A stretch of DNA of 64,000 nucleotides from Solwaraspora sp. WMMA2056 (GTDB taxonomy: Bacteria; Actinomycetota; Actinomycetes; Mycobacteriales; Micromonosporaceae). The stretch lies in the NCBI RefSeq assembly GCF_030345095.1, contig NZ_CP128360.1, positions 4,712,001 through 4,776,000 of the forward strand. Direction: 5' to 3'. A model generated the notes under the pieces. The model saw nothing but the letters and a program-made list of their open reading frames with translations, made no database searches and was not told the origin of the DNA. Position numbers and translations under genes: made by a program. Below, in pieces: positions 1 to 64,000 of the stretch (the stretch's first letter is position 1; each line of letters begins with the position of its first letter).

Positions 1-1133
1 TGGCGCTCACCGCGATCGGCCCACCGGAGATCGACGCCGGTCTCGGCTGGCCGGCGATCGTCGGCTGGGGCGTCCTGGCCGCGGTGCCGATCGCGGCCCG
101 CCGGGTGCTCGTCTGGCCGGCGGTCGTGGTCAGCGCCGCGACCCTGGCGATTCCGCTGGCCACCGGCCACCAGCCCGCCGGTATCGGGCTCGGGCTGATC
201 ATCATGACCTACACCGCCGCGTGCTGGCTACCGCTGCGCGGTGCCGTGATCGCCACGACCATGCTGTGGCTGCCGGTCGTGACGGCCAACGCCCTGCTGC
301 TACCGGATCCGCAGACACCCGACCTGTCCTGGCCGTACCTGGTGTTCATCAACGGGCTCACCGCGCTGGTCAGTTTCTTCATCGGCCGGGCGGTGCACGC
401 CCGGCGCGCCTCGACGCTGGCGCTGACCGAACGCGCCAGGGTCGCCGAGGCCAACCAGCGGGTCGCCGCCGAGCAGGCCGTCGCCGACGAACGGCGGCGC
501 ATCGCCCGCGAACTGCACGACGTGGTGGCGCACCACGTCAGCGTGATGGGGGTGCTCGCCACCGGGGCACGACGGGTGCTGCACCGCGACCCCGACGCCG
601 CCGACGAGGCGCTCGGCACGATCGCCGAGACCAGCCGCAGCACCCTGCGGGAGATGCGCCGACTGCTCGACGTCCTGCGTACCGACGCCGAACCGGCCGG
701 CGCCGAACTGGCACCCCAGCCCGGGCTCAGCGGCATCCAGTCACTTGTCGAACAGATACGCGAGGCGGGCCTGCCGGTGACGTTACGGGTCGACGGGGTA
801 CCGGGCGAGCTCGACCCGGGGGTGACGTTGACGCTCTACCGGATCGTGCAGGAGGCGCTCACCAACGCCCTGAAACACGCCGGCACGCCGGCCACCGCCG
901 AGGTACGGCTCAGCTTCGGCATCTACTGGCTGATCGTCGAGGTGTTCGACACCGGTCGGGGCCCCGCCCCGGAGCGGACCCGGTTGGGACACGGTCTGGT
1001 CGGCATGCGCGAGCGGGTCGCCCTGTACGGTGGCACGCTGCGGACCGGTCCCCGACCCGGCGGCGGCTTCCGCATCTACGCCAAGCTGCCGATGGAGCAG
1101 TTGGGCGCGGCGAACCGAGAAGGAGCACCGTGA
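1..1133 (+). CDS. Two-component sensor histidine kinase, 5' end missing
   Basis: The reading frame is open from the left edge (first full codon at base 3), so the N-terminus lies outside the window. What remains starts with membrane segments rich in Leu, Val and Ala, then a short coiled linker, then a HisKA_3 dimerization/phosphoacceptor region with the motif RRRIARELHDVVAHH around bases 495-535, and a C-terminal HATPase domain with the DTGRGPAP and GHGLVGMRERV boxes. This is the NarL/DesK class of kinase, which autophosphorylates on the His of the ELHD motif and passes phosphate to a LuxR-type regulator. The partner regulator follows with a 4-base GTGA overlap. The MacB-like exporter just downstream is a plausible output, but the signal cannot be read from the sequence. 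Confidence 0.93.
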   Translation, partial: ALTAIGPPEIDAGLGWPAIVGWGVLAAVPIAARRVLVWPAVVVSAATLAIPLATGHQPAGIGLGLIIMTYTAACWLPLRGAVIATTMLWLPVVTANALLLPDPQTPDLSWPYLVFINGLTALVSFFIGRAVHARRASTLALTERARVAEANQRVAAEQAVADERRRIARELHDVVAHHVSVMGVLATGARRVLHRDPDAADEALGTIAETSRSTLREMRRLLDVLRTDAEPAGAELAPQPGLSGIQSLVEQIREAGLPVTLRVDGVPGELDPGVTLTLYRIVQEALTNALKHAGTPATAEVRLSFGIYWLIVEVFDTGRGPAPERTRLGHGLVGMRERVALYGGTLRTGPRPGGGFRIYAKLPMEQLGAANREGAP

Positions 1134-1828
1134 GCGAGCCCGCATCCGGCGCGCAGTCCGCCGCCCGTCCCGTCCGGATCCTGCTCGCCGACGACCAGCC
1201 GCTGCTGCGTACCGGGTTCCGGATGGTGCTCGGCGCGGAGGACGACCTCGACATCGTGGGCGAGGCCGGGGACGGCGCGGAAGCCGTCGACCTGGCCCGG
1301 CGGCTGCTGCCCGACGTGGTGCTGATGGACATCCGGATGCCCCGGATGGACGGGGTGGCCGCGACCAGGGCGATCGTGGACGCCCGGCTACCGGTCCGGG
1401 TGCTCATCCTGACCACGTTCGACCTCGACGAGTACGTGGTCGGCGCGCTGCGGGCCGGCGCCAGCGGGTTCCTCGCCAAGGACGTGCCCGCCGAGGACCT
1501 GGTGGCCGCGATCCGTACGGTGGCCGTCGGCGAGGCCGTCGTCGCCCCCCGGATCCTGCGCCGGCTGCTGGATAAGTTCGCGCTCACCCTGCCCGACCCG
1601 GACGCGGCACCGCCGAAGACCGTGGACGTGCTGACCGAACGGGAACGGGAGGTGCTCGTCCAGATGGCCAAGGGGCTGTCCAACGCCGAGATCGCCGCCG
1701 CGTTGTCGGTCAGTGAGACCACGATCAAGACCCACGTCGGGCATGTGCTGACCAAGCTCGGGCTCCGCGACCGCGTACAGGCCGTGGTGCTGGCGTACGA
1801 GTCCGGGCTGGTCCGGCCCGGACTCTGA
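1130..1828 (+). CDS. NarL/LuxR-family response regulator
   Basis: A 232-aa response regulator starting at GTG, which overlaps the kinase stop codon (GTGA). An AAGGAG ribosome site lies 4 bases upstream, which decides against longer in-frame starts. The receiver domain has the acidic pair D21-D22, the phosphoacceptor D67 in VVLMDIRMP and the conserved K117 in GFLAKDV. A LuxR-type helix-turn-helix follows at about residues 168-225 (LTEREREVLVQMA, then SNAEIAAALSVSETTIKTHV). It should bind DNA as a phosphorylated dimer. Likely targets are its own operon and the ABC exporter 0.2 kb downstream (inference from position only). Confidence 0.95.
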   Translation: MSEPASGAQSAARPVRILLADDQPLLRTGFRMVLGAEDDLDIVGEAGDGAEAVDLARRLLPDVVLMDIRMPRMDGVAATRAIVDARLPVRVLILTTFDLDEYVVGALRAGASGFLAKDVPAEDLVAAIRTVAVGEAVVAPRILRRLLDKFALTLPDPDAAPPKTVDVLTEREREVLVQMAKGLSNAEIAAALSVSETTIKTHVGHVLTKLGLRDRVQAVVLAYESGLVRPGL

Positions 1829-1838
1829 GCCGCGCCGG

Positions 1839-1891
1839 CAGCGGGCCGACGCCGGGCGGCGACACCCGCAGGGGGTCGCCGTCGGCCGCTG
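1839..1891. terminator. Nested GC-rich hairpin after the two-component operon
   Basis: CAGCGGGCCGAC at 1839-1850 pairs with GTCGGCCGCTG at 1881-1891 with one bulged base, and an inner GGCGACACCC/GGGTCGCC pair extends the stem. There is no T-run, as is common for actinobacterial terminators. It starts 11 bases after the regulator stop codon. Confidence 0.6.
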
Positions 1892-2041
1892 GGCGGACGT
1901 CGGCGGCGCTCAGCTCCTTCTCAGGTGGGAGGGCCGGTCGCGCCGTGACCGAGCGGTGAACCCTTCCCCGGCACGAGGGAACCGGCCCGGTCCGCGCCTA
2001 CCGTGAGATGACAGTCCGCAACGGTAGGAGTGATGATCGAC

Positions 2042-2806
2042 ATGACGACAGCGACGGGTCCAGCGGCCCGGGCGACGGACGTGTGGAAGGTGTACGGCAC
2101 GGGCGAGGCACAGGTCATCGCCCTGCACGGGGTCAGCATCGACCTCGAGGCCGGCCACTTCACGGCGATCATGGGCCCCTCCGGATCCGGCAAGTCCACC
2201 CTCATGCACTGCCTCGCCGGACTCGATTCCGTCACCCGCGGCACCATCACCATCGGCGACACCACCGTGACCGGCCTGAACGACAACGGCCTCACCCGCC
2301 TACGCCGCGACAAGGTCGGCTTCATCTTCCAGCAGTTCAACCTGCTGCCCACCCTGACCGCGCAGGAGAACATCCTGCTCCCCCTGGCCATCGCCGGGCG
2401 TAAGCCCGACCCCGCCTGGTACGACACGGTGATCGACACCGTCGGCCTGCGTGACCGCCTGCACCACCGGCCCACCCAGCTGTCCGGCGGGCAACAGCAA
2501 CGGGTCGCCTGCGCCCGCGCGCTGGTCGCCCGACCCGACGTCGTCTTCGCCGACGAACCCACCGGCAACCTCGACTCCCGGGCCGGCGCCGACGTCCTGG
2601 GCTTCCTGCGCAACTCGGTGCGCGACCACGGTCAGACAATCGTGATGGTCACCCACGACCCCGTCGCCGCCTCGTACGCCGACCGTGTCGTCTTCCTCGC
2701 CGACGGCCGGATCGTCTCCGAGCTGACCGCACCGACCGCCGACGCGGTCCTGGACCGGCTGAAGAACCTCGACGTCACCGTGCCGGCCGGGCAGGAGCAC
2801 GTCTGA
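2042..2806 (+). CDS. ABC transporter ATP-binding protein, MacB/LolD type
   Basis: A complete ABC ATPase of about 254 aa. It has Walker A GPSGSGKST, the Q-loop region FIFQQFNLLPTLTAQENI, signature LSGGQQQRVACARAL, Walker B VVFADEPTGNLDS and the H-loop VTHDPVAA. The TGNLDS ending is typical of the LolD/MacB/FtsE group, whose permeases use energy for mechanotransmission or for expelling substrates from the membrane rather than for import. Starts at GTG 2030 and ATG 2033 are also possible; a GTAGGAG site at 2024-2030 best serves ATG 2033 or 2042. The permease follows with a TGATG overlap, so the two are translationally coupled. Confidence 0.94.
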   Translation: MTTATGPAARATDVWKVYGTGEAQVIALHGVSIDLEAGHFTAIMGPSGSGKSTLMHCLAGLDSVTRGTITIGDTTVTGLNDNGLTRLRRDKVGFIFQQFNLLPTLTAQENILLPLAIAGRKPDPAWYDTVIDTVGLRDRLHHRPTQLSGGQQQRVACARALVARPDVVFADEPTGNLDSRAGADVLGFLRNSVRDHGQTIVMVTHDPVAASYADRVVFLADGRIVSELTAPTADAVLDRLKNLDVTVPAGQEHV

Positions 2807-5352
2807 TGCTGCGCGCCACGCTGAAGAGTCTGCTCTCACGCAAGCTGCGGCTGGTGCTGTCCGGGGTGGCGATCATCCTCGGGGTGCTGTTCGTGTCGAG
2901 CGCCACCGTGCTCACCGACAGCCTCAGTGACCGCTTCGAGCGGCTGTTCCAGACGGTCAACGCCGACGTCGCCGTCCAGGTGCAGGCCGCCGACCCGGCC
3001 AGTCAGCAGGCGCAACCACCGCTGCTGACCGAGGCGGACCTGGACCGGCTCGCCGCCGTGCCCGGCGTGGCCTCGGTCTCCGGCGACGCCAGCGCCACCG
3101 GGGTGATCCCGTTCCGGGCCGCCGACGGCAAGGCGGTGCCGAGCCAGGCCCCGCAGCTGGGCATCGGGCTGGCCGACACCGGCGACGACGACGCGCTGCT
3201 GCAGGTGGCCCAGGGACGGGTTCCAGCCGCCGACGACGAGGTCGCGCTCACCCGGCTCACCGCCGAGCAGGCCGGCGTCACCGTCGGCGACCGGCTGCGG
3301 GTCTACGTCTCGAGCACCTACGAGACCAGCGAGTACGAGGTGGTCGGTCTGCTGGAGTACAGCGGAGGCCGGGCCACCCTCGGCGGGGAGACCCTGGTCG
3401 CCTTCACCGTGGCACAGGCCCAGCAGCTGTTCTACGGCGAGACCGGGGTGTTCGGCGCCGCGCAGCTGACCGCCGACGCCGGCATCGCCGACAACGAGCT
3501 CAAGCGCCTGGTCGCCGCCGAGGTACCGACCGGATTCGAGGCGGTGACCGGCGCGGAACTCGCCGACCAGCAGGCCTCCCAGTTCACCCAGCTGCTGACC
3601 TTCGTGAACTGGTTCTTCCTCGGGTTCGCGCTGATCGCCCTGCTGGTCGGCATGTTCCTGATCTTCAACACGTTCAACATCCTGGTCGCCCAGCGGTCCC
3701 GTGAGCTGGCCCTGCTGCGGGCCCTCGGGGCCAGCTGGACCCAGGTGACCTCCACGGTGCTGATCGAGGCGCTGGTCGTCGGGCTGATCGCGGCCACCCT
3801 CGGGCTCGCGGCCGGCGTCGGTGTCGCCGCCGGTCTGCAGTACGTGGCGGTCAGCGCCCTGTCGCTGCCCGCCGGCGGACTGATCGTCTCGCCGACGGCG
3901 GTACTCGCCTCGTACCTGGTCGGCGTCCTGATGACCGTCGTCGCGGCGTTGGTGCCGGCGATCCGTGCCTCGTCGGTGCCGCCCATCGCGGCGATGCGCG
4001 ACGTGGTACGCCCGGACCGGTCGTTGACCGCGCTCACCATCACCGGCGCGGTCGTCACCGCCATCGGCGCCGTCGGGCTCGCCCTCGGGCTCGCCGGCGT
4101 ACCCGGAGTGACCGCCATCGCCCTCGGTGGTGGCGTCCTACTGTCGATGATCGGCGTGGCGCTGCTGTCCCCCGCCCTGACCCGGCCGATCGCCGGCACC
4201 GTCGGACGCCTGGTCAGCTGGGGTACGGCCAGCGGGCTCGGGCGGCGCAACACTTTGCGTAACCCGCGCCGCACGGCGGTAACCGCCGCCGCGCTGATGA
4301 TCGGCGTGACCCTGGTCAGCACCATCGCCGTGATCGGCGCGTCGCTGAAGGCGACCACCACCGACCTGGTCGAGAACGGACTCGGCGCGGAGATCATCAT
4401 CCTGACCAACGGTCAGCAGTTGCCAACCGGACGGGAAGGTTTCGACCCGCAGCGACTCGACGAGGTCGCCGACCTCGACGGGGTTACCGGCACCCTCGCC
4501 TACCACCTCGCGGTACTCACCGCCGACGGGCGACCCAACCAGATCGTCTCCGCCACCGACCTGTCCCAGGCCGGGTCGATGTTCGCCTTCGAGATCGAAC
4601 AGGGTCGCCTCGACGCCGGCGACGGCGAAGCGGTGGTGGACGTCAACACCGCGCAGACCAACGGCTGGGCGCTCGGCGACGACGTCGTCGTCGACATGCC
4701 GCGCGGCGGCGAACGGTCCTACGAGATCGTCGGGATCTACCGCACCGCGCTGACCGCCGGCCTGATCCTGCCGCGGTCACAGGTGCAGTACCTCGCCGGG
4801 CCGCTGGCGTACCAGGGGTTCGTCGCCACCACGCCGGACGCCGACGTCGCACGCATCGTCGCCCAGACCGAGGAGCTGATGGCCGACTACCCGCTGGTGA
4901 CCGTCGGCGACCGGTCGAGCTTCGTACAGCAGCAGAACCAACTGGTCGACATCCTGCTCAACATCTTCTACGTCCTGCTGGCGCTGGCCGTGCTGGTGGC
5001 GTTCATCGGAATCATCAACACGCTCGTCCTGAGCATCTACGAACGAACCCGCGAGCTGGGCCTGCTGCGAGCGGTGGGGATGAGCCGGCGGCAGATCCGC
5101 CGGATGGTCCGCGTCGAATCGCTGCTGATGGCGGTCTTCGGCTGTCTGCTCGGCGTCGGACTGGGCGTCGCGCTCGGCCTGTCCGCCTCGTACGCGATGC
5201 GCAGCCAGGACGTACTGTCCGTGGTGAGCGTCCCGTACGGGCAGCTGGCCGGATTCGTGGTGGCCGCCGCCCTGGCCGGAGTGGTCGCCGCGTGGTGGCC
5301 GGCCTGGCGGGCGTCCCGGCTCAACGTGCTGCAGGCCATCGCCTACGAGTGA
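2806..5352 (+). CDS. FtsX-like ABC transporter permease, double-domain
   Basis: An 848-aa membrane protein that starts on the last base of the ATPase stop codon. It holds two copies of the MacB/FtsX unit. Each has one N-terminal membrane helix, a large extracytoplasmic region, then three membrane helices. The FtsX signatures are RSRELALLRALGASWTQV near residue 297 and ERTRELGLLRAVGMSRRQI near residue 747. This fused layout is typical of actinobacterial exporters of antimicrobial peptides, lipoproteins or drugs, and needs no second permease gene. Together with the adjacent ATPase and two-component system it resembles an envelope-stress or antibiotic-response module. The substrate is not predictable from sequence. 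Confidence 0.93.
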   Translation: MLRATLKSLLSRKLRLVLSGVAIILGVLFVSSATVLTDSLSDRFERLFQTVNADVAVQVQAADPASQQAQPPLLTEADLDRLAAVPGVASVSGDASATGVIPFRAADGKAVPSQAPQLGIGLADTGDDDALLQVAQGRVPAADDEVALTRLTAEQAGVTVGDRLRVYVSSTYETSEYEVVGLLEYSGGRATLGGETLVAFTVAQAQQLFYGETGVFGAAQLTADAGIADNELKRLVAAEVPTGFEAVTGAELADQQASQFTQLLTFVNWFFLGFALIALLVGMFLIFNTFNILVAQRSRELALLRALGASWTQVTSTVLIEALVVGLIAATLGLAAGVGVAAGLQYVAVSALSLPAGGLIVSPTAVLASYLVGVLMTVVAALVPAIRASSVPPIAAMRDVVRPDRSLTALTITGAVVTAIGAVGLALGLAGVPGVTAIALGGGVLLSMIGVALLSPALTRPIAGTVGRLVSWGTASGLGRRNTLRNPRRTAVTAAALMIGVTLVSTIAVIGASLKATTTDLVENGLGAEIIILTNGQQLPTGREGFDPQRLDEVADLDGVTGTLAYHLAVLTADGRPNQIVSATDLSQAGSMFAFEIEQGRLDAGDGEAVVDVNTAQTNGWALGDDVVVDMPRGGERSYEIVGIYRTALTAGLILPRSQVQYLAGPLAYQGFVATTPDADVARIVAQTEELMADYPLVTVGDRSSFVQQQNQLVDILLNIFYVLLALAVLVAFIGIINTLVLSIYERTRELGLLRAVGMSRRQIRRMVRVESLLMAVFGCLLGVGLGVALGLSASYAMRSQDVLSVVSVPYGQLAGFVVAAALAGVVAAWWPAWRASRLNVLQAIAYE

Positions 5353-5390
5353 CACCACACGACGGGCGGCTGGCCGCCCGCCGACGGGGG

Positions 5391-5426
5391 CAGTGGGGAC
5401 GACCGGTTAGCCGGTCGTCCCCACTG
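5391..5426. terminator. Bidirectional terminator hairpin
   Basis: A perfect 16-bp inverted repeat (CAGTGGGGACGACCGG, loop TTAG, then the complement) lies between the convergent permease and HAD genes. Its position and symmetry fit a two-way transcription stop. Confidence 0.75.
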
Positions 5427-5437
5427 GCGGCGGCGGG

Positions 5438-6133
5438 TCAGCCCACCTCCACCCGTGGCACGGCCCGGTCACCGGAACACACCGCGGCCAGGTCCGCCAC
5501 GGTGATCCCGACGAGACTGTCGACGACCCGGACATCGGCGGCGACCGCGAACGACACGTCCGCCGGCACGGCGAGCACCGCCGCGCCGGCGGCACGGGCG
5601 CTGGCGACACCCGCCGGCGAGTCCTCGACCGCCAGACACCGCCGCGCCGGCACGCCGAGCGCGGCCGCCGCGGACAGGTACGGCGCCGGATCGGGCTTGG
5701 TGGCGGTCACCTCGTCACCACAGACGACGACATCGAAGTTGGCCCGGCCCAGCGTGTGCAGCGCCACCTCCACCAGGGCCCGCTCGGTGGAGGTCACCAA
5801 CGCGGTGGGCAGGCCGGCGGCGCGTACCGCCCGCAGCAGATCCGCCGCCCCGGGCCGCCACTGGACCCCGGCCGCGAACAGGGCAGCCACCCGGTGCGTC
5901 AACCAGGCCGCACCGACCTGCGGATCCCGCTCCGGCTGACCGAGGTCGTCGTGCAACAGCCGCATCGTCGTGGCCATGTCCGACCCGACCATCGTCAGTC
6001 GCGCCTCGTCGGACAGCCGGCCGCCGTAGTGCACGGCCAGCTCGGTCAACGCCACGTCCCACAGTTTCTCGCTGTCGATCAGCGTGCCGTCCATGTCGAA
6101 CAGCACCGCCGCCGGTGTCCGGGTGGTGCTCAG
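5438..6133 (-). CDS. HAD-superfamily hydrolase (beta-phosphoglucomutase/phosphatase-like)
   Basis: A HAD family hydrolase with the nucleophile motif FDMDGTLIDSE, motif II Thr/Ser in LVTSTERAL, motif III Lys in ATKPDPAPY and motif IV VEDSPAGVASA. A helical cap lies between motifs I and II, as in subfamily I phosphatases and beta-phosphoglucomutases. It probably removes phosphate from a small metabolite. The start is unusual: the only well-placed ribosome site, AGGAGG, is followed after 7 bases by CTG at 6133, giving 231 aa. The next in-frame GTG (in AVLFD) would remove residues right before motif I, and the longer frame upstream reads through the 32-bp repeat. CTG initiation is my inference. 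Confidence 0.85.
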   Translation of the reverse strand: MSTTRTPAAVLFDMDGTLIDSEKLWDVALTELAVHYGGRLSDEARLTMVGSDMATTMRLLHDDLGQPERDPQVGAAWLTHRVAALFAAGVQWRPGAADLLRAVRAAGLPTALVTSTERALVEVALHTLGRANFDVVVCGDEVTATKPDPAPYLSAAAALGVPARRCLAVEDSPAGVASARAAGAAVLAVPADVSFAVAADVRVVDSLVGITVADLAAVCSGDRAVPRVEVG

Positions 6134-6173
6134 GGTAGGACCTCCTGATCGACTCGCCGCCCACACCGATCCT

Positions 6174-6276
6174 GCCAGGTCGGCCCGGACACCCGGCCAG
6201 TGCCCGCCAGGTCGGCCCGGACACCCGGCCAGTGCCCGCCAGGTCGGCCCGGACACCCGGCCAGTGCCCGCCAGGT
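6174..6276. repeat. 32-bp tandem repeat, 3.2 copies
   Basis: Three identical 32-bp units begin at 6174, 6206 and 6238 (each starting gccaggtcggcccggaca), with a partial fourth at 6270 that runs into the stop codon of the peptidase gene. The unit is not a multiple of three, has no spacers, and lies between the 3' end of the peptidase gene and the start of the HAD gene on the same strand. Confidence 0.95.
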
Positions 6277-7031
6277 CAGCTCAGGTCGCAACCGGCCAGT
6301 GAACCGTCGTAGCCCTTGAAGAAGGCCGCGATCCGCTGCTCCGCGGTGCCGTGCGAACCCTCCTCGAACCAGGGTTGGTCCGGGTCGTCGGCGACGGCCT
6401 CCAGCCCGCGTTGGAACTCGTCCAGGTCGCCGTCGTCGAGCTGCAGGGTGCCGTCGCGCACCGAGTCGCCCAGGTACGCCCCGGCCAGACAGTCCGCCGC
6501 GAGCTCCCGCTGGATGCTGAACGAGTACTCCAGCTCCAGCCTGACCTGGATGCCATGGGCGTACTCGTGGCCGATCAGATAGAACAGGAACGAGTCGCCT
6601 ACCGCCTGGAACACCGAGTACGCCCAGTTGGCGTCGTAGGCGATGAACTCCGAGGCGGTGGTGAGGCAGTAGACCGCGTTGTTGCGCGGAATCAACTGTT
6701 CGCCGCAGGACACCTCGCCGTCGCGGTAGTAGGCGATGGTCTGCCCGATCGGCCGGAACGTGGCACCGAACCCGGCGAACCGCTGCTGCCAGTACCGGTC
6801 GGCGAGCGCCTCGGCACCCGCGATGTCCTGCTCGAACTCCTCGACCGTGTCCGTACCCTCCAGCAGGCCGTCGTCGCCAGCCGGTTCCCCACCGGGCACC
6901 GCCGGCTGGTTCCCCTCCCCCGACCGACCGTCCGGCAGGGGCGCGACCGCGCAGGCCGCCGCCGCGACGAGGGCGGCACACAGTGCCGCCACCCGGGTAA
7001 GACTCCAGGAACGTCCGTCGGGCTGCTCCAT
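6276..7031 (-). CDS. Putative neutral zinc metallopeptidase, lipoprotein
   Basis: A 251-aa protein with the zinc motif HEYAHGIQ and a downstream Glu in LAADCLAGAYLGD, matching the putative neutral zinc metallopeptidase family (YpfJ-like). The N-terminus has a positively charged stretch, a hydrophobic run and a lipobox-like AAAC near residue 26, followed by an acidic low-complexity linker, so it is probably a lipoprotein at the outer face of the membrane. The start is well supported: GAAGGAG sits 6 bases before ATG. Four Cys in the mature region (SCGEQ, VYCLT, ADCLAG, AGCDLS) could form disulfides. The C-terminal codon touches the 32-bp repeat. Confidence 0.88.
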   Translation of the reverse strand: MEQPDGRSWSLTRVAALCAALVAAAACAVAPLPDGRSGEGNQPAVPGGEPAGDDGLLEGTDTVEEFEQDIAGAEALADRYWQQRFAGFGATFRPIGQTIAYYRDGEVSCGEQLIPRNNAVYCLTTASEFIAYDANWAYSVFQAVGDSFLFYLIGHEYAHGIQVRLELEYSFSIQRELAADCLAGAYLGDSVRDGTLQLDDGDLDEFQRGLEAVADDPDQPWFEEGSHGTAEQRIAAFFKGYDGSLAGCDLS

Positions 7032-7298
7032 CGTCGGCTCCTTCTCCCGCCACGGTCAGATGACGACACACGCGGCCCCGTCCAGCACCATGCTGCCCCA
7101 GTTGCGCAATACGGGCCACGGCGGTGTGGGGATCATTCACCCACCACCGATGGTGCCCGGCGCGTGCCGCCGGGCCGAGCCGACGGCCGCAACGTAGGCT
7201 GGCGGGGTGAGGCTCGACAACGATTCCGCCAGTACCTGTCGACCGCCCGTGCGTACCACCGGTGGCACCCCCCGGTGCCGCCGGGTCGGGGAGGCACC

Positions 7299-8183
7299 GT
7301 GACCGAGTTCGACGGCCTGCCGGTGCTGCGATCGCCGGTGGCGATCGCAGCCTTCGAAGGATGGAACGACGCCGCCGACGCCTCCACCGCCGCCGTCGAG
7401 CATCTCGAGCAGGTGTGGCAGGCACACGAGATCGCCGCGCTGGACCCCGAGGAGTTCTACGACTTCCAGGTCAGCCGGCCGACCATCGCGATGTCCGGTG
7501 GGGAGACCCGCCAGATCCAGTGGCCCACCACCCGGTTCATGGTCGCCAGTCCGCAGGGCACCGACCGTGACGTCGTCCTGATCCGGGGCATCGAGCCGAG
7601 CATGCGCTGGCGCACCTTCTGCGAGCAGGTGCTGGAGTTGTGCCACAGCCTGGAAGTCAACCGGGTGGTGCTGCTGGGCGCGCTGCTCGCCGACGTGCCG
7701 TACACCCGCCCGCTGCCGATCAGCGGCACCGCCTCGGACAAGGAGGCCGCCGAGCGACTCGCGCTGATCCCGACCCGCTACGACGGACCGACCGGGATCG
7801 TCGGCGTACTGCAGGACGCCTGCAGTCGGGCCGAGGTCGACGCCGTGTCGTTCTGGGTGCACGTGCCGCACTACGCCAACAACCCGCCCTGTCCCAAGGC
7901 CACCCTCGCGTTGCTGCACCGGGTCGAGGAGGTGCTGGACCTGCCCGTGCCGATGGCCGACATGGCGGAGGAGGCCGCGAAGTGGGAGGCCCGGGTGCGG
8001 ACCACCGCCGAGCAGGACGCCGAGCTGGGCGAGTACGTGCGCGAGCTCGAGGAGCGCGTCGGGGACGCCGGGATCCAGCCGCTCACCGGCGACGAGATCG
8101 CCCAGGAGTTCGAAAAGTACCTCCGACGGCGAGGCGGATCGGCCGGCCCGACAGCTGGATCAGGTGAGTGGCCGTCCGGCTGA
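7299..8183 (+). CDS. PAC2 family protein (proteasome assembly chaperone-like)
   Basis: A 294-aa cytoplasmic protein of the PAC2 family, recognised by the N-terminal region VAIAAFEGWNDAADAST, the central RGIEPSMRWRTFCEQVLEL and the LGALLADVPYTRP strand. PAC2 relatives in eukaryotes and archaea help assemble proteasomes; in actinobacteria they are conserved but poorly characterised. The GTG start at 7299 is chosen because GGGGAGG lies 5 bases upstream; the frame stays open further upstream only by chance. It stands alone, and its stop codon lies inside a long inverted repeat. Confidence 0.88.
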   Translation: MTEFDGLPVLRSPVAIAAFEGWNDAADASTAAVEHLEQVWQAHEIAALDPEEFYDFQVSRPTIAMSGGETRQIQWPTTRFMVASPQGTDRDVVLIRGIEPSMRWRTFCEQVLELCHSLEVNRVVLLGALLADVPYTRPLPISGTASDKEAAERLALIPTRYDGPTGIVGVLQDACSRAEVDAVSFWVHVPHYANNPPCPKATLALLHRVEEVLDLPVPMADMAEEAAKWEARVRTTAEQDAELGEYVRELEERVGDAGIQPLTGDEIAQEFEKYLRRRGGSAGPTAGSGEWPSG

Positions 8184-8230
8184 CCACGCCGGTTCTATCG
8201 GCTAACTGACACCTCGGTCAGCCGGACGGC
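8171..8230. terminator. Perfect 15-bp inverted repeat with 30-nt loop
   Basis: GCCGTCCGGCTGACC at 8171-8185 is the exact complement of 8216-8230. The left arm covers the stop codon of the PAC2 gene and the right arm ends a few bases before the possible TTG start of the methyltransferase. It may act as a terminator or may mask the downstream start region. Confidence 0.6.
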
Positions 8231-8251
8231 CCATTGCCGGAAAATGTCCGG

Positions 8252-9274
8252 ATGCTAACCCCCCTCCCTCTTATGCGTCTGGTGACCGGTTTCTGGAGCT
8301 TCAAGACCCTCGCCGCCGCAGTCGAGCTGGACCTGTTCACCCGGCTGGCCGATGGCCGGAGCATCACCGTCGCGCAACTGTGCGACGAGTACGGGCTCGC
8401 CGAACGACCCGCGGACACCCTCCTGGCCGCCTGCGCTTCCCTCGGCCTGCTGGTCAAGGAGCCCGGTGGTGACGGATACCGCAACGCCCCCGTCGCCGAG
8501 GAGTTCCTGGTGGTCGGGCGGCCGTACTACTTCGGTGGACAGGTACGCTACTGCGACGAGCGCACCTACCTGCCGTGGCACCGCATCGGCGAAGCGCTGC
8601 GCACCGACCGGCCACTGACCTGGGATCCGCAGACCCAGGAGTCGGTCTTCTCCAATGTCGACCCGCAGATGCTCGAGCTGTTCTGGGAGGCGATGTACGC
8701 GACGTCGATCTTCACGGCGCGGGCGCTCGGCGAAGCGTACGACTTCGGTGCCCACGACCGGTTGCTCGACCTCGGCGGTGGCTCCGGGGCTTACCCGATC
8801 GAACTGTGCCGTCGCTACCCGGACCTGCGCGCGAGCGTCTACGACCTGCCCCATGTGGTGCCGATCGCGGCCGACAAGGCGGCTGCGGCGGGCATGAGCG
8901 ACCGGATCGGCACCATCGCCGGTGACTTCTTCGCCGACCCCGCGTTGCCGGATGGCCACGACGTGATGCTGCTCAGCATGGTCCTGCACGACTGGGACGA
9001 GACGACCAACCGGGCGCTGCTCGCCCGCTGTCACCGGGCGCTGCCGTCCGGCGGCGTGATCGTCATTTCCGAGCTGCTGCTCAACCCGGACCGCACCGGG
9101 CCGACCGAGGCGGCCCTGATGGGGATGAACATGCTGGTGGAGACAGTCGGTGGACGCAACTACTCGGAGACCGAGTACGCCGACTGGCTGGCCGACGCCG
9201 GCTTCGGGTCGATTCGGACCGTGACGTTCGACGCTCCGGGTGCCAACGGCGCCATCATCGCGCGCAAGCGCTGA
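8252..9274 (+). CDS. SAM-dependent O-methyltransferase (Methyltransf_2 type)
   Basis: A methyltransferase of about 340 aa with an N-terminal winged-helix dimerization domain (LVTGFWSFKTLAAAVELDLF) and a C-terminal Rossmann domain. SAM motif I is LLDLGGGSGAYPIELC, and the catalytic-region signature is MVLHDWDE, as in plant-type and polyketide O-methyltransferases, where the His acts as general base on a hydroxyl group. Start choice is open: ATG 8252 fits homolog-like spacing to the first helix, while TTG 8234 would add six residues. Neither has a strong ribosome site. No other biosynthetic gene is adjacent, so the substrate is unknown. The GC-rich hairpin upstream could regulate it. Confidence 0.85.
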   Translation: MLTPLPLMRLVTGFWSFKTLAAAVELDLFTRLADGRSITVAQLCDEYGLAERPADTLLAACASLGLLVKEPGGDGYRNAPVAEEFLVVGRPYYFGGQVRYCDERTYLPWHRIGEALRTDRPLTWDPQTQESVFSNVDPQMLELFWEAMYATSIFTARALGEAYDFGAHDRLLDLGGGSGAYPIELCRRYPDLRASVYDLPHVVPIAADKAAAAGMSDRIGTIAGDFFADPALPDGHDVMLLSMVLHDWDETTNRALLARCHRALPSGGVIVISELLLNPDRTGPTEAALMGMNMLVETVGGRNYSETEYADWLADAGFGSIRTVTFDAPGANGAIIARKR

Positions 9275-9412
9275 CCGGGACGTCCGGCGGGCGCCCGCCC
9301 GGGATCGGGCGCGCCGCGCGGGACGTGCCGACCCAGGTGGACTCGACGGGGGTGGCGGAGGCGTGTTGCCTTCGTCGGTGGTGTCCGGTGTGGCTGGACA
9401 CAGCCCGTTCGT

Positions 9413-9424
9413 CATCCTAGGATG
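9413..9424. promoter_or_regulatory. Palindromic operator, probably GntR autoregulatory
   Basis: CATCCTAGGATG is a perfect 12-bp palindrome, followed by a second half-site GCTAGG at 9424-9429. It sits 31 bp upstream of the GntR start, where a repressor would block its own promoter. Confidence 0.5.
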
Positions 9425-9454
9425 CTAGGTGGTCCCCGTCGAACGGAGCAGCCG

Positions 9455-10249
9455 ATGCCACAGGTCAACCCCGGTGCCGCCGAGGTTCCGCACCGTCAGA
9501 TCGCCGACCAACTGCGCGAACGCATCCGCCGTGGCGACTGGGCACCCGGCGAACGCCTGCCGGCGATTCCCGCCATCGCCGAGATGTACGGGGTCGCCAA
9601 GCAGACCGTCCAGCGCACCGTGGACCAGCTCCGCGTCGAAGGCCTGCTGATCACCAAGCCCGGCTCGGGCACCTTCGTCCGTGGCACCCGCCGTCGACTC
9701 AACCGGCTCGCCCGGGGCCGCTACGGCGGCCAGCGCGGCTACCACGCCGATCTGGCGGCCCGCTACCGCCAACAGCTGACCGAGGTCGGCCGGGCTCCCG
9801 CGCCGGCGGAGGTCGCCGACGCCTTCGGCGTGGCGGACGGCACCGAACTGGTGGTACGCCGGCACGTGGTCCGTACCGACGACTCCCCCGTCGAGGTCGG
9901 CGCCTCCTGGTTCCGGGTCGCCGACGCGGCCGGCACCAGCCTGGACCGGGCCGAGCCGTTCGGCCGTCCGCTGTACCAGGAGGCCGAGGAGGTGACCGGC
10001 CGGCGGTACACCTGGGCCCGCGACGTACTCACCGCGCGCCAGCCCAGCCGCGACGAGGCGCAGACCCTGCGGATCAGACCGGACACCCCGGTGCTGCACC
10101 TGCTCCATGTCGCCTACGACGCCGAACGTCGACCGATCGAGGTCGCTCAGGCCACCTGGCCCGGGCCGGTCACCACCCTGACCGAGGAGTACCGGGTGCC
10201 GGCGCCGGTGCCCGATCCGGACCCGGATCCGGGTCTGGTACTCGGCTGA
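9455..10249 (+). CDS. GntR/HutC-family transcriptional regulator
   Basis: A 264-aa regulator with an N-terminal GntR winged helix (RQIADQLRERIRRGDW, then VAKQTVQRTVDQLRVEGL and KPGSGTFV, about residues 16-80) and a C-terminal UTRA ligand-binding domain (VVRRHVVRTDDSPVEV through VAYDAERRPIEVAQATW). UTRA domains in the HutC subfamily sense small metabolites such as sugars, amino acids or histidine derivatives. ATG 9455 is chosen because CGGAG lies 6 bases upstream. The C-terminus ends in an acidic Pro-Asp repeat. It is followed by a clean terminator, so it does not share a transcript with the LPMO gene. Confidence 0.92.
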   Translation: MPQVNPGAAEVPHRQIADQLRERIRRGDWAPGERLPAIPAIAEMYGVAKQTVQRTVDQLRVEGLLITKPGSGTFVRGTRRRLNRLARGRYGGQRGYHADLAARYRQQLTEVGRAPAPAEVADAFGVADGTELVVRRHVVRTDDSPVEVGASWFRVADAAGTSLDRAEPFGRPLYQEAEEVTGRRYTWARDVLTARQPSRDEAQTLRIRPDTPVLHLLHVAYDAERRPIEVAQATWPGPVTTLTEEYRVPAPVPDPDPDPGLVLG

Positions 10250-10250
10250 G

Positions 10251-10279
10251 CGGCGTTTTCTTACGCCGTACTTTGTTTT
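10251..10279 (+). terminator. Rho-independent terminator with T-run
   Basis: CGGCGT (10251-10256) and ACGCCG (10263-10268) form a stem with a 6-nt loop, followed by TACTTTGTTTT. It starts two bases after the GntR stop codon. It is one of the few canonical terminators with a T-rich tail in this window. Confidence 0.85.
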
Positions 10280-10291
10280 CCATACCAACTA

Positions 10292-10320
10292 TTGACACGT
10301 GTGATCGAGATATGTGAATC
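10292..10320 (+). promoter_or_regulatory. Candidate promoter for the LPMO gene
   Basis: A consensus -35 TTGACA at 10292-10297 lies in a low-GC stretch 160 bp before the LPMO start. The best -10 (TGAATC near 10315) is weak. An ACACGTGT palindrome overlaps the -35 box and could be an operator. Moderate to low confidence. Confidence 0.35.
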
Positions 10321-10457
10321 TCCCGGCAAGGGTCCACCGCACGGGTCGTGCGGCGGTAGCGGGATCTCCGGGCATCCAGCGCCGACCCCGACCCGGGTGG
10401 CGGCGTGCCGTCCCCGGTGACCCCACGACCGTTCCGTCCACCTGTCCGGGAGCAGAC

Positions 10458-11585
10458 ATGCCTTCCCTCTCCGTCACCGTCTGGGCGCCCGTACGCCGGG
10501 CGCTCACCGTCACGGCAGCCGCCGCCCTGCTGCTGGGCGGTGCCCTCGCCGAGGTCGCCACCGCCCACGGTTCGTCGATCGATCCGCCGTCGCGCAACTA
10601 CGGCTGCTACGAGCGCTGGGCCAACGACTTCCAGAACCCTCGGATGGCCACCGACGATCCGATGTGCTGGCAGGCCTGGCAGGCCGACTCCACCGCCATG
10701 TGGAACTGGAACAGCCTCTACATCGACGGCGTCGACGGCCAGCACCAGGCCCACATCCCCGACGGACAGCTGTGCAGCGCCGGCAACACCGGTGGTACCC
10801 GCTACGCCTCGCTCGACGTACCCGGCAACTGGCGGGCGGCCAGCGTCGGGACCAACTTCACCGTCACGTACCACGATCAGGCCCTGCACGGTGCCGACTA
10901 CCACCTGGTCTACGTCACCCGACAGGGCTTCGACCCGCTCACCCAACGCCTGCGCTGGAGCGACCTGGAGCTGGTCCGGACCACCAGCGGCGCGGCCCCC
11001 GGCGCCGGCACCCGGACCAGCAACCCCAACCTCAACGGCGTCTCGGTCGACATCCCGGTCAGCGCGCCGGGACGCACCGGTCGGCACATCGTCTACCTGA
11101 TCTGGAAGGCCAGCCACGCCGACCAGACCTACTACTTCTGCAGCGACGTGAACTTCGGCGGTACCGGGGCGACCCCGGCACCGACCACTCCCGCACCCGC
11201 ACCGACCACCCCGGCGCCCGTACCCACCACGGCCGTGCCGACCACGGCCGTACCGACCACGGCCGTACCGACCACCAGCGCGCCAGGCGACTGCACGGCG
11301 ACGTTCGCGGTCGTCGCCAGCTGGCAGGGCGGCTTCCAGGCCGAGGTACGGGTCACCGCCGGCGCCTCCGAGCTGACCGGATGGACGGTGGGCTGGACCA
11401 ATCCGACCGGCCAGCAGGTGACCCAGGCGTGGAACGCCGCCCTCACGAGCAGTGGGTCCTCGGTGACCGCCCGCAACGCCGCCTACAATGGCGCGCTCGC
11501 TGCCGGCGCGAGCACCAGCTTCGGCCTGATCGGGTCGGCCACCGCAACGCCGTCGGCGTCGGCGTTGACCTGCCGGGCCGGCTGA
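10458..11585 (+). CDS. Secreted AA10 lytic polysaccharide monooxygenase with CBM2
   Basis: A 375-aa secreted enzyme. The signal peptide (residues 1-36) ends in VATA and cleavage leaves His as the first residue (HGSSIDPPSRNYGCYERW), which is the copper-binding histidine-brace start of AA10 LPMOs. A second His, probably in QALHGADYHLVYV, completes the brace, and YYFCSDVNF closes the domain. A Pro/Thr linker with repeated VPTTA units joins a C-terminal CBM2 (about residues 278-375, from DCTATFAVV to SALTCRAG) that binds cellulose or chitin. It should oxidatively cleave crystalline polysaccharide outside the cell. ATG 10458 is chosen for its GGGAG site and because only it gives a proper signal peptide. 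Confidence 0.93.
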   Translation: MPSLSVTVWAPVRRALTVTAAAALLLGGALAEVATAHGSSIDPPSRNYGCYERWANDFQNPRMATDDPMCWQAWQADSTAMWNWNSLYIDGVDGQHQAHIPDGQLCSAGNTGGTRYASLDVPGNWRAASVGTNFTVTYHDQALHGADYHLVYVTRQGFDPLTQRLRWSDLELVRTTSGAAPGAGTRTSNPNLNGVSVDIPVSAPGRTGRHIVYLIWKASHADQTYYFCSDVNFGGTGATPAPTTPAPAPTTPAPVPTTAVPTTAVPTTAVPTTSAPGDCTATFAVVASWQGGFQAEVRVTAGASELTGWTVGWTNPTGQQVTQAWNAALTSSGSSVTARNAAYNGALAAGASTSFGLIGSATATPSASALTCRAG

Positions 11586-11594
11586 CCCGCACGC

Positions 11595-11632
11595 ACCGCC
11601 GGGGCCGCCACCGTCGCGTCGGTCCCGGCGGT
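11595..11632. terminator. Hairpin between LPMO and mshC
   Basis: ACCGCCGGG at 11595-11603 pairs with CCCGGCGGT at 11624-11632 in the 61-bp gap between two convergent genes. Likely a two-way terminator; the 20-nt loop makes it weaker than the others here. Confidence 0.45.
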
Positions 11633-11646
11633 ACCGTGGGCACCGA

Positions 11647-12891
11647 TCAGTCGCGGACCCGCACGCCCAGCAGCGCATCGCACATGTCGGCCATCAGCGC
11701 CGGCGCGTGGGCGTCCACGCCGACACCGGCCAGCGCCTCGTCGACCCACTCGTCGACCACCGCGAGCGCACCCGGGGTGTCGAGGTCGTCGGCGAGGCGG
11801 CCGCGTACCGTGGCGAGCAGGTCCGCGCCGGACGGGCCCGCCGCCGCGCCCGCCGCCGCCCGCCACCGCTGCCACCGCTGCTGGCCCGCCTTGAGTACGT
11901 CGTCGGTCCACTGCCGGTCGGCCCGGTAGTGCCCGGACATCAGCGCCAGCCGTACCGCCATCGGGGCGACCCGGTCGCCGCGCAGCCGGGAGACGAACAC
12001 CAGGTTCCCCCGCGACTTGGACATCTTCTCGCCGTTGAGGCCGATCATCCCGGCATGGACGTAGTGGGCCGCGAACGGTGCCTGGCCGGTCAGCACCTCG
12101 GCGTGCGCCGCGGAACACTCGTGGTGCGGAAAGATCAGGTCGTTGCCGCCACCCTGGACGTCGATCCGCTCGCCCAGCAGGCGCAGTGCGATCACCGCGC
12201 ACTCGATGTGCCAACCCGGCCGCCCCGGCCCGAGTGGACCGCCCTCCCACGCCGGCTCGCCGTCGCGCGCGCCCCGCCACAGCAACGGATCCAGCGGGTC
12301 GCGCTTGCCCGGTCGCTGCGGGTCACCGCCGCGCTCGGCGGCAAAGACCAGCATCTGCTCCCGCGACAGGTGCGACTCGTAGCCGAACCGGTCCGCCGCC
12401 GCCAGATCGAAGTAGATGTCGCCGCTGCCGTCGGCCAGCCGGTACCCCGCGCCCCGGTCGAGCAGCACCCGGACCTGGCCGGCGATGGCGGGAATCGACT
12501 CGACCGCGCCGACGTAGTGCGCCGGTGGAATGATCCGCAGCGCCTCCATGTCCTCACGGAACAACGCGGTCTCCCGCATCGCCAGGACCACCCAGTCCTC
12601 GCCGTCACGGGCCGCCCGCTCCAGCAGCGGGTCGTCGATGTCGGTGACGTTCTGGACGTACTCCACCTGATGGCCGGCGTCGCGCCACATCCGCTGCACC
12701 AGGTCGAAGGTGATCATGGTGGCGGCGTGGCCGAGATGCGTGGCGTCGTACGGGGTGATCCCGCAGACATACATCGTCGCCGGGCGTCCCGGGCTGGTGG
12801 GGGCCACCGCCTGTCGCGCCGAATCGAACAACGCCAACGCCGCGCCGGTGCCCGGCAGCCGGGGCACCTCGTGGCCGGTCCAGGAGTCCAT
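11647..12891 (-). CDS. mshC: Mycothiol ligase MshC (cysteine:GlcN-Ins ligase)
   Basis: A 414-aa class I aminoacyl-tRNA-synthetase-like enzyme that joins L-cysteine to 1D-myo-inositol 2-amino-2-deoxy-glucopyranoside with ATP, the third step of mycothiol synthesis. The HIGH-like motif is in [10 protein letters not shown], the KMSKS motif in [10 protein letters not shown], and the zinc/cysteine site residues fall in [19 protein letters not shown] and [11 protein letters not shown]. It is shorter than true cysteinyl-tRNA synthetase, and the N-terminus ([16 protein letters not shown]) is typical of MshC. It is the last gene of a leftward group with the SCO1664, DUF3090 and phosphatase genes, an arrangement I recall as common in actinobacteria. 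Confidence 0.95.
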
Positions 12892-12941
12892 GCCGTCAGC
12901 CTATCCAGCGGTCACCGCACGGCTGGTCGCTGCCACAGAGA

Positions 12942-13760
12942 TCACATCGGCGGCCACGGGATCGCGCTACGCTCGTCCGGCGGCGCAGGAAACCGACCGG
13001 ACTCCGCCAGGTGGGCCGCCCGCCGCCGCAGCTGGGCGATCTCCGCCGAGGTCAGCAACGGGGCCAGCGCCGCACCCACCGGACCGTCCAGGGCCGTCAG
13101 CAGCCGGCGCAACGCCGGTGGAGCCTGCGCCGGCAGCCGCTGCCCGGCCCACCCCCACAGCACGGTACGCAGCTTGTCGTCCACGTGGAAGCACAGTCCG
13201 TGGTCGACCCCGTACACCTGATCGGAGTCGCCGGTCAGGACGTGGCCGCCCTTGCGGTCGGCGTTGTTGACCACCACGTCGAACACCGCCATCATGGCCA
13301 GCCGTGGATCATCGGCGTGCGCCAGGGCGTAGGCGTTGCCGGCCGAATCCCGGGCGGCGGCAATCGGCAACCAGTCCGCCGGCACCTCATCGGCCGCGAC
13401 GAAGCCGATCAGCGGCACCGCCGACGTGGGCTCGTCGATCCACAGCTGGCAGGCACCCGGACCGAACGGTCCGTCGCGCAGCACCGTCGGCGGCACCAGC
13501 GGCCAGTCCAGCGCCTGGGCCACCAGGTACGCCGACGCCTCACGGGCGGCCAACGTACCGTCCGGAAAATCCGACAGTGGACGTTCGCCACGGACCGGCT
13601 TGTAGACGCACCGGGCCGCCTGCCCGTCGCCGCTGACCACTGCGCGCAGCGTGGTGTTCGACGCGTCGACCAGCTGCCCCTCCAGCTCGATCGACCCGGT
13701 ACGCAACAGGGTCAGCGTGTCGGCGACGTCGCGCACCGAGGGCTGTCCACCGGGCTCCAT
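12942..13760 (-). CDS. SCO1664 family protein (PI3/4-kinase-like fold)
   Basis: A 272-aa protein of the actinobacterial SCO1664 family. Recognisable pieces are ARCVYKPVRGERPLSDFPDG, where the Lys resembles a kinase ATP-binding lysine, and VFDVVVNNADRKGGHVL followed by VYGVDHGLCFH, which resemble the catalytic and metal-binding loops of phosphatidylinositol-kinase and HipA-like folds. So a kinase-like activity is plausible, but no reaction has been shown that I know of. The first ATG is at 13760 (a GTG lies one codon earlier). It begins a few bases after the DUF3090 stop, implying co-translation. Membership near mshC suggests a link to thiol or inositol metabolism (inference). Confidence 0.85.
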   Translation of the reverse strand: MEPGGQPSVRDVADTLTLLRTGSIELEGQLVDASNTTLRAVVSGDGQAARCVYKPVRGERPLSDFPDGTLAAREASAYLVAQALDWPLVPPTVLRDGPFGPGACQLWIDEPTSAVPLIGFVAADEVPADWLPIAAARDSAGNAYALAHADDPRLAMMAVFDVVVNNADRKGGHVLTGDSDQVYGVDHGLCFHVDDKLRTVLWGWAGQRLPAQAPPALRRLLTALDGPVGAALAPLLTSAEIAQLRRRAAHLAESGRFPAPPDERSAIPWPPM

Positions 13761-13765
13761 CACGC

Positions 13766-14374
13766 TCAGCGGTGGTAGCCGTTGTTCCGGGGGCAGAGAT
13801 GGCCGCGCGGATCCAGCGGCTGGCCGCAGAGCGGGCAGGGAGGACGACCGGCCGCAACCACCCGACGGGCGCGGTCGATGAAACCACGGGTGGCGGCGGG
13901 GGTCAGTCGCACCCGGAGGCGGTCCAGGCCCGGATCGTCGGCATCGTCGTCCTCGGCGTCGGCGAGCAGCGCCGCGACGGCACCCGCGTCGGCGTCGTCC
14001 TCGGCGTCGGGCTCGGGCTCGGGCTCGGCCTCACCGACGGCAATTGCCTCGATCACCACGGTCGACGTGTCGACGTCGAAGGCCAGCCCGAGGGTGCCGA
14101 CGCGGAACTCCTCGTCGACCGGCGTCTCCAGCGGGTCGTTGTCCGACTGGCCACCGGGAAGTTCCGGCACGTCGACGCCGAACCGCCGCTGCGCCTCGGC
14201 CAGCAGCTCCTCCAGCTTCTCCGCCAGCAGCGACACCTGGACCTTCTCCAGGGCCACGCTGACCACGCGGCCGCCGCCCCGGGCCTGCAGGAAGAACATC
14301 CGCTCCCCCGGCGGCCCCACGGTCCCCGCGACGAACCGCTCCGGCGGCTCGAAGGCATGCACCTGGTGGGTCAT
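13766..14374 (-). CDS. DUF3090 family protein with zinc-ribbon tail
   Basis: A 202-aa protein of the DUF3090 family, starting MTHQVHAFEPPERF. The body is a beta-rich domain (FVAGTVGPPGERMFFLQARG), the middle is an acidic Glu/Asp-rich insert at about residues 118-150, and the C-terminus has a rubredoxin-like knuckle, CPLCG plus C in GHLCPRNNG, that could bind zinc. ATG 14374 gives a start before the conserved FEPPERF region; the frame upstream is probably not translated. Function is unknown. It lies between the histidine phosphatase and SCO1664 genes, and this trio near mshC appears to be a conserved actinobacterial unit. Confidence 0.87.
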   Translation of the reverse strand: MTHQVHAFEPPERFVAGTVGPPGERMFFLQARGGGRVVSVALEKVQVSLLAEKLEELLAEAQRRFGVDVPELPGGQSDNDPLETPVDEEFRVGTLGLAFDVDTSTVVIEAIAVGEAEPEPEPDAEDDADAGAVAALLADAEDDDADDPGLDRLRVRLTPAATRGFIDRARRVVAAGRPPCPLCGQPLDPRGHLCPRNNGYHR

Positions 14375-14452
14375 GCCGTCGACCCTATCGGGCTCCCGGG
14401 TCGATCCGGTAACGCACCGACCCGATTGCCCGACCGGCACCCCACCGACGGT

Positions 14453-15166
14453 TCACCGCGACGGCTCACCATCTCCGGCGCCACCCCCGACGGGAGCGTC
14501 CGACTCCGACGGACGACCCCGACGCCGGCCCCGGCCCCGTTTGGCCACGACCGGGCCGGTCAGGTCGGCCCCGGTGTCGTTGAGCCGCAGCAGGAACGGT
14601 CGGGTCGCGGTGTAGCGGATGACCGTCAGCGACGCCGGATCCGCCACGATCCGCTGGAACAGGTCGAGGTGCAGACCCAGCGCGTCGGCGACGATGGCCT
14701 TGATCACGTCGCCGTGGGTGCACGCCAGCCAGAACGCGTCCGGCCCCTGCTCGGCATCGACGACGGCGTTCCAGTGGCGGACCGCCGCCACCGCCCGGGC
14801 GGCGACCGCCGCCATCGCCTCGCCACCGGGGAACACCGCAGCGCTCGGGTGCTCCTGAACCACCCGCCACAGCGGCTGCTTGGCCAGGGCACGCAACGGC
14901 TGCCCCTCCCATTCGCCGTACCCGCACTCGATCAGACTCTCGTCGAGGGCCGGCGTCACCGCGGGCAGTGCCAATGCCAGCGTCTGCCGGCAGCGCACCA
15001 GTGGGCTGCTGACCACCTGTGCCCACGCCACCTGGGCGAGTCGGGCACCGACCGCCTGGGCCTGGGCCCGGCCGGTGTCGTCGAGCTCGACCGGCCGGCG
15101 TCCGGCCAGACCGCCCTCGGCGTTGGCCGTCGTGCGGCCATGTCGCAGAAGCACCACTGTCGCCAT
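14453..15166 (-). CDS. Histidine phosphatase family protein (MSMEG_4193 type)
   Basis: A 237-aa branched-chain histidine phosphatase. The phosphate-accepting motif LLRHGRTTANAEG is at the N-terminus, a second Arg is in VVSSPLVRCRQTL, the catalytic Glu region is IECGYGEWEGQP, and the second His is in CTHGDVIKAI. The basic RGRGRRRGR tail is unusual and may be disordered. The family includes phosphoglycerate-mutase-like phosphatases. Within this operon it is the first gene ahead of DUF3090, SCO1664 and mshC, so a phosphatase/kinase-like pair may act on the same metabolite (inference). Confidence 0.9.
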   Translation of the reverse strand: MATVVLLRHGRTTANAEGGLAGRRPVELDDTGRAQAQAVGARLAQVAWAQVVSSPLVRCRQTLALALPAVTPALDESLIECGYGEWEGQPLRALAKQPLWRVVQEHPSAAVFPGGEAMAAVAARAVAAVRHWNAVVDAEQGPDAFWLACTHGDVIKAIVADALGLHLDLFQRIVADPASLTVIRYTATRPFLLRLNDTGADLTGPVVAKRGRGRRRGRPSESDAPVGGGAGDGEPSR

Positions 15167-15236
15167 CGGGCCAGCGTACGGCGAACGCCGCCGCGCGGTG
15201 CGGCCAGCGCACCGGCACCCGGTCGACCGGCGGCGG

Positions 15237-16064
15237 TCAGGTCGCCGAAATGGTGCCCGTCATCAGCAGCGCCATCACCAGAGAACCGAGGGCCACCCGG
15301 TAGAGAACGAAGGCGTACAGGGTGTGATGGGCGACGTAGCGCAACAGCCAGGCGATCGCCGCGTAGCCGACCGCGAAGGCGATCACCGTCGCCACCGCCA
15401 TCTGGGCGACCGTCGGCGCCCGGCCCTCCGGGTTGAACACGTCCGGCAGGCTGAACAGACCCGACATCACCACCGCCGGGATCGCCAGCAGGAAGGAGAA
15501 CCGGGCGGCGGCCTCCCGGGTCAGGTTGAGAAACAGGCCGGCGGTCAACGTGCCACCGGAACGGGACACCCCGGGAATGAGCGCCATCGCCTGGGCGAAA
15601 CCCATCACCACGCCGTCCCGCATGGTCAGGCGCTGCAAGGTACGGGTCTGCCGTCCCCAGTACTCGGCGAACGCCAGAATCAGGGCGAACACGATGAGCA
15701 CGGTGGCGGTGATCCACAGATTGCGCAGGCCGCTGCGGATCTGGTCCTTGAACAGGAAGCCGATCACCCCGATCGGGATCGACCCGACGATGACGTACCA
15801 GCCCATCCGGTAGTCGGGGTCGCCACGCACCGACGAGTCCCAGATGCCCACGATCCAGGTCTTGGAGATCCGCCAGATGTCCTTGGCGAAGTACAGCAGC
15901 ACGGCGGCCTCGGTGCCGAGCTGGGTGACCGCGGTGAACGACGCCCCGGCGTCGGCGTCGAAGAACAGCGCCGAGGTGATCCGCAGGTGCGCCGACGAGC
16001 TGATCGGCAGGAATTCGGTCAGCCCCTGCACCACGCCGAGCACGATGACTTCGATCCAGCTCAC
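15237..16064 (-). CDS. uppP: Undecaprenyl-diphosphatase UppP (BacA)
   Basis: A 275-aa polytopic membrane enzyme that dephosphorylates undecaprenyl pyrophosphate to recycle the lipid carrier for peptidoglycan and other wall polymers. It has the two BacA signatures: the N-terminal [16 protein letters not shown] with catalytic Glu, and [20 protein letters not shown] with the conserved Ser/Arg. Seven to eight membrane helices are evident. High activity of this family gives bacitracin tolerance. It precedes the histidine phosphatase gene by 70 bp on the same strand, so co-transcription is possible. Confidence 0.95.
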
Positions 16065-16119
16065 CGCCGCACCCCCGGCCGGGCACCGGCGGCCATCGAC
16101 GCGGACCGTTCCCGGTGGT

Positions 16120-17181
16120 TCACTGGCCCACCCCGGCGGTGTCGAGGGCCTGCGCCACCGTCCGCAACGTCGCCTTCTTCTCCTCGACGTCGCCGCCGAA
16201 CAGGCTCACCGACAGCGTCGTCACCCCGGCCGCGGCGAAGTCACCGATCCGCTCGGCGATCCGCCTCGGCGGACCCAGCAACGACGTACGGTCGATGAAC
16301 TCCAGCGGAACGGCGGCGGCGGCGTCGCGGACCCGGCCGGCCAGATAGTGGTCCTGGACCTCGTCGGCGGCCGCGCCGAACCCCATCCGGGTGGCCAGCT
16401 GGTGGTAGAAGTTGCGGGACCGGCTGCCCATCCCGCCGATGTAGAGCGCGGCGTAGCCGCGTACCAGATCGGCGCAGGCGGCCACGTCGTCGCCGACCAC
16501 CACCGGTACGGTCGGCACCACGTCGAAGCCGGCCAGGTCCGCCCCGACGCGGAACCGGCCGGCGGCGACCGCCGCCAACTGCTCGGCTGCCGCCTCCGGT
16601 GAGTAGAACACCGCCAGCCAGCCGTCGGCGATCTCGCCGGCCAGCTCCAGGTTGCGCGGGCCGACCGCAGCCAGGTAGACCGGGATCCGTGACCGTGGCG
16701 GACGGAAATTGAGTCGCAGGGCCTTGCCGGGGCCGTCCGGCAACGGCAACGGATAGTGCTCACCGGCGTACTCGACGCGCTCGCGGGCGACCGCGCGACG
16801 GACGATCTCGACGTACTCCCGGGTCCGTGCCAGCGGCTGGCCGAACCGTACGCCGTGCCAGCCCTCGGAGACCTGCGGCCCGGACACCCCCAGGCCGAGC
16901 CGGAACCGACCGCCGGAAAGGGTGTCGATGGTGGCGGCGGTCATCGCGGTCGCCGCCGGGGTCCGCGCCGGGATCTGCATGACCGCCGCACCCACGTCGA
17001 TCCGGCTGGTCTGCCCGGCCAGCCAGGCCAGTACGCTCGGCGAGTCGGATCCGTACGATTCGGCCACCCAGACCACCGCGTAGCCGAGCCGATCGGCCTC
17101 CTGGGTCAGGGCCAGGTGTTCCACCGGCGAACCGGTGGACGTGAGGTAACCGAGGCTGAGCCCGAGTCGCACTCCCGTCAT
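16120..17181 (-). CDS. F420-dependent LLM-class oxidoreductase
   Basis: A 353-aa luciferase-like (bacterial luciferase/F420) oxidoreductase with a TIM-barrel pattern. It starts [15 protein letters not shown], with [18 protein letters not shown] and [17 protein letters not shown] near the cofactor and substrate site, and [23 protein letters not shown] typical of F420-dependent LLM enzymes. The cofactor is inferred from this clade; actinomycetes carry many paralogs with unknown substrates. ATG 17181 is chosen because a G-rich ribosome site lies just upstream and the first strand begins directly after it. It lies 55 bp upstream of uppP on the same strand. The intergenic region to the divergent aldo/keto reductase is 199 bp. 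Confidence 0.9.
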
Positions 17182-17380
17182 CCCCCATCCCCCGCGCACG
17201 GGGCGTCGACGCGTCCACCCGGCGAGAGCCGGGTGGCAGGCCGCATCAGGGTACGCAATCGTCCGCCGCCGTTGGACGACCGGCCGGGGCGACTCGCCGG
17301 TGACCGGATGTCCGGGCAGGTGACCGGGGTTGACAGGAGCGAGGATATCCGTGCCGCCGGGTTCTGCATAAGGTGCACCC

Positions 17381-18352
17381 ATGCAGCAGCGACCGCTCGG
17401 CCGCAGCGGGCTGGCGGTTTCCCGGCTCGCGCTCGGCACCATGACCTGGGGCCGGGACACCGACGCCGACGACGCGGCGGCGCAGCTGAAAAGCTACCTG
17501 GACGCCGGCGGGAACCTGGTCGACACCGCCGACGTGTACGGCGACGGCGACGCCGAAGCGGTGATCGGGACGATGCTGGACAGTATGGTCCCCCGCGAGG
17601 ACCTGGTCATCGCCACCAAGGCCGGGTTGCGACCGGGCGATGCACGCCGGCGGGACACCTCCCGCTGGCACCTGCTGCGTACCCTCGACGCCTCGCTGCG
17701 CCGGCTCGGCACCGACTACGTCGACCTGTGGCAGGTGCACGGCTACGACCCGCAGACCCCGTTGGAGGAGACCCTCGCGGCGGTGGACCTGGCGGTCGCC
17801 AGCGGACGGGTGCGCTACGCCGGTGTGTCGAACTTCAGCGGCTGGCAGACGGCACGGGCCGCCGCCTGGCAGACGGCGGTGCCCGGCCGGGCACCGGTGG
17901 TCGCCGTCCAGGTCGAGTACTCGCTGCTGCAGCGCGGCGTGGAGCGCGAGGTGCTGCCGGCCTGCGCCGCCCTCGGGTTGGGGCTGCTGGCCTGGTCGCC
18001 GCTGGGTCGTGGAGTGCTCACCGGCAAGTACCGGCACGGCCGGCCGGTCGACTCCCGGGCCGCGTCGACGCACCTGGAGCGGTTCGTCGCCGGTTATCTG
18101 GAGCCGCGGTCCTCGAGCATCGTCGAGGCGGTCGCCACCGCCGCCGCCGGGCTGGGGGTGGCACCGTTGGAGGTGGCGCTGGCCTGGGTGCGGGACCGGC
18201 CGGGCGTCACCGCGCCGATCCTCGGTGCGCGCACCGCGGGCCAGCTCGTGGGGGCGCTGCAGGTCGAACGGATGACCTTGCCGGCGGAGATAGCCCGGGC
18301 CCTCGACGACGTGTCCGCGCCACCGGTCGGCTACCCCGAGCGCGACGGGTGA
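17381..18352 (+). CDS. Aldo/keto reductase
   Basis: A 323-aa NADPH-dependent aldo/keto reductase. The catalytic tetrad is Asp and Tyr in LVDTADVYGDGDAE, Lys in LVIATKAGLRPG and His in LWQVHGYDP, and the NADP-binding C-terminal part includes TAPILGARTAGQLVGAL. It starts at ATG 17381 with AAGGTG 7 bases upstream. The barrel is complete. Substrate unknown; this subfamily typically reduces sugar or aromatic aldehydes and ketones. It is divergent from the F420-type oxidoreductase, so both redox genes may share control sequences. Confidence 0.92.
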   Translation: MQQRPLGRSGLAVSRLALGTMTWGRDTDADDAAAQLKSYLDAGGNLVDTADVYGDGDAEAVIGTMLDSMVPREDLVIATKAGLRPGDARRRDTSRWHLLRTLDASLRRLGTDYVDLWQVHGYDPQTPLEETLAAVDLAVASGRVRYAGVSNFSGWQTARAAAWQTAVPGRAPVVAVQVEYSLLQRGVEREVLPACAALGLGLLAWSPLGRGVLTGKYRHGRPVDSRAASTHLERFVAGYLEPRSSSIVEAVATAAAGLGVAPLEVALAWVRDRPGVTAPILGARTAGQLVGALQVERMTLPAEIARALDDVSAPPVGYPERDG

Positions 18353-18415
18353 CCGGCGGCGGCGCGGCCGCAGGCCTCGGGTGACAGTGCGCCGCCGGCC
18401 CGGCAGGATGGGTCC

Positions 18416-18607
18416 ATGGACTACGAATACGCGCCGCTGCGGTTACCGCCGAACGTCGACCGGGTGACCGCCGCCGCGCAGCTCGCGATCCAGGCCGAGT
18501 TCTCCGGTTGGGAACTGGCCCGGGTACGTCTGTACCGCGACGGCACCCGTCAGGTGGTGCTGCGCCGCAAGGTCGCCGCGCTGCCGCAACCCGGCCTTTC
18601 CGTCTGA
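18416..18607 (+). CDS. DUF5703 family small protein
   Basis: A 63-aa protein starting MDYEYAPLRLPPNVDR with the core FSGWELARVRLYRDGTRQV, matching the small actinobacterial DUF5703 family. It is predicted as a short alpha/beta fold with no signal peptide or membrane helix. It lies 63 bp after the aldo/keto reductase, in the same direction, and probably shares its transcript. Function unknown. Confidence 0.8.
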   Translation: MDYEYAPLRLPPNVDRVTAAAQLAIQAEFSGWELARVRLYRDGTRQVVLRRKVAALPQPGLSV

Positions 18608-18631
18608 CCGGGTCACGGCAGCGACGACGGT

Positions 18632-19312
18632 TCAGCCCCGCCCGATGGGCTCCGCCTCGGTGACCGCGTCGTCGTCCGACAGGTAGGCGTGCTCGTCGAG
18701 GCGTCCGACGATCTCGTCGCCCGGTGCCGACCGGAACGCGGCGTCGACGTCGTCGACATCGAGCGCCTCCGGGTCCAGCGGCGTGCCCACCTCGTGCACC
18801 GTCACCACCCCGTCGAGCGGGTCCAGCTCGGGGATGTCCAGTGCACCGAGCGAGCCGTCGCCGGCCTGCAGCAGCTCCAGGACCGCCTCACCGACCCCGG
18901 TCACCGGCTCGGTCTCCTCGGTGGCCGGGGCGCCCTGGCGACGGGCCGCCTCGGCGATGCGGATCAGCGCCGCCACCGATGGCACCCGGTAGTCACGACG
19001 CTGCCGCACCGAAACGAACCGCGGGTGCGGATCGTCCGGCTCGCCGCCGTCGACACCGCCGGCACCGACACCGAACCGTTCGTCGGCCTCCTGCGGGTCG
19101 ATCGACTCGACGTCCCAGGGGGTCACCTCGCCGAACGCGTCCAGCAGCAGCTCGTCGTAGGCGTAGGAGGCGTTGTTGAGGGTCACGTACGCCTGCCAGA
19201 CCGCGTCGTCGTCGATGCGGCCCTGTGCGGCCTTGACCGTGTCCAGGTGTGCCCGGGCCGCCTGGAACACCTGCTCCAACGCGGCGTCGAGTGCGGTGTG
19301 CTGGTCGGTCAT
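18632..19312 (-). CDS. Conserved hypothetical acidic protein
   Basis: A 226-aa, strongly acidic cytoplasmic protein. The N-terminal 60 residues (MTDQHTALDAALEQVFQAAR, then AVWQAYVTLNNASYAYDELL) form a predicted helical bundle, and the rest is rich in Asp, Glu and Pro with probable disorder. No catalytic motif, signal peptide or membrane segment is visible. ATG 19312 is preferred because a GAAGGGA site lies upstream, though spacing is long. It is 64 bp downstream of the M20 peptidase gene and may be its co-transcribed partner. I do not recognise a function. Confidence 0.75.
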   Translation of the reverse strand: MTDQHTALDAALEQVFQAARAHLDTVKAAQGRIDDDAVWQAYVTLNNASYAYDELLLDAFGEVTPWDVESIDPQEADERFGVGAGGVDGGEPDDPHPRFVSVRQRRDYRVPSVAALIRIAEAARRQGAPATEETEPVTGVGEAVLELLQAGDGSLGALDIPELDPLDGVVTVHEVGTPLDPEALDVDDVDAAFRSAPGDEIVGRLDEHAYLSDDDAVTEAEPIGRG

Positions 19313-19376
19313 GCGGATGGAGTTCCCTTCACGGGTGATCTGGCCGCCACCGGCCGGTGCCGGTGCGGGCCGTCGG

Positions 19377-20711
19377 TCAGCTCTGCCGCAGGAAGCGGTC
19401 GAGCACGTGCACGCCGAACTGTAGCCCGTCGATCGGCACCCGCTCGTCGATGCCATGGAACAGTGCGGAGAAATTCAGGTCGGCCGGCAGCCGCAGCGGC
19501 GCGAACCCGAAGCAGCGGATGCCGAGCTGTTGGAACGCCTTGGCGTCGGTGCCGCCGGAGAGCATGTACGGCACCACCCGGGCACCGGGATCGGCCCAGC
19601 GCAGCGCCGCCGCCATCGCGTCGACCAGCGCGCCGTCGAAACCGGTCTCGATCGCCGGCTGCCGCTCGACGTGCTCGATCTCGACGTCGGGGCCGACGAT
19701 CTGCCGTAGCTCGGCGAGGAACTGGGCCTCCTGGCCGGGCAGCACCCGGCAGTCGATGGTGGCGCTGGCCCGGCCCGGGATGACGTTCTCCTTGTAGCCG
19801 GCGTGCAGCCGGGTCGGGTTGGCGGTGTTGCGGATCGTGGCCCCGATGATGTTGGCGATCGGTCCCAGTTTGGCGATCGTGAGCTCCGGGGTGTCCGGGT
19901 CGAACGCGATGCCGAGCAGGTCGGAGACCTCCGTCAGGAAGTCCCGCACGGTCGGAGTGACGACGATCGGGAACTGGTGGCGGCCGACCCGGGCCACCGC
20001 CTCGCACAGCGCGGTGACTGCGTTGTCGTCGTGCACCATGGATCCGTGCCCGGGACGTCCCCGGGTGTGCAGGCGCAGCCAGTTGATGCCCTTCTCCGCC
20101 GTCTCGATCAGATACAACCGCAGGTCGTCGCTGACGGTATAGGAGAAGCCGCCGACCTCGCCGATCGCCTCGGTGCACCCGTCGAACAGATCCGGGCGTT
20201 CCCGCACGAGGTGGTGTGCACCGTACCGGCCGCCGGCCTCCTCGTCGGCGGTGAAGGTCAGCACGATGTCGCGGGGCGGCCGGACCCCGGTCCGCTGCCA
20301 GTCCCGGACGACGGCGAGCATCATCGCGTCGAAGTCCTTCATGTCGATCGCGCCACGGCCCCACAGGTAGCCGTCACGCACCTCGCCGGCGAACGGCGGC
20401 ACCGACCATTCGGTGGCATCGGCGGGGACGACGTCGAGATGTCCGTGCACCAGCAGCGCGCCCCGGCCGGGGTCGGTGCCGGGAATCCGGGCGACGACGT
20501 TGGCCCGGCCCGGTGCCGACTCGACGATGGTGCTGTCGAGGCCGACCTCGGCGAGCTCGGCCGCGACGTACTCGGCGGCGAGCCGTTCACCGGCGCAAGT
20601 GAGCGGATCGCCGGTGTTGGTGGTGTCGATCCGGAGCAGGTCGCGGCAGATCCGCACGACCTCCTCGGCGGGTGCCGGCGACGCGGGCGGTGCACTCATG
20701 CGGTTCTTCAT
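19377..20711 (-). CDS. M20/M25/M40 family metallo-hydrolase (peptidase-like)
   Basis: A 444-aa dinuclear zinc hydrolase of the M20 family. Metal and catalytic motifs are visible in order: LLVHGHLDVVPAD (His, Asp), WGRGAIDMKDF (bridging Asp), FTADEEAGGRYGAHH (general base Glu and metal Glu), and a late His in SALFHGIDERVPID. The dimerization lid contains the GRPGHGSMVHDDNAVTAL segment. It likely hydrolyses a dipeptide, acyl-amino acid or related amide in the cytoplasm. ATG 20711 and ATG 20699 are both plausible starts; the conserved fold begins well after both. Divergent from the hemerythrin-like gene. Confidence 0.9.
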   Translation of the reverse strand: MKNRMSAPPASPAPAEEVVRICRDLLRIDTTNTGDPLTCAGERLAAEYVAAELAEVGLDSTIVESAPGRANVVARIPGTDPGRGALLVHGHLDVVPADATEWSVPPFAGEVRDGYLWGRGAIDMKDFDAMMLAVVRDWQRTGVRPPRDIVLTFTADEEAGGRYGAHHLVRERPDLFDGCTEAIGEVGGFSYTVSDDLRLYLIETAEKGINWLRLHTRGRPGHGSMVHDDNAVTALCEAVARVGRHQFPIVVTPTVRDFLTEVSDLLGIAFDPDTPELTIAKLGPIANIIGATIRNTANPTRLHAGYKENVIPGRASATIDCRVLPGQEAQFLAELRQIVGPDVEIEHVERQPAIETGFDGALVDAMAAALRWADPGARVVPYMLSGGTDAKAFQQLGIRCFGFAPLRLPADLNFSALFHGIDERVPIDGLQFGVHVLDRFLRQS

Positions 20712-20866
20712 ACCAGCCCGCCCGCCCTGGACCCAGCCCCGGTGGCCGGTGGCGGGGCCCGGACCAGCGTTGGTGGTGGTCGCGTGTTTGGCAGCCGGCG
20801 GGCCCGGGTATCGCCGCGGGCGCCACCGGATGCACCGGCACCCGGTACGGCCCGGAGGAGGTAGGC

Positions 20867-21586
20867 GTGTCCGTAGGTCTCCCCCCGATCCCGTCGCTGG
20901 GCGGGCAGGACGCACATCACGACCCCGGCGGCACAGATCTGGTCACCCTGCTGGTCGAGGAGCACGCGCGGATCGACCGGCTCTGCGCGGCGCTCACCGA
21001 CGAGGCAGACCCGGCGCGGCGGCACGACGGCACCGACGTGCTGGTGGCGATGATCTCCCGGCATCTGTCCGCCGAGGAGCAGTACCTGTACCCGGCGGTA
21101 CGCGCGGCGGTGCCCGACGACGGGGCGCGGCTGGCCCGGGCCGGACTCGACACCGACGAGTCCCTGCAGGCGGCGTTGGTCGCCTGGCGGACCGCGTCGA
21201 CCGACGACCCCGCCGGGTCGACGTCGGACGGCGAGGGCGGGCCGGGCACCGGTCGGGGCCGGGCGCTCGACGCGGTGGTCACCGGATGGCGAGGCCATCG
21301 TGAGGTCGTCGAGACGACCCTGCTGCCCCGGCTGCGGGCGGCCGCGACGCCGGAGGAGCTGATCCGCCTGGGCAACCGGGTGGCGATCGCCGAGGAGGCC
21401 GCGCCCACCCGCCCGCATCCGCACGCGCCGACACGTCCACCGTGGAACCGCGTCACGGCGCCGGCCATCGGCGTGGTGGACAAGGTCCGGGATCTGGCCA
21501 GTGGACGCACCACCTACCCGGAGGATCTGCCGTCCGACGACGCCGGCGCGGTCACCGAAAGTAGCGCCGACCGCACCCCAGGTTGA
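20867..21586 (+). CDS. Hemerythrin-like HHE domain protein
   Basis: A 239-aa protein with a hemerythrin/HHE cation-binding domain: LVEEHARIDRLCAAL supplies the first His, SRHLSAEEQYLYPAV the HxxxE pair, and GWRGHREVVETTLLP a later His, so a di-iron centre in a four-helix bundle is expected. An acidic Gly/Ser insert (about residues 105-130) and a His/Pro-rich stretch (TRPHPHAPTRPP) are unusual additions. Such proteins sense or handle oxygen, NO or iron. The GTG start at 20867 has a strong GGAGGAGG site. Confidence 0.85.
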   Translation: MSVGLPPIPSLGGQDAHHDPGGTDLVTLLVEEHARIDRLCAALTDEADPARRHDGTDVLVAMISRHLSAEEQYLYPAVRAAVPDDGARLARAGLDTDESLQAALVAWRTASTDDPAGSTSDGEGGPGTGRGRALDAVVTGWRGHREVVETTLLPRLRAAATPEELIRLGNRVAIAEEAAPTRPHPHAPTRPPWNRVTAPAIGVVDKVRDLASGRTTYPEDLPSDDAGAVTESSADRTPG

Positions 21587-21615
21587 TCGATGATGTCCGT
21601 TGGGTTCTGTTTCAC

Positions 21616-21640
21616 ATTGATGTCGTGGGACGTTTCCCAC
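21616..21640. promoter_or_regulatory. Candidate LysR binding region upstream of its own gene
   Basis: ATTGATGTCG at 21616-21625 is followed by a GTGGGA-CGTT-TCCCAC inverted repeat at 21625-21640, with an ACATC partner at 21639-21643. The same 10-mer ATTGATGTCG recurs at 22803-22812, upstream of the protease gene. Confidence 0.45.
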
Positions 21641-21686
21641 ATCGAAGGTCTTCCCGTCGATCCCGTCTTGGTCCTACCGTCACGTT

Positions 21687-22673
21687 ATGAACCTGGAGCT
21701 GCGTCACCTGCGGGTGGTCTGCGCCATCGCCGAGACCGGTAGCGTGACCAAGGCGGCCTCCATGTTAGGTCTGGCACAGCCCGCGCTCACCGCGCAACTG
21801 CAGCGCATCGAACGGACCCTCGGCGGGCCACTGTTCGAGCGAGACCGCCGGGGCGCCCGGCCCACCGCGCTCGGTGAACTGGTTCTGGCCCGCGCCCGGG
21901 TGCTGCTGCCGGCGATGAAGGGACTGCAGGACGAAGCCGCCCGGCTGGCCGGCACCGGCAGCGTGATGGGCCGCTTCCGGCTCGGTGGGGTGAACAGCCC
22001 CATTCTCGGCGGTCTGGTGCACCGGCTCGCCGCCGACCAGCCACAGGCGCAGATCAGCACCTACGCGTCCTGGTACGTCGACGAACTCGCCCAGATGGTC
22101 CTCGGTGGGCGGCTCGACTACGCGCTCACCGGAGTCTGTGGGGACGCGACCCCGTCGTCGGAGTTCGGCCTGGCCTGGCGGGCGGTCGCGGTCGACGCGA
22201 TCTTCGTACTGCTGCCGGAGTCGCACCCGATGGCGCAGCACCGGGAGATCGAGCTGGGGATGCTCGCCGATGAGCAGTGGGTGGCCGCACCCGGCGACGG
22301 CTGCTTCGGTGACTGCTTCGCCGCGGCCTGCGCCCGGTCCGGCTTCACCCCCCGCAAGATGTACGAGACCGACATCCGTGGCTGCGTCGACCTGGTCGAG
22401 TCGGGCGAGGCGGTCGCCCTGTGCCAGGCGACGTTCCGGCCGATCAGTGGCCTGGTCACCCGGCCGTTGGCGGATGCGCCGCTGCGCTGGCGGCTGTTGC
22501 TGGGGTGGCATCCGGACGCGCCGGCCGCGACGCTGGCGGAGCGGGTGTTCGCGCACGCGGTGTCGGCATACACCGACTCACTCGCCCGCAATCCGCAGTA
22601 CCTCGGGTGGTTGGCCGCCAACCCCGGGTTCGGTGCGCAGGGACTGGCCGGCAGCCCGGCCACGCCGGGCTGA
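21687..22673 (+). CDS. LysR-family transcriptional regulator
   Basis: A 328-aa LysR regulator. The N-terminal winged HTH (residues 1-62: LRHLRVVCAIAETGSVTKAA, then AQPALTAQLQRIERTLG) is standard, and the C-terminal periplasmic-binding-like effector domain follows from residue 95. The effector domain carries four Cys (GVCGDA, DGCFGDC, AACARSG, plus RGCVDL and LCQATF), which raises the possibility of thiol or metal sensing (inference). Starts at ATG 21687 without a strong ribosome site, so it may be leaderless. It points toward the secreted protease gene 227 bp downstream, and the two share an upstream sequence motif. Confidence 0.92.
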   Translation: MNLELRHLRVVCAIAETGSVTKAASMLGLAQPALTAQLQRIERTLGGPLFERDRRGARPTALGELVLARARVLLPAMKGLQDEAARLAGTGSVMGRFRLGGVNSPILGGLVHRLAADQPQAQISTYASWYVDELAQMVLGGRLDYALTGVCGDATPSSEFGLAWRAVAVDAIFVLLPESHPMAQHREIELGMLADEQWVAAPGDGCFGDCFAAACARSGFTPRKMYETDIRGCVDLVESGEAVALCQATFRPISGLVTRPLADAPLRWRLLLGWHPDAPAATLAERVFAHAVSAYTDSLARNPQYLGWLAANPGFGAQGLAGSPATPG

Positions 22674-22785
22674 CCTACCAGCCGGCGACGGCGAACCCTA
22701 GGACATCGACACAGCTCGCAGCGGCTGATGTGACGGTATGAGCCAGGTGATATCTGCCCACTGACATAGATCGCCATTACGTTGA

Positions 22786-24402
<1,617 letters not shown>

Positions 24403-24418
24403 TACCGACCTCCCGGCC

Positions 24419-24461
24419 CGTCGCCGGTGGGTGACCCGTCATCCGGGCCCCACCGGCGACG
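24419..24461. terminator. Bidirectional terminator hairpin
   Basis: A perfect 13-bp inverted repeat, CGTCGCCGGTGGG at 24419-24431 and its complement at 24449-24461, sits between the convergent protease and DUF3140 genes. Confidence 0.7.
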
Positions 24462-24467
24462 TGCCGG

Positions 24468-24824
24468 TCAGCTCTGTCGCTCGGCACGCAGCGGATCGTG
24501 ACCGAGGTCCAGCAACGCCCGACGCCAGCGGTCGTCGGCGGACCCGGCCGGCGGTCGCCGATCGAGCAGGTCCCGGATGGTCGCCACCGTGTCAGCCATC
24601 ACCTGACGGTCCGTCTCGGTCAGGTCGCCCCGGCGTTTGCCCAGCACGGCCAGCACCGCGCGACCGGGATCGGGCAACGACAGGTCGCGGGCACCGAATG
24701 CCTCCTCGCCGGAGGACTCGGTGAGCAGCCAGTCCCGCAGCTGCTCGGAGTTGAGGTTCACACAGGAGTGGAAGTCGTCCCACAGCTCGTCGGTCGCGGT
24801 CCGGGAACGCCGCTGTGCCGCCAT
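24468..24824 (-). CDS. DUF3140 family protein
   Basis: A 118-aa cytoplasmic protein. The N-terminal half DELWDDFHSCVNLNSEQLRD followed by WLLTESSGEEAFG matches the DUF3140 family, which is common in bacteria and of unknown function; the second half (TDRQVMADTVATIRDLLDRR) looks helical and carries a conserved Arg/Trp-rich end. ATG 24824 is chosen over ATG 24827 because GAGGAGG is 6 bases away. It lies 67 bp downstream of the ClpC-like gene start side in a separate leftward position, with its terminator toward the protease. Confidence 0.82.
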   Translation of the reverse strand: MAAQRRSRTATDELWDDFHSCVNLNSEQLRDWLLTESSGEEAFGARDLSLPDPGRAVLAVLGKRRGDLTETDRQVMADTVATIRDLLDRRPPAGSADDRWRRALLDLGHDPLRAERQS

Positions 24825-24891
24825 CATCGTCCTCCTCGTGGTCGGCCTACTCGGGTGGTCGGGGCAACGGCCACGGTCGACGCCGACGGGT

Positions 24892-27435
24892 TCACGGCCG
24901 GGCCGGCTGCATCTGGGCCCGCGCGCTGTCACCGACGTCGAAGCGCAGTCCGTCGTCGGCGGCGTCGATGGTGACCCGCTGGCCGGCGACCAGTGCACCG
25001 TCGAGAAGCATTCTCGACAGTTGGTTGTCGACCTCGCGCTGGATCGTGCGGCGCATCGGGCGTGCTCCGAACTCCGGCTGGTACCCGGCCTGGGCGATCC
25101 AGTCGGCGGCGGCGTCGGTGACCTCCACGGCGATGTCCTGGGCGTGCAGCCGCCGCCGCGTCTCGTCCAGCAGCAGGTCGGTGATCTGCCGCAGCTGCGG
25201 CGCGGCCAACTGACGGAAGATGATGACCTCGTCGATCCGGTTGAGGAACTCCGGGCGGAAGTCCTCCTGCAGCCGACGCAGCAGGCGGGCCCGCAGGTCG
25301 TCGTCGGGGCCGTCGCCGTCGACGCCGCCGAACCCGACGCTGCGGCCGCCGCCGGTGATCAGCTCCGAGCCGAGGTTGCTCGTCATGATCAGTACGACGT
25401 TGCGGAAGTTCACCGTGCGGCCCTGACTGTCGGTCAGCCGTCCGTCGTCGATCAACTGCAGCAGGATGTTGAACACGTCCGGGTGGGCCTTCTCGATCTC
25501 GTCGAGCAGCAGCACCGCGTACGGCCGACGGCGGACCGCCTCGGTCAACTGGCCGGCCTCGTCGTAGCCGACGTAACCCGGCGGTGCGCCGACCAGCCGG
25601 CTGACCGTGTGCCGTTCCTGGAACTCGCTCATGTCCAGGCGGATCATCCGGTCGGCGTCGCCGAACAGGGCCGCCGCCAGTGCCCTGGCGAGCTCGGTCT
25701 TGCCGACTCCGGTCGGTCCGAGGAACAGGAAGCTGCCGACTGGCCGGTCCGGGTCGCCCAGCCCCGCACGGGATCGGCGGACCGCCTCGGCGACCGCAGT
25801 GACGGCGTCGTCCTGCCCCACCACCCGCTGGTGCAGCTCCCCCTCCAGCCGCAGCAGCCGCTCCCGTTCCTCCTCGGTCAGCTGATTGACCGGAATCCCG
25901 GTCGCCCGCGACACCACCTCGGCGATCTCCTCGACGCCGACCTGCGGCACCCGCGCCCCGTCGGGGCTGCGCGCGGCGTCGATCCGTCGCTGCGCCTCGG
26001 CCAGCTGGTCACGGAGCGCGCAGGCTCGTTCGTACTGCTCGTCGGCGACCGCCTGGGCCTTGTCCCGATGCAACTGCTCCAGCTCGCGTTCCAGCTCGCG
26101 GACGTCGGCGGCCGGAGTCCTGGTGCGCAACCGCACCCGGGCACCGGCCTGGTCGATCAGGTCGATCGCCTTGTCCGGCAGGAACCGGTCGCTGATGTAG
26201 CGGTCGGCGAGTTCGGCCGCCGACACCAACGCGTCGTCGGCGAACCGGACCTGGTGGTGGGCCTCGTAGCGGTCCCGCAGCCCGTGCAGGATCGCCACGG
26301 TGTCGGCCACGGTCGGCTCGGGCACCAGCACCGGTTGGAACCGTCGGGCCAGCGCCGCGTCCTTTTCGATGTTGCGCCGGTACTCGTCCAAGGTGGTGGC
26401 CCCCACCACCCGCAGCTGTCCACGGGCCAGCGCCGGCTTGAGCATGTTGCTGGCGTCCATCGACCCTTCGGCTCCCCCACCGCCGGCACCGACCAATGTG
26501 TGCAGTTCGTCGAGGAAGACGATCAGGTCGTCGCCGTGGGTCCGGATCTCGTCGATGACCTTCTTCAACCGTTCCTCGAAGTCGCCCCGGTACCGGGTGC
26601 CGGCGACCAGTCCGGCGAGGTCGAGCTGCACCACCCGCTTGCCGGTCAGGGTCTGCGGTACGTCACCGTCGGTGATCCGCTGGGCAAGGCCTTCGACGAT
26701 CGCGGTCTTGCCGACCCCGGCCTCGCCGATCAGCACCGGGTTGTTCTTCGTCCGACGGGACAGGATCTCCACGGCCTGCTCGATCTCCTCGTCGCGGCCG
26801 ACCACCGGGTCGATCGCGCCCTGCGCGGCCAGGTCGGTCAGGTCCTGGCCGTACTGGTCGAGGGTGGGCGTGCCCCGGGCGGGCCGCGACCGCGCGGCAC
26901 CGGCACGGCCGCGTTCGGCGCTGGCGTTCTGCAGCGAGCCTGGCTCGACGTGACCGGCGGCGAGCATCCGCCCGGCGGCGGACTCGGGGTTGACCGCCAG
27001 GGCCATCAGCACGTGCTCCGGGCCGATGTAGGTGGCCCCGGTGGCCCGGGACAGCTGGTGGGCGTCGAGCAGGGCACGTTTGGCGGCCGGGGTCAACGAC
27101 AGGTTGGCCGGCACCTCACCCCGGCCGGCGGCCGGCCCGCCGAGCTCGCTGAGCAACCCGTCCGGGTCCGCGCCGGCCCGGCGGACCAGGTCACGCAGCG
27201 GCTGGCGCTGCAACGCGGCCCACAGCAGATGGTCGGTGTCCAGGTCGCTGGTGCCCGAGTGGGCGGCCCGCCGGGCGGCCGAGGTCAGCAGATCCCGGGC
27301 GTCGGCGCTCATCAGTCGGGTGATGTCCACCCGGTGTACCGGCAGCCGCGGCTCACCCCCGGTGAGGAACCGGGCGAGCAGATCCTCCCAGGGATCGGTG
27401 CCCAGCCCGCCCGGGCCGTACGGTCCGTCACTCAT
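24892..27435 (-). CDS. ATP-dependent Clp protease ATP-binding subunit, ClpC-like
   Basis: An 847-aa class I Clp/Hsp100 unfoldase. It has an N-terminal repeat domain (about 30-160), first AAA+ domain with Walker [10 protein letters not shown] and Walker [12 protein letters not shown], a UVR-like middle segment ([18 protein letters not shown]), and a second AAA+ domain with [14 protein letters not shown] and [13 protein letters not shown]. It lacks the long coiled-coil middle domain of ClpB, so it groups with ClpC. The divergent N-terminus ([19 protein letters not shown]) and the [20 protein letters not shown] loop suggest a secondary ClpC paralog rather than the housekeeping copy. It likely unfolds substrates for ClpP or acts as a disaggregase. 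Confidence 0.93.
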
Positions 27436-27599
27436 GGTTCGCGCCCCCTGCCCGGGTCACCCCCGGCGGTGGCCCGGGCAGTGGCTACCCGAGGCGGACC
27501 GGTACAAACACCGACGACGGCGGTCGGCGAGACCTGGGCCGGCACCGGGCCGGCGATGACGGCTGGCGGCGCACGGACGGTGGCTGGCAGGCTGACCGG

Positions 27600-28058
27600 A
27601 TGGCACACGTGCTGATCGTGGACGGCGCCAACGTGGTCGGGTCGCGGCCCGACGGCTGGTGGCGCGACCGGCTCGGCGCGGCGGCCCGGCTACGCGACCA
27701 GTTGACCGGACTCGCCGGTCGCGACCTGCCCGGCCTCGGACCGGTGGCCGAGGTGGTGCTCGTCGTCGAGGGTGCGGCCCGCCCCCTGGCGGGGATCCCG
27801 ACGGTACGGGTCGCCGCCACCGCCGGCTCCGGTGACGACCTCGTCGTGGCGCTCGTCGCCGAGCGTGCCGCCGCGACCGGGTCGGTCGCGGTGGTCACGG
27901 CCGACCGGCGGCTGCGCCAGCGGGTGAGTGCCGCTGGTGCGACGGTCCGCGGCCCCCGTTGGCTGACGGATCAGCTCGACCGCCGCCAGATCGAGTCACC
28001 GGCACCGGCCGAACGGCACCCGGCCGACCCGCTGGACGGCGACCCGTATTCAGACTGA
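27600..28058 (+). CDS. NYN/PIN-like domain protein (YacP-type ribonuclease fold)
   Basis: A 152-aa protein with a PIN-like nuclease fold: the first acidic residue in VLIVDGANVVGSRPD, a conserved middle strand VVLVVEGAA, and later acidic residues in GSGDDLVVALVAE and VVTADRRLRQRV. These are the metal-binding Asp positions expected of NYN domains, which include RNA-processing nucleases such as YacP/Rae1. A C-terminal Pro/Asp tail is probably disordered. ATG 27600 is used; divergent from the ClpC-like gene with 164 bp between, so the two could share a promoter region. Confidence 0.85.
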   Translation: MAHVLIVDGANVVGSRPDGWWRDRLGAAARLRDQLTGLAGRDLPGLGPVAEVVLVVEGAARPLAGIPTVRVAATAGSGDDLVVALVAERAAATGSVAVVTADRRLRQRVSAAGATVRGPRWLTDQLDRRQIESPAPAERHPADPLDGDPYSD

Positions 28059-28059
28059 A

Positions 28060-28076
28060 GCCGCCGCGCCGGCGGC
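28060..28076. terminator. Hairpin after the NYN gene
   Basis: GCCGCCG-CGC-CGGCGGC directly follows the TGA of the NYN gene. It separates that gene from the downstream four-gene ATPase operon. Confidence 0.5.
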
Positions 28077-28221
28077 GCCAGACCAGCAGGTCGCGCCGCC
28101 TGCAACGGTCGGTGCCGGGACGTGAGGGCTCAGCCCATCTGCAGGATCGGACAGCCGGGCAGCAATCACCCGCCGGCGGTAAGCTCTAATAGAGCCTTCC
28201 AGCGCCGAGGAGGTTTCACCC

Positions 28222-28482
28222 GTGGCGAGTGTCGCCGAGGTCAAGTCCGCCATCGAAGCCGCGATCATGCAGGTGTCGGAGGGTCAGGCCGCCGTGCAGG
28301 CGGCCAGCGAGAAGATCGCCGAGGCCCAGCAGAGCCTGGCGGCGGCGTTCGACGGCAGCGGCCACGAAGCGGTGGGTGCCGCCCAGGCCGCGCTCTTCCA
28401 GGCCAGCTCCGAGCTCGAGGAGTGTCTGGCCGCCACCCTCGCCGCCGTCGAACAGGCCCAGACGTACTCCGCGACGCTGTAG
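28222..28482 (+). CDS. Small helical-hairpin protein, first gene of the ATPase operon
   Basis: An 86-aa acidic, alanine-rich protein with two predicted long helices (about 2-40 and 47-84) joined by a turn at FDGSGHEAVG. Size and shape recall WXG100/ESAT-6 substrates of type VII secretion, but the Trp-X-Gly of that family is absent and the C-terminus lacks a clear YxxxD/E signal. One Cys is in ELEECLAATL. The GTG start has a strong AGGAGG site 8 bases upstream. It is the first of four tightly packed genes, 4 bp before the second, and the high-copy start site suggests it may be made in excess, as a secreted or structural subunit would be (inference). Confidence 0.8.
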   Translation: MASVAEVKSAIEAAIMQVSEGQAAVQAASEKIAEAQQSLAAAFDGSGHEAVGAAQAALFQASSELEECLAATLAAVEQAQTYSATL

Positions 28483-28486
28483 CCCG

Positions 28487-29386
28487 ATGTCGCTCGTCGA
28501 GAATCTCGCCGCCCGGGTCCAGGCCACCGCCGACGACCTGCCGATCGGCCAGATCGCCGTGGCGGTCGAACGGCTGCGCGCCGCGACCGAACTGCTCATC
28601 TGGGTACGCCAGCAGTCCGCCGATCCACTCGCCGTACCGCAGCTGCTCGGTGCCGTCGAACACGTCGAACAGGCCGGGTACGCGGTGGAGGTGACCCGGC
28701 AGTCGATAGCCGACTACCTGGCGTCGATCGGCATCGGCCAGGCAGCGGGCACCGACGGATCCTGGCGTGCCGCGCTGACCGACCGCGATCAGCCGACGGG
28801 CTCCGACGGCGAGCGGCAGCCGGGGCACGCCGACGCACCACGGCTGGGCAACTGGTGGGCCGTACGGGTCGCCGAGCTGACCGACAGCGGACAGATCGAC
28901 CAGGACGGGCCGGCCGGCACCGTGTCCGACACTGCGCACCTGTTGCGCCAGGTGGCGACGGCGGTCGCGCGGACCGACCGCACGGCACTGCACCGGGACC
29001 TGGCCGGCGTCGCCGCGCCCACCGGGTTGGGTCTGGCCGCGATCACCCCGCCGGTCCTGCACCGACTGGCCGGCGACCTGCTCGACCACGAGCCCCGCCC
29101 CGAGGACCTGCCGGCGCTGACCTCGGCGACCGCCGCGAGGGTGCGCGAACTGCTACCCGGGATGCCCGAGCCGGTGCTGCAGACCCTGCTGGCCCGGATC
29201 TGCCGGGTGCCGGTCGAGCAGCAGGTGGCGGCGGACCGGCACGACGAGCCGCCACCGCCACCGCACCCCGCTGACACCGCCGTGGCCGGAGCGGTGCTCA
29301 CCGGGGTGGTGCTGCGGTTGCTCGACCGCGATCCGCAGACCCTGCGGCCGGAGCAGCCGCAGGCCCTGCGGGGGCGCGATGCCTGA
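28487..29386 (+). CDS. Helical hypothetical protein, operon with FtsK-like ATPase
   Basis: A 299-aa protein of unknown function. The first 95 residues are predicted helical (LVENLAARVQATADDLPIGQ onward), then an acidic and glycine-rich linker, then a second helical region (LGNWWAVRVAELTDSGQ through HLLRQVATAVAR) and a Pro-rich stretch PPPPPH near residue 263. No signal peptide or clear membrane helix. It begins 4 bp after the small helical protein and ends 8 bp inside the ATPase gene, so the products are likely made in fixed proportion. Possibly an adaptor or substrate-recognition subunit; this is inference from position. Confidence 0.78.
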   Translation: MSLVENLAARVQATADDLPIGQIAVAVERLRAATELLIWVRQQSADPLAVPQLLGAVEHVEQAGYAVEVTRQSIADYLASIGIGQAAGTDGSWRAALTDRDQPTGSDGERQPGHADAPRLGNWWAVRVAELTDSGQIDQDGPAGTVSDTAHLLRQVATAVARTDRTALHRDLAGVAAPTGLGLAAITPPVLHRLAGDLLDHEPRPEDLPALTSATAARVRELLPGMPEPVLQTLLARICRVPVEQQVAADRHDEPPPPPHPADTAVAGAVLTGVVLRLLDRDPQTLRPEQPQALRGRDA

Positions 29387-32060
29387 CGCGCGGACCGAGC
29401 TGGTCGCCAGGGTCCGCCGGGCGCTGAGCCACGCCCGGGCAGCGGCACGGGACCAGCTGGACCTGGTCGAAGCCGATCTCGCGGCAGCCGAACACCAGCT
29501 CAAACGCGCCCAGCGAGCCGCCGAGCAGGTGCCGGCCCGGGCGGGCGCGCACCGGGACCAGCGGCTGGCTGAGCTCACTGATCGTTACCACGACCGGATC
29601 ACGGCGGCGGCCCGGGTGGCGGTGGCCGCCGCCAACCGGGCCGCACCGGGTGCGGCGTCGAGCGACTGGACCAGTTGGACACCGGCACCGGCACCGCGCA
29701 CCGAACCACCCGGGATGCTGCGGATCGGGTTGACCGGGCTGACCGGCGGGCCGCCGGTACCCGCTCTCGTACCGCTGCTGGACCATGGCCACGTGCTGGT
29801 CGACGGCGACGACCTGGCCGGCCGCGACGCCGTGATCAGCACGTTGTTGCTGCGGGCGCTGGGTCGGGCGGCACCGGGCGGGGTGCGGCTGACCGGATAC
29901 GACCCGGAGCACCTCGGCGGCGGTCTGGCCGGCTTCGCCCCGCTGGCCGGTCCGGGCCTGCTGAGCTTCGTCGGGCCGGGCGGACTCGGCCGACACCTGG
30001 ACGAACTGGTCGACCACGTCCGGCGGATCAACGAGACCGTACTCGCCGGCGAGTTCGGTTCACTGCGCGAACTGGCGGCGGCCACCGGTCGCCGGCCCGA
30101 ACCGTGGCGCATCGGCGTGCTGCTGGGCAGCGCGGGTGAGGAACTGTCCCGGCACGAACGGGCCCAGCTGGACCGGATCGCCCGCGCCGGGGCCGCCTGC
30201 GGGGTCCACCTGGTGGTCCGCGACGTGCCATTGGGCGACACACCAGCGCTGACCACCGTGTCGGTCTCCGGCGGGACCGCGAGGATCAGCGGGTACGCCC
30301 AGTTGCCGGTCCGGCTCGATGCGCCGCCACCACCCGAGCTGGTCACCCGTACCTGCCGGGAGGTCGCGTCCGCGATCATGGCCGGCCCGGAGCCGGCAGC
30401 CTTCGCGGACCTGCTGCCCGAGCAGGAATGGACCGGTGACGCGACCAGCGGGATCACCGCTCCGGTCGGCGAGAGTACACACGGTCGCCCAGTGGAGGTG
30501 ACCTTGAGCGACTACCCACCGCACGCGCTGATCGGTGGGCCGTCCGGTACCGGCAAGACCAACCTGATCTACGCGTGGATCGGTGCGCTCGCCGCCCGCT
30601 ACTCCCCGACGGAGCTGGAGTTCTACCTGCTGGACTTCAAGGAGGGGGTGTCCTTCGCACGGTTCGCCCCCGGACGCCGGGACCCGAGTTTCCTGCCGCA
30701 TGTGCGGCTGGTCGGCGTCAACGTCAACACCGACCGGGAGTTCGGGTTGGCGATGCTGCACTTCCTCGGCGCCCAGCTGCGGCGGCGGGCCGACGCCGCG
30801 AAGCGGCACGAGGTCACCAAGCTGGCCGAGTTGCGGGCCGAGGACCCGCAGGGCCGGTGGCCCCGGATCGTCGCGGTGATCGACGAGTTCCAGGTGCTGC
30901 TCGCTGGCAACGACGCGCTGGCCACAGAGGCGGCGACCCTGCTGGAGGACCTGGCCCGGCGCGGCCGGTCACAGGGCATCCACCTGATCCTCGCCTCCCA
31001 GGACGTCTCCGGCATCCAGGCGCTGTGGGGCCGGACCGCGCTGATCGCCCAGTTCGCGCTGCGGATCGCGTTACCGAAGGCGCGGCGCATCCTGCCGGAG
31101 ACGAACACCGCCGCCGAGGCGTTGCCGCGTCACCACGCCGTGGTCAACGCCGAGTCCGGAGCGCTGGAGGCGAACCAGGTGGTCCGGGTGCCCGCCGCCA
31201 GCGACCGGGACACCTGGCAGGAGCTGCAGCACCGGCTGTGGCGGCGACGGCCGGACGGGCTGGCGCCGCCGAGGCTGTTCGACGGGGACGCCGTACCCCG
31301 GTTGGCCCAGGCCCCGGACTACCTGGCGCTGTCGGGCGACGGGTCCGGCCCGCACGAGCCGGTCGCGCTGCTCGGCGAGACGATCGACGTCCTGGCCCGC
31401 TCGGCGCGGCTGGGGCTGCCCCGGGCGCCGGGCCGCAACCTGGCGGTGCTGGGCACCCGGGTCGACGAGGCGTGTGCGCTGCTCGACGCCGCCGCCCGTT
31501 CCCTCGCCCGGCAGTACCCACCCGGCGCGGCCCGGTTCGACCTCGCCTGTCTCGACCCGGACGCGGTGGCCGCCGCCCGGCAACTGCACGCCGCACTGCC
31601 GGCCGGGACCGGCCTGTACGATCTGGACACCGTCGGTGGGCTGCTCGCCGACACCGCCGACCGGCTGGCGGTCGACGCCGTGGACGCCCCGGTCCGGCCG
31701 CACTTCCTGGTGCTGTACGCGGTGGACGCCGCGGCCGGGCGACTGGCCGCCAAGTTCGCCGGCCGGTCCGGCCTCGACCGGCTCCGCCGGGTGCTGCACC
31801 TGGGCCCGGAGCGGCACACCCATGTGCTGGGCTGGTGGCGCGGAGTCGCCCGGATGCGCGACGACCTCGGTGGGATCGGGTCGCGGACCGACCAGATCGG
31901 CGCGTGGGTCGCGCTCGACGTGCACGGTGCCGAACTCGCCCCGCCGTTGTATCCGAAGGCCGGCGGACCGACCTGGTACCCCCGGCCGTGGCGGGCGCTG
32001 TTCTTCGACCGGACGGTGCACCGCACTGCCGAGGTGATCATCCCGTACGGGTTGTCCTGA
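29379..32060 (+). CDS. FtsK/SpoIIIE-type ATPase with three tandem motor-like domains
   Basis: An 893-aa protein. Residues 1-60 form a charged coiled coil. A first ATPase-like domain (about 115-330) has a degenerate P-loop (GHVLVDGDDLAGRDAVI). The second domain (about 365-580) is intact: Walker A IGGPSGTGKTNLI near residue 388 and Walker B IVAVIDEFQVLL near 500. A third domain (about 665-880) is degenerate (GRNLAVLGTRVDEACALLD). Three FtsK-like domains in a row is the layout of EccC of type VII secretion, but here only the middle one can hydrolyse ATP, and no membrane helices are obvious. It overlaps the preceding gene by 8 bp and the following one by 1 bp (TGATG). Confidence 0.88.
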   Translation: MPDARTELVARVRRALSHARAAARDQLDLVEADLAAAEHQLKRAQRAAEQVPARAGAHRDQRLAELTDRYHDRITAAARVAVAAANRAAPGAASSDWTSWTPAPAPRTEPPGMLRIGLTGLTGGPPVPALVPLLDHGHVLVDGDDLAGRDAVISTLLLRALGRAAPGGVRLTGYDPEHLGGGLAGFAPLAGPGLLSFVGPGGLGRHLDELVDHVRRINETVLAGEFGSLRELAAATGRRPEPWRIGVLLGSAGEELSRHERAQLDRIARAGAACGVHLVVRDVPLGDTPALTTVSVSGGTARISGYAQLPVRLDAPPPPELVTRTCREVASAIMAGPEPAAFADLLPEQEWTGDATSGITAPVGESTHGRPVEVTLSDYPPHALIGGPSGTGKTNLIYAWIGALAARYSPTELEFYLLDFKEGVSFARFAPGRRDPSFLPHVRLVGVNVNTDREFGLAMLHFLGAQLRRRADAAKRHEVTKLAELRAEDPQGRWPRIVAVIDEFQVLLAGNDALATEAATLLEDLARRGRSQGIHLILASQDVSGIQALWGRTALIAQFALRIALPKARRILPETNTAAEALPRHHAVVNAESGALEANQVVRVPAASDRDTWQELQHRLWRRRPDGLAPPRLFDGDAVPRLAQAPDYLALSGDGSGPHEPVALLGETIDVLARSARLGLPRAPGRNLAVLGTRVDEACALLDAAARSLARQYPPGAARFDLACLDPDAVAAARQLHAALPAGTGLYDLDTVGGLLADTADRLAVDAVDAPVRPHFLVLYAVDAAAGRLAAKFAGRSGLDRLRRVLHLGPERHTHVLGWWRGVARMRDDLGGIGSRTDQIGAWVALDVHGAELAPPLYPKAGGPTWYPRPWRALFFDRTVHRTAEVIIPYGLS

Positions 32061-32725
32061 TGGACGATTCCTATCCGGCGGCGATGCGCCGGCTGGCCGA
32101 GCTGGCGGCGGCGTTGCAGGCCCGTCGCGACGAGGCACACCACTGGTACGCGCAGCGCCGCACCATCGCGCAGGACGCGGTGAGCGCGGCCCAGGCCGAG
32201 GTCGACGACCTGCTGCAGGCGCACGCCGACGCCGCCCACGACGTAGCGGAGGTCGACCGCGAGGCGGCGCAGATCTGGACCGAGATCGGATACCAGCTCG
32301 GCCCGGTCGCCGACCGCTTCGGTGGGCTGCCGGCGCCGGCGGCTGGTCCCGACGCCGCCGGCGGCCCCGAAGGTCCACAGGTCTGGCTGGACCGCGCCCG
32401 GGCCCTCGCTGCACGCTCGGCCGAACCCGGTGCGCTGACCCCGGCGGCACAGCCGGTGCTGGCGCTGTTCGGCGCACTCGGCGCGGCGGCGGCGTTCGGC
32501 CTCGCCACGCTGGCCCGCTGGGTGGGCCTGCGCTACGGCGGCGACCTGGCGGTCGGCATGCCGGTGATCGCCCTGGTGGTGACCCTGCTGGGACCGCTGT
32601 TCGGGTTGGCCCCGGCCAAGGCGCTCGCCGACCGGCGACACGCGGTGCTGCACCTGCGTGCCGTCGCCACCGTGCTGATCGCCGGAGGGGTGACCACAGT
32701 GGCCCTGGTCGGCCTGCTGCGCTGA
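32060..32725 (+). CDS. Coiled-coil membrane protein, last gene of the ATPase operon
   Basis: A 221-aa protein whose ATG overlaps the ATPase stop (TGATG). Residues 5-75 are a predicted coiled coil, 80-130 a Pro/Gly-rich linker, and the C-terminal third has three hydrophobic segments (about 132-156, 164-184, 199-220). It is therefore a likely membrane anchor for the soluble ATPase. I recognise no family. It ends 23 bp before the convergent JmjC gene. Together with the three preceding genes it makes a complete small machine: candidate substrate, adaptor, motor and membrane part. Confidence 0.78.
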   Translation: MDDSYPAAMRRLAELAAALQARRDEAHHWYAQRRTIAQDAVSAAQAEVDDLLQAHADAAHDVAEVDREAAQIWTEIGYQLGPVADRFGGLPAPAAGPDAAGGPEGPQVWLDRARALAARSAEPGALTPAAQPVLALFGALGAAAAFGLATLARWVGLRYGGDLAVGMPVIALVVTLLGPLFGLAPAKALADRRHAVLHLRAVATVLIAGGVTTVALVGLLR

Positions 32726-32748
32726 CGGTGCCACCCGCTCGCTGGGGA

Positions 32749-34011
32749 TCAATCGACCACGGCGATCGCCTCACGCAGCAACCGTCTCGCCAGCACCACC
32801 CGGTCGTCGTCGGCCAGGCCGGGCAGGTCACCGACCCGGATCCGGCGGGCGTGCAGCACGGCCCGCAACGCGGGCGCGCACGGTGCCGGGAAACTGACGG
32901 TACGGTCGAACACCTCGACCGCGATCCGGTCCGGCGGTTGCGGGACCAGCCGCCAGGACAGACCCTGCCGTAGGCGGATCACGTCGTCGAGGTCGAGCGT
33001 ACGGAGCCGGTCGGCCTGCTCCAGCGGCCGTAGCGGGGCCGGTCGGGTGACGTGCCGGCCCCGCCGACGCAGCTCGGCGGCGAGCTGCGTGGGGGTCACC
33101 TGGGTCAGCCAGTCCCGCAGCGCGGTGACCGTGGCGGTCAGTTCCGGTGCGACGCCCGAGGGGTCGGTCAGGTCGACGCCCATCGGCACCGACGCCCGCA
33201 GCGCCGGTTCGTCGACCGCCAACTCCAGCAACGCCTCCACCAACGAGAACCGGGTCCGGGACCGGACTCCGACAGTGAGATGCAGGGAGCTGTCGTGTTG
33301 GGCCGTGGCGCTGTGCAGCCAGCCCCGGGGCAGGTAGAGCGCGTCGCCGGGGGCCAGCACGACATCGAGCGCCGGTGGTCCGTCGGCGCGGGCGGCGACC
33401 TCGTCGGCCCGGCCCGACCACGTCTGCCGGGGCAGCGGGTCGGCCAGCACCGGAGCGTGCACGCGCCACCGCTTGCGTCCCCGTACCTGCAGCACGAACA
33501 CGTCATGGGTGTCGTAGTGGGTGGCGAAGCCCTGGTTGCCGGCCGGGGTCAGGTAGGCGTTGACCTGCAACGGCTGGCACAGCGCGGCGGACAGTTCGGT
33601 GGTGAAGTCGATGATCGGCGGCCAGAGCCGGTGCAGCCCCTGCAGCACGATGGTGGCGCCGTCGGCGTACAGCCCGAGCACCCGCTCGTCGAGGACCTGG
33701 TCGCCGATCTCAGCACCGGCCCCGCCACTGCCGGTGTACGTCGATTCGGCGAGCACGGCACCGTCGCGGGCCACCCGGATGAACGGTGTGCGCAGCCCGC
33801 GCCGGCTCAGCAGCTCGTCGGCGGTGTCCCGATCGAACAGATCGGTGAAGCCGACCGGATTCGCCAGGTCGGCGGCGCGGGAGAGCAGCGGAGCCCGGCC
33901 CCAGTAGGTGGCGGCGAACTTCGCTGGTTCGACGGCGACGCAGCGCGCCAGCGCCGGGCGGGGTGCTACCCCGCCCGGCTGACCGGCCGGTCGCGTGGCG
34001 ACGCTGGTCAC
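32749..34011 (-). CDS. JmjC-domain 2-oxoglutarate/Fe(II) oxygenase (NO66/YcfD-like)
   Basis: A 420-aa JmjC oxygenase. The iron-binding HxD is His165-Tyr-Asp167 in GFATHYDTHDVFVLQ, followed by GRKRWRVH, and the distal His is probably His233 in ALYLPRGWLHSA. This is the pattern of the ribosomal-oxygenase group (NO66, MINA, YcfD), which hydroxylate His or Arg side chains. A helical dimerization region and winged-helix-like C-terminus follow. It starts at GTG 34011, overlapping by four bases (GTGA) the stop codon of a small repetitive peptide gene. The tight coupling suggests that peptide is its substrate (inference). Confidence 0.9.
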   Translation of the reverse strand: MTSVATRPAGQPGGVAPRPALARCVAVEPAKFAATYWGRAPLLSRAADLANPVGFTDLFDRDTADELLSRRGLRTPFIRVARDGAVLAESTYTGSGGAGAEIGDQVLDERVLGLYADGATIVLQGLHRLWPPIIDFTTELSAALCQPLQVNAYLTPAGNQGFATHYDTHDVFVLQVRGRKRWRVHAPVLADPLPRQTWSGRADEVAARADGPPALDVVLAPGDALYLPRGWLHSATAQHDSSLHLTVGVRSRTRFSLVEALLELAVDEPALRASVPMGVDLTDPSGVAPELTATVTALRDWLTQVTPTQLAAELRRRGRHVTRPAPLRPLEQADRLRTLDLDDVIRLRQGLSWRLVPQPPDRIAVEVFDRTVSFPAPCAPALRAVLHARRIRVGDLPGLADDDRVVLARRLLREAIAVVD

Positions 34012-34286
34012 CGCCGGTTGGCGCCGCCGTCGGCACCCCCGTCGTGACCACCCGGATTGGCCCCGCCGTCGGCGAGGCCCTCCTTGGCCCGGGGCCCGGC
34101 GCCACCGTCGGCACCCCCGTCGTGACCGCCCGGGTCGGCACCGCCGTCGGCGAGGCCCTCTCCGGCGGCCGGTGCGGCGCCGCCGTCGGCACCGCCGTCG
34201 TGACCAGCCGGATTGGCCCCACCGTCGGCCGGGCCGTGACCGGCGGACGGGCCGCTGCTGCGAATGTCGTCGTCGTCGAGTTTCAT
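34008..34286 (-). CDS. Repetitive Gly/Asp/His peptide, candidate modified-peptide precursor
   Basis: A 92-aa peptide with an excellent ribosome site (AGGGGG, 6 bases before ATG). Layout: leader MKLDDDDIRS (1-10), three 26-residue repeats at 11-36, 37-62 and 63-88, and tail ANRR. Repeats 2 and 3 share EGLADGGA, then N/D-P-GG and HDGGADGG; repeat 1 is a diverged copy. It has no Cys, Trp, Phe or Tyr, no signal peptide and no predicted fold. Each repeat carries one conserved His and several Asp. The stop overlaps the JmjC start (GTGA). Multi-core precursors of ribosomally made peptide products look like this. Whether it is modified or exported is not shown. Confidence 0.82.
   Translation of the reverse strand: MKLDDDDIRSSGPSAGHGPADGGANPAGHDGGADGGAAPAAGEGLADGGADPGGHDGGADGGAGPRAKEGLADGGANPGGHDGGADGGANRR
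34023..34256 (-). repeat. Three 78-bp in-frame tandem repeats within the peptide gene
   Basis: The DNA of residues 11-88 consists of three adjacent 78-bp units, boundaries near 34178 and 34100, each containing the core encoding GGHDGGADGG or AGHDGGADGG. The period is a multiple of three, so copy number can change without breaking the frame. Confidence 0.9.
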
Positions 34287-34427
34287 GGTTGCCCCCTGCG
34301 GCGTGTCCGACGCCCGCCGGTACGCGGACGTCGTGATCGTGCCGTCGGGTGGTACCCGGCCCGGGGGCAGGCTAACCGCACCGTGCCCGGCGACGCCGCG
34401 CCCCTGCCCCGGCGACGCCGATCGGAC

Positions 34428-35450
34428 TCACTGACCGGGATAGGGCGCGCAACTGTCCCGCACGACAAGCTCGGTGGCCAGTTCGACCCTGGGGGTGTCC
34501 AGGGACTCGCCCTGAGCCAACCGCAGGACCGTACGGGCGGCCAGCAGACCCATCTCGGCCAGTGGTTGCCGGACGGTGGTCAGCGGCGGTGAGGACCAGC
34601 GGACCTCCGGCAGGTCGTCGAATCCGACGACGCTGACGTCGTCGGGGACCCGCAGGCCACGCAGCCGCAGCGCCTCGTACGCGCCCAGCGCCATCTGGTC
34701 GCTGGAGGCGAAGATCGCCGTCGGCCGCTCGTCCAACTCCAGCAACGCGGCGGCGCCTTCGAACCCTGACTCGTGGTAGAAGTCGCCCGGCATGATGTAC
34801 TCCGGCCGTAGCGGGATGTCGGCCGCCTCCAGCGCGGCCCGGTAGCCGTCCAGGCGGGCCCGGCTGCACAGCAGGCGGGGTGGCCCGGCGACGAAGCCGA
34901 TCCGGCGGTGCCCGAGCGAGATCAGGTGTTCGGTGGCCCGGAGCCCACCGGCCCAGTTGGTCGCACCGATGGTGGGGATGTCCAGGCTGGGCACGCCGGC
35001 CGGGTCGACCAGGACCATCGGTACGTTGAGTCGGCGCAGCTCGGTGTGCAGCGGTGGGGCCAACTCGCTGGTGACCAGGATGACGCCGTCGGTCGCCCGG
35101 GTGCGCAGGTTCTGCAGCCACTGCCGGGTCGAGGTGGACCGGCGGTGGATCGCCGAGACGACCGTACCGACGCCGGCGGCGTGAGCGACGTCCTCGACGC
35201 CCCGGATGATCTCCACCGCCCAGGGGCTGTCCAGGTCGTTGAAGACGAGGTCGATCAGGCTGGCACCGGCTCGCGACCGGGTGGCCCGTCGCCGGTATCC
35301 GTGCCGACGCAGCAGCTCCTCCACCCGCTCGCGGGTCTGCGGGGCGACGTCGTTGCGGCCGTTGAGCACCCGTGACACGGTCGGCACCGAGACACCTGCC
35401 TCCTGGGCGATCGCGGTGATGGTGATCCTGCGTCCTTCGTCGACCGTCAC
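34428..35450 (-). CDS. LacI-family transcriptional regulator
   Basis: A 340-aa LacI repressor. The N-terminal HTH (ITITAIAQEAGVSVPTVSRV, then LNGRNDVAPQTRERVEELL) occupies residues 9-56, followed by a periplasmic-binding-like sugar domain (LIDLVFNDLDSPWAVEIIRG to RQPLAEMGLLAARTVL). GTG 35450 has GGAG 5 bases upstream. It is divergent from the GH3 glycosidase, and a LacI-type palindrome lies 94 bp upstream of its start, in the shared promoter region. It very probably represses that gene and itself until a sugar inducer binds. The inducer is unknown. Confidence 0.93.
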   Translation of the reverse strand: MTVDEGRRITITAIAQEAGVSVPTVSRVLNGRNDVAPQTRERVEELLRRHGYRRRATRSRAGASLIDLVFNDLDSPWAVEIIRGVEDVAHAAGVGTVVSAIHRRSTSTRQWLQNLRTRATDGVILVTSELAPPLHTELRRLNVPMVLVDPAGVPSLDIPTIGATNWAGGLRATEHLISLGHRRIGFVAGPPRLLCSRARLDGYRAALEAADIPLRPEYIMPGDFYHESGFEGAAALLELDERPTAIFASSDQMALGAYEALRLRGLRVPDDVSVVGFDDLPEVRWSSPPLTTVRQPLAEMGLLAARTVLRLAQGESLDTPRVELATELVVRDSCAPYPGQ

Positions 35451-35846
35451 AGCAGCTCCTTCGTCGAGACTTCAGCGTACGGCCGAACGTTCCGCCAGTC
35501 GGTCCGGCACCGCCCACCGCGTCCGCAACCCATCTTGCCGCACTGGGAAAGCGCTTGGCAGCAGCCCCGCGGCGACGGCATCGTGGCAACGCGGGGCGGA
35601 GGGCGACCGGCTGTTGCGGAGCGCGTTTCCGGAACTCGCCCGCTCCGCCGGGCCCCGTACCGCCGACCGCGACCACCGGCGGACATGCGGCGCGGCCGAT
35701 CATACCCGCCCCGGTGCCAACAAGTTGCCGACCACGAGACCTCGACGGAGCCGCAAATTTCCGGAAACATGTCGGAAAAGTAGCGGCGACGAACCAGTGG
35801 GAACAGGACCGGGCAGGTCCCGGCGAGGACGGACAGGAGACTGCGG
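35451..35846. other. Divergent intergenic region with LacI operator
   Basis: 396 bp between the LacI and GH3 genes without a supported gene. It contains one LacI-type palindrome (35544-35560) and, near the GH3 start, an AGGAG site. A lower-GC stretch around 35750-35800 (CAAATTTCCGGAAACATGTC) is a plausible promoter for the GH3 gene, with an incidental TTCCGGAA palindrome. Confidence 0.6.
35544..35560. promoter_or_regulatory. LacI-family operator
   Basis: TGGGAAAGCGCTTGGCA has the AAGCGCTT core and partial outer symmetry expected of LacI/GalR and CebR-like operators. It lies in the LacI-GH3 divergent region, nearer the repressor gene. Confidence 0.65.
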
Positions 35847-38312
35847 GTGAGCAGCAAGGACGACACCCCGGGCGGCACGGTGGTCGGCACCGGGCAGGTT
35901 GACCGGTCGCCGGCTGCCACGACCGCCGGCGGCAGCCGGCCGACGGACCCCGTCGAGGAGTCGGTGTCGTGGCGTGACCCGACGCTCGCGGTGCAGGATC
36001 GGGTCTTCGACCTGCTCAGCCGGATGTCGCTGACCGAGAAGGTGGCGCAGCTGTCCAGCTTCTGGCGCGGCGCCAACGCCTCGATCGACGACATGGCGCC
36101 GCTGCAACACGACCTGGTCGACGACACCGTCGACTGGGCCGATCTGTTGCACAGCGGACTGGGGCAGTTGACCCGTCCGTTCGGCACCACTGCGGTGCTA
36201 CCCGCAGACGGGGCCCAGGCCCTGGCCCGGGTCCAGGCAGAGATCGTCGCCGGCAACCGCTTCGGCATCCCGGCGCTGGTCCATGAGGAGTGCCTGACCG
36301 GCTTCATGACCTGGGGTGCGACGGTCTACCCCACCCCACTGGCCTGGGGTGCCAGCTTCGATCCGGACCTGGTGGAGCAGATGGCTGCCCGGATCGGGCA
36401 GGACATGCGCCAGGTCGGTGTGCACCAGGGCCTGGCGCCGGTGCTCGACGTCGCCCGGGATCCCCGCTGGGGCCGCACCGAGGAAACCATCGGCGAGGAT
36501 CCCTACCTGGTCGGCACGATCGGGACCGCGTACGTACGGGGTCTGGAGTCAGCCGGCGTCGTCGCCACCCTCAAGCACTTCGCCGGCTACTCGGCGTCGC
36601 GGGCCGGACGGAACTTCGCTCCGGTGTCGGTCGGCCCCCGGGAGTTCGCCGACGTGCTGCTACTACCGTTCGAGATGGCGGTACGCGACGGTGCCGCCCG
36701 CTCGGTGATGCACTCCTACGCCGAGGTCGACGGCGTTCCGGCGGCGGCCGACAGCGGACTGCTGACCGATCTGCTGCGCGGCCGGTGGGGATTCACCGGA
36801 ACAGTCGTCGCCGACTACTTCGGCGTGTCGTTCCTGGAGCTGCTGCACGGGGTGGCCGACAGCCCCGCGGCTGCCGCCGCGCTCGCTCTCGGTGCCGGGG
36901 TGGACGTAGAGTTGCCGGGGGTCCGCTGCTACGGAACTCCGCTGGTCGACGCGGTGCGCCGGGGCGGCGTACCGGAATCGGTCGTCGACCGCGCGGTCAC
37001 TCGGGTGCTGCGGCAGAAATGTGAGCTCGGCCTGCTCGACCCCGAGTGGTCCCCGGTACCACCCGCGATCGCCGATGTCACGGAGGGCAGGCCGATCGAC
37101 CTGGACCCGGTGTCGAACCGGGACCTCGCCCGTCGCCTGGCCGAGGAATCGGTCGTGCTGGTGAGCAACGACGGCTGCCTGCCGTTGCCGCCCAGGGGTC
37201 GGATCGCCGTCGTCGGCCCACTGGCCGACTCGCTGACCGGGATGCTCGGCTGCTACACCTTCCCCAGCCACGTGGGGTCGACCCCGGCCGGCGTCGACGA
37301 CGACCCCCGGATGACGACCGTGCTTGCCGCGCTGCGCACCGAACTTCCCGACGCGACGCTCGAACACGTCGCCACCGGACCGGTCGACGCCCAGGACACC
37401 CCGAGCATCGTGGTCGCCGCCGACGCCGCCGCCCGTGCCGACATCTGCGTGGCGGTGGTCGGCGACCGGGCCGGACTGTTCGGCAACGGCACCTCCGGCG
37501 AAGGTTGCGACGCCACCGACCTGGAACTGCCCGGTCGGCAGGGCGAGTTGATCGAGGCGTTGGTGGCCACCGGGACGCCGGTGGTCCTGGTGCTGCTCAC
37601 CGGCCGGCCGTACGCCCTCGGCCAGTTCGCCGACCGGCTCGCCGCGGTCCTCCAGGCCTTCTTTCCCGGGGCCGAGGGCGGGCCGGCGGTCGCCGGAATC
37701 CTCACCGGCCGGGTCTGCCCCTCCGGCCGGCTGCCGATCGGGGTGCCCCGACTACCGGGCGGGCAGCCCGCCAGCTACCTCAGTCCCGCGTTGGCACACC
37801 GCAGCGAGGTCAGCAACGTCGACCCCAGCCCACTGTTCCCGTTCGGGCACGGGCTGTCCTACACCACGTTCGAATGGTCGACGCCACTGGTCGACGGCGC
37901 CCGGGTCGACCCCGACGACGACGCTGGAGAGATCGGCACCGACGGCGCGGTGCGGGTCACGGTGCGGGTGACCAACACCGGCACCCGCACCGGCGCCGAT
38001 GTGGTCCAGCTGTACCTGCACGATCCGGTGGCCCAGGTGACCCGGCCGGTGGCCCGCCTGATCGGATACGCCCGCGTCGAGTTGGCACCGGGCGAGTCCC
38101 GCCGCGTCGAGTTCGACGTCTCGATGGACCTGTCCTGCTTCACCGGCCGGGACGGACGACGCATCGTCGAGCCGGGTGACCTGCTGCTGTGGCTGGCCAC
38201 GTCGAGCCGCGACGTGCGGGCACAGGTGCGGTTGCGGCTGACCGGGCCGGGTCGACAGGTCGACCACCGACGTCGCCTGACCTCGACGGTGCGAATTGAG
38301 CCGGGTGGGTGA
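35847..38312 (+). CDS. Glycoside hydrolase family 3 (beta-glucosidase/beta-xylosidase)
   Basis: An 821-aa GH3 enzyme without signal peptide, so probably cytoplasmic. The (beta/alpha)8 domain has KHFAGYSASRAGRNFAPV and the nucleophile Asp323 in TVVADYFGVSFL; the usual SDW is ADY here. The alpha/beta-sandwich domain (from about residue 430, VVLVSNDGCLPLPPRGRIAV) carries the acid/base region ATDLELPGRQGELI. A C-terminal fibronectin-III-like domain (RVTNTGTRTGADVVQLYL) completes the standard layout. It likely removes terminal glucose or xylose from imported plant oligosaccharides, under the divergent LacI. GTG start with AGGAG upstream. Confidence 0.92.
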   Translation: MSSKDDTPGGTVVGTGQVDRSPAATTAGGSRPTDPVEESVSWRDPTLAVQDRVFDLLSRMSLTEKVAQLSSFWRGANASIDDMAPLQHDLVDDTVDWADLLHSGLGQLTRPFGTTAVLPADGAQALARVQAEIVAGNRFGIPALVHEECLTGFMTWGATVYPTPLAWGASFDPDLVEQMAARIGQDMRQVGVHQGLAPVLDVARDPRWGRTEETIGEDPYLVGTIGTAYVRGLESAGVVATLKHFAGYSASRAGRNFAPVSVGPREFADVLLLPFEMAVRDGAARSVMHSYAEVDGVPAAADSGLLTDLLRGRWGFTGTVVADYFGVSFLELLHGVADSPAAAAALALGAGVDVELPGVRCYGTPLVDAVRRGGVPESVVDRAVTRVLRQKCELGLLDPEWSPVPPAIADVTEGRPIDLDPVSNRDLARRLAEESVVLVSNDGCLPLPPRGRIAVVGPLADSLTGMLGCYTFPSHVGSTPAGVDDDPRMTTVLAALRTELPDATLEHVATGPVDAQDTPSIVVAADAAARADICVAVVGDRAGLFGNGTSGEGCDATDLELPGRQGELIEALVATGTPVVLVLLTGRPYALGQFADRLAAVLQAFFPGAEGGPAVAGILTGRVCPSGRLPIGVPRLPGGQPASYLSPALAHRSEVSNVDPSPLFPFGHGLSYTTFEWSTPLVDGARVDPDDDAGEIGTDGAVRVTVRVTNTGTRTGADVVQLYLHDPVAQVTRPVARLIGYARVELAPGESRRVEFDVSMDLSCFTGRDGRRIVEPGDLLLWLATSSRDVRAQVRLRLTGPGRQVDHRRRLTSTVRIEPGG

Positions 38313-38378
38313 GCACAGGCGGCAGGCTCCGCACGTGCTGCCGGGAGCCCGCTGCCCGCGCCGGCACGGACCAGCAGC

Positions 38379-38810
38379 TCACGGATCGAGCAGGTTGCGC
38401 AGGTCCGCCGGGACGGTCGCGGCCACGTCCTGCCACTGCCCCGCGCTGACGTGCCGGCGGAGGACGTCGGCGACGGTACGGATGACCTGTTCGGCACCGC
38501 CGTCGACGTCGAACCGGAAGTCGCGCCGGACCCGACCGACGAACTCGGACCGGTCCAGCTTGGCCGGCGCCGAGGTCGGATCCCAACCTTCGTAGTAGAG
38601 CCCCCGCACCAGCATCGGCAACTGTGCGCCGAGATGGACCACCTCGGCCAGCGGAATCCGGTCCCGCAGGGCGTGCAGCACCGCGGCGAGCGCGGAGTAG
38701 GACTGGTGGCGGCGCTCGGCCGGCCATCCGAATTCGTGCTCGATCTCGTTGAGCATCCGGTTCGTCTTGTCCACCGTCGAGTCGATCGCGGTGAGCTGTG
38801 CGGTCGCCAT
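38379..38810 (-). CDS. DUF2267 family protein
   Basis: A 143-aa helical cytoplasmic protein of the DUF2267 family, with the signatures RRHQSYSALAAVLHALRDRI, followed by PLAEVVHLGAQLPMLVRGLY and a YEGWDP turn. Members resemble stress-induced small helical proteins in actinobacteria and cyanobacteria; function is unknown. ATG 38810 has an AGGGGG site. Convergent with the GH3 gene. Confidence 0.85.
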   Translation of the reverse strand: MATAQLTAIDSTVDKTNRMLNEIEHEFGWPAERRHQSYSALAAVLHALRDRIPLAEVVHLGAQLPMLVRGLYYEGWDPTSAPAKLDRSEFVGRVRRDFRFDVDGGAEQVIRTVADVLRRHVSAGQWQDVAATVPADLRNLLDP

Positions 38811-38879
38811 GGCTGATCCCCCTCGTGCAGTCGGGTCACGGACCGGGGGGCCGCTTCATCGTGGCCGACGAGGGGGTGA

Positions 38880-38910
38880 GCGGCGGTCACTCCCTCGGAG
38901 TGACCGCCGC
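38880..38910. terminator. Terminator hairpin between DUF2267 and DksA-like genes
   Basis: A perfect 14-bp inverted repeat, GCGGCGGTCACTCC and GGAGTGACCGCCGC with loop CTC. It lies downstream of the leftward DksA-like gene (stop at 38947) and probably ends its transcript. Confidence 0.75.
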
Positions 38911-38946
38911 CGAAACCAACGGGCCGCGCTGTCGGTACGGACCGCT

Positions 38947-39357
38947 TCAGGCCGCCCGTCGCTCCCGCGACTGCTTGCAGGTGACGCAGGTCGTCGCGGA
39001 CGGATAGATCTGCAGACGCTCGACGGGAATCGGCTCGGCACAGCCCTCGCAGTGTCCGTAGTCGCCGGCGGCGAGTCGGGCGAGCGCGTGCTCGAACTGG
39101 GTACGGCGGTCCAGGATGGTACGGATCAGCGACTGCGCGGCGTCACGTTCCGCGGTCTTGGTACCGCTGTCGGCCTGGTCGTCGCCAGCGGTGTCACCGC
39201 CCTCGATCAACCGCAGTACCTGACTCTGCGCCATCGCCTGCTCGTACTCGGCGGTGAGCTCGTCGTACCGGCTGGTCAGCGCGACCCTGATCTGGTCGCG
39301 GTCGACCGTCGCCGGGCCGTCGAGGCCTGCTCGCCGTTTCACGTCGTGCATCAGCAT
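38947..39357 (-). CDS. TraR/DksA-type zinc finger protein
   Basis: A 136-aa protein with an N-terminal coiled coil (about 20-95) and a C-terminal zinc finger made of CEGC (in HCEGCAEPIPVERL) and CVTC (TTCVTCKQSR). This is the DksA/TraR fold; such proteins enter the RNA polymerase secondary channel and modulate stress transcription. The coiled-coil tip here (QSQVLRLIEGGDTAGDDQAD) carries acidic residues as in active DksA homologs. ATG 39357 has AAGGGGG upstream; ATG 39351 is possible. Its own terminator separates it from DUF2267. Confidence 0.88.
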   Translation of the reverse strand: MLMHDVKRRAGLDGPATVDRDQIRVALTSRYDELTAEYEQAMAQSQVLRLIEGGDTAGDDQADSGTKTAERDAAQSLIRTILDRRTQFEHALARLAAGDYGHCEGCAEPIPVERLQIYPSATTCVTCKQSRERRAA

Positions 39358-39484
39358 GCGCCCATCCCCCTTCGGAATCGACCGCAGCGATCCGTGGCGG
39401 CCCACCGGACCGCGTCGCCGATCGCCGCGAAGATCCCGCTCATACCCGTGGTCGACGGCGGGCAAACCTGGTCGCGAGGGCAGG

Positions 39485-40147
39485 TCAGCCAGCCGGGTCG
39501 ACGGTGATTCGCACGTCGTCGGAGAGCCGGTAGCCCACCCCGTAGACGGTGGTGATGATCGGCGACTCACCGACCTTGACCCGCAGCCGACGGATGTGCA
39601 CGTCGACGGTGCGCACCCCGGTGTGTTCGTACCCCCAGACGGCGGCCAGCAACTGCAGTCTGGTGAACACTCGGCGCGGATTCTCCACCAGGTGCAGGAG
39701 CAGGTCGAACTCGAGGCGGGTCAGCGGCAGCGGCTCCCCGTCGAGCAGAACGGTCCGGGAGGCGACCATCACATGCAGCGCGGCGGCGGTGGCCGTGGCG
39801 GACCGACCGGCCCGGTCGACCGACCGACCGCCGGCGGCCGGGGTGGGCTCCGGCTCGGTGGACCCGACCGCCGATCCCGGTCCCGCCGGCACCACCCGGT
39901 GCAGGCCGGCGGTCGGCACCTCGACCGTCGCTTCGCCACGTTCCACCAGCTCACGTGCGGCGTCGAGCAGCCGGCGCGTGGACGGGGACAGCGCCTCCTC
40001 ACCAGCCAGCAGGGGAATGGAGACGGTGACCGTGACGGTGGCCGTCGCCGGACCGGCGCCCCGGCGCGGGGCGGCCGGCGGCCGGGCTGCTCCCGCGGGT
40101 GGTGGACCGGACCAGCCGGCGCGGGGCGAGGCGGGGCTGACCGACAT
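39485..40147 (-). CDS. Orphan OmpR/PhoB-type winged-helix regulator without receiver
   Basis: A 220-aa DNA-binding protein. The C-terminal 95 residues form a complete OmpR-type winged helix (LTRLEFDLLLHLVENPRRVF, then RLQLLAAVWGYEHTGVRTVDV, HIRRLRVKVGE and TVYGVGYRL). The N-terminal 120 residues are Pro/Ala-rich and contain no receiver domain: no acidic pocket or phosphoacceptor Asp is seen; instead there is a beta-like segment TVTVTVSIPLLAG and a helical one. It therefore cannot be controlled by a kinase in the usual way. The start has an almost perfect TAGGAGG site. Target genes unknown. Confidence 0.85.
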   Translation of the reverse strand: MSVSPASPRAGWSGPPPAGAARPPAAPRRGAGPATATVTVTVSIPLLAGEEALSPSTRRLLDAARELVERGEATVEVPTAGLHRVVPAGPGSAVGSTEPEPTPAAGGRSVDRAGRSATATAAALHVMVASRTVLLDGEPLPLTRLEFDLLLHLVENPRRVFTRLQLLAAVWGYEHTGVRTVDVHIRRLRVKVGESPIITTVYGVGYRLSDDVRITVDPAG

Positions 40148-40340
40148 GGTCCTCCTAGGTACCGGGCCGGGAGGGAAGTCCCGCCACCGTCTGGGATCCG
40201 TACGAAACAGTCACCAGTCGTCTCAGGACGACCGACACCGGACACAGCAGACAGTGATGTGTCGTGAGCCTCGTACGTCCCGATGCTGCCGCCCGGGGAC
40301 GTGCCGGTCAATACCCGATGGCGTTGTGGAAATGTGATGA

Positions 40341-40370
40341 TTGACAAACGTAACGTAATCGATTGCTCGC
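40341..40370 (+). promoter_or_regulatory. Low-GC stretch with TTGACA, candidate AEC promoter
   Basis: A consensus TTGACA at 40341-40346 lies in an AT-rich island 78 bp before the AEC gene, followed by AACGTAACGTAATCG, a short direct repeat. No convincing -10 box at normal spacing is visible. Confidence 0.3.
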
Positions 40371-40418
40371 TCTGAATACCCGCCCTCGATGCTAGTGGCG
40401 ACCCGGCAAGATGATCAC

Positions 40419-41342
40419 ATGCGCGCCATCCTCGCCGGATTCGCCGCGATCTGGTCGGTCACCGCGATCGGCTATCTGATCAGCCGGTACGGACTGCTGG
40501 GATCCGACGCGACCACGGTGCTCGCCCGACTGGCCTTCTACGTCGCCACGCCAGCGCTGCTGTTCACCACGTTGTCGACCACTCGCCCGGCGGAGGTCTT
40601 CACCGGGGCCTTCGCCGCCTACCTGCTCAGCACCGCGGCCGTCGCCCTCGGCTACCTGGCAGTAGCCGGCTTGTGGTGGCGGCACCCGGCAGGTGACGTC
40701 GCGGTCGGCACGCTGGGAGCCTCGTACGTCAACGCCGCCAACCTCGGCATCCCGGTCGCCGTCTACGTCCTCGGCGACGTGTCGGCGGTCGCCCCGATCC
40801 TGCTGTTCCAGGTCCTCGTCGCCGCCCCCGCCGCCATCGCCGTCCTGGACGTCAGCACCGGCGACCGGCGGCCCTCGCTCGGCCGGCTACTGTCACTGCC
40901 CACCCGCAACCCGATCATGATCGCCTCCGCCGCAGGGCTCGCCGTGGCGGTCGCTGGCGTACGCCCACCGATGGAACTCCTGCGTCCATTCGAGCTGCTC
41001 GGGGCGGCGGCGGTGCCGTTGGCCCTGCTGGCGCTGGGCATGTCGCTGCCGGGCGCCCGGCCACTGGCGGCAGGACCGCAGGCCGGTCAGCGCGCCACGG
41101 CGGTGGCGCTCAAGGTCGTCGGGCAGCCGATCGCCGCCTACCTGATCGGCCGGTACGCCCTCGGCCTGACCGGGCCGGCACTGATCAGCGCAGTGGTGAC
41201 GGCCGCACTGCCGACCGCCCAGAACGTCTTCATCTTCGCCAGCCAGTACCAGCGCGCTGAGCGACTGGCCCGCGACACCATCGTGCTGTCCACCGTCGCC
41301 ACCGCCGTCACCCTGCCGTTGATCGCCGCCTGGCTCGGTTGA
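40419..41342 (+). CDS. AEC family transporter (auxin-efflux-carrier type)
   Basis: A 307-aa membrane protein with about ten hydrophobic segments and the two inverted halves typical of the auxin efflux carrier (AEC)/membrane transport family: the first half begins FAAIWSVTAIGYLISRYGLL, the middle has SYVNAANLGIPVAVYVLGD and PLALLALGMSLPGARP, and the end has TAALPTAQNVFIFASQYQ. Bacterial AEC members carry organic acids such as malate. An ATG at 40389 could add ten residues; neither start has a strong ribosome site, so the choice is by fit to the first helix. It is divergent from the orphan winged-helix regulator, which may control it (inference). Confidence 0.87.
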   Translation: MRAILAGFAAIWSVTAIGYLISRYGLLGSDATTVLARLAFYVATPALLFTTLSTTRPAEVFTGAFAAYLLSTAAVALGYLAVAGLWWRHPAGDVAVGTLGASYVNAANLGIPVAVYVLGDVSAVAPILLFQVLVAAPAAIAVLDVSTGDRRPSLGRLLSLPTRNPIMIASAAGLAVAVAGVRPPMELLRPFELLGAAAVPLALLALGMSLPGARPLAAGPQAGQRATAVALKVVGQPIAAYLIGRYALGLTGPALISAVVTAALPTAQNVFIFASQYQRAERLARDTIVLSTVATAVTLPLIAAWLG

Positions 41343-41407
41343 TCCACTTCCCGCCCCGCCGGTCCGGACGGAGCGGCGGTCCCCGCCGGGGTGACACGAG
41401 CCGACGG

Positions 41408-41439
41408 CCGACGCACCGCCACGGTGGGCGGTGCGTCGG
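41408..41439. terminator. Bidirectional terminator hairpin
   Basis: CCGACGCACCGCC and GGCGGTGCGTCGG, a perfect 13-bp stem with loop ACGGTG, lies between the convergent AEC and LVIVD genes. Confidence 0.75.
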
Positions 41440-41472
41440 ACCTGCGTGCGAGCTACCGGCCAGCGGCAGATG

Positions 41473-42978
41473 TCACCAGCTCAGGTACCAGGACTGCGTC
41501 TGCACGTTCAGCTCGGGCAGCCGGACCAGCTTCGCGCTGGCGGTCCGCCAGTCCCGGATCTCCAGCACGTCCAGACCCTTCTGGATGTCGCTGGAGTAGA
41601 TGTAGCCGTTGTAGTAGTAGGTGGACCACGGCCCACCGGTGACCATCCGGGTGTCGGAGACCGGACCACGCTCCCAGTAGGCGATCTCGACCGGGCGGGC
41701 CGAGTCGGTGAAGTCCCAGACCGAGACGCCGCCCTGATACCAGGCCTGGACCATGATGTCGCGGCCGAGCACCGGAATCAGCGAGCCGTTGTGTGCCACG
41801 CAGTTCTCGGTGGGCCCGTTCGTCCGGGGAATCTTGAAGTAACTGCGGAAGACCAACGTACGCGACGCACCCTTGCCGGTGATGTCGTACACCGCGTTCG
41901 CGCCTCGCTCGAGGCCGATGGTCGGGTTGCAGGTCGCAGCGCCACCGCCACCGAGCTCATCGGTGAAGACCACCTTGGTGCCCGAGTTGTTGAACGTCGC
42001 CGAGTGCCAGAAGGCGAAGTTCGTCGTGTCCCTCACCTGGTGGATCACCCGGGGCGCCTCCCGGTCGGCGATGTCCAGCAGGACACCGTCGCCCATGCAG
42101 GCCCCAGCCGCGAGGTCCTTCTGTGGATAGGCCGTGATGTCGTGGCAGCCGCTGGTCGTGGAGCTGCCATTGCCGCCGGGGTTACCGCCCTCGGGGAACA
42201 GCACCGGCGTGGCGACCAGCGCGGCGTCGGTCGGCTTCTTCACCGGCACCTTGACGATCGAGATCAGGTCATGCGGCGGCTGGCAGTCGGGGAAGCTCGC
42301 CGACGGGCTGTACGAGGAAACGTAGAGGTACACGGTACGGCGGTCCTTGCCCGGCACCAGGGTGTGGGTGTGCGAGCCGCAGTTGGTCTCGACCGACTTG
42401 ATGTACCGCGGGTTGCTCTTGTCCCGGATGTCGAAGATCTTGATGCCCTCCCAGGACTCCTTGATCCCTGCGGACTGGGAGGTGCTGGCGCAGGAGTCGT
42501 CGCTACGGGACGAGTCGGTCGACAGGAACAGCAGGTCACCGTGGACGGAGATGTCGTTCTGGGCGCCCACGCAGAGCACCTGCGAGACCAGCCGGGGCTT
42601 GCGGGGGTTGAAGATGTCGTAGATGACGAAGCCGTTGTAGTTGCCGACGAAGGCGTACCGGCCCTGGAACGCCAGGTCGGAGTTGAGGGCCGACTCCGTG
42701 TCGAACGGCGCGGGCTTCGGCAGGTTGGCGATCTGACGCAGGTTCGGGCTGCTGTCGATCTCGTCCACTCCGAGACCCGGATCGTCCGTTGTGGCCGTCG
42801 CGGCCCGGGCGAGGCAGAGCTCGACCGCCAGTGCGTCGGTGGTGTCGGCGCAGTCGCTGTCGAATGGTGTCGTGGCCCGACCAGGGGATGCCATCGCGGT
42901 ACTGCCGAGCAGGACGGCGATCGCCGTCACCGCAACGACCCGCAGTTGCCGCGGCCCTCGTGGGGAGCGTGTGATCAT
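41473..42978 (-). CDS. Secreted LVIVD-repeat beta-propeller protein
   Basis: A 501-aa exported protein. The Arg-rich N-terminus and hydrophobic run (QLRVVAVTAIAVLLGSTAMA) form a signal peptide of about 30 residues. The mature part is made of LVIVD-type repeats: RYAFVGNYNGFVIYDIFNPR, GDLLFLSTDSS, WEGIKIFDIRDKSNP, VQAWYQGGVSVWDFTDSARP and YNGYIYSSDIQKGLDVLEI. Such repeats build a beta-propeller, often metal-binding or adhesive. Six Cys suggest disulfides. No catalytic motif. ATG 42978 has GAAGGG 9 bases upstream and gives the signal peptide directly. Divergent from the DUF305 gene. Confidence 0.88.
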   Translation of the reverse strand: MITRSPRGPRQLRVVAVTAIAVLLGSTAMASPGRATTPFDSDCADTTDALAVELCLARAATATTDDPGLGVDEIDSSPNLRQIANLPKPAPFDTESALNSDLAFQGRYAFVGNYNGFVIYDIFNPRKPRLVSQVLCVGAQNDISVHGDLLFLSTDSSRSDDSCASTSQSAGIKESWEGIKIFDIRDKSNPRYIKSVETNCGSHTHTLVPGKDRRTVYLYVSSYSPSASFPDCQPPHDLISIVKVPVKKPTDAALVATPVLFPEGGNPGGNGSSTTSGCHDITAYPQKDLAAGACMGDGVLLDIADREAPRVIHQVRDTTNFAFWHSATFNNSGTKVVFTDELGGGGAATCNPTIGLERGANAVYDITGKGASRTLVFRSYFKIPRTNGPTENCVAHNGSLIPVLGRDIMVQAWYQGGVSVWDFTDSARPVEIAYWERGPVSDTRMVTGGPWSTYYYNGYIYSSDIQKGLDVLEIRDWRTASAKLVRLPELNVQTQSWYLSW

Positions 42979-43034
42979 GTGCGGCACCCTTCGAAAGGGA
43001 TTGATGATGAGGCGACGATACCGCCGAGTTCCCG

Positions 43035-43064
43035 CCATCGATGTGATAGGCATCACATCGATGG
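43035..43064. promoter_or_regulatory. CRP/FNR-family palindromic operator
   Basis: A 30-bp perfect palindrome (13-bp arms, 4-bp centre) whose core TGTGATAGGCATCACA at 43042-43057 is exactly the TGTGA-N6-TCACA consensus of CRP-type regulators. It lies midway between the divergent LVIVD and DUF305 starts. Confidence 0.8.
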
Positions 43065-43120
43065 TGCGGACCGTCCGGATAGCATCGCCGCATTCCCGCC
43101 GGCGCCGGCAAGGAGGACTG

Positions 43121-43801
43121 ATGCCGCGACCGACGCTCCACCGACGCTCCACGCTGCTGGCCGTCGCCCTCGTCGCCGGTGCTGTCGTGCTGGTCGCCGT
43201 CGTGCGGTCGGTCGGCTCTCCCGGCGACGGCACGAGCTCCACGGTGGCGAGCGTGCCGCCGACGACCGGCACCGCTCCACCGGTGATCGTTCCGGGACGC
43301 CCCGGTGAGGAGTCCGAGATCCGGCCGGGGACCGCCATCGTGGTCGACCCGCCGCAGTACAACACGGTGGACACCTGGTACGTCCAGATGATGATTCCGC
43401 ACCACACGCAGGCCGTGCAGATGGCCGCGCTCGCGCAGACCCGGACGGAGGACCCAGGGGTACGCGCCTTCGCCGACCGGATCCGGTCCGGTCAGGCCGC
43501 GGAGATCGACGTCCTGAAGGGCTGGTTGCAGGTTCGCGGGCTACCGGATGGCGACCACGACCACGCCACGATGCCGGGCATGCAGACCGAGGCGGCGATC
43601 CGGGACCTCGCGGCGGCCCGTGGCACCGCCTTCGACCGGCTGTTCGTCACGATGATGACCGACCACCATGAGGGCGCGGTCGAGATGTCCCACCGGGTTC
43701 TCACCGGTGGCACCGATCTTGCTGTCGAGGAGTTGGCCACGGCCATCGCCGCCGAACAGGCTGCGGAGATCACCCGGATGCGCGACCTGGTCGACGGCTG
43801 A
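43121..43801 (+). CDS. DUF305 family exported protein
   Basis: A 226-aa protein with a signal anchor or signal peptide (LLAVALVAGAVVLVAVV, residues 12-28) and a Ser/Thr/Pro linker, then a DUF305 domain: QMMIPHHTQAVQMAALAQTR and a second copy TMMTDHHEGAVEMSHRVL. The repeated MMxxHH pairs of a four-helix bundle are probable metal (copper or iron) ligands. A HDHATMPGM stretch between them adds further possible ligands. Paired with the divergent LVIVD protein and a CRP-type site, it may serve metal handling at the cell surface (inference). AAGGAGG ribosome site, ATG 43121. Confidence 0.88.
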   Translation: MPRPTLHRRSTLLAVALVAGAVVLVAVVRSVGSPGDGTSSTVASVPPTTGTAPPVIVPGRPGEESEIRPGTAIVVDPPQYNTVDTWYVQMMIPHHTQAVQMAALAQTRTEDPGVRAFADRIRSGQAAEIDVLKGWLQVRGLPDGDHDHATMPGMQTEAAIRDLAAARGTAFDRLFVTMMTDHHEGAVEMSHRVLTGGTDLAVEELATAIAAEQAAEITRMRDLVDG

Positions 43802-44309
43802 GCGGCGACGGGTTCGACTGCGGGTGGACGCTCGTCCGCTGGCGGACGATCCGATCCCCGGCGCGGGACGGCGGCTCGCCTACGGCGACGTCGGCAGCGT
43901 GACGCAGCAGGTCCGTGCCGTAGCGCAGGCCGACGGCACCGACCGCCAGCCCGACCAGTTCGACGACCACCAGCGCGGCTCCCGCCACCTGGCCCGCGCC
44001 GGAGGCTCGGATCAGGCAGGCGATCAGGAAGACCGACCCCATCGCGCCGGTGACCAGGTTGAACCGGACCAGGGCGCCGCGGGTCCGGCCTGGTGGTTCT
44101 TCCCAGAGGTCGACCAGGCCGACGGTGAGAGTCAGCCCGATGGCGGCCAGACCGGCGACCACCGTCGCGTAGCCGACCTCGCCGAACAGACCGGGAGCAC
44201 CGGCGAGCACCGAGACGTCGAACAGGGTGGCGCAGACGAACAGTCCGAGCGGCAGCGTGACCAGCATCGGCTGGACAGGTCCAGTGCCCGCCCGCAGTCT
44301 GCCCCGCAT
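43770..44309 (-). CDS. DUF2231-like membrane protein
   Basis: A 179-aa membrane protein with four hydrophobic segments: VQPMLVTLPLGLFVCATLFD, VGYATVVAGLAAIGLTLTVG, VTGAMGSVFLIACLI and AALVVVELVGLAVGAVG. The first matches the DUF2231 signature, normally HPMLV, with the His replaced by Gln. The C-terminal 40 residues are cytoplasmic and basic. ATG 44309 is chosen for its GGGAGG site. Its 3' end overlaps the convergent DUF305 gene by 32 bp, which is unusual here. Function unknown. Confidence 0.78.
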   Translation of the reverse strand: MRGRLRAGTGPVQPMLVTLPLGLFVCATLFDVSVLAGAPGLFGEVGYATVVAGLAAIGLTLTVGLVDLWEEPPGRTRGALVRFNLVTGAMGSVFLIACLIRASGAGQVAGAALVVVELVGLAVGAVGLRYGTDLLRHAADVAVGEPPSRAGDRIVRQRTSVHPQSNPSPLSRRPGRASG

Positions 44310-44415
44310 CGTTGCCGCCTCCCTGGTCACGCTGCACGCGTCACGCCCCTACCCGAGTATCACCGTGGACGAACGGTGCCGCCACCGGGCGCGCGGCACC
44401 GAGGCAACCAGCCGC

Positions 44416-45144
44416 TCAGCCCTCGGCGCGCAGCACCGAGGCAACCAGCCGCTCAGCGACCTGCGGCAACGGCATCGCGGTTGCCTGGGCGGCGTCCCGC
44501 AGCACCGCCAACGCCTCCCCGGCCCGGCACCGCCGCTGGGTCATCACGATGCCGATCGCCGGACCGATCAGGTCGGTGCCGTCCCACCCGGTACCGGCCG
44601 GGTCGGCCTCGACGCGGCTGCGGTGCCGTACCGCCGCCAGCAGCAGCCCCGCGTGTTCGGCGAGCAGCAACGCGGTCAACTGCTCATCGTCGGATATCGC
44701 GCCGGGCCGGTCGGCGTACAGGTTGATCGAGCCGATCACCTCGTCGTCGACGTCCACCGGGGCACAGAGCACGCCCTGGATGCCACGGTCAAGCGCCGCC
44801 GACCGCCACCGCGGCCACCGGGTGGTCCCGGTCAGCGTGGCGGCGAGCACGATCTCCCGGCCACGGATCGCGCTCATCGCTGGTCCGTCCGCGCTGTACT
44901 GCAACTCGTCGAGGTCCTTGATCAACGGGTCGGAGGCGGCCACCGAGGCGGGCTGCCCGGCACGCAGGAAACAGACGCTGGCGTACGTCACACCGGGCAG
45001 CGCGAACCGGGTGGTCCGGGCCAGATGCGCCAACGCCTGGTCGAAATCGTCGCAGCGGATCATCCCGGCGGTGAGTTCGCGCAGCACAGCTGCGGTCTCC
45101 AGCACCGCCAGCCGGCCGTGGTCGACCTGCTCCGGTCGGCTCAC
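44416..45144 (-). CDS. GAF-ANTAR regulator (RNA-binding antiterminator)
   Basis: A 242-aa regulator: an N-terminal GAF-type sensor domain (about 15-155, with LHC-like pocket region PGVTYASVCFLRAGQ) and a C-terminal ANTAR domain (LIGPAIGIVMTQRRCRAGEA through QVAERLVASVL). ANTAR domains bind paired hairpins in nascent RNA and prevent termination. GTG 45144 is preferred because its GTGA overlaps the stop of a 17-codon leader ORF that has a good ribosome site; the frame upstream is open but less likely coding. It is downstream of SecA2 on the same strand. Ligand and target RNAs unknown. Confidence 0.82.
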   Translation of the reverse strand: MSRPEQVDHGRLAVLETAAVLRELTAGMIRCDDFDQALAHLARTTRFALPGVTYASVCFLRAGQPASVAASDPLIKDLDELQYSADGPAMSAIRGREIVLAATLTGTTRWPRWRSAALDRGIQGVLCAPVDVDDEVIGSINLYADRPGAISDDEQLTALLLAEHAGLLLAAVRHRSRVEADPAGTGWDGTDLIGPAIGIVMTQRRCRAGEALAVLRDAAQATAMPLPQVAERLVASVLRAEG

Positions 45145-45194
45145 CGCGCCCGTACCGGCCAGACCGGACCTGCCGCACCGGCCCGCTTGCTCAT
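45141..45194 (-). CDS. Short leader peptide coupled to the GAF-ANTAR gene
   Basis: A 17-codon ORF (MSKRAGAAGPVWPVRAR) with GGGAG 6 bases upstream of ATG 45194. Its stop TGA overlaps the GTG of the GAF-ANTAR gene (GTGA). Such a short coupled ORF may tune translation of the regulator. Alternatively the regulator starts further upstream and this ORF is accidental. Confidence 0.4.
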   Translation of the reverse strand: MSKRAGAAGPVWPVRAR

Positions 45195-45304
45195 CGTCAC
45201 TCCCGTCGTCGTCGGCGGCGGCCGGACGGTAGCGGTACCACCGCCGGGCACACCTCGAGCGAGGGTACCGGCGACGTGCGGCCGGCACCGGCACTTCGGC
45301 CGAC

Positions 45305-47602
45305 TCAGCCTCGTCGGGCACCGCCGAGTCGGCGACCGACCGAGGAGATCAACCGGTCGAGTTCCGAGCCGAACGGGTTGTCGTGCACCAGGTAGGTCCA
45401 GGTCGCGCTCGGCCGCACCAGCTGCGCCTCGTCAGGCTGCCAGTCCTCGTCGAACTCCGTCTCCTCGAACGTGGCCACCGTGCGTGCCTCGATTTCGGGA
45501 ATCAGCTGGTTGAAGGCCGGTACGGCGGCCCGGTGGAACTCGTCGAGCGGATCGAGCCGGCCGAGTGCCCGCAGGTGCACGCCCTCGCGTACCTCGGACA
45601 GTTCGGCGAGGTGCTCGGCCCAGAGCCGGTCGAGGTGGTACAGGGCGATCGCGCGCGCCGCCCGCGACAACAGGTCCTCGTCCATGTCCGCGCACCGTTG
45701 CGGGAACCGCTCCATCAGCATCAGAGCGGCGACCTCACTGGTGAGCAGCCGCTCACGCCGCTCGGCGAGCGCCTTGCGTTGCTGCTCGATGACGACGCTG
45801 TAGCGCCAGGTGTTGCGGTGGATCTCGTAGTCGACGCCCTCGGCGATGCGCTGGGCGTGTTCGATGGCGAAGTCCACCTGCTCGTCCTGCACGATGCCGT
45901 CTGCGGTCATCCGAGGCGACGGCGGGATCGCGTCCGGGGCGTGCCGGACGACCAGGTCGTCCTCCAGACTGACGAAGAAGACCGAGCCTCCGGGGTCACC
46001 CTGACGACCCGCCCGGCCCCGCAGCTGGTTGTCGACCCGGCGGCTGTCGTGCCGGCCGCTGCCGATCACGTACAACCCACCCAGCTCGGCGACCTGGTCG
46101 CGGTCGGCCTGGTCGCTGCCACCGAGCCGGATGTCCACACCACGCCCGGCCATCTGGGTGGAGACCGTCACCGCGCCGAGCGCGCCCGCCTCGGCGATGA
46201 TCGCCGCTTCCTCGTCGTCGTTCTTGGCGTTGAGCACCACGCACCGCACCCCGGCCTCGCCGAGCGCCGCCGCCAGCGACTCCGACTCCTTGACATCGAG
46301 GGTGCCGACCAGCACCGGTCGGCCGGACGCGTGCGCCGAGCTGATCTCCGCGACCAGCGCCTCGTCCTTCTCCGCGCGGGTGGCGTAGATCCGGTCCGGC
46401 TCGTCGACCCGCACGCACGGCGTGTGCGGCGGGATCACCGCCACCTCGAGCTTGAAGAACTCCCGCAGCTGGTCACCGACGAGCACCGCCGTCGCCGTCA
46501 TGCCGCACAGCGTGCGGTACATCGCCACGAACGCCTGCACGGTGGTGGTGCCGAGCACCTCGCCCTCGGCGGTCGCGGCCAGCCCTTCCTTGGCCTCGAC
46601 CGCGGCTTGCAGCCCGTCGGGCCACCGGCGGCGCTGCGCCACCCGGCCGCGCATCTCGTCGACCAACTCCACCACACCGTCGCGCACGATGTAGTCGACG
46701 TCGCGTTTGAGCAGCGCGTGGGCGTGCAGGGCCACGTGCACGGCGGACAACTGCTCGACGTTGTCGTCGGCGTACAGGTCGATGCCTTCGAGCTTGGCCT
46801 CGACCGCGGCCAGACCGGCCGAGGTGAACGCCACGCTACGGCCGTCCTCGGCGACCTCGTAGTCGCGGTCTGCCCGCAACCCGCGCACCAGGGCCGCCGC
46901 GGTGTGCACCGGATCCTGCTCACTGGTGACGGCACCGGCGAGCACCATCGGCACCCGGGCCTCGTCGATCAGGATGGAGTCGGCCTCGTCGACGATCGCG
47001 GTGGACAGCGACGGCTGGACCCGGTCGGCGATGTCGGTGACCAACTGGTCGCGCAGGAAGTCGAAGCCGGCTTCGCTCACCGACACGTAGGTCACGTCCC
47101 GCTGGTACGCCTGCCGGCGCTGCTGCGGGGTGCTGCTCTCGGTGACCCAGCCGACGGAGAGCCCGAGCAGCTCGTACACCGGGGCCATCCACTCGGCGTC
47201 CCGACGCGCCAGGTAGTCGTTGACCGTGAGCACGTGCACCGGGCCGTTGCCGCGCCGGACGTGGCCGTACGCGGCGATCGTGGCGGTCAGGGTCTTGCCC
47301 TCACCGGTGGCCATCTCCGCCACCTTGCCGGCGAGCAGCGACATCGCGCCCAGCAGCTGCTCGTCGAAGGGGCGCTCGCCGATCGCCCGCCGCGCGGCCT
47401 CCCGGCCGATCGCGCAAATCTCGGCGAACTCCTTGGCCCGACCGGCCGCCTCGGTCAGCGCGGTGTCCTCCAGCGCCTTCAGATCCTCCTCCCGGTCGGC
47501 GATCGCGGGGAGCAACTTCGCCAACGGGGCCAGGTCGACCGTACTTCCCGGCCGCTGGAGGAAACGCCGGAACCGACTCTTCAGACGCTGCGACACACCC
47601 AT
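45305..47602 (-). CDS. secA2: Accessory preprotein translocase subunit SecA2
   Basis: A 765-aa SecA ATPase, shorter than housekeeping SecA. It starts at ATG 47602 (MGVSQRLKSRFRRF). Motor domain: EMATGEGKTLTATIAAY (Walker A), ADSILIDEARVP with the DEAD-like box, and later TVSTQMAGRGVDIRLGGSD and GRAGRQGDPGGSVFF. The zinc-binding C-terminal tail of canonical SecA is missing; the end (ERDLISSVGRRLGGARRG-like) is short and basic. SecA2 proteins export a subset of proteins lacking normal signals, and in actinobacteria it usually accompanies the canonical SecA elsewhere. Neighbours are the ANTAR regulator and, divergently, gpgS. Confidence 0.92.
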   Translation of the reverse strand: MGVSQRLKSRFRRFLQRPGSTVDLAPLAKLLPAIADREEDLKALEDTALTEAAGRAKEFAEICAIGREAARRAIGERPFDEQLLGAMSLLAGKVAEMATGEGKTLTATIAAYGHVRRGNGPVHVLTVNDYLARRDAEWMAPVYELLGLSVGWVTESSTPQQRRQAYQRDVTYVSVSEAGFDFLRDQLVTDIADRVQPSLSTAIVDEADSILIDEARVPMVLAGAVTSEQDPVHTAAALVRGLRADRDYEVAEDGRSVAFTSAGLAAVEAKLEGIDLYADDNVEQLSAVHVALHAHALLKRDVDYIVRDGVVELVDEMRGRVAQRRRWPDGLQAAVEAKEGLAATAEGEVLGTTTVQAFVAMYRTLCGMTATAVLVGDQLREFFKLEVAVIPPHTPCVRVDEPDRIYATRAEKDEALVAEISSAHASGRPVLVGTLDVKESESLAAALGEAGVRCVVLNAKNDDEEAAIIAEAGALGAVTVSTQMAGRGVDIRLGGSDQADRDQVAELGGLYVIGSGRHDSRRVDNQLRGRAGRQGDPGGSVFFVSLEDDLVVRHAPDAIPPSPRMTADGIVQDEQVDFAIEHAQRIAEGVDYEIHRNTWRYSVVIEQQRKALAERRERLLTSEVAALMLMERFPQRCADMDEDLLSRAARAIALYHLDRLWAEHLAELSEVREGVHLRALGRLDPLDEFHRAAVPAFNQLIPEIEARTVATFEETEFDEDWQPDEAQLVRPSATWTYLVHDNPFGSELDRLISSVGRRLGGARRG

Positions 47603-47768
47603 GTCGGTCAACGCTACGCGACCCGTGCGCGATGCGACGCCCCGCCCGGCCCGGACACGGCGACCCGGGACGCGGCGGCCCGGTCGGCGCACCGGCCCGA
47701 CCCAAGGCATACCTGGTCGGCGCACGGGTAGCCCACCCACAGTCGTGATCGTCGTCAGGGGGTGGATC

Positions 47769-48776
47769 ATGGTTGACGCACGAACAGGCATCACTGCCAC
47801 GGTCGAGGACTGGGCGGCCCGCCGGACCGCGTCCGCCGGCCGCTGGACCCCCTGGGAGCTGGCCATGGCCAAACAGGGGCGGCGGGTGAGCGTGGTCCTG
47901 CCGGCCCGCAACGAAGAGGCCACGGTCGGCGCGATCGTAGGGTCGATCCGCGACCATCTGGTCGACCGGGTGCCGTTGGTCGACGACGTGGTGGTGGTCG
48001 ACTCACGCTCGCACGACGCGACCGCGGCGGTGGCCACCGCCGCCGGTGCCCGGGTGGTGGGTCAGGACGAGATGACCCGGGGACTGCCCCGGCTGGAGGG
48101 CAAGGGCGACGCGCTGTGGGCCGGGCTGGCCGCCAGCGACGGCGACCTCGTCGCGTTCGTCGACGCCGACCTGCGGGAGTTCCAGCCGGCGTTCGTCACC
48201 GGCCTGCTCGGGCCGCTGCTCACCGACGACTCGGTGAGCTTCGTCAAGGGCTTCTACCACCGACCGCTGGTCCGGTCGAGCGACGTCGAGGCCGACGCCG
48301 GTGGGCGGGTCACCGAGATCATGGCCCGGCCGTTGTTCAACCTCTTCTGGCCGGACCTGGCCGGCTTCGTGCAGCCGCTCGCCGGCGAGTACGCCGCCCG
48401 ACGCGCCGTGCTGGAGCAGATTCCGTTCGTCTCCGGGTACGGCGTGGAGACCGCCATGCTCATCGACCTGCTCGACGTCTGCGGCCTGGACGCCCTCGCC
48501 CAGGTCGACCTCGGTGAACGCCGGCACCGTCACCAGAGCACCGAGGCGCTGGGGCGGATGTCGGCCCAGATCCTGCTGACCGCGTGGTCCCGGCTCTACC
48601 GCAAGGGCTGGGTGATCTCGCAGCGTCCACCGGGCAGTCTGCTCACCCAGTTCCGGCGCGGCGACGCGGTGACGCTGAGCAGCCTGGAACGCGAAATCGT
48701 GGTCAGCGACGTGTCCGTACAGGAGCGTCCGCCGCTGGGTCGGCACCGCAACGCGCTCGCCGTGGCCGCCGGCTGA
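47769..48776 (+). CDS. gpgS: Glucosyl-3-phosphoglycerate synthase
   Basis: A 335-aa GT81/GT2-type enzyme that transfers glucose from an NDP-glucose to 3-phosphoglycerate, the first step of glucosylglycerate and methylglucose lipopolysaccharide synthesis. Motifs: RVSVVLPARNEEATVGAIV, VDDVVVVDSRSHDAT, the catalytic DxD in VAFVDADLREFQPAF, and VSGYGVETAMLIDLL. The N-terminal TVEDWAARRTASAGRWTPWE segment is typical of the family. ATG 47769 has a G-rich site upstream. Two partner-like genes for the same polysaccharide, an Rv3032-like transferase and glgB, lie 5 kb away, so the pathway may be spread across this region. Confidence 0.93.
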   Translation: MVDARTGITATVEDWAARRTASAGRWTPWELAMAKQGRRVSVVLPARNEEATVGAIVGSIRDHLVDRVPLVDDVVVVDSRSHDATAAVATAAGARVVGQDEMTRGLPRLEGKGDALWAGLAASDGDLVAFVDADLREFQPAFVTGLLGPLLTDDSVSFVKGFYHRPLVRSSDVEADAGGRVTEIMARPLFNLFWPDLAGFVQPLAGEYAARRAVLEQIPFVSGYGVETAMLIDLLDVCGLDALAQVDLGERRHRHQSTEALGRMSAQILLTAWSRLYRKGWVISQRPPGSLLTQFRRGDAVTLSSLEREIVVSDVSVQERPPLGRHRNALAVAAG

Positions 48777-48792
48777 ACCGGCACCGACCACC

Positions 48793-48814
48793 GGCCGCCG
48801 ACGGACCGGCGGCC
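48793..48814. terminator. Terminator hairpin after gpgS
   Basis: GGCCGCCG-ACGGAC-CGGCGGCC at 48793-48814 lies 16 bp after the gpgS stop and 17 bp from the convergent small gene stop. Confidence 0.55.
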
Positions 48815-48830
48815 CCGCCCGCGGCCCGCG

Positions 48831-49001
48831 CTAGTTCTTGCTGGGTTTGGTGGCGCTGAAGACCACCAGGCCCACCACCACGCCGATCAGGGCGATCGCC
48901 CCGGAGTTCGAGGTGTCCTCCCCGGCGCCGGAGATTCCGAAGGCGAACGTCGCCGCGCCGGCGACGACCGCTGCCATCATGCGATGTCCACGTTGCTTCA
49001 C
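48831..49001 (-). CDS. Small membrane protein
   Basis: A 56-codon ORF, MKQRGHRMMAAVVAGAAT, then a polar loop ISGAGEDTSNSGAI and a second hydrophobic run ALIGVVVGLVVFSATK. Two short membrane helices are likely. GTG 49001 and ATG 48980 are both possible. No family recognised. It lies between gpgS and the sigma-STAS gene in a separate position. Confidence 0.55.
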   Translation of the reverse strand: MKQRGHRMMAAVVAGAATFAFGISGAGEDTSNSGAIALIGVVVGLVVFSATKPSKN

Positions 49002-49108
49002 GCCTGCGCACGTTACGGAAGGTGCTGTCTGCGCACCGCCGGTGCGACCCGGCTGTCCCCCGATCGGGGTCACCGGCGGATCCGGGTCAGGTGAACGGCG
49101 GGTACGGG

Positions 49109-50248
49109 TCAGGTGAACAACGGTGCCAATCCGGCCACGACCAGGCTGCGCCGCACGTACGGCTGCGGGTCGGTGATCCGCAACCGGACGGCGGCCCGGC
49201 GGGCGGCTTCGTGGCTGGCCAGCAGCGCCGCGATGCCGGCGGCGTCGATGAAGCCGACTCCGTCGAGGTCGACGAGCACCTCGTCGGTGCCGGCGGCACA
49301 GACCACGTCGACGAGTGCGCAGCGGATCCGCTCGGCGGCCGACCGGTCCAGTTCGCCCCGGATGCCGACCTGGACCCGGCCGTCGGCCCGGTCCACCGAT
49401 ACCGTCACCGCGTCCGGCGGCTCCGGCGGGGCGCCGGTGGACTCCCACCTCGGCGGGGTGTCGGTGAGCATCGCCTGGCGTAGCCAGGTCAGGGTGCGCG
49501 ACAACAGCCGGGAGACATGCATCTGGGAGATGCCGAACTCCGCGGCGATGTCGGACTGGGTGTAGTTGCCGTAGAACCGCATCGCGAGGATCCGGCGTTC
49601 CCGGGCGGGCAGCCGGTACAGCAGTCCGCTCACGGTGAGCCGGTCGTCGACCGATTCCAGGTCGGCGTCGAGCGCACCGAACATGTCGCCGAGCTCGGCC
49701 GGGCCGTCGTCACCGACCGGCCCGTTGAGCGAGGCCGGGGTGTAGCCGGCGGCCGACTCGAGTGCGGCCAGGATGTCCTCCTCGGAGGTCTCCAGCCGGG
49801 CCGCCAGCTCCGCCACCGTCGGCGACCGGGACAGCTCACTGGTCAGGACGGCGGTGGCCTGGCTGACCTCGATCGTCAGGTCCTGCAACCGCCGGGGTAC
49901 GTGTACCCCCCAGGTGCGGTCACGGAAGTGACGTTTGATCTCGCCGGTGATGGTGACGGCGGCGTAGGCGGTGAAGGACCCGCGTTCGGGGTCGTAACGG
50001 TCCACCGCCTTGACCAGGCCGAGCCGCGCCACCTGCTCCAGGTCCTCCAACGGCTCACCGCGGCCACGGTAGCGACGGGCGAGCCGGCCGGCGAACGGCA
50101 ACGCCAACTGGACCAGTTCCTCCCGCAGGTGGTCCCGTCGCCGGCCTTCGGACTGCTCCGCGAAACGGGCCGCATAGGACAGCGCGGCCCCGTCCAGATC
50201 TTCCAGTGCGTGTTCCGAACGAGTCGCGGTACGTCGTTGTCCGGACAT
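49109..50248 (-). CDS. SigB/SigF-type sigma factor fused to a STAS domain
   Basis: A 379-aa protein. Residues 1-265 form a SigB/F/G-like sigma-70 factor: region 2 (LVQLALPFAGRLARRYRGRG to AVDRYDPERGSFTAYAA), region 3 (VPRRLQDLTIEVSQATAVL) and region 4 with the HTH NYTQSDIAAEFGISQMHVSR. After a Pro-rich linker, residues 280-379 form a STAS domain as in anti-sigma antagonists (SpoIIAA/RsbV), with VDLDGVGFIDAAGIAALL. In SpoIIAA that segment is IDSSG and the second Ser is phosphorylated; here it is DAAG, so Ala337 replaces it. ATG 50248 has a GGGAGGGG site. The fusion implies the sigma factor carries its own antagonist. Confidence 0.9.
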   Translation of the reverse strand: MSGQRRTATRSEHALEDLDGAALSYAARFAEQSEGRRRDHLREELVQLALPFAGRLARRYRGRGEPLEDLEQVARLGLVKAVDRYDPERGSFTAYAAVTITGEIKRHFRDRTWGVHVPRRLQDLTIEVSQATAVLTSELSRSPTVAELAARLETSEEDILAALESAAGYTPASLNGPVGDDGPAELGDMFGALDADLESVDDRLTVSGLLYRLPARERRILAMRFYGNYTQSDIAAEFGISQMHVSRLLSRTLTWLRQAMLTDTPPRWESTGAPPEPPDAVTVSVDRADGRVQVGIRGELDRSAAERIRCALVDVVCAAGTDEVLVDLDGVGFIDAAGIAALLASHEAARRAAVRLRITDPQPYVRRSLVVAGLAPLFT

Positions 50249-50440
50249 TCCGCCCCTCCCGGTGATCCGGCTCTGAGCTGCACGTTCCGGTATCCGGGCT
50301 CGGTCACCGACCAGGCCCCCCTCGCCGGAACACCGATCCCTATGCCGGACCTTACTGCCAGTGACGGGGCCACCCAATCCATAGGCGGTAACTGGCGCGA
50401 AAATTCCACGCCCACCCGGTCGTCGCACCGGTGCCGCGTC

Positions 50441-51547
50441 TCATCCGGTCGCCGGATCCAGATAGCGCAGCACCGCACCGACGCCGCCGTCCAGGTCAGC
50501 CTCTCCCGGGCCTACCAGCACCAGGTCCGCGTCGGTGCCGGCCAACGCCCGCAGCAACGCCGCGTCGGCGCGCACCTCGCGCGGCGCGGCCACCGACATG
50601 GCGGTCAACTCGTCCGGATCCAGTGCGATGTGGGTCGGCTCCGGCCCGATCCACAGCCTCTGCGTCGACGACGGATCGTCGACCAGCAGCAGGGTGTCGA
50701 CCTGCGCCCGCTGCAGGGCGTCGACCACGGCACCGATCCCGTCGCCACGGCCCCGCTGGGCGCCGTACCGGTCCAGGGCCTGACCGGTGTGTGCGGCCGC
50801 GACCTCGGCGATCGCCTGGATGGTGACCTCGGTCAACGGTTCCGGGTCCGCCCCCACGGCGCGCGAACCGACGTCGGTCTGCACCGTCCGCGACTGCCAG
50901 CGTCGCGGCAGTTCGCTGATCAGCAGCTCGCGGGCCTGCGGGTCTCCGGCCACGACCAGGACCTCTGCTCCCACCTGGTCGGCGAGGGCCGCGGTGGCGG
51001 CCGCGCTGTGCCCGGCGTTGCGCTGCCAACTGACCTCGGCCGCCCGCTGGAACCGCGCCTGTGACCACGCCCCCGGGTTGACCTTGCGGATCGGGTGGCT
51101 GGCCGGACCGGTGACATTCGCCTGCCGGGGCAGGCCGCCGGCGCTGACCGCGTCGATGTCGGCACCGGTCCGGCTGACCAGCACCCGCAGCCAGCTGATC
51201 TCCTCGCCGCGCTGGGCCACCAGCGGCATCGCGTGGGGCAGCGGTCCCACGACGGCCAGATCGTGACGTGGCGGCGCAGGCAAGTAGTTCTGCAGGACCA
51301 CCTCGCCGTCCGTGGCGCTCAACGCCAGGCCGTACTCGCCGGCGCGGGGAACGTGGCGCAGCACCGCGTGGCCGAGCGCGGCGACCGACAACTGGTCCGC
51401 CCCCTGCTGTTCGAGCTGCTGTCGCAGCGCCCGCCAGCGCAGTTCGAGCGCCTCCACCGCGTCCTCGGTGTCGCGTGACGCGTCCAGGTAGACCGAGGCC
51501 CAGGGGCCCGGCCGGGAGTACAGCGGTTGCAGAAACGACAGGTCCAT
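50441..51547 (-). CDS. Vms1/Ankzf1-like protein (bacterial eRF1-domain family)
   Basis: A 368-aa protein of the bacterial archaeo-eukaryotic release factor (baeRF/Vms1-like) group: an N-terminal alpha/beta region (MDLSFLQPLYSRPGPWASVY), a central release-factor-like domain (WSQARFQRAAEVSWQRNAG, with Gln in place of the Gly-Gly-Gln motif seen in true release factors) and a C-terminal L7Ae-like region (RAQVDTLLLVDDPSS, DADLVLVGPGEADLDGGVG). Some relatives act on peptidyl-tRNA; the lack of an obvious GGQ here makes that uncertain. Strong GGAGAGGAGGGG site before ATG 51547. It lies 192 bp upstream of the sigma-STAS gene on the same strand. Confidence 0.85.
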   Translation of the reverse strand: MDLSFLQPLYSRPGPWASVYLDASRDTEDAVEALELRWRALRQQLEQQGADQLSVAALGHAVLRHVPRAGEYGLALSATDGEVVLQNYLPAPPRHDLAVVGPLPHAMPLVAQRGEEISWLRVLVSRTGADIDAVSAGGLPRQANVTGPASHPIRKVNPGAWSQARFQRAAEVSWQRNAGHSAAATAALADQVGAEVLVVAGDPQARELLISELPRRWQSRTVQTDVGSRAVGADPEPLTEVTIQAIAEVAAAHTGQALDRYGAQRGRGDGIGAVVDALQRAQVDTLLLVDDPSSTQRLWIGPEPTHIALDPDELTAMSVAAPREVRADAALLRALAGTDADLVLVGPGEADLDGGVGAVLRYLDPATG

Positions 51548-51703
51548 GACGCACCCCCTCCTCTCCGGGCCGACATACCCAGCTGGTCGTACAAATCACC
51601 GCAAATCAAGCCTCAATCACCCCATGAGCATCATTCATTCACGGCATTCACTTTCAACAATCGATACAATCTGTGAATAGTTGGCGACTTTGGGTGGTGT
51701 CAC
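51548..51703. promoter_or_regulatory. Low-GC divergent promoter region
   Basis: 156 bp between the divergent Vms1-like and membrane-protein genes, much poorer in GC than its surroundings. It holds a -10-like TACAAT at 51665-51670 and repeated ATTCAC elements near 51635-51650, but no good -35 at standard distance. Probably the promoter of the rightward gene. Confidence 0.4.
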
Positions 51704-52252
51704 ATGGATCCCGAGCTCTTTCCTGAGCGGGCCGCACACCGGCCCGGACCGATCATCACCGGGCACGTGGTCCGCCTGGAGGGCGGCTACTCGCGACCGA
51801 TCAAAGTCGGCCAGCCGATCCTGATCGGCGTCCTCGCGGCGGCCGGCGTCCCCCGGGTCCTCGGCGCTGCCCTGGCGACACTGCGACTGGCGGGCAGCGG
51901 CTCCACCGCCGCCCGCCGCAAGTGGAAGCAGCTACGGACCGGACCCGAGTTCCTGGTCACGCCGCTGCACATCCGCGACACCAGCGGCGTCCTGTGCGAA
52001 ATGGAGATCCACGGACACGTACCGCAGAGCGCACTGGACCCCAGCGACCACGTCCAGGTGACGGTCCGCCGGCAGAAGGACCCCGAACTGCCGCCCCGGG
52101 TCGAACGGATCGTCAACCTGACCACCGGCCAGTTCCTGACACCGAGGACGCCGACGGTCTGGTCACATCTCGGTCCCGCGCTGTTGTTCCAGGCGTTCCT
52201 CGGGGTACTCGTCGTCGCCGCGATCGCCGGCGTCGTCCTGGCCCTGCGGTGA
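51704..52252 (+). CDS. Hypothetical membrane protein
   Basis: A 182-aa protein with a hydrophobic segment near residues 40-60 (ILIGVLAAAGVPRVLGAAL), a basic loop RKWKQLRTGP, a soluble beta-rich middle (FLVTPLHIRDTSGVLCEMEI, VQVTVRRQKD) and a C-terminal membrane helix (ALLFQAFLGVLVVAAIAGVV). ATG 51704 follows GGGTGG. It resembles no family I recognise with confidence. Possibly a membrane-tethered beta-domain protein. Confidence 0.72.
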   Translation: MDPELFPERAAHRPGPIITGHVVRLEGGYSRPIKVGQPILIGVLAAAGVPRVLGAALATLRLAGSGSTAARRKWKQLRTGPEFLVTPLHIRDTSGVLCEMEIHGHVPQSALDPSDHVQVTVRRQKDPELPPRVERIVNLTTGQFLTPRTPTVWSHLGPALLFQAFLGVLVVAAIAGVVLALR

Positions 52253-52439
52253 GCCGGCCCGACCCGGCCCCGACCACCTAGGTGATCCACCGGGTGCGCC
52301 CCTCCACCTGACGGAGGACCCGACAGCCAGGAGTACTGCGTGAGACGGATACGACGTCGAGCCGACGGACCGAGGCCACCGCAGCCGCCGTACGGGATCA
52401 TGGATCCATGACCCGCCCGCCGCGCCGACAGGCCGGACC

Positions 52440-53363
52440 GTGACCGCGCTGCTGATCTCCGTGGCGTTCGCCGTCGCCTCAGCCGGCGCCTACGCGCTCG
52501 GCGCCATCGCCCAGGAACGGCTCGCGGTGCGCCTCGGCGCACAGACCCCGTGGCGGGACATCCTGCGCGCCCTGCTGCGGGCACGTCGCTGGTGGCTGTC
52601 GGTGGCACTGAACGCCGCCGGCGGCGGGCTGCACGTCGCCGCCCTCGCCTACGGACCGCTGTCGGTGGTACAGCCGCTCGGTGTACTCACCCTCGTGCTG
52701 GCGCTGCCGATCGGTGCCGCCGTCAGCGCTCAGCGGATCACCCGGCGGCAGTGGGGCGGAGCCACGGCCACCGTCGTCGGCCTCGTACTGCTGCTGGTGC
52801 TGACCGTTCCCGGCAGTGGCGACGGCATGGACGCCGGCGATGCCGACCTCCTCGTGCTGACCAGCGCCGCCGTGCTGGTCGCCACGATCGCCGGGACCAT
52901 CCTCGTCCGGCGGCCGGTGCCCCGCAGCCTGATGTACGCCGCTGCCGCCGGCGTGGCGTTCGCGATCGCCTCGGCGCTGACCCACGCGGTCACCCGGGAG
53001 TACGCCGACGGGGGGCCGTCGGCCCTGCTCACACCCACCGTGCCGGCGATCGCGGCGATGGCGGTCGCCGGTGTACTGCTGTCCCAGCTCGCCTACCGGG
53101 GCAGCGGCCTCGGTGCCCCGCTGGCCACCGTCACCCTGGCCAACCCGGTCGCCTCGGCGATCATCGGGGTGGTGCTGTTCGAGGAACGCTTCGCCACCGG
53201 GCCGGTCGCGATGACGCTGCTCCTCGCGGCCGGGGCCACCGCGGGCGCAGGCATCCTGCTGCTCGCGCCGCCGTCGGTACCGTCGGCGGCGCCGCCGACG
53301 GTACCGGCCGAACCGGTCGCCGACGACCAGCCGCCGCGTACCCCGGCGCTGTGCCAGCGCTGA
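52440..53363 (+). CDS. DMT superfamily (EamA-like) transporter
   Basis: A 307-aa membrane protein with about ten hydrophobic helices and two EamA-like halves: the first from ALLISVAFAVASAGAYALGA with GPLSVVQPLGVLTLVLALPI, the second with SAIIGVVLFEERFATGPVAM. The family exports metabolites or drugs; this DMT branch without a strong substrate signature cannot be assigned. It starts at GTG 52440. The last 35 residues are a Pro-rich cytoplasmic tail. It is 187 bp after the preceding gene and probably transcribed alone. Confidence 0.86.
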   Translation: MTALLISVAFAVASAGAYALGAIAQERLAVRLGAQTPWRDILRALLRARRWWLSVALNAAGGGLHVAALAYGPLSVVQPLGVLTLVLALPIGAAVSAQRITRRQWGGATATVVGLVLLLVLTVPGSGDGMDAGDADLLVLTSAAVLVATIAGTILVRRPVPRSLMYAAAAGVAFAIASALTHAVTREYADGGPSALLTPTVPAIAAMAVAGVLLSQLAYRGSGLGAPLATVTLANPVASAIIGVVLFEERFATGPVAMTLLLAAGATAGAGILLLAPPSVPSAAPPTVPAEPVADDQPPRTPALCQR

Positions 53364-53712
53364 CCGCCACCGCCCGCTCCCGGACACGTCGCCGCCGCCA
53401 GGGCACCCGCACGCCGCGCCCCGGCCGTGTCTTCGGTCACCTCCGGCCGTTCCGGGATGCGAATCCGGTCGCCATGCCGTTTGCTTGAGTACGGGCGACG
53501 ACGCGCACCGCAGCGCGAGCCCACCACCACCGGCCGATCGGCCACCCCTACCGCACCTCGTCGGCCGAACGGCCGGCGCCCCTTCGCGCGTACCCGCAGC
53601 AGACACCGCCGCACCAGCAACACCACGCCCCAGTAACACCCGGAGCACCTCCCGCCCCTGCCGCCGCCGGTGCCGGCGCCCGCACCACCTCGTATGGATG
53701 GAGAAGATTGCG
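53364..53712. other. Intergenic region without a supported gene
   Basis: 349 bp between the DMT transporter and the glucosyltransferase. The frame of the glucosyltransferase remains open upstream to 53485, but no start there has a ribosome site and the encoded Pro/Arg-rich sequence is unlike the family. I see no tRNA or strong hairpin. It presumably contains the promoter of the glucosyltransferase-glgB operon. Confidence 0.5.
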
Positions 53713-55122
53713 ATGACCCTGCGGATCGGCGACCAGCTCGCCAACGCACTGGTCACCCAGGACGGTCCGTGCCGTCCGGTCCCGACGTCACGCCCGCACC
53801 CGCCGACCGGCGTCGGCGGCGACTCCGCCGACGGTCGCCGCCGCATCCTGATGCTGTCCTGGGAGTACCCGCCGGTACTGGTCGGCGGCCTCGGCCGACA
53901 CGTCCACGCCCTCTCCGTCGCCCTCGCCAACGCCGGCCACGAGGTCACCGTCGTCACCCGCCACGCCCCCGGCGCACCCCTGGAGGAATACGCCGACGGC
54001 GTCCGCATCATCCGCGCCGCCGAGGACCCACCCCTGTTCCCCCTGGCCACCCCCAGCCTCCTCGCCTGGACCATGGCCTTCAACCACACCCTCACCCGCG
54101 CCGCCCTACGCGCCACCCAGTCCGCCGAATACGACGTCATCCACGCCCACGACTGGCTCGTCACCCACACCGCCATCACCCTCAAGGAACACCTCGACAT
54201 CCCCCTCGTCGCCACCATCCACGCCACCGAAGCCGGCCGCCACCAGGGCTGGCTCCCCGACGAGATGAACAAGTCAATCCACTCCATCGAGCACTGGCTC
54301 AGCCACGAGGCCGGCCGGGTGATCACCTGCTCCGGCTACATGCGCGACGAGGTGATCGACCTCTTCGGTGCCCGCGCCGACCGGGTCGACGTGGTGGCCA
54401 ACGGGGTCGACACCCGACGCTGGCAGGTCCCGGCCGACGCCGTCGCCCACGCCCGCGCGCGCTTCGCCGGCGACGGCCCGCTGGTGTCGTTCGTCGGCCG
54501 GCTGGTCTACGAAAAGGGCGTGCAGCACCTGATCGCCGCCCTGCCCCGGCTGCGCCAACGCCACCCCGGGCTACGTCTGGTCATCGCCGGCGACGGCCCG
54601 TACCGGGGCGAACTGGAAGCCGACATCGACCGGCTCGGTCTGCGTGACGCGGTCACGCTGCCCGGCTTCCTCGGTGGCACCGACCTGCCGGCGCTGATGG
54701 CGGCCTCGGACTGCTTCGCGGTGCCCAGCATCTACGAACCGTTCGGCATGGTCGCGTTGGAGGGTGCCGCCGCCGGCGCGCCGCTGGCGGTCGCGGCCAC
54801 CGGCGGCCTCGCCGAGATCGTCGAGCCCGGCATCACCGGGATGACGTTCCAGCCCAAGGACACCGACGGGCTGGTCTCGGCGGTCGACGCCCTGCTGGCT
54901 GATCCGGACCTCGCCCGGCAGGTCGCCCGGCGGGCCCGGCGAATGGTCACCGACCAGTACGGGTGGGCGGCCATCGCGTACCGCACCGCCGCCACCTACG
55001 CCGCCGCCATCGCCCAGGCATCGGCGTTCGCCACGGAACGGGCAGCCTCTCGGATGGCGCAGGGTCGGGCCACTATCGTCATCCCGGACGGAAACCTCCT
55101 CGCTGGCGCGGGGAGCAGGTGA
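53713..55122 (+). CDS. GT4 glucosyltransferase, Rv3032-like (glycogen synthase family)
   Basis: A 469-aa GT4 enzyme. After a 40-residue Pro-rich N-terminal extension, the core starts [20 protein letters not shown], the signature of the mycobacterial Rv3032/GlgA-like group. Nucleotide-sugar site: [20 protein letters not shown] and the C-terminal [20 protein letters not shown] with the catalytic Glu pair region. It should add alpha-1,4-glucose units, for glycogen or for a methylglucose-type polysaccharide. ATG 53713 is chosen for the GGAGAAG site. It overlaps glgB by four bases (GTGA), so elongation and branching enzymes are made together. Confidence 0.9.
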
Positions 55123-57038
55123 CCCCTACCCGGGAGGCCCCGCTGACCGAGACGATCGGCGACTTCGACCTGTATCTGTTCGCCGAAGGCCGCCACGAGC
55201 AGCTGTGGCGGATGCTCGGCGCCCACCCGCGACCCGGCGGATGCCGGTTCGCGGTGTGGGCGCCGAACGCCCGCCGGGTCCGCGTGATCGGTGACGGACC
55301 CGGCTGGGGTCCGTACGAAGGACAGGAACTGGAACGGCTCGGCTCCGGTGGCGTCTGGGCCGGCTTCGTGCCCGGCGTCGTCGCCGGGCAGCGGTACAAG
55401 TACCGCGTCCAGGGTGCGGACGGTTCCTGGTCCGACCGGGCGGACCCGATGGCCGCCGCCACCGAGGTGCCGCCCCGGACGGCCTCGGTGGTGTACGAGT
55501 CGGGTTACGTCTGGCAGGACGCCGACTGGCTGGCCGCCCGCCGCAGCGACCACCACGCCCGCCCGATGGCGATCTACGAAGTGCACCTGGGGTCGTGGCG
55601 ACCGGGGCTCAGCTACCGGCAACTGGCCGATCAGCTGGTGGACCACGTCACCGACCTGGGCTTCACCCATGTGGAGTTCATGCCGGTGATGGAGCACCCG
55701 TTCGGCGGCTCCTGGGGCTACCAGGTGACCGGCTACTACGCCCCCACCTCCCGGTTCGGCGCGCCCGACGAGTTCCGGCACCTGGTGGACCGGTTGCACG
55801 GCGCGGGGATCGGGGTGCTGCTGGACTGGGTGCCGGCGCACTTCCCGCGTGATGCCTGGGCTTTGGCCCGGTTCGACGGTACCGCGCTGTACGAACACCC
55901 CGACCCCCGCCGGGGCGAGCATCCGGACTGGGGCAGCCTGATCTTCGACTACGGTCGCCGGGAGGTGCGCAACTTCCTCGTGGCCAACGCGCTGTACTGG
56001 TTGGAGGAGTTCCACATCGACGGGCTGCGGGTCGACGCGGTAGCGTCGATGCTGTATCTGGACTACTCCCGTGGCCCGGGTCAGTGGCTGCCCAACCACT
56101 CCGGCGGAAACTCCCACACGGAGGCGATCGAGCTGCTTCAGGAGCTCAACGCCACCGCGTACCGGTTGCACCCGGGCATCGTCATGATCGCCGAGGAGTC
56201 CACCGCCTGGCCCGGCGTGACCCGCCCGACCGACACCGGCGGCCTCGGTTTCGGACTCAAGTGGAACATGGGCTGGATGCACGACACGTTGAGCTACCTG
56301 GCGCGGGACCCGGTGCACCGCAGTCACCACCACGACGAGGTGACCTGGCCGGCGGCGTACGCGCACACCGAGCAGTTCCTGCTGCCGATCAGTCACGACG
56401 AGGTGGTGCACGGCAAGGGCTCGCTGACCGCGAAACTGCCCGGTGACCGGTGGCAGCGGCTGGCCGGCCTGCGCGGCCTGCTGGCCTACATGTGGGCATT
56501 CCCGGGCAAGCAGCTGCTCTTCATGGGCTGCGAGCTCGCCGACGAGCAGGAGTGGAGCGAGCAGCGCGGCCTGGACTGGTCGCTGGCCCACGACCCCGGT
56601 GTCGGTGGGGTGCAGCACCTGCTGCGGGATCTGAACGCGGCCTACCGGGACTGCCCGGCGCTGTGGGAGCAGGACACGGTGCCGGCGGGATTCCGTTGGA
56701 TCGACCACACCGACCGGGACGCCAACACGATCTCGTTCCTGCGCTACGACGCCAACGGCGGTGTGCTGGCGTGCGTGGTCAACTTCTCCGGGGCGGCGCG
56801 CCACCAGCACCGGATCGGACTGCCGGTGCCGGGCCGGTGGCGGGAGGTCGTCAACACCGACGCCGACTGTTACGGCGGATCGAACGTCGGCAACTGCGGT
56901 GCCGTCACGGCGGACGGTCCTGCGCTGGCCGGCCAGCCGGTCAGCGCCACCGTCGCGGTCGGACCGTTCGCGGCGGTCTGGCTACGCCCGGAACCGGCAC
57001 CCTCGACGGTGCCGGTCGACGCCGACGCCCCGGACTGA
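55119..57038 (+). CDS. glgB: 1,4-alpha-glucan branching enzyme GlgB
   Basis: A 639-aa GH13 enzyme that makes alpha-1,6 branches. An N-terminal CBM48 ([20 protein letters not shown]) precedes the barrel with [38 protein letters not shown] (nucleophile Asp306), [12 protein letters not shown] (acid/base Glu359) and [16 protein letters not shown]-terminal all-beta domain follows. It starts at GTG 55119 inside the stop region of the glucosyltransferase gene. With gpgS nearby it could serve a glucosylglycerate-primed glucan rather than only storage glycogen (inference). Confidence 0.95.
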
Positions 57039-57040
57039 AA

Positions 57041-57103
57041 CGCGACGTGCCGCTGCGGCGGCCGCCCCGATCCGGGGGTCGGCCACCGCAGCGGCACGTC
57101 GCG
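57041..57103. terminator. Bidirectional terminator, 18-bp perfect stem
   Basis: CGCGACGTGCCGCTGCGG at 57041-57058 is exactly complementary to 57086-57103, with a 27-nt loop, between the convergent glgB and gltA genes. Confidence 0.75.
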
Positions 57104-57117
57104 GTACGGCAGACCGC

Positions 57118-58401
<1,284 letters not shown>

Positions 58402-58564
58402 ATGGTCCCTCGCTTCGCCGGCAGATCTTCGTCGAGTGCCTCACTTTTTACCGTAATCGTGCGGCGTGGCGCTGCCACAGGGACAGGGCGAGGGTGAGGG
58501 ATGCGTCACCCGATCAAGTGGCGCATCCCACGCGAAGTCGGGCAAACCACAGGACTTGGTACGG

Positions 58565-60679
58565 TCACCAGCGTCGGACGAGCTGCGTACCGCCGCCGAC
58601 GACCTCGAACAGCTCGAGCCGGTTGTCGCCGGCGCGCAGCAGCGATTCATCCTCCAGCAGCACCGCGAAGCGGCGCCCTTTCGCGTCGGGGGCCAGCGCC
58701 GGCACCACGGTGGCGATCTCGCCGTTGACCGCGACCGCGAGCGGTGCGCCGGTCGGCACGGTGGCGGGCAGTTCGCCGTACGCCAGCATCGGCAGCTCGC
58801 CGCTGGCCGGGTCGACGCCGCTGAAGTCGTCGGCGTTGAGAACCTCCGCCCGTACCCCGTCGTCGGTGACCGGTTGGTCACCGACCGACCGGCCGACCAG
58901 CTCCGGCAGCATCGGCGCCGGCAACGGCGGCCCCCCGCGCCCGGTGAGCAACGCGTCGAAGGTCGCCGGCCCCGGCACCGTCACCGGCTGGCCAGGTACG
59001 TCGCGGAACTCCTTGTCCGCCCGCTGCCGGGGCGGGCACCCGCCGCAGATACCGTCGACGTCGAAGGGCAGCGTGATGCCGGCGTGTGCGGCGATGGTCG
59101 GCAGCAGGTCCACGTGTTCCCAGTTGCGGTCGTCCACCCGGCCGCTGCGCTGACCCGGCTCCTTGACGAACGTGGGCACCCAGAGCACCTCGGCCGGTGC
59201 GGCCTCGACCGCGCCCATGCCACGCCCCTGCGCCCCCTGGGTGAAGCTCACCCCGTGGTCGGCGGTGACGACCAGCAACGCGTCGTCGTAGCGGCCGCTG
59301 GAGCGCAGCGCGTCGAGGGTCTGACCGATCAGCCCGTCGGTGTAGCCGAGCTGGGCGAGGTGACGTTGCCGGGCCAGTTGCACCCAGCCGGCACCCTCGT
59401 TCGGAAAGTCACCGGGGGCCTCGTAGCGCACCCCGGACGGCAGGTAGTTCCACGGCGCGTGCGGCATCAGCAGGTGCAGAAAGTGCAGCGTCGGACCGTC
59501 GTCGGGCCGGGACAGCCTGTCGATGAACTGGGCGAACCGGGCCGGCTGGTGGTCGTTGAGGGTGTGGAACCGAAACTTCGGGTCGCTCGGTACGGCCTCG
59601 TCGGCGGTGCTCGCCGGCCCGGTCAGCCCCGCGTCACGGGCCGTCGGCTCCCGGAAGCTGGCGGTCGGATCGTCATGGTTGTCCACCGGCGCGAGGATCT
59701 GGCCCAGCAACTGCCCGGTCTCCCGCAGCAGCACCGGCAGGGTGTCCGTCGCGGTCTGGTCGGTGGCGGGGCACACCTGCGGCGCGCAGAGCTCGGTGAT
59801 GCTCTCCTGCGCCTTGATGTCGTATGTGCCGCCCAGAGCGCTGAACAGGTTGTCGGGGTGCTGGGAGTAGTGCGGCGCCACCTCGTGCTGCGGGTACCGA
59901 CCACTGAGCATCGCCGGCAACGCGTACGGCGTCCAACCGCCGACCGCGGTGGAGTTGCGGTACCAGGTCGATCCGCCCGCCAGCTCCGCGAAATGCGGGA
60001 AGCGCTGCGCGTCGACGCGCCCGTCCGGGCCGAGCAGCGACACCAGCGGCAGCTCGTCGAGGACCAGGACCACCACCGGGGGATGTGGCTCACCGGTGGC
60101 GGCCCCCGGCCCGGAGCTTTCCTGGCCGCTGGCGAGCACGACCGCAGACGCCGGCGAGGCGAACACGAACAACGACACGAACACGATCGGACCGACCGAC
60201 GCCAGCCGCAGCAACTGGCCGACTCCGCTCCAGCGGCGGTACGCCCACACGCCACCCAGCGCGACCGCCGCGGCGAGACCCAGCAGCAGCGCACCGCGCA
60301 GCGGTGACACCTGCTTGCCGATCTGTACGGCGAACGCGGTCAGCAGCAGTCCGAGGGTCACCAGGTGCGCGACGCGGCGCGCCTGCGGGCCCGCCAACCC
60401 GGCCGCCAGCCCTGGCAGCCAGCACACCAGTGGCGGCACGACCGTGTAGAAGGCCACCAGCAGCAGGATCTCGACCGTCCCGGCCCCGTGGAACAGGAAG
60501 AAGTCGGGGCTGCGACCGACGACGTCGAGCAGTGGTTGCGCGACGACCAGTCCGCAGAGCGCGACGATCTCCAGCAGCCGCCGAAGCTCCCCGCCGGACC
60601 GGGCATCTGCCCCGACCGGCGGGTCGGCCGGCGGGTCGCCAGTCACCGGGCTGGCCGGCTTCGGGTCGGCGTCAGCCAC
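58565..60679 (-). CDS. Membrane sulfatase/phosphatase-fold enzyme
   Basis: A 704-aa protein. The first 200 residues hold five hydrophobic segments (VEILLLVAFYTVVPPLVCWL, LVTLGLLLTAFAVQI, ALLLGLAAAVALGG, GPIVFVSLFVFASPASAVVL), then an extracytoplasmic alkaline-phosphatase-superfamily domain: VVVLVLDELPLVSLLG (metal Asp), YRNSTAVGGWTPYALPAM, LLMPHAPWNYLPSGV and VVTADHGVSFTQGAQG (metal His). This is the layout of membrane sulfatases and phosphoglycerol or phosphoethanolamine transferases. The nucleophile Thr/Ser is probably in the YRNST segment. It overlaps the methyltransferase gene by 8 bp. Confidence 0.85.
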   Translation of the reverse strand: MADADPKPASPVTGDPPADPPVGADARSGGELRRLLEIVALCGLVVAQPLLDVVGRSPDFFLFHGAGTVEILLLVAFYTVVPPLVCWLPGLAAGLAGPQARRVAHLVTLGLLLTAFAVQIGKQVSPLRGALLLGLAAAVALGGVWAYRRWSGVGQLLRLASVGPIVFVSLFVFASPASAVVLASGQESSGPGAATGEPHPPVVVLVLDELPLVSLLGPDGRVDAQRFPHFAELAGGSTWYRNSTAVGGWTPYALPAMLSGRYPQHEVAPHYSQHPDNLFSALGGTYDIKAQESITELCAPQVCPATDQTATDTLPVLLRETGQLLGQILAPVDNHDDPTASFREPTARDAGLTGPASTADEAVPSDPKFRFHTLNDHQPARFAQFIDRLSRPDDGPTLHFLHLLMPHAPWNYLPSGVRYEAPGDFPNEGAGWVQLARQRHLAQLGYTDGLIGQTLDALRSSGRYDDALLVVTADHGVSFTQGAQGRGMGAVEAAPAEVLWVPTFVKEPGQRSGRVDDRNWEHVDLLPTIAAHAGITLPFDVDGICGGCPPRQRADKEFRDVPGQPVTVPGPATFDALLTGRGGPPLPAPMLPELVGRSVGDQPVTDDGVRAEVLNADDFSGVDPASGELPMLAYGELPATVPTGAPLAVAVNGEIATVVPALAPDAKGRRFAVLLEDESLLRAGDNRLELFEVVGGGTQLVRRW

Positions 60680-62114
60680 GGACCACCCCGGCGTACAGGG
60701 TCCGCGTCCCGGACGGGAGCTCCTCCCGTCGGGTGATCTCGTAGCGGTCGGCCAACAGGCGTTCGAACTCGGCGCGGTGGTAGTCGGGGAACAGCCCGGC
60801 CGGCTTGTTGGCGAGCAACTGCTGAGCCATCGGGTCGTCCGGATGCACGAACTCGATGATCAGCTGGCCGGGGCGGCCCTGGCCGGGCAGCATGGCGGTC
60901 AGCCAGTCGAGGACCCGGGGCAACGGCACGTTGCGTCCGATCGCCAGATGGTGCACGACGGCCAACGCCAGCACGGTGTCCGCCCTGGCCCGGGCGAGGA
61001 ACGGGGCACGCTCGTCGCCGGCCCATCCCCCGCCGGGTGAGGGATCGGCGAGATCCATCAGGATCGGCAGGATGCGGCGCTCCCCCTCGCCGCGCAGCCG
61101 ACGGTAGAGGTCGTCGACGACCGCCGGATCGCTCTCCACAGCGACCACGTAGTCGGCGTGCTTCGCCGCTACCCGCGAATAGGTGCCGTCATTGGCGCCG
61201 AGATCGAAGACCGTCGCGGGCCGCCGGTTGGCCAGCTCCGCATCGACGAAGGCCGTCTTGACGGTCCGGTCGTCGTCGGAGTACGTGCAGGTCTGCTGGT
61301 AGTTGACCCAGTGGCTGCGCGGTGGTGCCCAGTCCAGGCGGTCGACCAACCGGGCGACCGCGCGGACCGTGGCCTGCACGAGTTCGGTGGAGAAACCCGC
61401 GTCGCGGATCTCCTCGCGGACCTGGCCGGTGGCGGTGCCGGCGTGCCGGGCCTGGATGGCGTCATGCAGGTGCACGTGCTTGAACACCCCGGCGCGCCAC
61501 CGTCGCGCACCGCCGAACAACCGGCGCATCTGACCGGGCTCAATGCCGTCGATGCGGGCCCGCAGCAACGGCTGGAAGTCCAGCCCGAGGTGGGCCTGGA
61601 GCATCAACGGGTAGAGCATGGTCTGGCAGAACTGCCGGTACCCGGCCCACGGTTCGCCGGCGGCACCGGGTTGGAACGAGCCCACGTCGATGAAGACCGG
61701 ACCCGCGCCACGCCACTGCAGGTTGTACGCCGACCCGTCGGTCATGGTCACCCCGTCGGCGAGCGCCGCCTGCAGGATCTCCAGGTGCAGGCGGGCGGCG
61801 TCGCGCAGCATCGCGAACGACCACTCGTACGGGTAGGACACGAACGGCACCCGCTCGTGGCGCAGCACCGTCGTCCACCGACCGGCGGCCTCCGGGGGCA
61901 CCTCGTCCGCCTCGGCGGTTTCGGTGCCGATCACCGTGCCGGCGGCGAGTAGCGGCGGCAGGAAGGTGCTGGCGGCGACCGCCGACCAGTCCTTCGCGGC
62001 CTGCGGACCCAGCCCCCGCAGGACCCGGTCGCCGGCGTAGAAGACCTGGTTCCCGGGATCCCGGAAGGATCCGGGCTCGTCGTGTGACGTCGAGGTCGTC
62101 GGTTCGGAGATCAT
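60672..62114 (-). CDS. Class I SAM-dependent methyltransferase with N-terminal extra domain
   Basis: A 480-aa protein. The C-terminal part has a clear SAM motif, TVFDLGANDGTYSRVAAKHA, and VLALAVVHHLAIGRNVPLPR, typical of class I methyltransferases. The N-terminal 250 residues (VFYAGDRVLRGLGPQAAKDW, MTDGSAYNLQWRGAGPVFID, MLYPLMLQAHLGLDFQPLLR) form a separate conserved domain found in proteins acting on nodulation-type or polysaccharide substrates. ATG 62114 is the start. It lies between the 50-aa membrane peptide and the sulfatase-fold enzyme in one operon, suggesting modification of a surface glycan or lipid (inference). Confidence 0.85.
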   Translation of the reverse strand: MISEPTTSTSHDEPGSFRDPGNQVFYAGDRVLRGLGPQAAKDWSAVAASTFLPPLLAAGTVIGTETAEADEVPPEAAGRWTTVLRHERVPFVSYPYEWSFAMLRDAARLHLEILQAALADGVTMTDGSAYNLQWRGAGPVFIDVGSFQPGAAGEPWAGYRQFCQTMLYPLMLQAHLGLDFQPLLRARIDGIEPGQMRRLFGGARRWRAGVFKHVHLHDAIQARHAGTATGQVREEIRDAGFSTELVQATVRAVARLVDRLDWAPPRSHWVNYQQTCTYSDDDRTVKTAFVDAELANRRPATVFDLGANDGTYSRVAAKHADYVVAVESDPAVVDDLYRRLRGEGERRILPILMDLADPSPGGGWAGDERAPFLARARADTVLALAVVHHLAIGRNVPLPRVLDWLTAMLPGQGRPGQLIIEFVHPDDPMAQQLLANKPAGLFPDYHRAEFERLLADRYEITRREELPSGTRTLYAGVVRG

Positions 62115-62127
62115 CGAGTGGTGCCGC

Positions 62128-62280
62128 TCAGTCCTTCTTGGCGGGCTGCTTGCGGAACCGGCTGACCAGGCGGCGCCAGTAGAGCTTCGTCGCGACGACC
62201 ATCCCGGCCGCACCGGCGACCACCGCTTGAACGATCAAGCTGCCGGATCCGGCGTCAAGGTATGCCAATACGTCAGTCAT
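62128..62280 (-). CDS. Small membrane protein of the methyltransferase-sulfatase operon
   Basis: A 50-aa protein: TDVLAYLDAGSGSLIVQAVV, a membrane helix AAGMVVATKLYW, and a basic tail RRLVSRFRKQPAKKD. A strong GGGAGGT site lies 8 bases before ATG 62280. The YLDAGSGSLIVQ motif looks conserved rather than random. It precedes the methyltransferase by 13 bp, so it is probably a small partner of that enzyme or of the sulfatase-fold protein. Confidence 0.75.
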   Translation of the reverse strand: MTDVLAYLDAGSGSLIVQAVVAGAAGMVVATKLYWRRLVSRFRKQPAKKD

Positions 62281-62597
62281 GCCGGCCACCTCCCAACTGT
62301 CGAGTCTCGTGCCGTACAGGGTGGGCGATCGACCACCGACGGGCCGAGCCGGCGTCATCGTTGGTTCGCCGGCCCGCCACCTGGCGGACAACTGCCGTCC
62401 ACCACCCTACGCCGCCCGTCTCACCCACACCGACAGCCCCACGCACCACGCGGCCCGTGGTGGCCGCACCCCTCGGCAACGTTGTCGCATTTCACAGCCT
62501 TTCACCGGGGTTCACCCCGCTGGTAACCCTGCCCGGGGCACGGTCGCCCGCTTGGGTAACAGTTCGACAACGGCAGGTGAAGGCGCGCCGCCGACGC
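62281..62597. other. Intergenic region without a supported gene
   Basis: 317 bp between the HelR-like gene end and the small membrane protein gene. It contains three TTCAC repeats around 62490-62515 and a small hairpin CGGGG-TTCA-CCCCG at 62506-62519. It must contain the promoter of the leftward small-protein operon. Confidence 0.55.
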
Positions 62598-64000
62598 CTA
62601 CTCGTCACCGGTGCGCAGCACCATCGGCAGCGTTCCGGGGTAGAGCACGCCGAGCCGGGCCGTCGCCCTGGTCAGGGCGACGTACAGGTCGTTTCGTCCC
62701 CGTGCCGACTCGGCGAGGATCGCGCCCGGATCCACCAGGATCACCGAGTCGAACTCCAGACCTTTCGCCTGTGCCACGGTCAGCACCACCACCGGCGCGG
62801 CCAGATCCGGTTGTTCCCCGAACGCGACCTCGCCGGCCCCTGCCGCCCGGACCGCCTCGCCGAGCGGCCCGGCACCACCGGCGGGCACGATCACCCCCAA
62901 CCGGCCGGACCCGACCTGGGGCAGTTCCCGGCGGACCAGCTCGACCAGCCGATCCGCCAGCTCCTGCGGCCCGGACACCTGCTCCCACCACGGGTCGACG
63001 CCGGACTCCCGGACGGCCTGCGGGACGCTGACGTCGGGATCGATCGCGGCGAGCACCCGGGCGGCGACCGCGAGGATCTCGGCCGGCGTGCGGTAGCTGA
63101 CGGTCAACTGCGCCAACCGCCACCGGTCGGCCACGTACGGCTCCAGAATGTCCGACCAGGCGGCGGCACCGCCGAGGAAGCCGGTCTGCGCCACGTCCCC
63201 GACGATCGTCATCGACCGGCTCGGGCAGCGACGCATCAACAGCCGCCACGCCATCGCCGACAGTTCCTGCGCCTCGTCGACCACGACATGGCCGAAGGTC
63301 CAGCGACGATCGGCGGCGGCCCGCTCGGCGGCGGTCCGCCGGTCGCCCGCCACCTGGCGGGTCGCCAGCGACTCGGCGTCGAGCAGGTCCGTCGCGGCCA
63401 GGATCTCGGGTTCGGCCTCGTCCTCCACGTCGATCGACTCCGACCCGCGCAGCACCTCCAGGGCACCTTCGGCGTACTCCAGACGGGCGCGACGACGCAG
63501 TTCGGCCGCCGTCCGTGCGTCGCTGTCGTCCTCACCCAGCAGTTCGGCGGCCTCGTCGAGCAGCGGCACGTCCGCCGGGGTCCAGCCGCCACCGGGTGGG
63601 CGCGCCAGCAGCGCCCGGCCGGCGGCGTCGAGATGCGGCGCGGCGGCGGCGAGCCGCTCCTCGGAGGCGTACAGGTCGGTCAGCAGCCGCTGCGGGGTCA
63701 GCACCGGCCAGAACCGGTCCAGGGCCGACCGCAGCGCGGGGTCCGTCCGCAACTCCCGGCGGATCTCGGCGAGATCAGCTTCGGCGAGCACCTGCGGGTC
63801 GCCGGGCGCGTCGTCGCCACCGAGTGGATCGTCGGCGTACGGATCGACGCCGATCTCCTCGGCGATCTGGCTGGCCAGGGCGTGCACGATCTCGGTGTCG
63901 AACAGTGGGCGGGCCAGGTTGTGCAGTCGCCCGGCCCGCCGGACGTTGTCCCGGGCCGTCTGGCAGATCTGCGGGGTCAGCCGGAGCTGGTGACCGTCCA
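62598..64000 (-). CDS. HelR/HelD-like RNA polymerase recycling helicase, 5' end missing
   Basis: The frame runs off the right edge, so the N-terminal coiled coil and Walker A are outside the window. The visible 467 residues have the superfamily I helicase motifs II (FGHVVVDEAQELSAMAW), III (TIVGDVAQTGFLGGAAAW), IV (LAQLTVSYRTPAEILAVAAR), V (VLTVAQAKGLEFDSVILVDP) and VI (NDLYVALTRATARLGVLY). This combination, with an acidic helical insert, fits the HelD/HelR branch that removes stalled or rifamycin-bound RNA polymerase rather than UvrD DNA helicases. The upstream control region is not available in this window. Confidence 0.88.
   Translation of the reverse strand, partial: DGHQLRLTPQICQTARDNVRRAGRLHNLARPLFDTEIVHALASQIAEEIGVDPYADDPLGGDDAPGDPQVLAEADLAEIRRELRTDPALRSALDRFWPVLTPQRLLTDLYASEERLAAAAPHLDAAGRALLARPPGGGWTPADVPLLDEAAELLGEDDSDARTAAELRRRARLEYAEGALEVLRGSESIDVEDEAEPEILAATDLLDAESLATRQVAGDRRTAAERAAADRRWTFGHVVVDEAQELSAMAWRLLMRRCPSRSMTIVGDVAQTGFLGGAAAWSDILEPYVADRWRLAQLTVSYRTPAEILAVAARVLAAIDPDVSVPQAVRESGVDPWWEQVSGPQELADRLVELVRRELPQVGSGRLGVIVPAGGAGPLGEAVRAAGAGEVAFGEQPDLAAPVVVLTVAQAKGLEFDSVILVDPGAILAESARGRNDLYVALTRATARLGVLYPGTLPMVLRTGDE

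Follow-up and report, generated by a model that had tools for sequence, protein, structure and literature searches.

In many actinobacteria, a short gene encoding an Asp/Gly-rich repeat peptide is conserved together with the gene of a JmjC oxygenase, the two forming a unit. The pair was analysed in a window of 64,000 nucleotides from Solwaraspora sp. WMMA2056 (the whole stretch of DNA under study) and in its relatives. We infer that it represents a candidate class of RiPPs whose multi-core precursor would be beta-hydroxylated at Asp. The features of the pair in the window are:

34008..34286, minus strand: precursor-like peptide gene of 92 aa with ATG start and TGA stop, called from its ORF and its selection
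34257..34286, minus strand: leader MKLDDDDIRS, called from leader column counts over 80 peptides, its function presumed
34179..34256, minus strand: repeat 1 (residues 11-36)
34101..34178, minus strand: repeat 2 (residues 37-62)
34023..34100, minus strand: repeat 3 (residues 63-88)
32749..34011, minus strand: JmjC_2 / ribosomal-oxygenase-type 2OG-Fe(II) oxygenase of 420 aa with GTG start
32752..32982, minus strand: C-terminal winged-helix-like domain of the JmjC protein (residues 344-420) in the structural model, possibly a leader-binding part
34292..34297, minus strand: ribosome-binding site AGGGGG, called from the sequence
34352..34376, minus strand: predicted SigB-type promoter motif GTTAGC-N13-GGGTAC, called by motif match

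The first-pass annotation had divided the peptide into a leader of 10 residues, three repeats of 26 and a tail of 4, and this partition proved exact. The repeats share 19, 20 and 22 of their 26 residues pairwise, and 19 of the 26 columns are identical in all three; none of 2000 shuffles of the peptide reached that value (maximum 7). At the DNA level there is a tandem array at 34020-34229 (period 78, 2.7 copies, 84% matches). The ribosome site and the overlap of the two genes reported earlier were also found. AGGGGG lies 5 nt before the peptide ATG, purine-rich ribosome sites likewise preceding the peptide ORF in most relatives, and the TGA stop of the peptide overlaps the GTG start of the JmjC gene in the sequence GTGA (34008-34011). 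The ORF is a protein-coding gene under purifying selection, with a median dN/dS of 0.13 (maximum 0.72; 131 gapless pairs, 75-98.5% identity) and a dN/dS of 0.047 between the window gene and its nearest relative. These values are at odds with the random drift of the frame that had been named as a sign of coincidence. No Pfam or NCBIfam model matched the window peptide, and there was no match for any of the 4 peptides compared with Pfam models or the 6 compared with NCBIfam models.

Coupling of the peptide to the JmjC gene, proposed at first from this single locus, is strongly supported by the comparison of genomes. Among 300 Micromonosporaceae genomes, the JmjC protein was present in 222 (E <= 1e-20) and the peptide in 207 (E <= 1e-5); 205 genomes had both, 17 the JmjC protein only and 2 the peptide only, these counts recording co-occurrence per genome and not adjacency. 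Both peptides of the two peptide-only genomes lie at contig ends. Nine of the 17 JmjC-only genomes carry a more divergent peptide directly upstream, two are cut by a contig end and six have only a distant JmjC paralog. The search of the phylum returned a JmjC match (E <= 1e-30) in 51 of 396 genomes, from 37 of 237 genera.

Adjacency was scored in loci fetched by JmjC similarity alone, to avoid bias toward the peptide. The set was made up of the top 30 family loci, 29 new loci from the phylum search, the follow-up loci and the top 80 from a collection of named genomes (151 distinct loci after duplicate removal, 4 of them with less than 400 nt upstream). An upstream ORF was counted when it ended within 700 nt and when D + G/2 made up a fraction of 0.26 or more of its last 60 residues. 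Such a D/G-rich ORF was found just upstream in 133 of 138 distinct loci with a JmjC identity of at least 33% and at least 400 nt upstream (69/72 at 60% identity or above, 36/38 at 50-60%, 14/14 at 40-50% and 14/14 at 33-40%), and in none of nine JmjC paralogs below 33%. The automated misses include a 222-aa peptide that scored 0.258 against the cut-off of 0.26 (L015) and three peptides that are present but frameshifted (L016, L131, L215). In L134 there is no peptide beside the JmjC gene; its genome (G115) carries an intact peptide gene 2.4 Mb away from it. One locus that passed the scan (L071) was rejected, its acidic ORF having neither repeat nor leader. After inspection, 136 of the 138 loci were accepted; in this clade, a JmjC gene without the peptide upstream is thus a rare exception. 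Applied as a control to the upstream regions of 560 other called genes, the scan was positive for 2, neither of them with the leader motif. In a tree of 50 sequences, the GGADGG-type enzymes formed a supported group (98/93) and the DGDA-type enzymes a weaker one (88/86); branches are long, so the tree cannot say whether the two form one clade. Peptide-bearing and peptide-free labels required 2 changes on this tree, compared to 11 in shuffles, the two L241 rows being labelled peptide-free from annotation; one of the two L241 genes was scanned and no D-rich ORF was found.

Most peptides start with a common leader form, M-x-[LI]-[DSN]-D-[DE]-D-[IM], which contains the short motif [LI]-x-D-[DE]-D-[IM]. 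Of the 80 peptides with a recognisable leader (79 distinct), 76 have L and 4 have I at the hydrophobic position, 78 have D and 2 have E at the last (third) acidic position, and 78 have I or M at the I/M position; these counts are partly circular, a loose form of the leader motif having served to select the peptides. When the motif was not required for acceptance, it was present in 123 of 133 loci. The ten loci in which it is missing or altered (L069, L070, L071, L072, L076, L077, L081, L136, L202 and L227) have mostly near-variants, such as LSEQDI and LTDEQI; L070 and L072 have the repeats and no leader motif of the family kind. Cys is absent from all 80 leader-bearing peptides.

The cores that follow are highly variable. 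Those of Micromonospora are made of EGPADGGATPGQHDGGADGSA units and those of Modestobacter, Geodermatophilus and Blastococcus of (DGGA)n runs, while distant members have DGTDGDAADGTDGDA, with an Asp every two or three residues, and period-3 DGDA/DGTD cores. The cores of L082 and L128 are GTDQGVEGGTYGPRDA and PTEDDENLDAPGEHSQDTGDE, respectively. The 26-residue length was rejected as a family feature: it is local to the genus of the window, and the unit elsewhere has 21 residues (EGPADGGA-x5-DGGADGxA) and a variable linker. A Streptomyces clavuligerus plasmid encodes a relative of the enzyme with 34% identity, under the annotation 'cupin domain-containing protein'. Upstream of it is a 48-aa ORF, annotated as 'hypothetical protein', with a leader-like SLEPDEIEVI and DNDPSDP / DPDPFDP repeats, which are likewise built on Asp. 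Judged by sequence, a short gene with a conserved leader and a variable repeated core has the pattern of a RiPP precursor, and its putative modifying enzyme is encoded with it, as in RiPPs.

The JmjC protein of the window matched Pfam JmjC_2 (PF08007, E 1.1e-29) and Cupin_8 (E 4.4e-10), and the window genome (7.0 Mb, one contig) contains one PF08007 match. An alignment of 44 homologs (34-96% identical to the window protein) showed no variation at H165, D167, H233, K180, N151 and Y153. We take H165, D167 and H233 to be the metal triad (HxD...H) and K180 to be at the position of the 2OG lysine; PF08007 membership, the triad and this lysine, so assigned, are the structural hallmarks of JmjC ribosomal oxygenases (ROX). 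The AlphaFold2 model (mean pLDDT 91.4) was compared with the PDB using Foldseek, and NO66 was the first match (E 2.6e-29, TM 0.64), followed by MINA53 (E 2.1e-26) and YcfD/RoxA (E 9.4e-21). The sequence search agrees with this ranking, the closest solved structures being NO66 and MINA. The gene context argues for a substrate other than a ribosomal protein. In the model, the last 77 residues form four strands followed by two full helices, with a helical turn of three residues between them, and a short strand; this order roughly follows that reported for RiPP recognition elements. Comparison of this domain with a PqqD-type profile, a weak one built from 3 sequences only, revealed no similarity, and the leader was not placed in a single-chain model of peptide plus enzyme (pLDDT about 30).

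Upstream of the peptide, GGTTA-N14-16-GGGTA was found in 44 of 61 family loci compared to 4 of 324 control upstream regions; as searched, it is absent from 17 family loci and from all 19 loci outside the family. The motif lies 38-66 nt from the start codon in 43 family loci and 147 nt in one. The window version, GTTAGC-N13-GGGTAC, compares with GTTAGA-N13-GGGTAC of the S. coelicolor promoter SCO5555p, which the retrieved text of PMC8346170 gives along with the consensus of SigB-homologue promoters; it resembles the SigB-type GTTTAA-N12-14-GGG(A/T)A(A/T), as a motif only. From this motif we infer stress-linked expression of the pair in the family of the window. An iron box was considered for the upstream GGTTAGCC element and abandoned, since a SigB-type promoter fits these upstream regions.

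A SigB-type promoter motif would also suit a disordered protein that is induced by stress and functions without modification, or a peptide that binds and regulates a JmjC enzyme whose substrate is elsewhere (e.g. a ribosomal protein). The high Gly content (32.6%) and low pI (4.33) of the window peptide, the lack of maturation genes beside its gene and the ribosomal-oxygenase fold of the enzyme agree with this. However, a conserved leader combined with fast-changing repeats is found more typically in enzyme substrates, and the paralogs of the enzyme do without the peptide. Hydrophilins are defined by Gly above 6% and hydrophilicity above 1, and we rejected the window peptide as a member, its hydrophilicity (0.88) being below that limit in spite of its Gly content; 18 of 79 relatives exceed 1. 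Overall, we consider an unmodified or regulatory peptide unlikely.

For the target residue, 78 distinct 21-mers anchored only on EGP were aligned. D5, D14 and D18 are invariant in them, as are G7, G15, G16, A17 and A21. Among 123 cores, G, D and A are the only residues occurring at least twice in every one (P does so in 115, T in 109, H in 72 and N in 41), a count with some circularity for D and G, as D/G content was the ground on which loci were accepted. NO66, MINA53, YcfD and FIH act on beta-carbons, and Asp is favoured because, of G, D and A, it is the only plausible target for JmjC enzymes of that kind. The repeated aspartates are thus, from the alignments, the probable target of the JmjC enzyme.

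The enzyme could also modify another residue of the peptide, such as Pro, the Asn/Thr of position 9 (N or T in 68 of the 78 units) or one that depends on the lineage. The frequency of Pro in the cores is compatible with this, but neither Pro, Thr nor Asn reaches the constancy of Asp, with the reservation on acceptance given above, and the period-3 cores vary nearly everywhere except in D and G/A. We therefore regard this reading as improbable.

Much less probable still is the beta-hydroxylation of the repeat His, as carried out by NO66 and MINA53 on ribosomal His, although these are the nearest solved structures, the window peptide has GHDGG in all three repeats and L128 also has one His per repeat. 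The residue in question, at position 13, is H in 38 of the 78 distinct units, R in 21, Q in 14 and another in 5 (the replacements include R, Q, T, V and A); in relatives of the same genus (L005-L007) every repeat reads GRDGG, and His is missing from the last 60 residues of 46 of 133 peptides. His was consequently rejected as the general target. The first-pass annotation had proposed a multi-core substrate hydroxylated at the single His or at Asp/Asn of each repeat: the multi-core idea fits, because the repeat number varies (2 to 8 DGGAD copies in 109 first-type peptides), and so does Asp, but the part concerning His was not supported. Lastly, a chance neighbourhood, in which one of the many long spurious frames of high-GC DNA happens to lie next to an ordinary JmjC gene, is refuted by the counts, because the peptide accompanies 136/138 JmjC loci and a D/G-rich ORF is upstream of 0/9 paralogs and 2/560 controls (0/560 with the leader), and by the dN/dS of 0.13.

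In Micromonosporaceae the chromosomal surroundings of the pair are syntenic, with a convergent FtsK-type gene next to it in 16 of 21 neighbourhoods. This gene was discarded as a part of the system, as it is not among the neighbour clusters shared by distant loci. Shared clusters (30 listed in the family, and those of distant loci) were judged by eye, and a maturation gene could be missed in this way. As noted at first pass for protease and transporter genes, the window has no gene of a protease, transporter, exporter or second tailoring enzyme directly next to the pair. Three genes 6-11 kb from the pair showed no sign of belonging to it:

24895-27435: ClpB/C-type ATPase
22804-24399: protein with an alpha-lytic-protease prodomain
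40389-41339: PF03547 transporter

Leader removal and export are consequently unaccounted for by the genes of the locus. In more distant actinobacteria, a Suc_Fer-like (PF06999) gene is often next after the JmjC gene on the same strand. It was present in 0/69 loci with a JmjC identity of 60% or above, 23/40 at 50-60%, 12/14 at 40-50%, 11/13 at 33-40% and 0/9 paralogs below 33%; one protein was called by Pfam PF06999 (E 1.3e-13) and the others by the pattern C-x-[HNQ]-G-x2-D-x-CC. PF06999 had no match in the window genome, where a Suc_Fer partner was accordingly rejected, or in the 12 Micromonosporaceae relatives tested. The likeliest explanation is that the Suc_Fer-like protein is a redox helper lost or replaced in the family of the window.

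On balance, we think it fairly probable that the pair is a minimal ribosomal-peptide modification unit, in which a leader-guided JmjC enzyme beta-hydroxylates Asp in a multi-core precursor. The short peptide would be the precursor, and its N-terminal leader (LxDDDI) would be recognised by the JmjC enzyme, perhaps via the C-terminal winged-helix domain. The Fe(II)/2-oxoglutarate centre would then hydroxylate the beta-carbon of the regularly spaced Asp (ADGG, DGGADG per repeat), giving a very acidic, polyanionic, Gly-rich and flexible peptide with many beta-hydroxyaspartates. Production would probably occur under stress, from the SigB-type promoter, and the modified peptide may bind metal ions or protect the cell. 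Going further, and with low confidence, the widespread actinobacterial peptides might be a stress-induced, genetically encoded metal-binding polymer (siderophore-like or calcium-binding), a single JmjC enzyme turning Asp-Gly repeats into beta-hydroxyaspartate arrays; lineages with Suc_Fer might use this protein to keep the iron centre reduced or to oxidise the product further.

If the favoured reading, Asp beta-hydroxylation of a multi-core precursor, is true, a common RiPP-like class would be added to a phylum already heavily mined for natural products. Such a class may plausibly have been overlooked because its precursors are short, repetitive and Cys-free and its enzyme is annotated only as a cupin protein. 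The pair would offer JmjC proteins of the ribosomal-oxygenase type a new substrate that can be tested directly, it suggests that leaders may bind to their C-terminal winged helix, and its repeats would be a natural tool for multi-site hydroxylation. As the unit has only two genes, it is simple to test.

NO66, MINA53 and RoxA/YcfD have a C-terminal winged helix and ribosomal proteins as substrates. They have the fold and the HxD...H triad in common with the window enzyme, but they act on ribosomal proteins, as their PDB titles also indicate, and E. coli roxA has no D-rich ORF upstream. FIH is a JmjC enzyme that hydroxylates Asp/Asn in ankyrin repeats, which are folded and not known to be encoded together with it. 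The proposed activity of the window pair is similar in that Asp/Asn would be modified in repeated sequences, but the fold match is weak (E 1.5e-9) and the window peptide gene overlaps the enzyme gene. GsiB is a SigB-dependent repeat hydrophilin that is not known to be paired with an oxygenase; hydrophilins of this type and the window peptide are both short, Gly-rich and repeated, with a SigB-type promoter.

Among the matches listed from open-licence PubMed Central, outside which most subscription papers lie, there was no description of a JmjC-paired Asp/Gly repeat peptide. The retrieved text of Bregman et al. (2025; PMC12710340) describes RRE-like folds in fish and algal PF08007 proteins, to which they are fused, and remarks in general terms that the closest bacterial JmjC homologs, with about 30% identity, are in RiPP-like contexts. 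These PF08007 proteins belong to the same Pfam family as the window enzyme, and the bacterial JmjC homologs take up one sentence of that text, without precursor, leader, core, taxon or target. Macrocyclisation by 2OG dioxygenases in RiPPs is reportedly the subject of a paper which those authors cite (J Am Chem Soc 2025, 147:26693). Closer in arrangement, in the portions of PMC12707348 and PMC12257519 retrieved, are BipG/BpmG and PbsQ, JmjC/cupin enzymes that hydroxylate RiPP precursors of the biphenomycin type. As in the window pair, a JmjC or cupin-like enzyme is encoded with a short precursor and adds a hydroxyl. However, BipG and PbsQ act on ornithine after the action of an arginase, whereas the window cores are Asp/Gly multi-repeats, and they are one of several enzymes (MNIO, B12-rSAM, arginase, peptidase) while the window JmjC protein is the sole enzyme beside its precursor. 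In the literature so retrieved, these JmjC/cupin ornithine hydroxylases of biphenomycin-type clusters are the nearest characterised cases, and beside them the pair looks like an uncharacterised peptide-modification system, RiPP-like and of unusually wide distribution.

The peptide gene and the JmjC gene were clearly separated in only one case, genome G115, which carries both at a distance of 2.4 Mb (loci L242 and L243). A frameshift splits the peptide gene at three loci (L016, L131 and L215); these frameshifts may stem from errors in sequencing repetitive, GC-rich DNA, or the gene may really have been lost. The JmjC gene of genome G057 was matched as three adjacent pieces (L145, L152 and L154), which suggests frameshifts in that genome. 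At loci L015 and L047 the peptide reaches 222 aa, with a long DRGVERGADAGADVGA repeat array inserted among the canonical repeats.

The following genes flank the pair in the window:
24895-27435, - strand, ClpB/C-type ATPase
28222-32725, + strand, three genes convergent with the JmjC gene: WXG100-like frame, FtsK/SpoIIIE-type ATPase and a putative membrane protein
34428-38312, upstream of the peptide, LacI-type regulator and divergent GH3 glycoside hydrolase

The FtsK region was present again in 16 of the 21 family neighbourhoods compared. The convergent genes are perhaps a type VII-like export locus. The ATPase has 893 aa, the WXG100-like frame (86 aa) reached a Pfam E-value of only 0.037, and the third protein looks membrane-bound as judged by eye. 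Open reading frames of similar length to the ClpB/C-type ATPase lay at about its distance in 15/21 neighbourhoods. The LacI-type regulator, found in eight of the 21, is probably unrelated to the peptide/JmjC pair.

Short peptides with repeats also lie upstream of JmjC relatives on two plasmids. On a Streptomyces clavuligerus plasmid (L239, 2853-4248), the peptide is a 48-aa Asp-Pro-rich repeat protein annotated as hypothetical (repeats IADNDPSDPP and IADPDPFDP). On a Dolichospermum plasmid (L240, 2652-5137), the cyanobacterial JmjC relative (28% identity) is preceded by a precursor-like peptide of 71 aa that contains MSDEDI, the motif LNGG and a core in which RSSAQL is repeated; a 251-aa protein separates the two. 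This Dolichospermum peptide and its JmjC relative possibly represent another type of JmjC RiPP.
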